A DNA stretch of 64,000 nucleotides from Tubulanus polymorphus (Eukaryota > Nemertea > Palaeonemertea > Tubulaniformes > Tubulanidae). A program made the translations under genes and the position numbers. The notes beneath the pieces are model-generated. The model was not told the DNA's origin. It saw only the letters and a list, made by a program, of their open reading frames with translations, and ran no database searches. Shown piece by piece: positions 1 to 64,000 of the stretch (position 1 is its first letter; each line of letters begins with the position of its first letter). The stretch covers positions 8,319,450 through 8,383,449 of the forward strand of contig NC_134026.1 in assembly GCF_964204645.1 (NCBI RefSeq), read 5' to 3'.

Positions 1-1726
1 TCATTTTCGCACCACTGCGGTCGAACGAGTGCCGCCAAGAGTCAAATTCGATTCAAAATTGTTACCTTTTGACTGCAAAATAGCAGAGAGCAGCAACACG
101 TAACGTCAACAACCACGTCCACGGCCGGCAGTTAAGTCTGGAAACTTTTACTTTAAAGAAGTCATCCTCTTTATTTTCATTCGAGCCATGCGGCTATCGG
201 GGCAAGGCACGAAAATCAATCACATGTATGATTATCTCGATTTATTGCTGAATTACGGGCGAAAAGCTATCTTTCGCGCAATCGCGCCGCCATTGGATGA
301 TGGATTTGTCTAAACTTCGGTAGCGGATTCAAGGTATAACTATTCTTCGGATATGGATTTTCGGTATAAATATTCTTCGGTCTCGTTACTCATAGCTAAT
401 CGCCGTATATGTCTACGCCTCGAAACAGTCTCAGTCGCCACGGAAAGATCAATTTATCCGAAAGATGTCGCCAGATTTTTTTTATGTCTCTCTTAGATAT
501 ATCCGGAAAAAAGTATTTTTAAAACCTTTCTTAATTTTTAGAATTTGTTCACTGCGACAGGGTGAATTTCCGGCCGTACTGGGCTATATGCCCCGCAATG
601 ATAGTCCGGGTCTGTGGTGTACGGGCCTACGGCGATGTATTTTGTCTCTTATCCACTGCAGTTTATTCTAAACTTATGGAGAATACCATAATTTTTCTTA
701 TTTTTGTAAGATAAATATGATACACAAAAGGATCTGAATTCATCACATTCCGCACTAATTTCCCCGTAGGGCCGCAACGCCACCGGGCGACCGACCAGAT
801 GCGGCGTATAAAATGAGCGAAATCTCTTTCCGAACGGTCGCAAGTAAAATCAACAGCGATCTCATTATAGATAAGTCGTCTACGTAATCTAGCGTAGCTA
901 TCGTACCGTCTGTCATAATTTATCTTTCGAGCAAGATAATTCCGTGATCGAAACGCCGAAATTAGTTCTTAATAGACTCGGAAAATTCTGCGAACGCGTA
1001 ACAGGTGCTCTCGAAAATAATACTCACCCGCACTCACTTGTTACAATCAAAACGGTCGGTCCTATTTTATGCGAGATGTTCGAGTATCTGTTACTTCTTC
1101 GAAATGAAGGGGCTCTCAAAATTCTCGCCTACGAGCAAATTCTTTACGTTTCAGCACGCCATTTAATAATAGAATTTACTTACTTATCCTTGTCTTCACG
1201 TTGCACTTGAAATATATTTATTTTATCTTTGATGAATAAAGCTCACTACAACTTTTTTATATAAGCAAAATGCTTGGCCAAGAAATCGTACAGCTTGTTC
1301 GGTTTTTATTTGCATCGGTTATGGAGATTGAAAAAATCGCGCGGTTCCCACATAGTTTTGATACCTCGCCTAAATTGTTTTCAAAGATGTGAAAATGGGC
1401 ACAAAATCCACTGCGGATACTGACCTCACGGAAGAAAAAATAAAACCTAAGAAAAAAACTGAAATTAACAACGAAAGTTATATGCAAACGATCCCTTATT
1501 TTCTTTTATTGTCCATTGGCAACAACAAAATACTTTTGCACTCAAAAGCACAGAAACGTAAATGACATCATACTTTTCTTTTCAAATAGTAAATTCTTTT
1601 GCATTTACTGGCAAAGTATGCACCAATCTAGCGTAATTCTTTTTTCTCAGTTTCCACGTATAGCCTATATCAACGTTCAAGGTATGCCATCGAACTAGAT
1701 AATTCAGAATTAAGGCTAACGAAATG

Positions 1727-1910
1727 GATACCTTGTTTCTCCTTTCTGCTAAGCCTAAAAGTTGACCCCGCCGGCCACCTATCTAGCCTATACAATACCT
1801 TTTTGTAATCGTTGTAAATCTCACCATAACACACCAGCTATAGAAGTGAACTGACAAATTTCGTTGAATTTTACAAAAATGACCCAGCCGATTAGGAGAA
1901 ACGAGGTATC
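1727..1910. mobile_element. MITE family R3, copy 1
   Basis: GATACCTTGTTTCTCC start and GGAGAAACGAGGTATC end are imperfect inverted repeats. No ORF. Confidence 0.65.
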
Positions 1911-4900
1911 ATTTTTGTTAAGCTTAAAAAGCCTCAAAATACTTCTTCTGAACGCTTTAAAGTTTGCCTTGACAAAATATCTCCCGACTTTTTTCTAAAC
2001 AATTATACATCTTTTTACAATTGCAGACGATCATAACTAGCAGTGTAGTCTAATGAATGCATGATATTATTATCAATATATCCGTATTTCATGTTCAACA
2101 AATAATAAAAAAGGTATTAACAATTATGTGTATTTTAACAATTGATCAACATCGTACATCATCCAACGAAAAACATCTAGAGCAACCCTAGGTCAAGGTG
2201 ACCGATACGTACGTTATCTAGTGGCAAAGTGTGATATTGTAATATGACGCCTTTCCGAAGTCAATCGATCGACGGAAATGAAAGATACCAAGAACCACAC
2301 TCAACGACCTCAAATATGTATGGAAATAATACGCAACACTGCCTTTTACACGCGTATTGGTGTCCATCGATAAAAGATTGTTGCGGTTGAAAATCGGCAA
2401 AACAAAGACAATAACCCTTAGCCATTTATGTAGCCTTGAGTGAAGGACTTTCACAGTTTTTAGTCGGGTTTAGGGTTTTGGGTTAGATACGTCGTTTGTA
2501 TTAGATACATATTCTATATTGATTCTAAAGGAAGTAGATATTGTGCAAAAGGTATGGATCACGTGACGAAATTTACTGGAATGTGTGCGCAGACGGATAC
2601 TACAAAATCAATTCACAGCCTCTATGAAAATATTTCGTTTCTTTTGTCCACCGAATTGATTACAAGGATTTTATGCTGGATTTTTGACCACTTAACGAGA
2701 ACCGGGTAATTCATCCATTTTTAAAGCTATATCGAATTACTATGTAGGTGACTAGTGTAACACGGCAGTAAACTTTAGAATCGTTATGAAAAAAAATAAC
2801 CCATAACATCGCTAATTAATAATTCACCGATTAGCTTATTCAACGAAGTGGCTCTCATAACGTCGTTTATCGAGCACACGAAATATACGCTTGCACACGA
2901 ATTCCTGGAAAATTCGACTTCTATACGGCTTGTGGGAGTACACTGCCGAAAGATCAGGATCAGATTTCTAGGTCAAATATCCTCCTTACACGGGCTTCCG
3001 TGAGACGTCGAAGCCATAGTAAATTTGACACGCCTTTGAACTCATCGTCGCAATATCCGAAATCGAATCCTCATTTATGGAGGACCCGCTGTCCAACCAG
3101 ATGGCGCGACGAACACTCGTCGGCCTTACGTTGTCAAAATTGGTTTGAACTAGATTTTTAAACTACCGAATCCGTATATTATCAAAAGACCTACCAAATA
3201 TACAATACGTTCATCTACTCAGATATAGGAATAGTTTTCAATTGATTTATTTAGGAAAAAGTTCATTCAGTTTTAAATGAAATGTTGAAGGAAGACTGAG
3301 TAGCTACTAGCGAACCTGGTGGATCCTCGCCTGCCATACGTGGAATCCTTGATTGCCACAGTAGAGGTGCGTGTACCCCATCGAGCTATAAGTATCTTTC
3401 CATTTTGCCAGCTATGACATTTAGATTTAATGCGCCACAGATAACGCTGTGTATGCAATGAAAAAAATACGATTGATAAGAAAGAATTGAATGATGATAA
3501 ATAAACAAAGGGTATACATTTTCTGGATAACGGGACTATCAAAAATATTTTCAGTCTACACCCGGTTACATCCGTCGTTATTATGGCTATAGATATACTT
3601 AGCATTTTTTCGCATTTACTTAATGAGTAAAAAATTGTTGACATATATTTGTACACGTTCTTATATAGCAAAGCAGCTGTGGAGCTGCGTACATTATTCC
3701 TAGATTGAAGAGATGTCTATTAAGGAGAACGACAAAATCCATGCCAGAATGATGCGAATTTATCTAACAACGAACTCGACGTGTATTTAGAATTGGACAC
3801 GGCTGGTGGTCGATAATCTGTTCGCAACGAAATACGCAATTTCGAGCAAAACGCATCTGCACTTCGCTGATAATGTGTCCCAAAGGCGCCGGCTACCGAA
3901 CCCATCCATTCAAAGCGAGACCCGTCTATAACACGAGACGAGAATCTACTACCAAAGACAAGATATCCCCGTAAGAATATTAATGTCCAAGAAGTATTGA
4001 GAACGAAAAAAAAAGAATCGATTGCGTTCGTTATTAGCGAAATTATTCGATGAGCGCGCTCCGCAACAGAGCCATCAATGTCGGCTGCGATACTTCAGAG
4101 CAGACATTACTGATCAAAAACTATTTCGCCAATACAAATCGACAAGCGGGCTAATTATATCTACTGATAGGATTCTTTGTATATTTTTCGAAACACTTAA
4201 CTTTGGTTTGTGTTACAGACTTTAAATGCAATGTGGTAAACCGCAAATACCGTAACTTCCTCGTATTCTAAAATTACTGAGCGTCCGATAAACCAATCCA
4301 AATCTTCAGCTTTCTCGAAATCATAATAAAGTCAAAGTGTTCATCAATGGTCTACTTAATTTTCTTATTTTTGGCCGATGAAGGCACAAAACTTATTCGC
4401 GGGCGTTATGGTCGTTTGGTACATAATTCGTGATAGCAATAATAAGTATATATACATTATATATACAACATATCACTATGAATATATACGGTGTTATTTT
4501 GTTGCTATGTAATCATCACATAGGTTGTCTAAGCTCCGAGTGTAAACAAATGCACAGATAGCCAGGAGCCAAATTAGTTACAATGTTAAATCATTTAGGA
4601 GACAGCCTGTGATCGGGGTCATAGGAAATATTCGAGAACCTATTAGACATCAAAGACATTCTCAGGCCGAAGAATTTCATGTTTTGAGAAACAGAATTCT
4701 ATCCGATATATTTTTCTGAATTTTCGTCGTAAAAATGCGCTAGAATACTTTTTTTAAGGACAAAGGACTGTAGTACGGTAGACGCATTTTGTTTTTATTC
4801 GTCACGAGCTCGCGGAATTCCGGCGCGGCTGGCTTGCGAAGCGATTACCTTTTCCCAGGCAATTCGGAGGCGCTGAAACCTAATTGTCAACGGCCAGAAA

Positions 4901-5362
4901 AAAAATCAATCTCCCTCAGACGATAACAAATTGATGTGGGACATGTGGTCAATTCATTGCACCAGCCGACTCTCGTACTCAACATAGATTAGTTTATTTT
5001 TCCGCTTGCGTGGCCGCGTTCGCACTGATTTCCCTTCCAATGTATCGGGGAATTACGTTACAGTGAAATGAGCAATGAAGGCATCTGATGTGATAACGCC
5101 GCGCGAAAAACGGTTTTCACCCCGAAACCGATAATCAGTTGCATTCTCGCATCGCACGACGTGTTCGCGTGTCGTGTGTTCTCTTTAACGAATTTAATAC
5201 AAATCGAATTGAAGTGTTGGCGCCGACAGAACCCCGACGAAACGTGAACCATTCGTCAATTGAGGAAATATTCTGACCTTCAAAACTTTGATTTCATGAC
5301 GGTCCAAACCACAAAAAGGTAGCCAGGGCGAAATGCGGTTTTCGTAGCTAGTCAACCAGTGG

Positions 5363-5541
5363 TCGGAACTGATAACCGAACGCACTTAGTATTTCACAAT
5401 GTCGGCCATCTTGAACCTAAATCCGAACTATAGCGACCGTGCTCATTCCCGTGGTAGACCATTTCCGGAACATATAGTTCCCACTAACTGACATTCGGTT
5501 CGACTATAGTCGACTAACTCCGATTACCGAAGTTTGCCCAA
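5363..5541 (+). repeat. Repeat R5, copy 1
   Basis: TCGGAACTGATAACCGAACG start, GTCGGCCATCTTG inside, TAGTCGACTAACT and CCGAAGTTTGCCC at the end. Confidence 0.65.
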
Positions 5542-6440
5542 GCACACGCTCGGAAAATGGGCGAAGATGTTCTTGTTTCGCCCATAGCCCTCACACCCGC
5601 ATGTTTAAGGTGTCCGTACAAATGGCACCGATCGATAACGAAAATTATAACGGCACATTTTCTTCTCACGTCATGCGATCAAATAATACGAAATTTCCCG
5701 AAAAACCAATACCGAACGGGAAATATAATGCCGATTGCGCCATCAAAATTGATTGTCGGTGACACGATAGTTTGGCGGGGTGATTGGTAGTGAGCGACGC
5801 ATCTTTTTGTCCGACTACTAGTACGTAGAATAACCATCGACATGACGATGCTCTTGAAAAATTGCTTACGACATGCAATGACGCAAATCGAATGAGGCTC
5901 AAATTATTTCGGCCAACGATACAACGAAATCAAATCTATTCAACAATCATCATCGCAAATCATGTAGTTACAACTGGCTACTATGTTCTTTTGACATAAT
6001 CTTCCGAGTTATTTTCTGTGTGTGTGTGAGTGCGTGTGTATCATATGGCTTCTTGACAGCAAAATGGCAGTGCTTACTTTATATAACTGGTTACATACAT
6101 TTTTACATATTATTCTAAACCTTCATTTTTGAGATTCCACGTTTTTTCAACCATGTACAATATATACACCTCGTTTTGTTCGTATGGACACTTATTATTA
6201 CATTTTTACAAAATAAGTTAATAAATAGTTTTACCAAAAATAAATAATTTATAAATAATTCAGGGAATTCACAGTGTACGTATTAAAATATCACGGCTGT
6301 AGCCTTATTTTCGTTACAAGTGTTCAGCTCGTAGGCAGTGGGCCACCAGTGATGCTCCGTTGCACGCGTCTCTATATTTCCACCCAAGAGTAGCAATGAT
6401 CACAGTGTTCAATCCATCTCGCACCTATCGATATGTCGTA

Positions 6441-7330
6441 TCACGCGCATCGACATTCTTGCACGACCATATCTGAATAAAGGCTCACGGATAACTGGCC
6501 GTGTTCGTCGTAGTGGAGGAGATTCAACGGACGTAGCTTCGTGGCCGTGCAGCACGGCGCCGGGGCGGCCGCCGGGTTCATCACGTGAATCGCCGATTTA
6601 ATGCCCGCGAACGTATGCGCCGGTTTGTACCGATGCGGACAAACGCCGTCGCAGTAGTAGGCCTTGTAGCCCTCGGGCGCAACTACCCAATTGTCCCAGC
6701 CGATTTCGCTGAACGATACCCATAACGGATACCGACAGCACCTCGACTCGCCGTCGCCCTGTCTGCAGTCATGTTTGATAGGACTCCGTTTCACTCGACC
6801 TAGTATCTCTTTCTCGTGAGTGTAAACACTGAGAGTCGGCAGTAACGCCTGCCGAGTCGTTTTACGCTTCGTATAATACTCGTTGCTTGTCGGAGTTCTC
6901 GTCGTCTTGCGACTCGTATAAAACTGCAACAACTGACTCATGTCTTGCGAATCGCACGAAATTTCTAATCCGTAGTTTTTGCGCGGATTTTCGATCCAGA
7001 ATTGCACCGCTTCTTTGATGTCGATAACCTCCCAGCCGGTTTCCAACAGGGACGTCACTTTTGAGGTAATCAGTCGCCGGATCGGTTGATTGAATTCCGA
7101 TTCGACCGGTGTCAACAATAGATACGCACTCAAAATCACCCGCTTACCGAAGTTAGTTTTATCCTTTAAGTTGTACGGAAACACGTGATTTTTGTATATC
7201 CTGAACTCGGCAGACGATACGTAAATCTCTCGGTTTGCATTGTCCGGCATGGAAATGTTTATTTGAAAGAAATGCCTTGACTGTTTCGACTCACGCCATA
7301 ACTCATCTTTCACCATATATGGCGGCTCAC
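6441..7330 (-). CDS. TGF-beta ligand coding exon 2 (propeptide and mature domain)
   Basis: Starts after a polypyrimidine tract and ttttag acceptor. It completes codon 110 and runs to a TGA. It holds most of the propeptide (motifs WEVIDIKEAVQFWIENP, NYGLEI), the RVKR cleavage site and the complete cystine-knot mature domain. The single-exon mature domain is typical of the family. The reading upstream of 7330 is intron, so an apparent ATG at 7397 is not the start. Confidence 0.92.
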
Positions 7331-10300
7331 CTAAAATAGAAAAAAAACAGAAAAACTTTTGAGAAACTTTTACGAAAGCCGCGCGGTCGCATTTCAAACA
7401 AGAATTTATAGCAATTTCAACCGTAGTCGCAACAGTCGGCGAAATTAGGAAAGATTATCCGTTCGTTATTGGGCGTCGATATTCCGTCATTCTACAGAAA
7501 TATGAAACCGAACGCGCGCCAACGTTATTCTACAATTCCACACCAAGAATTATGTGTTAATGAAGATGCAAAACCACTCCAAACACCTCCACACCCGAAC
7601 GCAAATTATATACCGCATAACAGGCAAAACGAGATATCGAGGAGTTTGACGGCTCAACAGGATTATCTCAAACTAGCGGAAAGCCCGTGGAAACCACGGG
7701 TGATTTTTAAAAGTAGAACTTCCGACTTATTAATTCATTGTACGTGTAGGAGCATTTTAAAGCGGCCTATTATGTGGTGGGTCACCCGTGCCCGTTGAAA
7801 CCATATTGGATCACGGGACCCACTTGACCTGTGCCCAATGATACTGGGTCCCTCTTCTTCCCGTGGAGGCCTGTAACAGAGCAAACAAATATGTAGTACC
7901 GATATGATCATTTCATAACGTATGAATTTTATGCGGTTTATTACAAATGTTCATTTTGATATTCCGCTGATCATCGCGCGTGAAATGTGTCGGTTAAGCC
8001 TATATTGTGCACACAGCAGGCAATAAATCCGAAACAAGAAACAGATTTGGATGTTTGTGTTTCGGTGTTTCGATTCGCCCGCCATCGCACAACGCGTACG
8101 TTTCGATGGACGTGTTTCGTGTTTTAGAGAAACGCACATATAAGTCACGAAACAAGCCAGGAAAGTTTCGTGTTGGGAGTTTATGTCTGCTGTGCGCGCT
8201 GGGCCTTATGATTCATCATCATTTTGAGTATGAAAATTAGCAACTATTATGATATTGAGCTAGATATTTGAGTTCTAGAATCAGCAATTACAAAAGGAAC
8301 ACTAAATTTACGAATGACAATATGCGTCAACTTCTGAAAAAGAATTGAAAGCATAAAACGAACGTTTTTATCCCTCAACCCACTTAACAGCTACTATACA
8401 GGACGTTGTTAGTTGGCTAGTGGCCCCCCTAGAAAAGAAAAACCATCGACCAAGAATCTCTGCCCCTTCAGGATTTGGACCCATGAACCTCTGGATTGGA
8501 GTCACGCTAAAACCGATGGCCCACGCGGCAAACGACTAAAATAATATACAAATGAACAAAATGATCTCCAACCTTGTGCGTAAGGGATCTTGATGTATGA
8601 AATAAGGAAGCCAACAAAGTTAACCCACATCGAGTCGATTGCCGATTCAAACAAGTTGGATGATTGTTTAAATGAACTGGAACCGAAAATTTCCAATTAT
8701 GTTCTTCGATTGAAACAAAAAATTCCTTAGATTCGACCGCCGATCGCACAACTATATCTGAACTTTGATTTCCGATTTCAAAATCAAACCCCCCGTTTCG
8801 TTGCCGGCAGGAATGGTGGGTTTCTAAGGGACACCAAATCGAAGCAAATCAAACGAATTCGACCAATGAAATAAAGTGTGAATCCCTATTTTAAGACCAA
8901 AACCGATGGCCGAAAGGCTGCTGCGTTCTTCCTACAAAAGGCCAAAGGTCGACGCTCACATGGTTATTCAAACTATTCATGTATCATTAGATCATTCAGT
9001 TTGTAAACGTGTTTCTAAATTTTCTAACGTCAGAAAAGTTTTCAACGAAAAAAAGAAACGATAGCACAAAGAAATACAGATGCGCATTCTCCCCGAGCGA
9101 TTCGATATATTCGGCTGCTAGAAAGACTTCGGTTTACGAAGCGATGCAAATGTCACCGTTCTCTAGCAATCGTTACATTTTTCCTTCTCCCTCTCGCGCC
9201 ATGAGTAAGAGGGCTATTAGGAATGTAATACGAAGTGCCTTCGTCCTGATCGATCCGAGAAATACCTCAAAATCCGCGCAGTGGGATGTTGAGCGGACTC
9301 TGTATTCAAACAGAGTATTTATTTTCCCAGGCACTGCACGCTAATGCTAGCGCAGGTACCGCGCGGCCACTGTATCAAAGACTGCCCAATTTCTGCGGAC
9401 GTGATCGAAATGGGAAATGCGTTACTTCCATAAGTGTCCATCAGAACACAACGTCAGACGCAAGCAAACCCGCTGCCGATGGTCTGCCGCGGCGGATAAT
9501 CGAAAATGAAATTAAGCCTTAGATCAGCGAGGAATTGCTTGCCAAATATTTACTTTTCTCTTCGATCGAGGCTTTCTCAAGGACCGCGGCCATATTCTAG
9601 ATCAATATTCCAACTGAACTTCAAAGGTGTGAAATTAATTCTAATTCGTGATAGAACCCGCACTTCGGTTACATGTCTTAGCAGAATTTGTCATATAGTA
9701 TAATATCACTATCTATTTATTAATTGACATCATTCGAAAATCAGATTGAACTCAAATGAAGACGCAGCAAAACAAAATCTCTTACAGCGCAGTTTTCTTC
9801 CATAATGCGCCATTTTTCGATTCAACGGTTATCAAAAGATAAGTAATATTTTTCCTTGTATGCAAATGCACTTACCTGGCAAAAAAGTATAAAACCGTAC
9901 AACCCTATTAATCAGAGTACATTTATGTTTGATCATAGACATTTTTCGCTCACCGGAAACCGGATGATGTCATATTTCCGAATTAGGAAATCACAATTCG
10001 TTGACGTCTCGCCCAAATTTGGGGTTCACTGATAATTCGCTTCGTTAGCAAGTGCTATCAGTTGAAAGCAGTCTAGAAAATTGTGTCTTATCGAAAAACG
10101 AGTAAAAACTTCCCTCATTTTATTATAATAGTCATGATACGCACGATGCACATCGTTTATTCAAGTGTTAGCGAACTGTAAGCCAAACCGCACAAAACGC
10201 AGGGAAACATTGAAAGACAGAAATACGTTCTCATGTCTTTGTGTTTCCCTGCACCGTGTGCATTTTTATGGCTAATACGCCGTTGTTTTTAAAACTTTTA

Positions 10301-13300
10301 ATTCATTTCTCAAGTTTACGTTGCCAGTTTAGAAAACAGTGAATTAACTGAAAGAAACATACAATTTATGTATCGCCTATAGCCTTTTTTGTATTTGCAT
10401 AAACGTATATTATTGTCCGAATGAATTCATCTATATGCAAAATGAAGATAATAATTCCGTGATGACCTTAAGTGTCACCGGAACAGCGGAATAAGCTCAA
10501 GCCGAAAAACAGGAAGATGGCGTCAAAATCCGTCGGAAATAGAGATGTAGCACATTCAATGAACTATACAAACGAATTTTGTCGTAATATTCATAAGAAC
10601 CTCTAAGAGGATTTTAAAAAAAGGTCTCTCATTCTTTGAACCCGTAAAAACCGTAACAATAATGTTTATATACCATTGATACCTAGTATGTGTCGGTGTG
10701 AGTTGATTTGCACTACGTATATTGACGTTTGAAAATAACAATTACAAATATGAATCTTGGCGTTTATTTTGCAATTTAAGATATGTCATCATATCATATG
10801 TTTCACGAATTATATGCACTACGTCGTCGATATGTCGGGGCTAGACTGGTTGCCGGTCATTCAATTCAATTGTCGATACATTCAAAACCAAAATAACTTT
10901 ATGATCGTTCATATTATATAACTTATATACTACTATTTATGGTCGACACTATTAGCAATATATATGTTATTTAACAAAGCGTCCATAAACTTTCAAATTA
11001 GTTTTCTTGTTCCACGAGTACCATTAAGTTTTAGCTTACTGCAACATGTTTTTTTTTGCATTACAGACATATGTACGTAAGTAACACCATGGAGATTTTG
11101 AATCATATTCGTCGAAGGAGTCTATTACCGATTTGATGACCTCATATCATATAATTTGGTTGTGTCCAAATTGTCTCTAGAAAGTAAAAATCAAAACTAA
11201 ACACCGTAAAAAAAGGTGCCAGCAGTGCGTCATCGGAAATTCATAAATGAACTACTCTCCATTATAAACGCATCAATCTACCGCAGCCGAGTGTTGCATG
11301 CCGTTCGTCAATTAATAAGAATTGAAAATGCGACAAAATTAACCGCGTTCGCAATTCGAGCTGCGAACAAGAAAAATGCCCAACATCAGATAGCCGTCCA
11401 ACTGATTTTGAAAATTGATCGACCCCGCATTCATGTAGGCGGATATCTCTGTTGGTGACAATTGAAGCAATTAACTCCTATTCCAACTGTTTGATTCATT
11501 GTTTCATTCGTCTATATACAGTGCAGAAATTGGCACGAAAAACAACAAGTATTCTGGAACAACTTAAACCAGGAAAAGATCAAAACAACCATAAAGATAA
11601 TCATCCCAATTCATCCGCAGAGCTGCCAAGCACTAAGTGCCATGAATGAATGATAATATGTACAACATTATAAACATAATTTCTTTAGTTATAATTTCTT
11701 AGGTACATAGGTACATGAATAAGATGACAACCCCAAGCCCTTGGGAGATGTGCCTGATGGGGTATTGCCCTGTCAAGAAAGGAATTAATAAGCTTAATGA
11801 TAATCACATATGCAAAGGTTGAAGTTGAACTTCAGCAAGAAGTTGAATTTTTCCAGTAACAAAATGTTCATATTGATCATTAATCAATGGAAGGACCCCA
11901 GTAACATCTTTCATATTTTTTGTATGCATCACACAAATCAAATCAGTATTCTTTTGTTATGAAACAGTAAAAAATACTGAAAACCAGGAACAGTTGGCAG
12001 CTCTGCATCCGGATTAACGATCCCACGCGTTCTCACAAAGGCTTCATTTTCTAGTTACTGGAAATGGGGATTGTCTTTATGGGTGGAGCAATCAGATTTT
12101 GATTCATCGTCGTATGATTGGCGTGAAAATTCAAATACTGACGTACAATAATTAGAATGAAACGTTGGCTACTATGAAAAGAAATAGGGATTGACTTAAG
12201 GTATTTAATTCATAGATTTCGTTTGATTTGATTTGCTTTGATTTGGTGTCCTTGCAAACCCACCACACCTGCCGGGAGCGAAACAGGGGTTTGATTTTGA
12301 AATCGGAGATCAAAGTAGAGATATAGTTGTGTGAACGGCGGCTGAATACTGTATTATTTGTTTTTTTTTCAAATTGAAGTACAAGTCTTCCAACTAGCCT
12401 GAACCACAGATCTCTTAATGAAAGGTGATCAGTTATTTACCAGGCATCTAGATTGGCATATGATATCAACATATATAAGATCTTGTATATTTTTGGTCGA
12501 TGCTATTCTGATGACCGTTGTGATACGGTCAAGGAGCTTTCCGAATGCGGTGTACTCAAGTACGGTTAATCATAAATATGGTAATCAATATATTATATGT
12601 ATACCAAGGCATTGCTTCCAAATTTTTGTTGCGTGATTCTGAAAAAACAATACCGTAGCGTCGAATAACAAGAGTTTTGCTGATTTAGTAAAGTTGATTT
12701 AAGTATTTTGACGCCGTAAAAACCGTTACAATAATATTTATATACATTGATACCTAGTATGCGTTATTTAAGGGGTACGTGTGAGTCGATGTGCACTACG
12801 CTATCGATATTGGCGTTTCAAAAATAACAATTAAAATTGTGAATCTCTGAGTTTATTTTGTAATTAGATATATTATATAACTCTCATAACTATCTCATTT
12901 TTGATGAATTTTAATGATTATTTTTGAGAGGATGTGCACTACATCATCTATATATCGGAGTAGACTGGTTGCCGGTCAATTCAAGTAATTATTGATATAT
13001 TCAAATCCAAAATTACTTTATTGATCCTTACTAAGATAAGTGTAATTTTTCAAGGTGGCAATAAACCTTGAAGTTAGTTTTCTTGTTACGGTAATGCTTC
13101 CCTCATCTTGAACTATTATGCGTTTTCTTAGATCACTCGTGAAATATCATATCAGTTCGTAAATAAATCAAACTGTTCTAATCCGCGTTACACATTCACG
13201 ATACGATATCAGTACTGTTCGGTTATTTCGAGCCCGTCGTTTTTAAGTCATTAGCAATGCCCTCTAGTTATTTTTGAGTGAGCTGGCGTAAAGCCAAATG

Positions 13301-16300
13301 AGCAAGAGCAAAACAAGGAAGTTAACGTGTGCTCCCGCCACAAGACGGAGAATTTACATCAAAATTGTCCGTAGTTCCTGAATGGGAGCGTAAGTGGGAG
13401 AGGGGTTATACACGGCATTTTCCCGTTAACATACAAGTATATGTTAGGGTACGGTATGGGATGGACACGTAATTGAAATGAAATGCGGCAGATTGACATC
13501 CGACGGTTGAACCAACAATAGATTGATAGATAATAGTGGCCGTGATATCATAAGTTTCGGCCAAATTATCATTATCCTGACCGGGTTTGCCAATTGCTAA
13601 TCGCATCGCCGGATATATGATGTACCGGTACACATAAAAGAACATCAGTCAACATCGTGGGAGTAGTTCTAAACACCGATGCCTCTATTCCGATCCTTTA
13701 ATCGGGGCTAATTTCGCTGGCTTTCATCGATGGCCACGGAGGCGATAAAGGGCCTTCAGTTGCCGCGTTCCAACGCCATATCTATGTCGACATATCGCGA
13801 TATATCGCGTCAATTCGACGTGAATATGTCGACATATCGCGACGTTTTGACGACATATTTCGTTGTGTCGACAAAGCGAAATTTGTCGTCAAACCGTCAC
13901 GATTTGTCGACATATTCACGTCGAATTGACGCGATATATCGCGATATGTCGACATAATATCTGACATAAATATGGCGGCTTGTTGAGTTTGAACGCGACA
14001 ACAGTAGGCCGCTTATCGCCTCCGTAGATGGCAGGAATGTAGAAAACAAAGAGCACATAATATACTGTCATCGTGACGACCTTACATCGACATCAGAATT
14101 TACATCCATTAATTCCATTCTTCTGAGGGAAAAGGTGATACGCTTTAATTCAACATCAGTCGCCAAATCCTCACTAGCTGGTGTCGTAATTTCCTAATGT
14201 GACGCGGTAATAGTTTTCTGTTTTGTTTAGTGTGCACTACACCGATTCTTTCGACCGAAAACCATTCTCATTTGATCACATTTTCCGTACTTTTCAAAAC
14301 ATCATGAGGTTTTCCTGCTCTATGAGATATTTATTGCGACATGCGTGATAATAAGCGTTTTAATTTTTCTTGAGGATGTTTAACGTAAATACGATGTCTA
14401 ATTACACTAAAAGGTTATCGGACCTTCCTGACCAACGTATTCATTTCGTGTACGTAAATAAATATTTCAGCTATTTTACTAATAGTCAGGAACATGAATG
14501 AAAGTAAATGTTCCCCCGTGCATAGAGCATCTTCTATTGTTTCAAGGCATTATTTGCATATAGTATGGGTAAATATCGATTTAACCGTGACATTTCAAGG
14601 AGAGCATTGAGAGACATGTACACCGATGCCTCCTCAGCAGAGGAAATCGTTTTTCTCGGAGTCCAATAAATTTACACCTTCTTTATCTATATTTAAACGA
14701 ACTTTCTACAGCAATCATCTGTAATGCCATTGTGTACCGGCATTTCTGTCAACCTAATGAAAAATCGAACCACGTGTAACGCGGTACAGTTAGTCGAGCA
14801 CGAATACATTTTTCAACCCGGCATATACATACAAGTATCTATACGAATGTGTTCATGAAAACGATTATCAGATTTTGTTTTACCCTAAATCATCCGATAC
14901 CTTCTTTCAACCCGTCCACCAGCCAAGAGTCCTAAAATTATTTCTAAAACAAAACCCATCTGAGCAACACTTCTTTTACTCACAGTTTCACAACTGATGT
15001 CTGCCAAAAGTTCTATGGCTCCCTGACAACATTCCCCTACAGTCCCACAAACCTCTACGACCACAGTCACACAATAAGCCTTCCAAACAACAATTCACTA
15101 ACTCACTACGGATTATTCCTTTCCCTAATTCCTCCGACAGTTCTTCGAATAAATTCTAACAGCCCTAAATGCCAAGAGTTCCACAACCCTGACCAACATT
15201 CCCTAGACTCATTCATTCCAACAGTTCCATATAGATAATTCCAAAATTTTCTCCACCTCCAACCAACAGTTATACTAGTTCCTCAATAATCACTCAAGAC
15301 AACAGTGCCACAACTAAATATTGCCAACCAACAGCCTGAAACCAACAGTACCATGAATAACCTCTAACAATCATTTTCTCAACTGAAAATTCCACAACAA
15401 CTGACCACATCGAGCTATAACTAACACCCCTCCCTCCCCCAACAAACAGCCCCGCAGACAAATCGCAACTTCCATCAACACATTCATCAAGTGAAAAGCG
15501 TGAATACCTAACTCAAGATTTGATGAAGTGAAATCCAAAGTCGTCCCCACAAAATATCAGCGCGATTTGTGCGTTACCATCACTCAGGTTAATGAGGCAA
15601 TTAGCTGCGCGGATTTTTACGATGCCATTCCGCAATGAATAAGTGATTGCGTGCGTTGACTACACATAGTAGAAATACTAGTATCACATTTACGCTAACT
15701 CTTTTAACCAATCTGAACCTTAATCAACACGAAGGACCCCGGCTATATCGCCGTACGGATATCATCATGTGCATCGTATACGTAAAAAAAGAATCCTATA
15801 TAAGTACCTAGCGAATCACCTGGCATATGGTTACGTCTTAAGTTTTAGTGATCTGGGACTTCGAAATCTTATTGCATTCCAATTTGATATGATCTTTCAA
15901 TTCGATATGCAAAATTCACTAAAACTTGAAGTTAATCACAATCCAGATTTATCTAACATTCATAGGCCTACGCGTCTTGGTAGTAGTAATAGTAATTTTT
16001 GCGCCATTTTAGAAAATTCTTTAAAATTTTATTCTACCTCCATAACGATTAATGAAGCATGATGTATGATGTTGTGTTAGTGTCAGATCGTGTCGGAGAT
16101 GTTAAAAAGCTGTAGTAATTTGCCCTGGAATTTCACAGAACTATAAGAAGAGAATCGTTAATGTTTACGTTGATTATTCAACTCAATGTCACCCACTTAA
16201 TGTGTGCCGATGTATATGTATTTTATCGCGAATCTAGTTTTGCATTTAAGTCAGTACACGTAAACCCCAGGAATACTAAGACATGCAGGAAAAATGTGAC

Positions 16301-18084
16301 AAGTATTTTGCCTTGTTCTGAGGTTCGTAAACCGGCTGTTTCTTTCGACAAAGAAAGTACCGAAAACTCCAACAGTTAAAAATTGCATTTAAAAACGAAA
16401 GCCACAGATCGAAGGCTATTAGACGATCGTAATTCAGCTAGACCCACATTTTGAACGGAAAAGCGATATCTACGGCACTATAGGCGCGCCACGATTATAT
16501 AGAGGTCATGGTCACTGAGCAGAAGATATCTGCGCAATGCGTAGGTGGATTTCCTTGAGTGCGCGTACGACTTTAAGTCAAAATTATCTGAGGTATTTCT
16601 AAAATTCCACCGTACGTGTTATCTGGACGGCGACCTCAACTGCTGGAATGTATCTAAGAATGGAGAAGCGTTCAAAACATAATCGCGAACAATGTTTCTT
16701 GCTAACCTTCTTCCGTACATCGCCGCGTCAGGAATGCAATTCACGCGTGCCAACCCATAAATACGATTCTTAAACCGATCGAGTTTTTGATTTCTTTGCA
16801 AAGCTTCTTTCATATGATTAAGTGACCATGCCATTCTTTGCTGTATTTATATCTATACTATAATTCTTTCGTGAAAAATGTTAACGAAAAAAATGCTTAC
16901 GAAATAAAAAGATCAACTACATAGGCCTTTTTACTACGTACGTCAACCAAAGTATCAAAGAAATTACGGAATGAAATAAGAGAACGATCTATTGAGCAAT
17001 GGAAAAATGATTAAACGACGATTCGAGAACTCGTGTTCTGATTGATCCGAATCGAAGGCCCTAAAGGATGGGCTATCACGAACGGACATGGTGACATCCG
17101 GAGTCACGCGAAAGGCATTCCCCAAAAACTCACGTGGCACGTGTATTAATCCGTGACAAAGTATGATGATATATTACGTCGGTTTTTGGAGTTCAATTTA
17201 TTGACTTAAGTAATTGACACGCGGGTACTTGAAAGCGGGTATATAGGTACATACTTATACGTTCGTTCTAGAAAGATATCGACTCTTGCGTGTGTGTGAG
17301 AGAGTGTACGGTAAAAATAAAACGATGAAATTCGTAACGCGAGTGAACGTTATACACACTAATCAATCGGGGTGATTTTTTCCGCTGTTTTATCGTTCTC
17401 CACCAGCTTGGAGTCATCGGTATATTAGCTCGTTTATCGAACAAATTTACTACACGCGCGGGAGAGTCGAATTTACACGACCACTATAGCTGCTGCGGCG
17501 GCGGTGGTGATGTGTGTGATATGCGCGATGATCCTGGGAACGATAACACATGGCGCGAATGGTCCTGACACTGCGGCGGAGAGCGCGCTATAACTACACA
17601 CAATCACACGGTTTACCTTGCCGTCGCTAATTAATTAACCTAAGTACTCTCCCAGGGTTTTACCGTTCGTTCGAGATGTGTGATGATAAGAAGGAATGCG
17701 CAATAAATTTAAAAAAAAGAAAAAAAGCAAACTGACTGACTAACTGACTGACTCACCTGTGTCGACGTAACTGTGATACCTTTTCGCCACGAACTGTTCA
17801 GGTTCGAACAGATCGTGAACGGAGCCTCGGCTGTCGGCGATACTTTCCTTGTACATTTTGATCATTTTCCTCTTGTACTCGATCGTCGTGTTCACGTGCG
17901 ATACATCCGGAATATGCGAGATTCCCAGTTTGGTTAGAATTTCAGTTTTGATCGCTTCGATGCGAGCGGCTTTCAGTTTCTTGTGGTTGATATGGTGCCG
18001 GTAAGGTCGAGCGCTACTAGGCCTTTCAGTAACAAACAGGAATAATGCCAACATAACGCATATCATCCCTTGCAATATGTTCAT
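6441..18084 (-). CDS. TGF-beta superfamily ligand (Maverick/GDF15/myostatin-like), two coding exons
   Basis: Secreted growth-factor precursor of 405 residues, exons 17757-18084 and 6441-7330. The donor (ACAG/gtgagt) and acceptor (ttttag/GTGAG) join in frame. Seen: hydrophobic signal peptide (about 1-19), propeptide start with the family-typical motif RIEAIKTEIL (41-50), possible N-glycosylation at N65-T-T, late propeptide motif NYGLEI, furin site RVKR (288-291), and a 114-residue mature domain (292-405) with nine cysteines including the CC pair before RYPL, YYCDGVC, PAPCC and terminal CRC. By family knowledge the mature chain dimerises by disulfide and signals through type I/II receptor kinases and SMADs. 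The early extra Cys resembles myostatin/activin; the IKSAIH...PAPCC stretch resembles GDF15. Subfamily assignment is inference and needs a tree. The start ATG follows an in-frame TGA 15 bases upstream. Confidence 0.9.
7683..7699. other. Short perfect hairpin CCCGTGG-AAA-CCACGGG
   Basis: Seven-bp stem in the TGF-beta gene intron; a related CACCCGTG/CACGGG pairing follows at 7767-7822. Significance unknown. Confidence 0.6.
8731..8895 (-). repeat. Repeat R2, inverted copy
   Basis: ACCGCCGATCGCACAACTAT to GTGAATCCCTATTTT; reverse complement of 12183-12346. Confidence 0.7.
10641..11011 (+). repeat. Dispersed repeat family R1, copy 1
   Basis: Starts CCGTAAAAACCGTAACAATA, contains TTGATACCTAGTATG, AGACTGGTTGCCGGTCA and ends AAATTAGTTTTCTTGTT. 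No TIR or ORF seen. Confidence 0.75.
11617..12006. mobile_element. TIR MITE-like element, copy 1
   Basis: GCAGAGCTGCCAA start and TTGGCAGCTCTGC end. Interior CCCCAGTAACATCTTTCATA matches copy at 23.0-23.2 kb. Confidence 0.65.
12183..12346 (+). repeat. Repeat R2, direct copy
   Basis: AATAGGGATTGAC to GTTGTGTGAACGGCGGCTGA. Pairs with 8731-8895 in opposite orientation in the same intron. Confidence 0.7.
12712..13087 (+). repeat. Dispersed repeat family R1, copy 2
   Basis: Same order of blocks as copy 1, same orientation, 1.7 kb away; ends AAGTTAGTTTTCTTGTT. Confidence 0.75.
13783..13956. repeat. 174-bp palindrome rich in GTCGAC and ATATCGCGATAT
   Basis: Arms of about 80 bases, nearly perfect: TATGTCGACATATCGCGATA at the start mirrors TATCGCGATATGTCGACATA at the end. 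Both strands give nearly the same open frame (MSTYRDISRQF...), a mirror artefact. Confidence 0.92.
17757..18084 (-). CDS. TGF-beta ligand coding exon 1 (signal peptide and propeptide start)
   Basis: Encodes residues 1-109 plus one base of codon 110. It begins with ATG at 18082-18084, four codons after an in-frame GTG and five after a TGA stop. A hydrophobic run (ILQGMICVMLALFLFV) forms the signal peptide. The amphipathic RIEAIKTEILTKLGI segment matches the alpha-1 region of TGF-beta-type propeptides that clasps the ligand. The donor gtgagt is consensus. Confidence 0.88.
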
Positions 18085-20955
18085 AATTAGAGCCACTCAA
18101 GTCGTGAATATATTGGACGTGACGTGCCCGTATGGAATTTGCCGGTCGCGGTCATCAGTAACGTTTTTGTGTATATATGTCGGCTTTTTGATCCTCCGGT
18201 GACGATACCACATACGTATATATTAAATGAAACCCTTTTCCGACGCGCGTTTTTTTTTTTAAATAAGATATCGAACGATTCGGAGCGAATTGACAACGAT
18301 TTTTGCGCTTTAATTCGCTAGTCGAGATGCTCGACGCATTTCTTCGACGACAAAATACTAGTTCAAGGTGGCGACCGATAGACCAATCCGAACTCGTCAC
18401 CGATATAGTGATAAATGCTACTGTTGTTAAGAATCGCTGCTGGTAATCTATATGTCTTGACCATTTTGCTACGGAGACAAATAGTACGCTAACGACACCG
18501 CGACCATCGGCTGGTGTTGAGAATATTCGCCCGTAAAGAAACTTCTGTCAGTCGGCTCGGTCCAGTTTTCATCTTATCGTCTCCAACCGTTCACAATCTG
18601 GCGAGTAATATATATCACGATATTACACGCCGCTCGTTTTAGGCGTTGATTCATACTTGCAAAATCGCTTGCAACCGTAACTCCGACGAGATAAAACAAA
18701 TACCGAATCGTACGAGAACACTCCCCGAGTCCAACGGTGTGCCAACATTTTTCTTTTATCTCCCTACTTAGCGTATATATTCATCACAACAAGGCCCGAG
18801 AGATAAGATAGCTGTGGAATTTCGGACACAAACGCGAGTTAGCAGATTTTCAAAATTCGATTCCGTGTTCGCTCGGTGTCGTCCGTTCGCGTGCGCGTAC
18901 GTTTGAATCCTCGGCGGTAACCAGAAAATGCGCCCGGAGAGTGTTAACAGCTCGCATATGTACGAACGCTACACCGTGTTCGGCAGGTGATTGTCAAATG
19001 CAGCTACTACTTTTGTAACGACAATCTTGAAGCTGCAGGCGGAGCGTAATGTTTGACACAAATCAAGCTTTATCCGTCTTGGTTAGACTAACGCAGCATT
19101 ATGTCAATAATCACTTGTGTTTGACTTTGCGTCTTCTCGATTTGCCGAGAAAGGCAATTTCGAGTAAACACAACGCACACACACACACGCACAACGCGTC
19201 GTCAGTTGCGCCGCGGCGGACACCGATGACTGCGTGAAGAACCGTGTCGGCTGCTAATGTCATTATTATCAATCGGGATAGAAAAAACAACGAACCCTCT
19301 CTATTTCTAAACGGTTTGACAATATCGTCATCGGCGTCGTCATAAGCGATGAACTAATATCTCTGAAGGCGAAATTATCTAAACAGAAACCCAATAAAAC
19401 GCATGCGCGTCATTAAAGTGATATTTATATTATATAGATAAGTATATCATCCATAATGATAATAATAGCGATTCTGACATTTTCGCTGTGCATATATATT
19501 AATACAAATACAAATCTTCGCCGTTAATCAGTTGGTGACAACACATTTTCTATATCAAGTCCCGCGTATAGCTATTAATACAACACACTTGAAAACCAAG
19601 TCCTATTTGTAACAGCATTGATTCGTCGCTGCTTGATTTAATAATGAAATAATGAACGCACGCTATTCAATGCAGTCTGTGGTGGGAGCTAGGGGGTTCA
19701 TCAGCTCGCTCGCTCGCTCTTTCTTTCTCTCCCTTTCTCTCTGTACTGCTCATGTGTCGGCGAATCGATTGAGTTTGCGTTTTCATATCTCTTATTGGGC
19801 CATCAACTCTATCGCAATTTCCGTAGCAAGATGTTTCAAGCATCCAGCAACACAGGATACTGATTGGATCGTACAAAAAGGCATTCGAACCGCCACCGTC
19901 AAGTAGACCTCGGTATCGTCTGCAAAGCGACGGCGAAGTGACACGTATGTACGTATATGCGTTCGGCATTAACAATCGACGAACCCAGATTTTTGAAAGA
20001 GCGAAGTACGGCATTTTTATCGTAACGGCGCAATTGAAACATCGACGATTAAAACATTTATTGAGAAATTGAAAATTCTATACGGCCTGTTTCGAATTAT
20101 TTCAAATCAACTCCCAACGAAAGAACGTTTCCGTAGTACGACAATGAACATATTCTAATTTCAAAACTTCCAGAAACGAGATAAGACAATATGATCCGAA
20201 ATGTTTTCGTATGTCCTCAGGATTTTTACCATTGTTATCGATATATAGGAAAATAACTAACGTTCTCATTTTTAAAACTTCAATTATCAGTTCCACGTAT
20301 TAGAAGAATTATATCGTATTTATCGGAATCATTTCTTATTAAGGCACGTATTTTTTCTAACTAAATAAAAACTGCTCAGCGAATATATTTCTAAACGTGT
20401 ATTGAATAGCGCATCGAAAAGCTATATAGCATTCCATCATCACAGAAATAGTATCGAAAAATAAAACAATTCGTGGAAAGTTCTTATTCGCGGATACGCG
20501 GAATATCTAAAGAGCAATTTTTGCCGGCTAAGGAATAATCGGAAAGCTCGCAAAATGAGAAGCCCGGCTGTCTAAAGGCATTAAATTTTCACTCAAACAA
20601 TGAAGGTGATATAGGAATTTCCATTCGGCTACGCGTCGTCAACGAGGCTGTTCGGTATTGTCAGTGTTTGGCCTCAAATCTGTCTTATGTAGATTCCTCA
20701 TCAATCTGTTAAATAGCTCGTCTAAATCGCCTACATCGGGAGTTATCAGCGACGTTTTTGCGACGACCAACGGAGTCCCTCGGGGTAGACTGGCTATTTT
20801 ACCTATCAGTACGGCTTTTTCGTGATATCTATTAGATAAATCATTATCTATATAGCATTTCGTCGTTATTAACGGGGGTGATCCCTTTTAACGAAGACCC
20901 GTGTGTTATCGAATCCGTGAAAAAAAATATTTCTCCAACTACGAAACCTTTTTTG

Positions 20956-21412
20956 ACGCCCTAAAACACTAATGTATATATACATCGATACCTAATATGC
21001 GTTATATGAGGGGTTCTGTGTGATTCGATGTGCACTATACGTCATCAATATTGGTGTTTCAAAATAACAGTTACAATTGTGAATTTTGGCATTTATTTTG
21101 TAACTAAACATATTTCGTAACTCTTATTTCATTTTTGATAAATTTCGATAATTATAGTTCTTAACTCTTTTTATTTCTAAAAAATTTTATAACTTTTTTG
21201 AGAGGATGTGTGCTACGTCACCAATATATCAGGGTTAGACTGGTTGCCGATCAATTCAATTCAATTACTGATATATTCAAATCTAAAATAACTTTATTGA
21301 TCCTTGATATTACATGTGTATATAATTAATATCAACTTTTTTATTGTGGACCGAAACAAAATGTGTGTTGTATTTCAAGGCGTCAATAAACTTTCAAGTT
21401 AGTTCTCTTGTT
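20956..21412 (+). repeat. Dispersed repeat family R1, copy 3
   Basis: Longest copy, upstream of the TGF-beta gene. TCGATACCTAATATGCG, AGACTGGTTGCCGATCAA and CAAGTTAGTTCTCTTGTT match the other copies. Confidence 0.75.
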
Positions 21413-22214
21413 TAGTAATAGTAATAGTTATTTCTATAGCGCCCTTATCACCTGGATAGATGCAATGTTCAACTCGGCGCTTACCTTTTTAAATTAGTCG
21501 ACGAATTTGAGCTTAAACAAATGAATAAACCATACCAACGCGTGTCCATCTAATCCCACCCTATCATCGGCTTTAAAAACAATCTGCCATTTTGTCCGTT
21601 TCGAGAATCCGAGGAAGATTATCGCATCATTTTTATGACGCGAAAAAGCTATCTCATCGACGAGAATGCGAAGGGGGGTGGATATGATTAAAGTTGCCCA
21701 CGTGCAGGCACACATGTCACGTTCGCTGATCGAAATCATCGATAGAGCATGATCCCCGAGACTTCAAACGCGAAGATAATGGATCATGAAATTTATGAAT
21801 CTACCTCCTTCGCAAATTGTCTTGTTAAACTGCTTCAAAGGAACGAGCGATCGTCTGCTTTTAGCTACACGGCGAACGAACCCGAGGTCATTCATAAAAC
21901 TTCTAACGTTTACTTGCCGCAGGAGATATTGTTCTGCTACCTGATGAGGGCTGCGTTCGCGCGCTGATTTATTTCGCGACCATATTTGCAGTGTGTACAT
22001 ACAAATAAATCCAGCTACCAGTCATAATCCCACCCGTCGAGTTTCTTGTAGCGAGCCGTGTAGACTATCGAAGACGGAATTCTATGCGTGTTCCAACCGC
22101 GCAGTTTGACGTGAAAATCTACCAATAAGAAAATTACGATTTTAAACGATAAAATCTGTTGATCTTCAGTTCCAGTTGTAAATTCGAATATAGATTACTT
22201 TTAGGTCACCGCAC

Positions 22215-22446
22215 GATCCGGTTCCACAGTTCTAGACCCAGTTCCACAGTCGTGAGATAAGATTTGACTCAGAGTTAACTAATTGAAAATGAACCGATTT
22301 CAACTCCGAGTTAACTTAAACTCACAACTATGGATGGAACTGGATCCTGAGTAAGAGTTCTTAGAACTCTTAGTTAAAATCAGTTCATCTTCAATGTTTC
22401 TACCTGCAGTGAAGAATCTTAACTCACAACTGTGGCATTGGGTCCA
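22215..22446. repeat. AACTC-rich palindromic repeat, longest copy
   Basis: GATCCGGTTCCACAGTTCTA at the start, several AACTCACAACTATGG-like units, and GTGGCATTGGGTCC at the end. Seems to be two joined copies. Confidence 0.55.
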
Positions 22447-23008
22447 TAGGTTATATACATGATTATTCAACCCTAAATAAAACCGTACGTTTTCCGAATA
22501 ATCCATGCAATATGAACGATTTCAAATTGTCTCTTAAAAAGGTTGAAATTTAGCGCGAGTCAGTCAATGTTTCGTAGATTCCTAGAATCACATGATCATT
22601 TTAGATACAATGCCGAATTACACTTTACTTTAATTACATCCGTCGAAAGAACGCGTCTGAATTGAAAAGATTTTCTTAAGTTCAACTGTGCCAAGAAAGA
22701 AGCCCTGCGGGTGGATAGAAGTGGGCTACCGGCTTACCCACACACGTATCTACACATGGCAACCTTACTTCGGAAACTGGTGAAGTCTAGTGTGACGTCG
22801 AGACATCCGACACCTATCAAACAGCTTCCAGACACCGGACCGGGGGAGGCGCGGTCTTACCTGAAACCTCGTCTGCTGAGAGAGTTTAAAAAGAAGTCGA
22901 ACATTGCAGTCACACGAATAATATATAGTTCCACTCCTCCATCAAACGTTTTCGGTATCTACGTAGGCTCCCCGTGACAGCTTCATTTACGAAAGAAAAA
23001 GGCATATA

Positions 23009-23220
23009 CAGGGCTGCCAACCTCTCAAAAGTGCTATAAGTAACAAATTGAACTTTTTTCAGTAACATTTCATTGAGATATGAAAGAAAATGTTCAATCA
23101 ATTAGTAATTAACAGTAAGACCCTCAGTAACAGCTTTCATATTTATGTATGTTTCGAACAAAGCAAAACAGTATTCCTCATTATGAAATAGTAACAAATT
23201 GACAGCTGACATCTCTGCAT
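23009..23220. mobile_element. TIR MITE-like element, copy 2
   Basis: AGGGCTGCCAACCTCT start; interior CCCTCAGTAACAGCTTTCAT; diverged end CAGCTGACATCTCTGC. Confidence 0.6.
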
Positions 23221-25443
23221 ACACACCAACGACATGATTGCTGTGACCTATAGACGAAAATGAAATGATGAACGTCGGGGACACTAACGCGACTTGGCTC
23301 GACTCGGTACCTTCAACAGGTAACGGTCGGATCTTCTAGACTAAATCTTGCAATCGTGGATATTTCATATAACGCCTTTTTGACAGTGTTTCCGAAATAA
23401 ATCAGCAAAATAGACCGTGTTTGAATCTATTAATCTGGAAATGAATTTTTTTATTGTGTTGATTTTGTTATATGCGTGGGGCGGAGGTCGTGGTGAATTT
23501 ATCTGTTAAAACGTTTGCATTTTCACTTGCGGTATACGTAACAACTGGCAATAAAACGACGAGAAAATTATTAATCATTTCAATATAACGCATAAACTTA
23601 AAAATCATCATTCATTTACGTAATGAATTAAGGGTAAACGCGAAATTACTAAATCTAAAACTGTTTCATTTTTTCTTCATCAGCCGCGTGATAAATCATA
23701 TTAGTTCGTGTCGTTTCTGTTCATGAGTCAATTACACTTCAATCAATGCCAGGGCGGAGGAGTTTGGGGATAGTTCCGTACTTTATTTAATAAGTTATTA
23801 ATATAAAATTTTAGCTCGATGCAAGCAGGATCTCGATGTGTCGATCTTCTGTTTTTCATGTCCAATTCCTCGTGTATAGATTTAATATCAAACTTTCATT
23901 TTGATGGCTCGACGTCATCCTTGTACTACGGTTGGGATATTACCTTTGTCTGAAAGAATTATTATGCTTCGGAATGAATGAACATAATCCCAAGGTGTGA
24001 TGGAACATACGGAATACGAGAGGTCATAAGTCTATATAACCTTCACTGAATAACTGGTGAAGCGAGGCATTTGTGAGGGGGAAAAACCACCAAAGTTCTG
24101 GTTGACTGCATATTCTCCATCTTGGGTTCGCTGCTTGAAAAGCGTAGCCTGTAAACGAATTGAATATAACCTTTTATGAATCAACTTTTTTTTTGAATGA
24201 TTGTATTATCGACAAATTTTATTTACTGAGATAGATTAGGCTCATAGTAGATTGCTTTATATGATTCTCCCGGTCGGAAAAATAGCGGGGAACAATGACT
24301 CTATACCGGGTGCTGCTTTTCAATGTATCCATATTTCGGTGTTGGATTATCGCGCGAAATCGCTTAGGGTATTTTCCGCAGGACGAAAAATGTGGGTTGT
24401 GTTTTGATAACGGAGATGCCATTTTTCTGCCGAATTTCCTCGGTTTAAATCATAATCAAATGAAATTTCATTTTCATCCTCCGTTTTTAATTCTATGAAT
24501 GCCTCATAGAATTAGATTCGGAGAAATAGCATAATAAGAGCTGGGAAATGCGTCTCAATCGCCACACAAAAAAATCCTGTTTCTCGGGTGGGACAACCAC
24601 AGGTAGGTATGGCTTTGTTTTTGTTTTTCTGGTATTCTCCGGACAGTGGGTAGGTCGTCGTAAATACTTTTCTACACGACCAGATTTCCAGTTAAAATAT
24701 GATTAGCAGTTAGAAGACCACAATAGTAAAAGGAAGTTGAGGTTTTTGTACAATAAACTATATTTTGAACATATTTCAGACTTGGAAACTGTTTATGAAA
24801 AGAAAACATCAGAATCTTGAATAATAGTCTATACGGCATTCCTGGAATTTTACAATCCAATGTCGCCAGCAATGTCTAATTAGCAATGTTGCCGTAGCAC
24901 AGCTGTACCATTTCCAGAGTCAAATTGTTAAATCCGATGTAATAAAATATGTTTATGATGTCGATCTCAGTAGGCCTACGATTTGATTAAAAAGATTGAA
25001 ATATTTACGAGAATGGAGAGCTTTGTAGTCAGTCGGCCACATTTTAGGCGATCTTATTTCATTTCGAAAATAATCATTTGAAATGACAAGATATCGTTAA
25101 AACATAGTTTTATTTTGGTGTGGCATAAAATTAATTCATTGCATCGACTAGTTGAAAGCCTGCGACGGCTGACATTTAGATGTTATTAGAATCACTGAAT
25201 GATTTATCTTTTTATCTGCGACATAAACACCTACTTCTTACGAGTCCACGTACACGTAAAGAAAATCCATTGTCGATCGTTTGTAGGTGTTTTGTGAAAA
25301 TTCAAATAAATAAGACCATTTTCAGACCCCACAATATCATATCAATTGAATTGAAGAATTTGTTGATACTGATTAATCTTAGTTAGTCCCCCCGTATTAC
25401 TTAACTTTGACTGATGAAATTCAGCGATACATCTCAAATATTG

Positions 25444-25600
25444 CCGCGATCACACGACCGTTTTGACGATCCGGTTCTGGTAGGGGCTTACCTCACTTAC
25501 CACAGCATCGTTTTGATAGCATTTTGTAATGAGCGCAAAAGCACTCTCTAATCAACCCAGGGTCTGGTCCGGGCCAAATCGTCTCCATGTGATCGCAGCT
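25444..25600. mobile_element. MITE family R4, copy 1
   Basis: CCGCGATCACACG start and TGTGATCGCAGCT end; interior CATCGTTTTGATAGCAT is shared with copy 2. Confidence 0.6.
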
Positions 25601-26274
25601 TATGTCAAGATGCCCTCGGCAATAGAATTAACCCAAAAAAGATTCCGAAGAAATGCATGAGTAAAATACCACGCACACTCACGATTCATCAGATCTAAGC
25701 TGGACATACATGCTATTATGGCCGCAAAGCAGCTCATCGCGTCAAACGCAACAGAATGGTGTGGTTGCAGTTCTAAAAAGTTGCCAATTTTGAATCTGTT
25801 ATGCATGTAAATGTATACGTATCAAACACTAACTTTAACGGGGAAATTTTAGAGATGCCTCCTTTTGATTTTCGTCGTTAGATACCATATCATCAACCGA
25901 AACTAAGAAATGACAATAATTCAACATACGTTTTCGTTTTATTTTCACTATAAACATGAATAACAAATACAATGCGTGGATATAAAAATGGACGGATATC
26001 AAAAACCTACGTATATTTCAGTTTACTAAGTAGACAGATAACAATCAAACGATTTAAATATTCCATTCTATATATGTATCATCGGGCAGACACAACGCCT
26101 AGCCGGTAAATATCAAATTTATCATTTCATTAATGACGAACAAAAGGTCAACGTTTCTCCATTGCGCGCGTCTCTACTAAATGCCAATTACGACATTTAA
26201 GGCAGATATCAATTCTCATTGATCCGAATAACCCGAGGGCGGCTTCACTATAAAACGACTTCATTCTCCTCTGT

Positions 26275-26279
26275 CTATA

Positions 26280-26371
<92 letters not shown>
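26275..26371. repeat. (TA)n microsatellite
   Basis: About 95 bases of alternating TA. Apparent YIYIYI-type open frames on both strands are artefacts of it. Confidence 0.97.
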
Positions 26372-26373
<2 letters not shown>

Positions 26374-26640
26374 TGAGTCGGATGTACCGACAGCAATAAT
26401 TGTTTCATGGTGAAAATGGGCGAAAAATGGGCAAATTCAACCAATTAATGACAATATACGTCTAACTACGCGCTTATTAGACTTTAAGTCTTTTCGTAGA
26501 TATATAACAACACGCGCTGCAGACCTAGTGTGTGATATCAATTAGGCTATAAATACAAATACTAAAGTCACCTTATCTAGAATCATAATTATGTTGACAA
26601 CTCATCCAAGTGCCAATTTACACTTTTACATGAACTGAAG

Positions 26641-26820
26641 TACAGTGGAACCTCGTTACAACGAACTCGGATACAACGGATATATCGGATATTACAAATA
26701 TAGAATTCCGTCCCAAGTAAGAAAACTTAATTATTTTCATACTGGTTATAACGAACTATTGGTATATAATGAACAGATTTCCAGGTCGCCAGAAGTTTGT
26801 TGTAAGGAGGTTCCACTGTA
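26641..26820. mobile_element. Pogo/Tigger-like MITE copy 1
   Basis: 180 bp with TIRs TACAGTGGAACCTC / GAGGTTCCACTGTA and TA target duplication, typical of pogo-type elements. No coding capacity. Confidence 0.8.
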
Positions 26821-27320
26821 TAAATTGAGGCTATGAATAGCGATGCAACAACTTTCACACACATGAGTTCGACGGTACTCATTAGCGTACGAGCCCGGAC
26901 TCGCCCTCTGGATGCACCTTTAATGTAAGGAACATTTTCAAACCCGCTCCATACATGGGCGTAAATTATCAATGGCCACTGATAAGAAGGTACACTGATA
27001 AGAAGTACATTTAGACATAAATTTTGGCCCATCTGCAATGCAGTCACTATAAAGCATTTTAAAACATGCAATTATTAATCAGTCTGCTTCAAAATCTATG
27101 AATGGCCACTAATTTTGTCAACAAAGTGCCTACACACTTTATTAAAGGAGGTTTCATCTAATGAGGATAAGAATTGACGAATTCCAATCATTTCCCACCC
27201 GCACTTTCATAAATTCCTAGTGCAAGGCCGTCCGTTGCACGAGCAAAATATTCGAGCATTATGCTCCTAGGGAAAATGAAAAATCTTAACCTCTCAAACA
27301 TGGTTCAAAAAGCAAGCTTA

Positions 27321-27468
27321 ATATATACTCCCCGGAAAAAGAAACGCAACACTTGAATTTTTCCTTCAATCTTTTTGGTAGCCAGTTCACAATATTCCAG
27401 TATCGATAGTTTCGAAAAACAAGGAAAAATTCAAGTGTCGCGTTTCTTTTTTTTTTAGGAGTATATAT
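27321..27468. mobile_element. Mariner-type palindromic MITE in the cc2d2a 3' region
   Basis: Inverted ends ATATACTCC...AAAAAGAAACGC and GCGTTTCTTTTTT...GGAGTATAT with AAAATTCAAGTGT pairing further in. Ends 80 bases below the cc2d2a stop, so probably inside the 3' UTR. Confidence 0.65.
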
Positions 27469-27550
27469 TCGTCGATACATTCCGAGGTACAAACTTTCGT
27501 TACATTCTCTCTCTAAACTAATCTAAATTTCTGTTAAAATCTGCTAACAT

Positions 27551-27739
27551 CTATCGTTTTCTAATGAGGGAAGCGATGTAGACCCAGACGGACATGACGG
27601 AATTAGGATAGGGAATGATGTGAACGGCGACGGCGAACTCGACATCTTTCGCTTGGTTTTCGTGCACACCGGTCGAGTAAACGGAATCGATTATCGGCTC
27701 TACATCGGTGAACGGTAGATTGATCGGGAATCCGGACAT
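27551..27739 (-). CDS. CC2D2A: cc2d2a coding exon 42 (C-terminus and stop)
   Basis: [26 protein letters not shown], then [20 protein letters not shown] and stop. Very close to the vertebrate C-terminus. No clear AATAAA was found in the first 200 bases of 3' UTR. Confidence 0.97.
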   Translation of the reverse strand: MSGFPINLPFTDVEPIIDSVYSTGVHENQAKDVEFAVAVHIIPYPNSVMSVWVYIASLIRKR

Positions 27740-30700
27740 CTGAAATTTACGAAAAAAATCTTCTTACGATCGTAAGAGCATTTCAAGGCTACAATAAAAT
27801 GATACCTCGTTTCTCCTAATCGGCCGGGTCAGTTTTGTTAACTGCGATAAATTTTTTAATCAGTTCATTTCTACTGGACAGGGTCAACTCTTAAGATCAG
27901 CAGAAATGAGAAGAAACAAGGTATGATTTTTTTAGCCCAAGGGTTTCTACAAAAGGTACAAAATAAAACAATAGGTACATGTACATCTCATCTTGAAAAA
28001 AATCTATTAAGAATCTAAGCCACGATCACACAAGCGTTTTTGACCCATGCCAGATAAGGCCTGCGCTAACTGTTCACAATGGTACCAAATGTGTAACTGC
28101 CTGTTTGACACCGGGCCAAATTTGGCTGATTGGTTCCTCACTTGTTGCTGCATCATTTTGATAGCATCGGTAGTCTGACCAGGAGCTAACTGTCTCAGAG
28201 TGATCGTGGCTCATTAAAGGGGTTTTCTGAACCGTCTCACAGAAAATAATTTTTCTACAACATATCGTACCTTGTAAGAGCCTAGAATTTGGTCTAGCTC
28301 ACTCATATTTTGGTCTTTCAACGCTTTTCCACGATTTTCTTCAAGCCTGGAATGCACGAACGAATTATTCATGGCGAGATCGACATATTTCATGAATCAT
28401 GTGGACTCATTGATTAACGATTCAAATCAATCGTTGCAATAACGATGTTAGCAATGATTCAATAATTAATTCAATAATGATCTTTACATTAATCATTTTG
28501 ATTATTTTGGTTTTGAAATCCAGATTAAAAGCACACATTTATGAACAATTGACCTGTACAGATTAGATTAAATAAAATCAAGCGATATAACTGATTCGGA
28601 TAAGCAGATTACCCGGATTTATTTAATATAATTTCACTATGCATTTGCTGTGATAGTGCTAACAAAGGGATGGCAGATGCTGACTAAGATAACGTGTTTA
28701 ATACAGATTTCCTGCAAACAATCCGAATTAAGCCAGTTCTATTGCATGTGCATTTCTACATCGAAATGATAATAAATACCAGTACATATACAAAATCAAT
28801 AGCACCCAACACCCAGATCCACAGTTGTCAGTCTATAGTAACTAGGGGTCCGGGGTCACCATGCCCATTTTGGAAGTGGTCTGAAATGCTCGACTAAGCG
28901 AAGATTTCAATATTCAACCGTCCCCTTTGCCCCAAAGTTGCTCATAACCCACCCATTTGTGGCGACGGGTCCAATTTTCAACCCGCACTTTCCGATGATA
29001 CGTACTGAGACAATATTTGTCGGAATGCCAGCATACAATGTCTGTTCCATCGAGTGACACTTCGCGGGCGCCACTCCATTATCTTCTCTTTCAGTTTCTT
29101 TTCGAGTTTATCTTGCAGGTCCAGAACGTATTTCTGTTCGGTCGGGTAGTAATCCAACGTATCTGGCTGAAATCAAAAAAATTTTTAACCGTATCATACG
29201 TACGGTCCATACAGATCAGTCATTCCTGAATATAAGGGGTTTTTTAAAGGAGAAAATTTCAAATTTCGAGGAAGCATCTGCATCACTTTCACATCCCAAC
29301 TACAGTAGACTCCTCTTAAATGGGTACTGTTTATCTCAGTACAACCATTAATTAGGTAGTTTTGTAAGCAAATTTTCATCCTTTAAAGACTACTTTAACT
29401 CTATTTCTAATTCGGCAACAGCCAAATAGGGTAAAAGCAAATCCCAACTGTTACAATTTAGGCATAGTTTACTGTACAACTACAAACTAGACAATCATTT
29501 CTAATTGCCTATTTCTCAACATTGAAGTTTCAGGCAATTGGCTCGAATCAACAGTTAATTTCAGTTTCTTTCAGTTTCAACAGTTAACTTCAGTTCAGTT
29601 TAACTTCTCTTTGGCTCGAATCAACAGTTAACTAAGTGGCTCCTCACAATTCAAAGCTGTGAGGAGCCACTATGTTTGATGATTCATTTATTTACAACTC
29701 TTAACCCATTTTTAAAGCGATTGTTTTCTACACAGAGTTTATGTACTCACTTGAACGCTACTGAGGCCGGGATTGCGGAACGTTTTCGTGAAAAATGTCT
29801 TCCACTCTTTTCCGTTCGTAAGGTTGAAACTAATACGCGCGGGTTGATCGTTTTCTTGAATGTTCGCCCATATCTGATATAATTGAAAATTACAGCAATG
29901 CAAATTTAAGTTAACTAATATTTAAGCAAAAGACATGTGAGTCCGTTTTTTTCTGCCGGTATGATACTTTTTTCAAAGTCTGCAAGACCTTAGATCATTG
30001 ATTTAGTCTCACAGGGCCAAGCAGTGGGATGAATTCAAGCGAGTTTGAACCCGTTTTTTATAAGTGAACATACATTTTCATGATTGATAAGACATCCAAC
30101 TGAATGTAGTGGGCAGTAGTTATCCCGGTAACTGAAATGCTCTCCGGAACTTGCATTCCAAATGAAAAAATCATCCTCCTCTTCGGTAAGCACGTACGCT
30201 GTATTTCCCTCCGGTATACCACTCCCTTAAAATAAAATGTTCATTATTCTAAACTTTTCGACTTACGCCCCTGTGTTCTAAGATTGAAGATATCAAAAAA
30301 ACAAGGGGTCCAGGGACACCATGCCCACTTGGAAAGTGGTTTCAAATGCTCAACAATCTAACAATTTCAATATTCAACGCCCTCTGGTGACCATATACAA
30401 AAACCAATGACCTTGAAACTCGATACAATCATAAAACATGTCAGCAGCTACGATTTTGTAATTGATTGTGCTTACAAAAAATGCCTCGTTACCAATGGAA
30501 ATACTAAGTTATTCTACTATTCAACGCCCCCTGGTGACCATATTCAAAACCCAATAACCTTGTAACTCACCATATTCATAGAACATGTCATGAACTACAA
30601 CTGTGCAATTGATCATGGTAACAAAATATGCCTACGTACCAATATCATAAGGAAATACCAGGTTATTCTACTATTCAACGCCCCCTGGTGACCATATAGA

Positions 30701-33700
30701 ATAACTAATTTCCTAAAAACTCACCACAATCATAGATGATGTCATGAGCTACAACTTTGCAATTGATTGCGGTAACAAAATATGTATTGGTACAAATATA
30801 ATATAGAAATACTAAGATATTGTATTATTCAACGCACCCTGGTGGCCATATACAAAAAACAATGAACTTGAAACTCACCCCAATCATAGAACATGTTATA
30901 CGCTACAACTTTCTCATTCATTGTTGTAACAAAATATGCTTAGGTAACAATATAATGTCGAAAAACTTTTTCCCTCCTACGAATGAGTACTAATGACACC
31001 AAGATGGGTGTCATTAGTTGCGTCAATAATTGCGTCATAATTGGCGGATCAAAAATACCTGTCTCAGGTATAAAACATCCCTTTACAAAGAATACCCACA
31101 CAAATTGCAATGAGAAATGGCAAACCAGTAGGAAGCTACAGGACCTAGAATTCTGGCCAAAATTGACATTTTTGGGCACTAAAAAGGTCATAGGACGGCC
31201 ATCTTGAGTCAGATGGACCCAATTTTTCTTATGCTGATGGGCCCTTGGTAGATTCAAATATAATCGAAAGATCAAGGTAATTGATCAAATCGTCTTCGAA
31301 ATTTCCCTCGTAGACTTCGAAAATGTGTAAAAAGTGCTGATTTTGGCGAACAACAATGGCTGCCAGTCGGCCATCTTGATTCTGATAGGGCCAGTTTTTG
31401 GGCTGAAGATGTGTCTAGGGTAGATACATGTATAAACCAAATATCAAGACATTACCTTGAAGCGTCTTCAAAACTTCCCAAAATAACTGGATTCCGTCTA
31501 CGGACGGACGGACGGACGGACGGACGGACGGACGAAAAGTGAACGCAATAGCCCGCTTGGACTAAAGTCCCAAGTGGGCTAAAAAGCAATAACTTCTCTT
31601 TTTAGAATATGCTGCTAATTTTTTCAACAAAATCTGAAATTTCAATAAAACTTTTTCAATAAAAATTTCTTTACCTATGAGCAGGTAAGCTTTCTTTCCC
31701 AAGAAAAGAAAATAGTTCGTCAGTAGGACGGCATGCTCTTCTTCGTCGCCGGCAAGCATTTTCATGAATTGCTGAAATAAAGACGTGTAATAGGCCAATA
31801 GATCAAATGAAGGATATTGTTTGGGGATGGTTGGTTTTGTGACTGGGGGTGTTGCTATAAAATATCAAAAACACTGGTTTCGGTTAACTGTGTTTCAGGG
31901 CAATGTACACAGTCACAAAATCATTCAGAAAAGCATTTCTGTTTTGTGTTTCAGGTTTAGGTTTTGCTGGAGGCGTTTGGCTTTAGTTGATACGGCTACC
32001 AAAAGTGTTCATGACCGATGGAAGGAAAATGTGTCAAAAATTGACCGCAAGGGGATGCGTTCATCTTAATGTCCGCTCGATTATTATACGACTGCCAATC
32101 TCGACATACCCAAAGACCCCAATACACTCTTATCTCAGTACTTACGTCACAAGTGCTCCAAATGTCAACTATGCCGGCGAAAGCGACGCTGTCCGAGACA
32201 AATGGGATCAACGAAACATATCTAGCAACCAACTCCTGTAATAAGGAACACAATTCGTAATTTTACAATACTTCCGCTAAAAATCAATACTAGCTCCGCA
32301 CTCTCTCTGCCAGCTAACAGTGACAGCCATGAGTTTTGGGAGCTACACGCCATATATAAGTAGAGCTTGGCTGAACTTTTCGAAAGCCAGCTCAATATAA
32401 CAAATAATTGGTTCGACGGTGCTTGTTACAGTAGAATATGCTAAAGTCAGGTCCAACCAACTTTAATAATGCCTGAAGAACAGTCAAACTTGCTTAAGGT
32501 TCGTAGAGGAGCCGTGTTAACCGGTGTGGAATAAATACGAGACAGATAGTACTTTTTAGGTGCGAAATGTTTATTTGACGTACCAGCTTTCGCTACTAAT
32601 GTATCGTAGCTTCTTCAGGTGAATGAGGGATGAAGCTGCTATACATCAGTAGCGAAAGCTGGTACTGCAAACAAACAAGCTAACCTAAATAGTACTGTTC
32701 GTCTCGTTTTACTCAAACTTACTTAACCCTTTCAGTGCTGACTGATTAATACCCTATAGTGCTGGAGATTATTTGAACATTTTTAAAAATTCCACCCTAG
32801 TGTGTTGAATAACGGGAATACCACTATAGTGCGTCTACATCCCGATGCGGAGTATCGTTAGTTACCAGTATTTCACTATGTTTGACAGGTGCTGCCATTT
32901 TTCAAGAGATAATCACTAGTTACAAATTACATCAGTACTCCGCAGTTCGGTGTACAAGCAAAATCTATCACTGATTTATACACTGCACTGCGGTGTAGAC
33001 GCACTGAAAGGGTTAAGTCATCGACCATTGGGACCTTCATCGCTTTGGATCCAGTTCCACCGTTCTGAGTTAAATTCGACTCTTAGAGTTAAAACATCGA
33101 AAATATGAACCGATTTTAACTCAAGAGTTAACTCTAACTCACAACCGTGGAACCGGGCCTTGATGACTAGAAGAAGGTTATTTGTGACTGTCTCACTGAC
33201 TCATAAATACACATGTACCACCCAACACAGATTTCGCTCTCGAGTTGGAAACATTTTTCCCATGCGGTCCAAACAGATCCGACTTCAGCGAAGTCTACTC
33301 TACACATCTTCCTTACAGCTGTAGCTTGAGGCGACGTATGCTTGCTCAACAGCTCCTCCGGCGGCTTGATCGATCGGAAGTATCGCGAAATGAAAACCGC
33401 GCGGCCGTTCATATCGATGACCATCGTTTTGAATTGTCGTTTCACGAATTTCTTCTCCAGTTCCGACTGCCAGTGTTCGGCCGCGTCCAACAACTTCTCG
33501 TCTTCATTCGTGTCGAACTGGAATATTCAACGTTGTATTCATTATTCCGGCGGCGGATGTACGGTCTGATTCAGGGGAGGGGTGCACCCCCAAAATAGGG
33601 ATTATCTAAAGGGCACCTTGATGGAAAGCTATGATCAGAAAAATAAATTTTTGGAAATACAGAGAAAAGCTTATGAATTTAAACACTTTTACGTATCAGT

Positions 33701-36700
33701 TTTATATATTTTATATCAGTTTTATATACAATTTGCCGTAAAATTTCTGGCCAACTTAACACTTTTAGGGGGGGGGGGGGGTGGTATACACCCCTGATCC
33801 CTCCCCTCGGATCTGCCCATGATTTTCATTTACATTTGGGCCTTTTCGATATACAGTCCACCTCCGACACCTCCCACATCATCAGACTGACTACTCCAGT
33901 AGTAGCTCAAAGACAAAATACAGATATTCTGTTCTCAGAAAAACCTTGCGTTAGGTGGGGGTGGCAGTTTACCTGGAAGCGGTATCTATCAGAGGTTGAG
34001 TGTCTATGAATAGACAACTAAAAAGTCCTCATTGAAACTTTTTGATAGAAATTTAGGTTTTGTACGCAAATTGAAATCCGGGGTGGATCAAGTGATGTGG
34101 AAATAAATGAGACAGCACTTGCCACATGAAAGGGTCTCTGGGTTAGATCAATGACTTGATTTTTACATCAATATCGTAAAAGAACGAGAAATTGCCAATT
34201 TTCTGGGATATGAATAGCGAAAAATGCAACAAAATATAACATCGAACATACGATTAATAACATAAATCAACAACTGGCTAGAAATGCGCAAACACTTACT
34301 TGAAATAGCGTTACCATTTTTCTCTGCGGATATTATATATATCAACATTTTTTTAAATCGATAGAAACAATTTTAAAACGAACATTCAAAAAGTCGAGAA
34401 GATAGAACAATATCCATGTAAGACGAATAAACAAGAGAAATCCCACTGAACAGTTAACGCCTGATGATGGCTAATAGTATTTAGCCAAAACTTTGCTCAA
34501 AATATACAGTCAACCCCTGATATACCACCTACATTGGTGCAGAACAATTTTGGTGGTATAGAGAGTATGGAGGTATATCAGGGGTGTTTTACTATGTATT
34601 TGTATAGAGATGTCCATTGAGAAAACCTGGCGGTAGGCGGGGGTGGCGGTATGCGGGAGGGCCGTATATCGGGGGTTGACTGTATATCATTTTACCATAG
34701 AACATTTTTTTGGCTGAATTTATATCGGGATTTCCCTCGTTGAACATTCAAAAAGTATCAAAATCGTGGCGGAATTCTCGATAGGCCAATGCAACCGTGC
34801 GCTGTTATCCTGGTGATGATTCCTAGCGAAGATTCGAAAATACACATTGTCAACAACGTTTTAGAAAATAAACTAGGTACGTGTTTATCGAGTCGTTCTA
34901 ACACCTTGTTGAAAATTGCGGCTTATCTGTTGGAATAATGCGAAAACCAATATCCTCAATGCTAAGTGTGAATGTGTTACTTTGGCTCAGTTGAAGAAAA
35001 CTAAAACGGGCCAAAATTACCAACTCAAAAGGTATTCCGCGCAAGCCAGAGAATCTACGGCCAGTTCATGCGATCAATGGTCAGATGAAGCGATTGAAAG
35101 ATTCATCAAATTTACTGTGTGTGGGAAATAATCTCAAAATGTGCCGGGTTTTCTAATAATACGTTATAACATCTTACTATTTTTTCTCTGGCTATCAAGT
35201 CAACAGAATTTTCATAATATGCAAGGTCACATCGGTAACAGATTAGCAACATCGAAATTGGCCGCGAAGATAATACAAACATTATTATGTTCAATCGAAC
35301 ATGCAATAACAAGTCATCAAACACCAGATTTCGATTGTAGTCATTAGTCGTAAGGCTATCATTACGCAAATGTGAAAGTTCACATGTCAATTGAACGCTG
35401 TGATTTGGTGTTGGAATTTTGGCTGAAGCAATCCAGGCACTTTCATTCCCCTCTAAACTGGTTTGTTATTCATTTGCCGCAATCACATGGAGATGATTTG
35501 GCCCCCCCCCCGTTCAGGTCAATGCATAAGCGAGGGATCTTCATTCGGAAAGATCTGAAAATATGTTTACTAACACCTTTTCAAATATAAACTGCCCTCG
35601 AAATTTATCCACATGCATTCAAAGAATATCCACACTACGCTATTTTGTGAATGCAATTATTTATGTCATTTTTACAAGAGTGCAATATCCACAGACTCCT
35701 ACGCCCGTGTGGTCATTAACATTTTATATTACAAGAAATTACAAGAAAATATTACAAGAAAAAAATGACAAACTTAAAATATCACGTGAAAGACCGCTGC
35801 GCCTGACTTTTTTCTCAAATCAACACATTTTCTATTGTCGGGGATGAGAAGTTATTAAGTTATTGATATTTATAACCACCACATGCCTGCTATGCCAGGA
35901 AAGAGCAGTTTACTCGGTGTTCAATCACAACTTGCTACTCAATTCTAAATTCATGCATGATTAAATTTTTGAAAATCTTTGAAATTGCGCATTGTAACAT
36001 TGTAATTTGTTAACCCCAAGACAAACTGAGCGATACGTGTCTCATCGCTAAACAGCGCATCATTTTTGTATTCTATCTAATCGCACTGACATATTCAGTT
36101 TTATCGTCAAAACGATATGATGAACAAATGCAAAACGTCCTGAGGTCAGTGTAAATAGTTTATTTGTCGAAAATCGGTTGCTCACAAGCCGAGATATGGC
36201 AGTTTAAACATGGACAAAAAAGCCGGCAACTGTACAGCGAATTTAAATACACACATCTGGGTGGGTGGTTGGTTTAGGCTTAAGGCACAAATGACCTGAG
36301 TGAAAGCATGATGCAGCGTCAAACCTAGTTTTGGATTTATGAATAACTGCTTCACATGGAAATAATAATAATATTGTGCGAGATATTTTGCTGCAAGCTT
36401 TCATTCCTCATCAACTGCACAAGGAACGTGTTCGAAAAGTCCAGTTGCTATAGGCTAACTTAAATAACGTTGTCGGATTTAAAACCGAACTGCTCTGGCC
36501 GGTTAGCATAGCGGCATAAAAAGGAATTGTGATTTTTGAAAGTTGCCAGGCGCAGCGGGCATTCGTAACGAAGTTATATCTGCCCCCGACATGCTATTTA
36601 AAAAGAAAAACACGGTGCAACATGCTTTGTCAAAAAACAATTATGAATTATGTGCGCAATGGATACTTGAAAAAGAAAATCCTTACCGCATGCTGCAACA

Positions 36701-39700
36701 GAAAACGTACCGATAATGAGATGATGATAATAAACAAGCAAAAAATAATGAATCTCTTTTCTCGATATTGAAACATTTTCAGTCGAGGAATTAACAAAGC
36801 GAGTTAGATCTTTCCATAAAAAACAACAACAAAAAAACGACAAAGGGAGAGTCCGCGAATAAAGAAAATCCAAATAAGTGAATGCAACTTGGTGATTGCG
36901 GTGATAGCTTGTTTCGTGTATGAAGCAAGTACAGATCTTGCAAGCGCGATCTCCGATCATGTTACGGGAGACCTAAACAAGGATGTGCGAATGCAAAGTT
37001 GCCGATCGACAGAAATGAAAGGCCATTCCCGGTTGTCCAGCTGGTGGCGCCGCCCTTGAGCTCATAGGCAGCCGGCCAATCAGAACCACGGAGACACGTT
37101 CTTTCAGTTCCGGAGCTCAGGCGTAAAATTAACATTTTACCGCCCACCATCTCCTACCAGCACCTAGAGCTCGGCATAAGGGCAGGGCATATCGCGTATC
37201 TTCGGTACTCGGTATGGGTGTTGGTATTCTTAGCCCACTTACTGGCAGTAAATAGCATATCCTCTGAACTAGGTCAAACAGCTGGGGTGTTTGACCGTGT
37301 AGTAATTGTCATAACTAGGTCAAAACAGCTGGGGCGTTCTGACCTGGTTTATCTAGTTTGAATGCATCTATATGATAAGTGATAATGATTCGCGCTAACG
37401 ATTTAAATTTTTGCTGTATTACTGACATTATCAAGGGTCGATCCAGGGTGTTATTAGACGTTCTCCCAATAATTGGGGCAATAGACCATGAAGAGGGCAC
37501 ACTCGTATCTACAACAAGGTGAATATCAAAGAAATCAATCAGGGTGGCCACTTAAATTTGACTTACTTTCCCCCCGGCTATTCCCCGAAATGCACGTTGT
37601 TCCTGAGCTCCTGCTATGGTCTTAATAAATAAATAGGGTCGGGCGGCTCTTCAACTCAATGATCTGCTTAAGAATCCAATCAATTAACACAGTCAAATAC
37701 ATAAGACATAGGTGAAAACTGTTTATACATGTGATATAGCAATCTCAAGATATTTTCCTGGCTTAAGCCTGATTTTTAGTCTTTTTTTTAAACCAAATTC
37801 CCTGACATTTTTAAAGAAAAGCAAATTATCTGAATATTCCCTGATTTCCAGGTAAGTGGCCAAGGTGGTACGAGGGTATGGGGATATTCTACCTGGTGAG
37901 TCATATCAAACGATGCATTAAGAAGGGTATATCGGTTTTTTTTTTCTGATTTATGGATCGAGTTGATAATCTATCTCGCGGAATCTATTGGTCAGTATTT
38001 TTTGAAGGGCCCAAGAAGATCGAGACTATATTGTTCGATAGGGCAAATAGATCAACTACTTTCTTTTGACCTTGCAGGGACATCACGAGCTCCGGCTGCA
38101 GAAGACTGGGTGCGCACAGTTAACATAACCACTCAGCATCTACGGGCTTGACGCCAAAATTGACAATAATTAGGCATTTAAAGTATATTCGTAGAGAGCC
38201 GTGTTTACCAGGTTTAAAATAAGTAACGAGACGAGTAGTACTGTATAGGTTAACTACTTATTTGACGCATGAGCTTTCGCTTCTAATGAATAGAAGCTTC
38301 ATCAGGTGATGCATCAGGCATTTAATAGTAGTACACGTACTGGTGTGGTTCAATTGGAAATGAACTAGAAATAAGTCAGCGGTGGAATCATTGAGAATTA
38401 CTATTATTTGTTTGCAGACATCATGGACTAGTGTCATTTTAACATACCGGGTAATTTTTCCAAATATTTTTTTTAGATAAAGCTTTTTAAAGAGTAGAAA
38501 CTACTAAGAAATCTAATTATCAATCAGGTTCGGTGGCCCAATCAGAATTATCAACATATGTTTGTAGACAGCATGGACTAAATGAGAGAAAATCTTTGAT
38601 TGACTTTTGAGGAGTGAGTACCTCATTCTTGTGCACAAATAATAGTTGCACTCGCTACTTTGAATGAGCTACAAAAACTAAATGAAAGTTCAGAAGAGAA
38701 ACTAAGCCTCTTTAGCAAGTTATTTCATACGAAAGGAAGCAAGCGTCATATACGCGTTCGCCAAAATGGACTTCGCGTGATCGTGGAAAAACATCGTACC
38801 TTCTCTTTGATCGGTTCCGGCGGCGACAATTGCGGTTCGATCGTGATGAATAACGTAATATAGGTGGCGTTCTGTTCGGTTTTGCTCATGTTCACTTCGA
38901 ACCCGGCACCCATACCCGTGTCGACGCGAGTATTCTTCGTGTCGTGCGAATAGCCGAGCAGAACGGGAGGCATATCCACTTTGAACGTACCCTCGATCTG
39001 AAAATTCATTAAGTCGATTACGCATCAGTCATACACCGGTAGTTCTGTCTGTATCTGTATATGTCCGATACATCGCTACATCCAGATTCGGCATATACGC
39101 GATGGGAGAGAGAGTGATAAATAAATGTTAGACATTGGTCTGTGTAGCGCAAAGTTTAATGCTATAAAATACTGTTCTAAGGCACTTACATAAAACATTC
39201 ATACATAATAATCTTAACATAAGCTTGAACAAAAAGATAGCTCATCTAAAATGGTTAAAATTTTCACAATATGGTTCCAAACATAACTGGTACAGAAATC
39301 TTTAAAAGATCTGACACCCGATTCTACCAGATTTTGTAAAAGATTTTGACTAGATGAACAAAGAGAATAATGTATGAAATCGAAAAAATTATTATCAACA
39401 AACGCGAAGCAAAGATTTTCTCACCGTAGAATTGAGATACAGCGTTGAAAACGGTACTTTCAAACTGCCGAGCCATTTCTTTTCGATTCGCCGATGAACG
39501 TTCGTTTGTCTCTGGATATCTTCCTGAAATTATGATGAAAAATCATGATGGATTTTCGAGAACAGGCCCACAATCGGATATACTGCAGCAGTGAGCCATT
39601 GAATTTCTAAATTCCGAATTTTCATCCGAGTCGAGGCATATGTTTCAAAATGATACAACTTGAAAAGAATGAGTAAATTACCTCGGACATGTCAGTGACA

Positions 39701-42700
39701 ACTTCATCGAACAGATTAAAATACAGCACATCTCTGATTGTCTGTAAATTGGCTGGGCTAAAATCATTATCAGGAGGCCTGCGAAAAAAATACAACATTA
39801 ATGACCTGTTATTAGATTAGTTCATGATGGACCTACTTTCCAGCGGTGGATCTTCAACATCTGGAAGGCAAGGGACAAAAAGAAAAGAAAGGATGTAAGT
39901 AGCACCACCAAAAGCCGCAACTGGAGTTCCGTTCAGTGTTTTTTAATAAGTACATCCAAGAGGATGACTGTAAGATTTGCAGGTTTCCGCGATCTCTCTC
40001 ATTACAAAAACAGCACTCTCAATGGGAAAAAGGGTCTGGACCACCAAAACCACAAAGATCTTAGAGAATAGATCCCACACGCTTTCGCTTAAATAATATT
40101 TTGAAATCAACTTATTTCAATCCTCAAGTTTAAGCAAAATCTCTAAGATGTTTAAACCAGTACAAGAAGTTTTAGTTTCATCAGCTCAAAGTCAAATAGT
40201 CAATTGATACGTATCACTTAAATCTATATGATACTATAATAGAGACTCGACTGAAATTTTGGTGCATGTTAAAGTTCTCAAGCTTAGCAAAAGTAAATTG
40301 TCTGTCTCACCTGAAATCAATTTCGAGTTCTTCATTCCAGCTCGGGTTTGGTCCGTCGGCCACGCACGTGGCATACGTTTCGCTCTGAAACATCACTTCC
40401 ACATACGGACGAACGAGATCCTGAAATTAAAATATGGTCAACTACTGAATTCGCAAGGGGACATATGAGATTCTGGATTCAATGATGGTAGCTAAAAAAA
40501 TACAGTAGTGTTCATATGGTACAATTATTTCAAAATACTGCTGAAGAATTTCTAGGATATCGGGCCAGTTAGCCCTGCATCCACTGGCACCTTACGCCAA
40601 CATGGCATTCAACATCATCAAAATTATTTCTTAACATTGTTTTTTCTATATCTTACTCATGTCTTCATTTTGAACATTGCTTTGTTTTTTGTTGATGTCT
40701 TTTTTCTACCTATGTATCTAGGACATGCCCCATTTTGGTAGAGCCTTGTGAGGCTTGGGTCCTTTCAATTATGTTTTAACTTGTCAAAAAGCAAAACAAT
40801 TACGTTGTTACGCATGTACGTATAATGAGAGATAAAATCATTATCATCAGAACATCAAAATCGATAAAATGAGAACTACAAACAATTCATTATCAATAAC
40901 TTGCAATACATAACAAATTTCAACAACCTTTGAACTCCTGAAAAAAACATATAATCACGTACAACAAATAAAAAATATTGTGTGAAAAGATTGTTTCGGA
41001 AAAAAATCAAACCCAACTTTTTCTCAGCATGAACCACATTTGTCCTGCTGAGGTAATAAAGCAACTGAACATAAAAACTCATGATAGAAGGCTTACAGTG
41101 GTCGATCGGTAATGTATAGCTACATTGCTATTCTGAGAGAGTCGATTTAAGAAGTTCCACTCCTAAATTAAAGACAGCCACGGTACCAGAATTACATGTA
41201 TGTGTATACCAGCTACGGTTTCGTGATCGAAAGGAATAGGTCGGAAAAAAAACAAGTGGAAAGTCTATAGAGTATTCCTCCAGCGGCAGTGTGAATGAAG
41301 CATGTAACCAATTTTGATACAACGCCACACTCTTGATACAACACTTACTTTTCGGTGCCTATCGTTCGAGAGAAACTACAAATTATGAAGCGTTACAATG
41401 TAGTATAAACATTTCTCATGGATGAAATGATGGCTGCCAGAAAAAAATGGCTAACTCCACACTGAACTCAACATGTTCAGCTTTTTTCCATTTGGTTATT
41501 CTATGAGTGCACAAGAGAAGAATTCTGAATCTGCTAACAGAAATTAGATCTATCAGCTCAGCTCATGACGAACGACAAAGATTAATGAAGTTGCATTCAC
41601 CGGAGCTGGCTTTTCGCTTATAAGACCAGTTTCTAACTAGACAAGGGTCACATCTTTTTTGTTCATGGTGGCTAGAAGGCATAATACTATAAGTTAATAA
41701 CTTCAAGACTTGTAGGGCAGAACCCTTAAAATAGTAACTGGAATGAAAAAGAGATCCCCATAAATGTTGCCATAGTTCGACAAGTAGAAAGATTGATGAT
41801 GAAATATAGGGGATTCCCAGGATTGTTTTTAGTCTGGAGTAAGAATACCAAACATGTTGGGGATTCCCATCAATATTCGGCTCAGATCTACTGGCATTGT
41901 GCTGGGATACACTTCCTTTCTAAAGGTATGATTATTTCAAGTTTGGTTTGGCATGTGGGGCGAACACGACTTCAACGCGTAGTTAAGATGCTGGCCTAGC
42001 AGCCATAAGCATATCAAATGCTCAAATATATTGTTTTAACCATAGGATATAGAAGATTTTGGAATAGTGATTTGAGCTCAGAATCCTGTGAAGGTCATAG
42101 CAGCCCGGATACAGTTGGTTGTCTTTTTAATGTTCTCATGTGCATTGGCGCATAGGCAAACATTGGTAGCTATCTTCTATAGAATTACTGTAAATGATAG
42201 ATCATCGTATCAATCATACGTTATTTGTGTTGGCGAGATAACATAAACATACCTCGGCGGTTCGGGCTCTTCTCGCTCCTCGTGTCGTTTCACCCCCTCT
42301 AGAAAGATGAAAATTTGGAGATTAGAACAATTTCTAATGAAATGTTTTCAATCAATTAACACGCCAAGAACTTGCATTGCGGAAACTCATTCCATTTCAC
42401 ACGGCTAAGAAACTTAGTGCTCGATCATGGGGGTACTCTAATTAGTAACTCATGCTCGCAAGGGTTTAATTCTAACTTGTCACTTCAACACACAATTGTA
42501 CCGATTAGCTAGGGAATTTTCATCTCAAAAGGGAAAAATTTGACAGGAAAAATAGTAATAGGCTGTACCTTAATATTTGGAAGTAATTGAAATCTTAATT
42601 AATTGAAAGAGCAGAAACCTCTTTCGAATAGTAGAGTAAACCTTGTCTAACTCGGACGAACTGGGACTGGCAAAATCGGTCTAAGATAAGGATAGGAAAA

Positions 42701-45700
42701 TGATTTTAGTTTCCGTCGACTTAGTCAAAAGAGTTGGCTATTTCCGAATAAGGTGAGGTTTACTGTAGTAGTGGTCAGATCATCTCCCCACTAGACCCAG
42801 GTGGGTGATTAGCGCCGATGTGGGGTCATCAATTGAGGGACACATTCCCAATAAAAGAAAAGGTAAGGTCTGACTGCCAACACGACTTACCCGGTCTCCT
42901 GATCGCGAACGGGAACGTCGAATGCGCGTATGACGTTCACCAAGATCTTTACGTCGACACCTTGCAATACTTGCGCCGTCACCTTCTTTCTAGTTTTCCT
43001 TATCGGACGCAACGGTCGTCTCTGCACTCCTAATTTGATCAATTTCGGAATCAACGTGCTAACAAAAAGAGAGAAAGGATCATCGAAGAACCCTGTAAAA
43101 TCTCTGATGCAACCATTGATGGAACACTATATCCAAGTTGTGAATAATAACGGCAAGTAATATATCCAATAAAGTATTCCTGAAGATGACTATCAGGATA
43201 TAGTCGAGACGTTGAATAAACTACTAGCTCAAGGAAGCATTTCGCACTTAACATTATTATCAAACCTGATAACTCAGCTGAAGACCCTTAGTAGCAAAAT
43301 GAAGAACGCTTCTATGAATACGATATGACAAAGCACCGAATCACCGTACGATTAGATTAATCAATTAACAATTTACTAGGAAAACTTGGAAACTTGTTTA
43401 CTCAGTACAGATTCACGTAAAAACAAATCTACGCACGCTTATCAAAAATATGAAGTAGAAACAAAAGCCGAATGAAACAAGATTTGAGTAAACCTTTACT
43501 AGGCTCTTGTATTGTAATGGCCATAATGCGAAATGGGCAATTCTATGGAGGCAAATCTATAGTTTCTACCAGGAAAAACTTACGCAATGTCGGGTACTTC
43601 GTCTTCCACGATCATGTCGCTGAAGTGTTTCTGATGCGCCAACGCTCGGAAACGCTGCAAAACTTGTTCACGCACCTGCATGTAACGAAAACCAGAATGT
43701 TTCACCGCACACTGACTATATCCAAAACATTTACTACATTCTTTTTAGTCAAGTAATAAGCTCAAATATCTGATCTTAGACTCAACAGTTCATTCATTGC
43801 TTTCATTCAATTTTCTTCATTTCCCACCCGAATTACAATGTTCACAAGAAACGACAAGAAGAGAAACATTTACTACGTAATTTGAGTCAAGTAATAAGCT
43901 CGAAAATCTGATCTTAGAAACAACAGTTGTTTTTCAATTGCATTCGTTCACTTTACTCATTTCGTACCACAAGAAGAGAAAAGAATACTGAAGTATCACA
44001 ATAAAGAAAGAAACGTGAATATTCACAAAAAGTCGAGAAGATACACAATATCCATGTATGATGTATAATCGAGAGAAATCCGAAAATAATTCTGCCAAAA
44101 AATAAAAAGTCCTTGAATAGAAGTGGAACGATGTTTTGGCTAAAAGCTATTAGCCATCATCAGGCTTACTTCTATTCAAGAACTCCTCATTTTTGGCTGA
44201 ATTATTGTTGGATTTCTCTCGATTAGTTAATATGAATAAATACAATTGCATCATAACGTATGAATTATCATTATTGATGCTCTATCCTGCGCAAAAGAAA
44301 TTGCATTTCATTCTCAGAAGGAAAATTTGTACTGATTAACTCGATTATCATGAGATGCCAATTTCTATGAAGTAGCTCTGGATCCTACAAATGCGCGAAG
44401 CAAAAGGAAAATGAACAGAAAATTGACAGTACCTGCTGCATGTATCTCGTCACTTGTTGTCTGTGACTTTCCACATCTCGCAGTTCACGAACCGACTTCA
44501 CTCTTTCCGCTTCTTTCTTCTTCTTTTCGAATTCCTGGAATTAATTACACACATCACTAATCCTAAAACCGAAACAATTAGACTAGCACATATTAGAGTT
44601 GATTTTGATATAGTGTGAAAGGTAAGAATCAGGCTAAGGAAACTTGTGCTGGGCCTTAGCGTATTCTGGAATATGTTACCTAGTCCATCTAAATCTAGTC
44701 CTTCAATCGATGTTTTTAAATCTAAGCTAAAAACCAATTCGTTCATCGAAGTTTTTAACATAACTCATTTCTACAGTTTGAATACAAATCGAGGCCAAAA
44801 ACATCGAAAATGAACTAATTTCAACTCTGAATCAAGCTTAACCCTTTCAGTGCATCTACACCGCAGTGCGGTGTACGAATCAGTGATGGATTTTGCTAGT
44901 ACACCGCACTGTGGTGTATTGATTTAATTAGTAATTACTTATTATCTCTCTTGAAAGATGGCAGCACCTGTCAAACATAGTAAAATATTAGTAACTAACG
45001 ATACACCGCGCCAGGGTGTAGACGCACTACTGTGCTATTCCCATTATTCAACACACTAGGGTGGAATTTTTCAGAATTTTCAAATTATCTTCAGCACTAT
45101 AGGGTATTAATTAGCCAGCACTGAAAGGGTTAATCAAGGTCTGGATCCTGAAGTCCAATACCAGCACTCCATATAACGGAACTTACCACGAATATATCGG
45201 TTGGAATTTCTCTTTCGACAATCGGAATCGGTTTGTAACTACGGAATTCTTGGATCTCCTGATCGCGATACTCGAGCAATCGGAACCGAAGGTTTTTACT
45301 GAGGTCATCGTCCGTACAGAAGTTGAACTCTTCCTGCAACTGTTCTAAACGGAAATAGTCCGGCATCTTCAATTTGCCGTCCAGCCCAATTCCGTCAGAA
45401 CCACCCATCGGCTGAAAATGGAAGATAAACGTTTCCAGTTATCATTCAAGTCTAACTTATCGTAAAATAATGTTGTTTTTATAATATTTTTTATCATTTA
45501 TCTGTTTTTAAAATTATTGTCTACCATCGTTTATTACCAATCAATTATCACAATCATCATCATTATCATTATTATTATTTTGTTAAGGGAGTTTTATATA
45601 TATTGTACTTGTTGCTATTATTCGATCAATAATGACACGAGTAGTATTATATAGGTTAACTATTTATTTAACGCATGAGCTTGTAATAAAACTTGTATTA

Positions 45701-48700
45701 GAGAAGAAATGTAATAAAACTTCTGTATTAGAAACAAGAAATTTCTAATAAAAAATAAAAAAAACAAAACAAACCTTCATCAAATAGACGAGGTCGGCAT
45801 TTGAAGGATCATTGGGATCGAGGCGCGATTCGGCGATCCATTTCGACAACTTCTCCAGATCGACCATTCCAGCAGCACCGATAGCTGATACAGCGTCGCG
45901 ATTCTTCATCGAACTGGAAACATGGAATAAAGTTGCCATTGGACAAATGTAGATTACTATTGAAAAATATGAAAAATCTTCGCAGTAGGCTCATAGATTC
46001 GGTGAACTAGTTTTCTATGAACACATCTGGCAGGGCAGCTTTTTTCTATTTTCTGCAAATTCTAAGCTGATAAATACCTTTAAAATGCTATAACTAAATT
46101 ATTTGAAGTCTATTGCGCAATAAGGGGAGGTTGGTGGTTTATATACCAGTTCTCAAACTTCATGAACTAATAGTTAATTGTGCACTAACTTTTTAGTTTT
46201 TTAACGTTGATAATATGGTAACATGGTAAGAATCAATCCAGTCCTATTTAAATCCTAGTTCATGTTCTCCCCAACACCCAAATGAATTTAGATTTAAAAT
46301 ATTAATGAGTGAACATGAATATTCAGCTAACAATCTCTTCAAACTGTCATGTAGTTACGGTAATTTACTCCTTTTTGAAGACTATTTGTCTGGAACTATG
46401 CATTACTTGCCATAGCTATATCTATCAACTTTCCTGTTACTCCTTCATATTATTTTGTATAACTTTCCAGAACATAAAATATATTTCATGTTATGTTATA
46501 TTCCCGTAACCAGACTGTTCATGAATCAAAACTTTATTCCATTTCAATCTAATGGACGTAACGTGAAATTATAGATACTTATAGGTTTAGAAGAAATCAA
46601 CTTCTCTGCAAGGGTCTTTATGAGTACAATGTTAACTAACTAAGATACCTGTAAGCAGTGTTACTGTTTGCAGTTAGACTGGTTGGTATCATCGTCGTTC
46701 CATCTGAGTCAATAGCCCAACACAGACTACAACTTATCTCACCAGTCGTCATCAGGGATACCATTTTATTCGTATCCAAATCAAATAAAACTCCTGTTAA
46801 ATACAAACATTTTTTGAAAATCGTCCGAAAAAATATGTTTGGAGCAAGTACATGGCAGTTCTGAGCGCTCACTTAAATCCAGGTATGTCTGGATGGATTT
46901 AGGGGGCCAAAAGAACACGATTTTGGTTGCCCACCTCATCAAGTCTTATATCGTATGAATGCCTTGACTATTTACTACAAGATAACACAAACTTGTAATG
47001 CATGAAAACAAACTGGGAATGAGCTATTCGGTATCGTGATAAGTTTGGATTTCCCCTTGAATTTCCTGAGAAGTAAAATACACTACACAGTGAAATTCCT
47101 GAGTGCTTATAGCGTTGATGCCTACACAGGGTTTATGAGTCCAATTAACAAAACTTCGAGAACACGAAACCAAAAACTGATATTCGATAGTTTTTGTCCG
47201 CATACAACTATAGCATTTCTACCACTTGTAACCAACCCACGTACTCACCACTGCCCACGCCCTCGTGCGTGTGTTCCACCTTATGGTCGCAACTGAAATC
47301 AAGGTCTTCCAACTGGACGTTTTCCGAAGTTACCGTAGACTCGGGGATTATCAAGTACATTTCGGCCAAAAGGTCGGTCGTGAAACCGCGATCTTCATAA
47401 ATCTGTCAATCAAATTTATGCATTAATAGGCTAGGGGAGGGGTCAGTGCAATTGCATACTGTAATGCTTAATGTATATGAAAAAATGGCTGTTTTTTGCC
47501 TTCAAGGGGGAGGGGTTTAAAATTGTATGCGTACGTAATAAATGAATGACCCCATGACAGCTATCAGTTAGTAGGTATCCGGACTTTGCTTAAATTTTGC
47601 GATTTCTCTGGCCAACATTTAGGTAAGATTCCACTCGAATTGGATCGTGGAACTTTGCGATATCCAAGTTGGATGGCATCAAATACTGCATCATATATAT
47701 TTACCTCCAAACGAACACTTTCCGGCCATTGGACAATCAGAATATTGATGATTTGAGCGAACGATACTTTGAATTCCTGATTTAATGTTCTACAATTTAG
47801 AAGCAGCAGGATTGACAAAACCATGGACATGAGTCAGGACAAGAACTTCAAGAAATATTTTCTGGTGACGCAATACAATCCAATCTGAACCCTGATCTAC
47901 AGTTCTGAGTTAACCTGTTCGCTGAGTTAACCTGTTACAATCCCTAGGAGTCCTCGCGAAATTGGCAATATCAAAATAAAGCAATTACCAGTACAGTTAC
48001 CAGATACACACAAATTCATGAACAATATAATGAAAGCAAAATCCCACAATTGAAGGCTAAAAATTAAAGAGTTTATTGACATCGCAATGTTTCAGATGTA
48101 TATCCTAACAGCCATTATCAGGTGGAACATTGAGGCGTCAATAAACTGTTTAATTTCAAGCCTTCAATTGTGGGAATTCGCTTTCACAGCAAATCAACAA
48201 TCAGCAACTGGCACATATTTGACCGATGAGCATTGAGGATAAGTTTGTTAACAGCCTCAGCCAATCAGGTCATCCTCGATTTTTAGAAAGGGAATATGAA
48301 ATAGTGAACGAAAACAATCAGGACAGCTAGTCGATAACAAAGTGGCAACGTCGTTATCCGGAAATAGGAGATTTCTAGCTTGACTCGAAAAATAGATAGG
48401 AAGAACTATCTATAGCATATATCTGCTTCGCCATTAACTAAAATGCAAAACCTCGACCTTCTCTACAATTAATCTTGACTCACAGCTGTAAAAGTCGGTC
48501 CTGTCCACTTACTTGGCTTTACTGTGGCAAACTGCTTTGTTGTTGAAGATGACTTTCACCCATATTTTACATTTTTCGATGGCATCCCTGCGTTGTTGTT
48601 CGCCTCGAGGACACTGATGTTTTGGCGTGATCGTCGCCGATTCGGAGAGTTCCGGATGGATGATCGGCTCGCCGGGTCGCCGGCGGATGTTCAATATTTT

Positions 48701-51700
48701 CTCTTTGATCTGCTCACGGCCGAGTCTTTCGTCAAACTTGGTCGGTGGCTCCGGTCGCGGTAGATCTTCCGCATCTAGTATGTCATCATCCGATTTTGCC
48801 TGTTCCTAAAAGTCAATGATATAACCATTTTATATCTTACATAACATAATAAAGAATCCAAAATGATCATCATCCGGAGATATATTTAGTTGCCAACCGT
48901 CTGAGAAGAGCAACTATGAAGTCACAGTGTATCATATTGACGGTCAACAGATTTCAACTGAAGTAAGAAGTCCCAGTTGACTACTGCCTTTTTACGAATT
49001 GTTAATGCAAACTTAAGATAGAGTCGAACTTCGTAATCAGTGTGTTTTTGTTGATAAAGTTAGGATTTTCACGTGATTCTCTATAATAACTCTGTCCTAA
49101 CATGTATGCCAATTTTCAACTATGTATCTATGTACCGTTTGTCATAAACAATGTCTTTCTTTTAATGTACTGTAACACTTGAATTGTCTTTTGTATCATG
49201 ACCAAGAGTTTGTGGAATAAAAATAAGGTGAAGTAAAGCCATTTGTCAGCAAATATGATGCATATGAACAATATTCACTATGTTGGTGAAGAACTACGTA
49301 TGGCAATCTATAGCAGTTGCTATCTAATGTATTGGTAAAGTGCGTAATAATAATACATCGTAATTGTAAGAGTTCCCAGGTTTATCATTGCAGTGGTACA
49401 ATAGGACATGTGATACCCACTAAAATAAACTCAACCTCAACTAAAGATCGGGCCACAATGAATATCGATGTACCATTTCCTAAAAATTCCAAAGGCTGTC
49501 ATGGTAACGATGTCAAAGTAAGCAGACACCCACCTCGTCTTCTTCGTTGAGCTCATCCTGCGAACCTTTTCGTTCTCGTCGCCTCTTGCGAGCCTCCGCC
49601 TCCTTCTTCTGTTGTTGTTGTTGCTGATATTGCGCCATCGTAATGTTATACTGAACGGTGAGACGATTGTATTCTTCGGTTTGTTCATCTTTCAATTCCT
49701 GTAGTTCTTCTTCTAACTCTTGATTCCAATTGTACTGATCCTCCTTGCGATTTGTCTCCTCCCTGCAACGAATGAAATATTCATGCTTTGCTATGATAGA
49801 ACTGGCCACACAAACTCATACGCTATAGATATTTTGCAGTTCAAACTATACAGAGCACCCTTCGGTTTTCTTTGTTAGATTACTAGTGCCGGAACTAATA
49901 ACCAAACGCACTATGATTTGGTCGTAAGGCATTTCACTGTGTCGGCCATCTTGGAAATAAGTCAGAAGTATTGCTCAATCCCTATTTCCGGACCATAGTT
50001 TCGACTACCTGACATTCAGTTTCACTTAGTTCACAAATAGTCGACTAACTTTGATAACCGAACTTTGCCCAGGGTGTCAATAGCATATATCTATGACTCT
50101 ACAATATACATTCAAGTGTTTTCCATTAGGCCTAGTCAAACCAGGGAGGTGCTCCTTCCTCACACTGAGACCCTCCTCAGCTTCAAATGGCCACAACATT
50201 TGTCACACATGACTGATATTCATCTTAAAGGTGCTATTTTTCAATGATGAAATTGCACACTACTACTAAGTTTTCTAACTGGTTAGAAATATGCTATTGC
50301 ATATTTTATCCTGCATACTATTGCATATTTTATCCTGCATACCCTGTATACCACTTCTTTGACACACTAAACAACAGTCCATGCTGCATCAAGCATGGTT
50401 TTTAAGCCAACTTTATTTCATGTACAAGCCAATTCACAATGAGATTTTTCGTGCATGTTTGTAGTTAGCACCAACAAGAACTACAAGCACAAGAAATCTA
50501 ATAGTGGTGAAAATCTAAATCAATATCTGGCAATGACGATGGTCTCTAGCAAGACACTGAAACATCTTTCAAATTTACAGTGATAGATTTCATTTTTCTA
50601 ATCTTAAATTTGTATACAGTGGTCGTTTGACTATATTGTGTATTAACCACGTTCAAATGTGATATGTATGTTTTCAACGTGCAAAACCAAACATACAAAA
50701 CAAAACCCAAGACCCTTTGACAACTAACCTCCTAATTGACAATTTTACAGCCGTATTCGTGCATCGTTGCAGCTGTCGGAGGCTTTTAATTTCTTTCCAG
50801 GTTCGCAGAATTCCCTTGATCACTAGTCTGTCATTTTCCTCTTCGTTGTCACGTTGCTGTCGCGTTTGTCTATGGAACGAGAGAGAATAGACAATATACG
50901 TTATGAATTTAAGACAGCACGTTTCGAAAAAATTAAAAACTTACTTAATATCGTTCTTATAATCCCGCAGACGGCTTTCCTGGTCCGCGATATGTTGAGC
51001 CGGACGGCCTTGAACCTAATTGAGAGGAAATACCGAAATGATGAAAAATTCTTCTATATGTACTTAACACGATAAATGGCGAAAAAAATTAAATGCTTAC
51101 TTTTTGCGATCGAATTGACTCTTGTAGATTTGAAGATGCAACTTTTAATGCCCTGAGCTGGAAAACAAATACGCCGCATATTTTTTTGACAGAAATCAGT
51201 TATTTCAAATTTGACAAGTAAATATGAGTAATTCTTTGATAGTCAGCAGGGTGGCCACTTTCCGCTCATTTACAAATCCCCCGAGTTTTCCCCGATTATT
51301 CCATGTAATTGCACAAAATTCCCCGAATGAATCAGAGAAATTTCTAAGTTTAAAATGTTACTATTCATTCATTTTTCATTGAATGACATATTGATAAAGA
51401 AACATGAGTTTTCAAGGTCACCATGATCAGGGGAAAATGGCAACTGTTGGATAGTTTTCGAGTACTCGGAGACTTGAATGAATAAATTAATTCACAAGAC
51501 GGCTTACCAAGGCAGTCAAATGAAAATCGTAATTCAAGAGACTGTCCATGATAGTAGGGGTCGGTTGGCTACTCAGGGGCCAGTGTTTGATTATTTTTGT
51601 ACGAATTAGCCGACTTACAAAGAAATACGTAGCAACTCTTGAGAAAGCTGGTGTAATTTGCTTACCCGTTCAGTGAGATAGGAGACTAGATTCTTTTTCG

Positions 51701-54700
51701 TTCGTTGCAGATGTTCGTCGTAGAGTTGAGTAAGGCGTACGGCGAGCACGTTCTCTCGGCCGAACAGATGATGGTGCGAAAACGATATCGAGTTGATATC
51801 GACATCCAACTGATATTTGGAAAGCATGTCGATCCTTCCGTCGATGTATCGGCTATCAAACTCCTTTAGTTGAGCCTAAATAAAAGTATACCGGTTTAGG
51901 CGAAATTAGGCGACAGCTTTCTTAATCTCATTTTCGGCGATGAAAGAACACGCTCGGCGAGATATCAACAAATTGAGGAAAATTAGAATAACTTTCAAAA
52001 ATATTACAAATTGAAATTCTAGCACTGTCTTTTTTTATAGATCCGGTTCCCGTTCCTAAGCTTTAACCGTTTCAGTGCTGCATCTAAACCGCAATGCGGC
52101 GTATAAATCGGTAATATCAACTCTGAATCAAGCTTAACCCTTTCAGTGCGTCTACACCGCAGTGCGGTGTACGAATCAGTGATGGATTTTGCTAGTACAC
52201 CACACTGCGGTGTATTGATGTAATTAGTTACTATCTCTATTGAAAGATGGTAGCACCTGTCAAGCATAGTGAAATTTTAGTAACTAACGATACACCACGC
52301 CGCGCTGTAGACGCACTATAGTGGTATTCCCGTTTTTTAACACACTAGGGTGAAATTTTTCATAATTTTCAAATTATCTAGAGCACTATAGGGTATCAAT
52401 TAGTCAGCACTGAAAGGGTTAACAGAGAGTTAAGATTGGAGTTCATTTCTGATTGCTCAAACCCTATCGTCGAATTGTAACTCAGAACTATGGAATGAGG
52501 TCATGTTTTAACTATAACCCACAGAGATGAGAACGCCGACCTATAAAATGCGCAGTTTTTTTTGTTGAGTTGCACACGCGAAACAGCTGATGGCATAGCA
52601 CTCGCACAAGCGATTTTGGGGGCTTGGGGGTCCTCCCCCAAGAAAATTTTAGAAATTAAAAGCATTTTCCAAGCACTTAGAGCGATCTTGAACCCATGAA
52701 CGACTATTATATTTTGGAAGGTGATGGCTAGTTCCAATGTGGTACATCCTCATTCGATGACATTCAGCATCTCATGCATTACGGGTCGAGCCCTGAATTA
52801 TTGCAGTTAAAACGCACCGATGAATGCTCACTAAAAATCATCACCCAGTAATGTATAATATCTGAAGGCATTCGCCACACACGTGCGACAACAGTAAGTA
52901 GGCCTATGTACATTACTTCTGTTGCCGCGCGCGCTCGTCTGCAACCGATCGATAAAATACATACACACTCATCGTAGTACAAACGTAGATACAAAATCAG
53001 GGTTGCAATGAATATGCATTCAAATGCGATACTTTTATGTGACGATAAGTAAAACAGGCACTGAACGCTTTTACGGTTCACTACCGATCGCACCAGATCA
53101 ATTGAATGAGGTCATCAACCCCCCCATACTTTTACATCATTTTCGGACTATTTGGAAAATTGATATTTTTCAATACCGAAATCCGCGGGAAACCGCGGAT
53201 CCGCGGGGAATTCTCATCCCTGAACCCAGGACCCAGTCACGTACTTAGTACTTGGTTAGATTTGACTCTGTAGTTTGTTAGCTTTGAGACAAATCTTAAT
53301 CTACGTACAACCCTGTAGATCTGTATCCAGTGGTTAATAAATTGGAGATAGCACTCGTGGTATGCAGGGGTGGATCCTCGGTCAGAAGGAAGGGGTGTCC
53401 ACTAAAGAAATTTAGGGCCTCTTTCCATCTTTCCAAGGTTCACCGCAATTTCGTTTCTCACATACTCAATATTTTAGAACTTCTAGAATGGTAATAAAGC
53501 CAATAACCACAACAAAATCTTGATATTTTTCTTAGAAGATATTCAGTCCGGAATTTTTTAAGATGGAATTTTCAAGGGACCGCAAAATTTGGGGGGGTTG
53601 TCCCGCAATGTTATGGTTCAAAAGGGGCTATAAAAATCACTCCATAAATGTCAGAATGTTCTACGAATGATAAATTCAGCCCACATACCGTAATGTAGGC
53701 AAGCCTCATTTCAGTGGATGTTGCTAGTTCGATACTAACCTTGCAGTAGATAGTTTCGATGAACGGATCAACTTCTTCGCTGATCGGAGGCCGGTTGGGT
53801 ATTTCCTTTAAAGGATTTGGCAGGATCATCACCTGACCATCTTCCCCGAACCACTTCTTGCCCTGAAAAATCGTGAACAAATCCATGATCCCGTGACATA
53901 TGGTTATTGAAACATTTGATTTATCAATGCTTGACAATCTCACAATTTCAATATTCAATGCCCCTGGCAAACAAACTGTATACATTAATCAACGAGCTTG
54001 AAACTCACTATAATCATAAAAGATTTGCAAAAACTTACCAAACCATCCGGTTCATGTAACAGACGATCTTCTAATTTGTTTTGATTGCGCAATGAGACAA
54101 TCGGGCGTTCACCCACGAACAATCCTTCTTCCTCCAGAAAACGTGGCTCGCAGTCCTCTGGTATCTTCTTCTCAGACGGAACTAAAATAGAAATAAAAGA
54201 GGTCGCTTTTAAATTCTATTTGATCAAAAAATTTCATATCCGACATTTCAAATGGAAAGTACGTATACTCTTGTTTCTACATGATATCAGATTGCCATAG
54301 ACCCTTCCAGAAAAGATGGCTGGCCCGATGTAACCCCCTATGACATCATTTATGTGGCAATCTTACAGTCTCTAACAGTCAATAAATCAAATCTCTAAGA
54401 CTAGTAATTCTGATGCAGATAACGGATAAAATCTTGATGATTGTGAACCAATTACCGGTACACAAAAATTACCAGATATATCCCCCATAAAAAAAATCCA
54501 CTTTGTTCACATTTTCGCTGACTTGTAGATATTGGGATATTGCATTTTATAATGAACAGCTTCATTTTCAAGTCAAATTTAATGAACAATAGTGAAACTG
54601 GTCTAAGTATGAGCCAGAATCAGTGAAAGGTATACCGAGCCGTATTTACCGGGGATCATTGAAGGCACGAAATAAACCAGATCTTCGTGTTTGCGTTTTT

Positions 54701-57700
54701 CCTCGTATGGTATATATTCCGCCTTTCGTACCGCTACGTACATATCCCAGCCTTCGTCTTCCAGGTCGTCAGCCAAAAGAGGTTCCTCTAAATACATAAA
54801 TATATCCATGAAAATTCAAGCAGGATTTTGAAAGGGCTTTGATACTTTTTTTTGCATTTCAAACAATAATCGCAGGACTGAATACTGACCATCTTCTGCT
54901 TTAGGTTTTTTGTCTTTTTTCGTTTTCTTCTTCTCAGCAGCTTCTTCGCTTTCTGGTTCGCCTTCTGCCTCCTAAATTCAAAAACATACCACAAGTCCAA
55001 ACACGACTTCTTTACATTTTCTACATTTTTCACACTCGAATATCAAGAAGGCAAACTTCGACTACCTTATCTTCTTCTTTCCCTTCCTCTCCTTCCTCGG
55101 TCGGTTGCTCTTCCTTGCTCGTCCCCACTTTAACTTTTTCGTCTTCTTCTTTTTCTCTCTCTTCCGCTGCTCTTTTCTCTTCCTCTTCCATTTCGGGGTC
55201 CCAGTTTCGAGTGAAGAAATCCAACGATTCCTCCGCCGAAATGACACCAGACTGCAATATCAAAATCAATTCACCGAATCGTTTCATCCATTTTTTCGAA
55301 ACATTTAGCTCAGGAATATGGATCAATCCAGTAAGTTTTTCTTAAAGAACTAGCTTAATACCTGTTCCTTTGCCTTGTCCACAGTAATCTGAAAGATAAT
55401 CAAATCAAAGAAGAGATTACAGCTAAATTGCATAGATTTCTATAATATAGCCTATTTCTAGCATCTTATTTATCATCAATATTTACAAACAAAAAGAGAG
55501 AAATTATGTGACTTTTAGAATTTTTGCTGCAATGTTATTTATTGGCGAGAGAATTGGTATAAATGAATTGCTGCGATGGATATACAAACTTAATAGTATC
55601 TTAAGATGACATTCTACAAAAGCATGCCAGAAGCAAATTACCAAAGAAGCATTAGTTAAGTAATGAAGAGATTTCTTCCAGTTAATCTATGGTTATTCCA
55701 GGAATCACAATGGGCTGCGATACCTGAACTTTCAAATCACCTTATAGTAAAGTCCAGGTGAAATTGTACACAAAATGTTAACATTTTCTTCCAAAAATTG
55801 CTAATATTTCATGGGTATTATGATATATCTTTTTCAGACAATGCCTTATCAATCATCGAGATATATTAGAAGAATTTGCAAGCGCTATATCGCAAGTGCA
55901 AGTGCAATGTTTAATGATGAATCACCAATTTCGGGTTTCAAAGAACAACACCAAACTTTGTTTCCATTAGCCGCGATCACACTGAGACAATAAGACTTGG
56001 CACGGATCAGGCCTGAGTCAAATTTGGCCAGTGCCTAATAAGAGAGCGCGTTCATCCATAAACCACTGACTCGATACTAAACAATGTTTAAACAAAGCGA
56101 AGTGAGTCACGTTCACAACCACTAGCAATTCACACGCGATAATTTGACCCGTGCTAAGATTTGGCTTGGGCCTGGTCCGACGTTGTCGACATTTAGCACC
56201 CGTGTGAACAGTTGTTCCAGTCCTAATTTGGAACGGGTCAAAAATGCCCATGTAATCGCGGCTATTGTGAATCCAGCACCGAAGAATTAAAAACTGATTA
56301 ATAATTCGTGCATTTTTTTACTAATATCACCTCATCGGTCGCCTTCTTCATCGATTCTTTCCATTTCTTAGAAAGCACAGCGGCGCGTTCGTCCTGTAGG
56401 GGGAAAATCATTCAAGTGCAGGAAAAATCATGCTATATTCGAGGAAGGAATCATTGATAAATCATTGGTACGACAACGCTTCTATAAAATAGTCTGAACT
56501 CTGTTTCCACCGATGTCAACAAGCCAGCAGTTGCTCTAAAGGTTATGCAGTTTTGATCGTCACTAGTCACATGTCAAGCTTTTAACACATTCGCTACCGA
56601 TCGCAAATCTTTGGATTTGCCAAAGATTTGCTTGCATTTCCAATGAAATTCAGTGTGCGCCTTACTTTAGGCAGCCCCATAAACCATATTTCATCTCTCT
56701 TATACTGGCAAATGATTTTTAGTTTTTTTCTCGCGACTTATAGATCTCTCAGGAAGCTAGAATTAACGGCATATCTATTACAAGATTGGACAATTTTGGT
56801 GTACCGCCCATGACGGGTCATTTCGTAACTGGCAGCGAATATGTTAAAAGCTAATGCAACCAGAAAAAGTCCTTTGAGCGTTTGGTTTCAAAGAAGGTCA
56901 TTGAGCTGGTTGCAAAGTGGCAACCTCGATTCCAATCATAATTGCGCGAGCGACTACTTTATAGGTGTTGTTTCATTCCACACATGAAATCAAAATATAT
57001 ATAAAATCATTTCAAATCATCATGATGCCATGCAATTTTTACCCACACCGGGGGATAAAGGGGGTAGGTCATAACGTATCATGCGGCGTTGGCGTATTAA
57101 CTTAATAACTTCACCTTTGGCAGATAATATTGACCAGTACGCTTCCAGCGAATTTGTCGCAACTTATGAAGTTGCTTTTTGGTCTTTTTAAGTTTTCGAT
57201 CGGCTTCGTCTTCCAACTAGCGAAAATTGACAACCAAGTTATGTTTACGGCCTCACGCGGCGAGAATATTTCCATGAGTTTCGAAAATGAATATCAAAGA
57301 AAGTAAATACAGTAGACTCCGCTCAACTCTTAAGATATTCGTTGAAATATTTTCCTAAGCTATACATGGCTAAGAAGTACAGTCGAACTTGGCTAAGTCA
57401 TCATAGCTGGGATAATATGTTGACAACTTATCTGAATTATTCAGATTTAGCAAATTGAATTGGAAAAAAAATTGGGACTCAAAATGTTGACGACTAAACA
57501 GGGTCCCTACTATGGTCATTCAGGGATATAAGGGGTTTTCAGCATAAGTTTTTTAAGGAGAAAATTTCAAATTTCAAATTTAAAGAAAGCGTCCGCATTG
57601 CTTTCATATCCCAATTACTGTTGACTCCTCCTGAATCGGTACTGTTTATCTCTGTAAACTGGTAAATCGGTCATTTTGTAAGCAAAACAGTGGCTAATTT

Positions 57701-60700
57701 GGTAACCGCCTGATCGGGTAAAAATGAATCCTGGTCCCAACTGTATTGATTTGGGCGTAGTTTACCGTACTACAAATTACGAAACATTTCTAATTGCCTC
57801 TTTCTCAAAATTGAAGGAGTTTCGGACGTTTTGCTCAAATTAAAGGAGTTTCAAGCACCTTTACAAGCATTTTCGGTTTAGAAGGAGATTTCATGAAATT
57901 AAGGAGTTGTAGGGACCCGGTTAAAGTAATGTGACCACTTATCCGATGATGAATTAATCAAGGTTAACTGTATATACCATCCTAGCCAGATATTGCTCAA
58001 GTTGGACTAATTTCCACGGTCTCAAAATAATCCACCAATAAAGCAGAGTCTACTGTGTATAAGTGTATGTATAAATACCAGTGTAGCATCGTCGAATCTT
58101 GTGGTTAACTGTTTTTCTCGTAAACCGCGTAGCTTTCGTTCTGGTTTCACTTCGTCTCTGGCCTCCGATTCAGCCTTTTCCTAAACAAAAATACAAACAT
58201 GAACGAATCAAATAGACAACCAAGACACAACACGTACATCTATTCTATTTGAAATAGCCTCGAAATTGGGTTCAAGACGAGAAGAAGAACAAGTTAAGTT
58301 TCGATGAACATGTACGTACCCTCGTAGATTGGACTTTACTACGTAGTCGGTCTCTTATACTTGAAGCCAATGATTTGCTGTCTCGTCTTCGAGTCTCGGC
58401 TGTAAACAAAATAGCTAATGAATAGAAATGAATCAAAATAAAGATGTCATATCGGTTAAATCCAGATTTTGATCTGATCTGGAATTTTTCACAGGCCACT
58501 TGTATATAGAATAAACAGTAGAACCTTGTTATAGCGAACTCGGATACAAATTCATCAGATATAACAAATATAGAATTTCGTCCCGAATAAGAAAATTTGA
58601 CTAATTTCATACTGGATATAAAGAATTATCGGTTATTTTCTGGTCCCGTGAAGTTCGCTTTAATGAGGTTACACAGTATTCTAATCTAGATTTCTCATAA
58701 ACCAGATAGTTCTGTATATTTATGTAGAGACAGATGAAAAGTGAACGCAATAGCCCAAGTAACGAGACGAGTAGTACTGTATAGGTTAACTATTTATTTG
58801 ACGCACAAGCTTTCGCTTCTAATAGAAGCTTCATCAGGTGAATGAATCAGTCTCATTCACCTGATGAAGCTTCTATTCATTAGAAGCGAAAGCTTGTGCG
58901 TCAAATAAATAGTCAACCTATACAGTACTACTCGTCTCGTTACTCGGGCTATTGCGTTCACTTTTCATCTGTCTCTACATAAATAGTACTACTCGTCTCG
59001 TTACTTATTTTAAACCTGGTTAACATGGCTACTCTACGAATATTCTCATTACGCAATAGCCCAAGTGGGCTGAAAATCAATGTTTGTACTTACAGACAGC
59101 TTCTTTTTCGGGTGCGGTTGCTTGTTCCGCTTGTACCTTCTCCTCATCGACAGGAGCGGCAGGTGTAGGTTCTGCCGCATCGTCAGGCATGGCAACACCT
59201 CCATCATCCGCATCGACAGAATCTGCGCCCTCTTCTTCGCCTTCTGGTGGTTGTGTCTGCAAAAAGGTTCAAAATGAATTAATTTTACATTTAAGTAAGG
59301 ATACCAGTTCCAAGAAATAGGTTAAGATCAACTGGGTTAGATAGTTGAAAAAGAAGAATTTGATCCAAAGCCTTACAACACACCACAGCGAACTGTTCAA
59401 AGGAGGATTGATTTCAGTGACACATCTGATTTAGAATACTTGTAGAATCTAAGTTAGCACAACTTCCAGTGATAAATCTTAACAACTTTGCTGTAATACC
59501 AATACCAATACTTTTAAGAGAATCAATTTTCTAAATTTTTTTTTTCAATACCAATTCCAATACTTTAAAAGAAATCAATTTACACTAAGGAGTCTAGGTC
59601 ATTGATCGTATAAGCAACTTTTAGAGTCTATGCCTACTTCCAACTAAAACTGTTTGATTAAATGAAGTAACTAATAACTGAAATAACCCCAGGGTTAAAT
59701 CAAAACTTATTTTGCAGGTCAAGGTACGATACTAGGCTAAATTGGTCACGTTTAGAAATTTTGTTAAATGTCAAAAAAATTTTATTGTAGCATTCATATA
59801 CAAATATGTGCTACTTACCCGCCGAAGAGATGCCTCTAACTTCTGTTTACTTTGTTTTTTCGCGTTGCGGAGTTCAGCTTGAACATCTCCCTGTTTGGAT
59901 CTCAACGATTTAGCCAGCGCTCTCTGTCGCTCCTTGTGTTTCACTTTTAGATCCTCGGCCAAATTAGTGGCATCGATAATCTCATCGGCCATCTGAAAAT
60001 AATTCATCTCGATTTGAAATTTGTTGTCGATGATTCCAACTATCATTTTGGACCGGGGGATAGACCACGTTCCATAGTTGTCGCGGAAGAGTTGATTCTT
60101 TAAGAGCCAACATTATTTCACTTCTAATGTTTTAACCCCAACAAATCCTAGCGCTAGGAACAGTCATTCCTGGGCTCTAATTCGAACAACTAAGGAATAA
60201 GTCCCGTGATTTTACATGCTCAGATCGAAAGCTGAACACTTTTCACATTTTTCTAAGCATGGATATGACCCTGCCAGATTGAACTGTGGGATAAGAGTAC
60301 AGAGCTATAGTGATCAATTGCCTTCCACGTATTTTTGATAAATAAACATACCTCATCCGCTGATAGATCACTACCAGTCAGTTCGTTATAACTATCAACC
60401 ATAGACGCTCCCTAAAAAGGCAAAGAACGAAAATAAATTCAAACGTTTTTTTTTTTTTGATAGGCCTATAGCTCAAAATATTTATCAAGAAAATCTACTT
60501 GATTAATTGCTCTACTCCATTTATCAGGCTACGGGATACGGGTCGTGGCATTGCACATGAAGAATAGAGTCACAAAAAATGGAAATCAAGCTATAATTCT
60601 AGAAAAAAAACCCAATTCTTCACTTAGGAACGACCTAAATGGGCTAAAACTGGACTAAAACTAGGTCATGGCAGTACCTACAACCTACGGAAAGCGCCCC

Positions 60701-64000: not shown

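Follow-up and report, generated by a model that had tools for sequence, protein, structure and literature searches.

A tail, short target duplications, GIY-YIG and pseudo-LTRs that may lie in either orientation have been described for Penelope-like elements, or PLEs (PMC11167929 and PMC3846280, in the passages drawn on here). The closest described system is that of the Penelope elements of Adineta vaga, for which the cited part of PMC3846280 reports inverted pseudo-LTRs with an optional, one-sided tail of 31 bp, target-site duplications of 8 to 10 bp and palindromes at the inverted junction; for head-to-head PLE repeats, self-priming on an antisense template was proposed there. The in vitro work on Poseidon of Anolis indicates, in the excerpts of PMC11167929 used here, that the PLE enzyme cuts and extends both target strands, that two start sites of reverse transcription delimit the tail and so explain it, and that the cut by the hammerhead, which lies at the start of the open reading frame (ORF), is unnecessary for insertion in vitro. 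Sections of PMC7761336 and PMC6155905 report minimal type I hammerheads from PLE sequences, in which helix III is very short or missing; they are located in pseudo-LTRs and suspected of acting as dimers. Metazoan non-LTR retrozymes, as presented in part of PMC7229834, are short, non-autonomous, equipped with type I hammerheads, and may use PLE machinery. How PLE insertion is completed, and what role the hammerhead plays, are called open in those parts of the PMC literature.

In this report, we analyze a window of 64,000 nucleotides from the nemertean Tubulanus polymorphus (contig NC_134026.1, called C2 below, positions 8,319,450 to 8,383,449), which contains a large palindrome at 58718-58984 with a hammerhead-like motif on each strand. 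Our main reading, to which we assign a probability of roughly 0.8, is that the palindrome is a short Penelope-like insertion composed of two pseudo-LTR fragments placed head to head. The object is of a known kind; its analysis yields a corrected assignment of the ribozyme, and a set of footprints that bear on an unsettled integration mechanism. Dozens of short insertions in this genome are readable in their arms, junctions and tails; these footprints favor priming from both ends, and speak against the ribozyme having cut the template at its own site.

Each of the described systems differs from what is seen here. Compared with the elements of A. vaga, as covered by the cited part of PMC3846280, the insert is often just two pieces of pseudo-LTR of ~95 nt, and its copies, which number in the dozens, vary in their junctions. 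Inverted pseudo-LTR pairs are undiscussed in the excerpts on Poseidon (PMC11167929), whereas the genomic copies here suggest a joined product of both extensions. Retrozymes are tandem repeats, according to the portion of PMC7229834 cited, whereas the palindromes are inverted pairs. Finally, in the motifs of the two repeat families considered below (A and B) and of a single locus, L077, an additional purine separates CUGAUGA from helix II, a feature that is not mentioned in the cited sections of PMC7761336 and PMC6155905.

Structure of the palindrome

Comparison of the window with itself confirms the 267-bp palindrome announced by the original prediction, which had been made from the letters of the window alone. 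The arms, at 58717-58823 and 58879-58985, are inverted copies with 98% complementarity, and 58718-58984 folds as one hairpin on either strand, at -227.7 kcal/mol on the minus strand (z = -36.9) and -219.4 kcal/mol on the plus strand (z = -33.6), each against 200 shuffles. While the palindrome is real over 267 bp, only its inner 188 bp, about 58757-58944, are assigned to a repeat family, because matches in the genome mostly cover bases 40 to 227 of the query. Beyond it, each arm ends in ~40 bp of local flank, copied in inverted form, and it is because the inverted left flank extends the arms that 267 bp had been predicted.

The family part starts with a pseudo-LTR arm (58757-58845) beside the tail-less side, whose PLE sense is on the minus strand, and ends with a second arm (58852-58944), whose PLE sense is on the plus strand; according to the arm alignment, a filler of 6 nt (58846-58851) joins them. 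On the left, outside the family, the outer arm at 58718-58756 (plus strand) is made of 27 nt of flanking DNA and the left target duplication of 12 nt. On the right, 58945-58984 (minus strand) is an inverted copy of this flank and duplication, absent from the other aligned copies. Between it and the tail comes a repeat of the arm's outer end (58985-59007, plus strand), and the PLE-type tail extension itself, recognized by comparison with family copies, is 42 nt long (59008-59049, plus strand). The target-site duplication ACGCAATAGCCC is found as a direct repeat on the plus strand at 58745-58756 and 59051-59062; its length is given as 12 to 16 bp, since the 16-nt identity includes AAGT, which is shared with the arm start. 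The extra inverted flank looks as if the copying strand had switched templates across the palindrome, either during insertion or afterwards. It cannot come from RNA and requires fold-back copying, and shows that fold-back copying of some kind occurred at this palindrome.

A dispersed family of short insertions

When the 267-bp sequence was used as a query against the 267.8-Mb genome, at least 80 matches were obtained, 40 of 705 candidates being scored, and mostly on both strands at each place. The inner 188 bp are one copy of a dispersed repeat family, called family A. In most of the first 38 loci, a tail of ~35-42 bp, ATATTCGTAGAGTAGCCGTGTTAACCAGGTTTAAAA, lies on one side of the palindrome and the opposite side meets the flank directly. 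The pattern of the tail-arm junction, with up to 3 mismatches, is present at 89 places genome-wide (0 in the reversed control), and the end of the tail alone at 137 places (0 in the control).

Copy counts were established as follows. Alignment of 98 loci and the window gave 81 rows with a tail match. A row was considered two-armed if both arm ends fell at 30-210 and the tail-less arm began no more than 6 nt from the arm start, a test that 51 of the 81 rows passed. Seven of these 51 were removed as copies of others (L112, which is the same place as L065, and L022, L028, L033, L043, L044 and L045, which have the flanks of L020), leaving 44 copies. Because of these selection limits, starts are near zero in 44/44 copies and no arm ends below 30; L012, L038, L047, L048 and L051, among others, are two-armed yet outside the limits and are uncounted. 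Arm ends were taken from local alignments, with an error of a few nucleotides, and an end at 205 means 205 or more. As the loci were collected for their similarity to the palindrome or for matches to the tail and core patterns, they do not give the share of palindromes among all insertions.

Several features of PLEs are present in family A. One is the one-ended tail of 30-40 bp: the opposite side is tail-less in 43/44 copies, a count that concerns this side only as the copies were chosen for a tail on one side, and a tail stands on both sides in the remaining copy (L092). Short target-site duplications are another. The flanks share at least 8 exact letters in 18 of 50 rows, whereas 1000 shuffles gave 0.68 such rows on average and never more than 4; the 50 rows include 7 duplicate rows, without which the figure is 16/43. 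As to pseudo-LTR pairs, family A has 44 independent inverted pairs, and family B a direct pair of hammerhead motifs.

A second copy of family A, with the tail and a single arm, is found in the window at 38172-38325. It is flanked by a 10-bp repeat, AGGCATTTAA, at 38172-38181 and 38316-38325, and looks like a one-sided insertion. Elsewhere, at C12:6.0-6.44 Mb, L020, L022, L028, L033 and L043-L045 have the same flanks, some copies being ~18 kb apart, and are probably a segmental duplication of a single insertion. The long and short arms have changed places in L033, which suggests a flip of the palindrome.

The parent element

Some members of family A run on from the arm into a common internal sequence. 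Read towards the arm, that of L066 encodes a reverse transcriptase (RT) with KPADKGGATVI, LPKIHK, GTAMG and FIDD, followed by IGETGQTL and then by the pseudo-LTR and tail; frame breaks and stops interrupt its coding region. We take these motifs to be PLE-type. In a profile search, a 54-aa piece of L068 scored 20.8 bits against GIY-YIG (E = 4.9e-4), under the cut-off of 22.6, and this GIY-YIG-like motif is also present in L066 and L070. The RT ORF of family A (L066) had no significant Pfam match, nor did a PDB sequence search with this RT give any match. The RT of L066 matches that of L114, a member of the second PLE-like family of this genome (family B), at E = 6e-21 in a two-sequence comparison; the L114 RT itself matches RVT_1 in Pfam (2.2e-10), and the PDB search with the family B RT returned seven weak matches, the best at 3.2e-4. 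We take the RT encoded by the parent of family A to be Penelope-like, an assignment that rests on these motifs and on homology to family B.

The family B member L114 has the hammerhead motif twice, in direct orientation and 2192 bp apart, around two ORF pieces. At C2:13.543-13.548 Mb, family B hammerhead motifs also lie 2-3 kb apart in direct orientation, and the family occurs in head-to-head pairs as well, for example at C2:30247144/30247325.

Assignment of the hammerhead

The original prediction had seen one hammerhead-like motif per strand, made of CTGATGA, a helix of 6-7 bp, GAAA, GC..GC and GTC. These parts are found on both strands, and the motif is hammerhead-derived; it fits the minimal type I form of PLEs. 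The way in which the parts had been assembled does not hold. A helix III of 2 bp with a cut at GTC leaves no helix I, as CAC stands before CUGAUGA and AAAUAAAU after GUC, and this drawing would also need a G beside U16.1; it was rejected for its lack of helix I. A better reading of the window copy is CAC-CUGAUGA-A-[helix II]-GAA-AGCU-U^GUG, with AGCU as a loopless, self-complementary helix III, which would suit a ribozyme working as a dimer.

This reading places a minimal type I hammerhead on the plus strand at 58858-58898 (pattern match at C2:8378307-8378347). It comprises CAC (58858-58860), CTGATGA (58861-58867), the extra A (58868), helix II (58869-58875 with 58881-58887), GAA (58888-58890), AGCT (58891-58894), U17 (58895) and GTG (58896-58898), with a predicted cut between 58895 and 58896. 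The opposed hammerhead, whose loop II is 4 nt shorter, is on the minus strand at 58804-58840 (C2:8378253-8378289), and its predicted cut is at 58807/58806.

The form of family A is CAC-CUGAUGA-A-[GCUUCUA...UAGAAGC]-GAA-AGCU-C^GUG, in which every part is placed but one extra purine. That of family B is CAC-CUGAUGA-G-[GGGAU..AUCCC]-GAA-AACGUU-C^GUG in L076, another copy, L074, having lost CAC. In L077, which is found at a single place and for which no coding part was found in 2.1 kb of sequence, the form is ACAC-CUGAUGA-G-[GAUCUC..GAGAUC]-GAA-ACGU-U^GUGU. Core, pairing and layout are therefore common to family A, family B and L077 despite different helix II sequences. The core (C3-A9 and G12-A14) is present in both arms of the window copy; among the 64 of 88 family arms that could be scored, CTGATGA is kept in 49 and GAA in 60. 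Helix I, formed by CAC and GUG, pairs in 56/64 arms over 3 bp only (ACAC with GUGU in L077); no covariation was seen in family A. For helix II, 87% of pair cells are paired in 36 family A rows among the matches listed, where one pair is T-A in 16 rows, A-T in 5 and a T-T mismatch in 13.

Helix II does not directly follow A9 in families A and B or in L077, being separated from it by the extra purine, which departs from the textbook hammerhead. Moving this purine into the helix lowers the paired cells from 87% to 25% in the 36 rows; in family B, judging from the letters, it could pair. Position 17 is U in the window copy and C in 28/36 family A rows among the matches listed. All five hammerhead features are combined in 36/64 scorable arms, and in both arms of 9/44 copies; both arms of the window copy keep the core, helix I, helix II and AGCU.

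Genome-wide, the pattern CTGATGAR-N6..24-YGAAA-N0..14-GTC was matched 665 times (63 in the reversed control) and CACCTGATGAR-N10..28-GAAA-N1..8-HGTG 302 times (1 in the reversed control), these counts being of repeat-family matches and not of independent events. Nearly all matches to the second pattern, among those listed, belong to two families; it fixes helix I, and says nothing on helix I covariation. An Rfam hammerhead match, which had been proposed as a check and whose absence had been named among the refuting outcomes, was absent from the window and from the palindrome up to E = 10. This absence is not decisive, because seven related loci, of which four carry another helix II sequence, likewise lack an Rfam hammerhead match. 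A search with RF00163 was empty in this genome and likewise in 14 control genomes. Neither family A nor family B is recognized by Rfam; its hammerhead models can overlook this form, and a negative Rfam result is no proof of absence. The microRNA and snoRNA names returned by Rfam at the window, the palindrome and the seven loci were below gathering scores, and were taken to reflect hairpin shape only.

Activity of the hammerhead

It had been suggested that a transcript of either strand could present a ribozyme core. The core letters are indeed on both strands; that a transcript would present them is doubtful, as the 3' arm, which holds the ribozyme, follows a 5' arm that already contains the complement of that ribozyme. 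Because each transcript makes the antisense arm before the ribozyme arm, the ribozyme would meet its full complement. For a single arm of 61 nt, the lowest-energy fold is at -12.7 kcal/mol and the hammerhead at -10.5 kcal/mol, the other fold being favored by ~2 kcal/mol. Hammerhead activity at the window palindrome is, on such folding estimates, unlikely.

The arm ends of the 44 independent copies bear on cutting of the copied RNA. None of the 88 lies at the cut (positions 50-53) and 82 lie past it; 46 are at 93-97 and 15 at 82-87. Because no arm ends at the cut and 82/88 extend past it, the RNAs copied into these chosen copies would have been uncut at their own hammerhead site.

Formation of the palindrome

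In our preferred explanation, both 3' ends of the cut target would prime reverse transcription of PLE RNA, one beginning at the tail and the other some 40 nt inward of it. Joining of both cDNAs in the middle would follow, so that a palindrome is made anew with each insertion. At the window copy, the template would have been switched once more, across the palindrome, and ~40 bp of the left flank thereby copied in inverted form. The hammerhead would come from the parent element and, in this copy, be silenced by its own complement.

An inherited palindrome would keep one junction. The 44 copies have 39 distinct junctions, with fillers, no filler or an overlap of 1-2 nt, and this variety speaks for formation anew. 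One junction type (arm ends at 85 and 96, 1-nt overlap) recurs in 6/44 independent copies, in both orders, and another in 2/44; the recurrent 85/96 junction could mean that some palindromes are inherited, or that the enzyme pauses at the start of CUGAUGA. At two subfamily sites, the arms of one copy differ as A against T in 5/38 and 5/37 copies, where ~0.55 would be expected for each from other A/T sites. The resulting argument for two templates is modest, since the two diagnostic sites are never both mixed in one copy. Whether PLEs in general integrate by reverse transcription from both 3' target ends, at different start sites and sometimes from different RNAs, with end-joining of the cDNAs and with an RNA uncut by its own hammerhead, is a proposition that we consider evenly balanced; on this view each insertion would leave a palindromic scar with a one-sided tail, and the dispersed copies of this genome would record such events. 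No two-ended PLE model was found in the titles and abstract openings of the literature searched, which covered few subscription journals.

Self-priming by fold-back, in which a strand snaps back and is copied into the second arm, is favored by the 18/44 copies whose arms are equal within 2 nt, and by the inverted copy that the window palindrome has of its own flank, which RNA cannot supply. However, if the tailed arm were copied back, a tail would be expected on the opposite side too, from which it is absent in 43/44 copies; moreover, the arms are more than 2 nt apart in 26/44, in both directions, and the arm differences at subfamily sites are above expectation in some copies. We regard fold-back self-priming as unlikely, and simple fold-back as the sole origin is disfavored. 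That the family is a DNA transposon or a MITE bounded by long terminal inverted repeats is barely credible: long inverted repeats, target duplications and many short copies would suit it, but the ends are asymmetric, with a one-sided tail, the shared flank letters vary in length, and a PLE-type RT is encoded inside a longer member.

Head-to-head insertion of two pseudo-LTR fragments must also be set against readings that question the hammerhead or give it a function. It is very unlikely that the hammerhead resemblance is due to chance, or that the palindrome is an assembly artefact. Such a view draws on the lack of any Rfam hammerhead up to E = 10 and on the empty RF00163 search, yet the latter was empty in the 14 control genomes too; a chance likeness fits poorly with 302 matches against 1 in the reversed control, or with the conservation of core, pairing and layout in family B and L077 around a different helix II, and an assembly artefact would not yield copies by the dozen that differ from one another in junction and flank. 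The original prediction also implied that the opposed hammerheads are an active pair by which the host pre-mRNA is processed. Neither strand of the window copy lacks any letter of the catalytic core, but the proposal is highly improbable in view of the hairpins of -227.7 and -219.4 kcal/mol, of a helix I of 3 bp and a loopless helix III, with which a monomer should be weak, of the U at position 17, where 28/36 family rows among the matches listed have C, and of the family arm ends, 0/88 at the cut and 82/88 past it.

Genomic context

A minus-strand gene lies near the palindrome, and its exons between 53.6 and 55.3 kb (53611-55341) match PF17661 (DUF5523) in a profile search; we take this to be a domain of CC2D2A-type proteins. 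Adjoining the palindrome, at 58516-58677, is an element of ~160 bp with the inverted ends CAGTAGAACCTTGTTATAGCGAAC ... GTTCGCTTTAATGAGGTTACACAG, which presumably resembles pogo-type MITEs. Elsewhere in the window, a TGF-beta ligand exon (PF00019, 1.2e-28) is found on the minus strand at 6444-7454.
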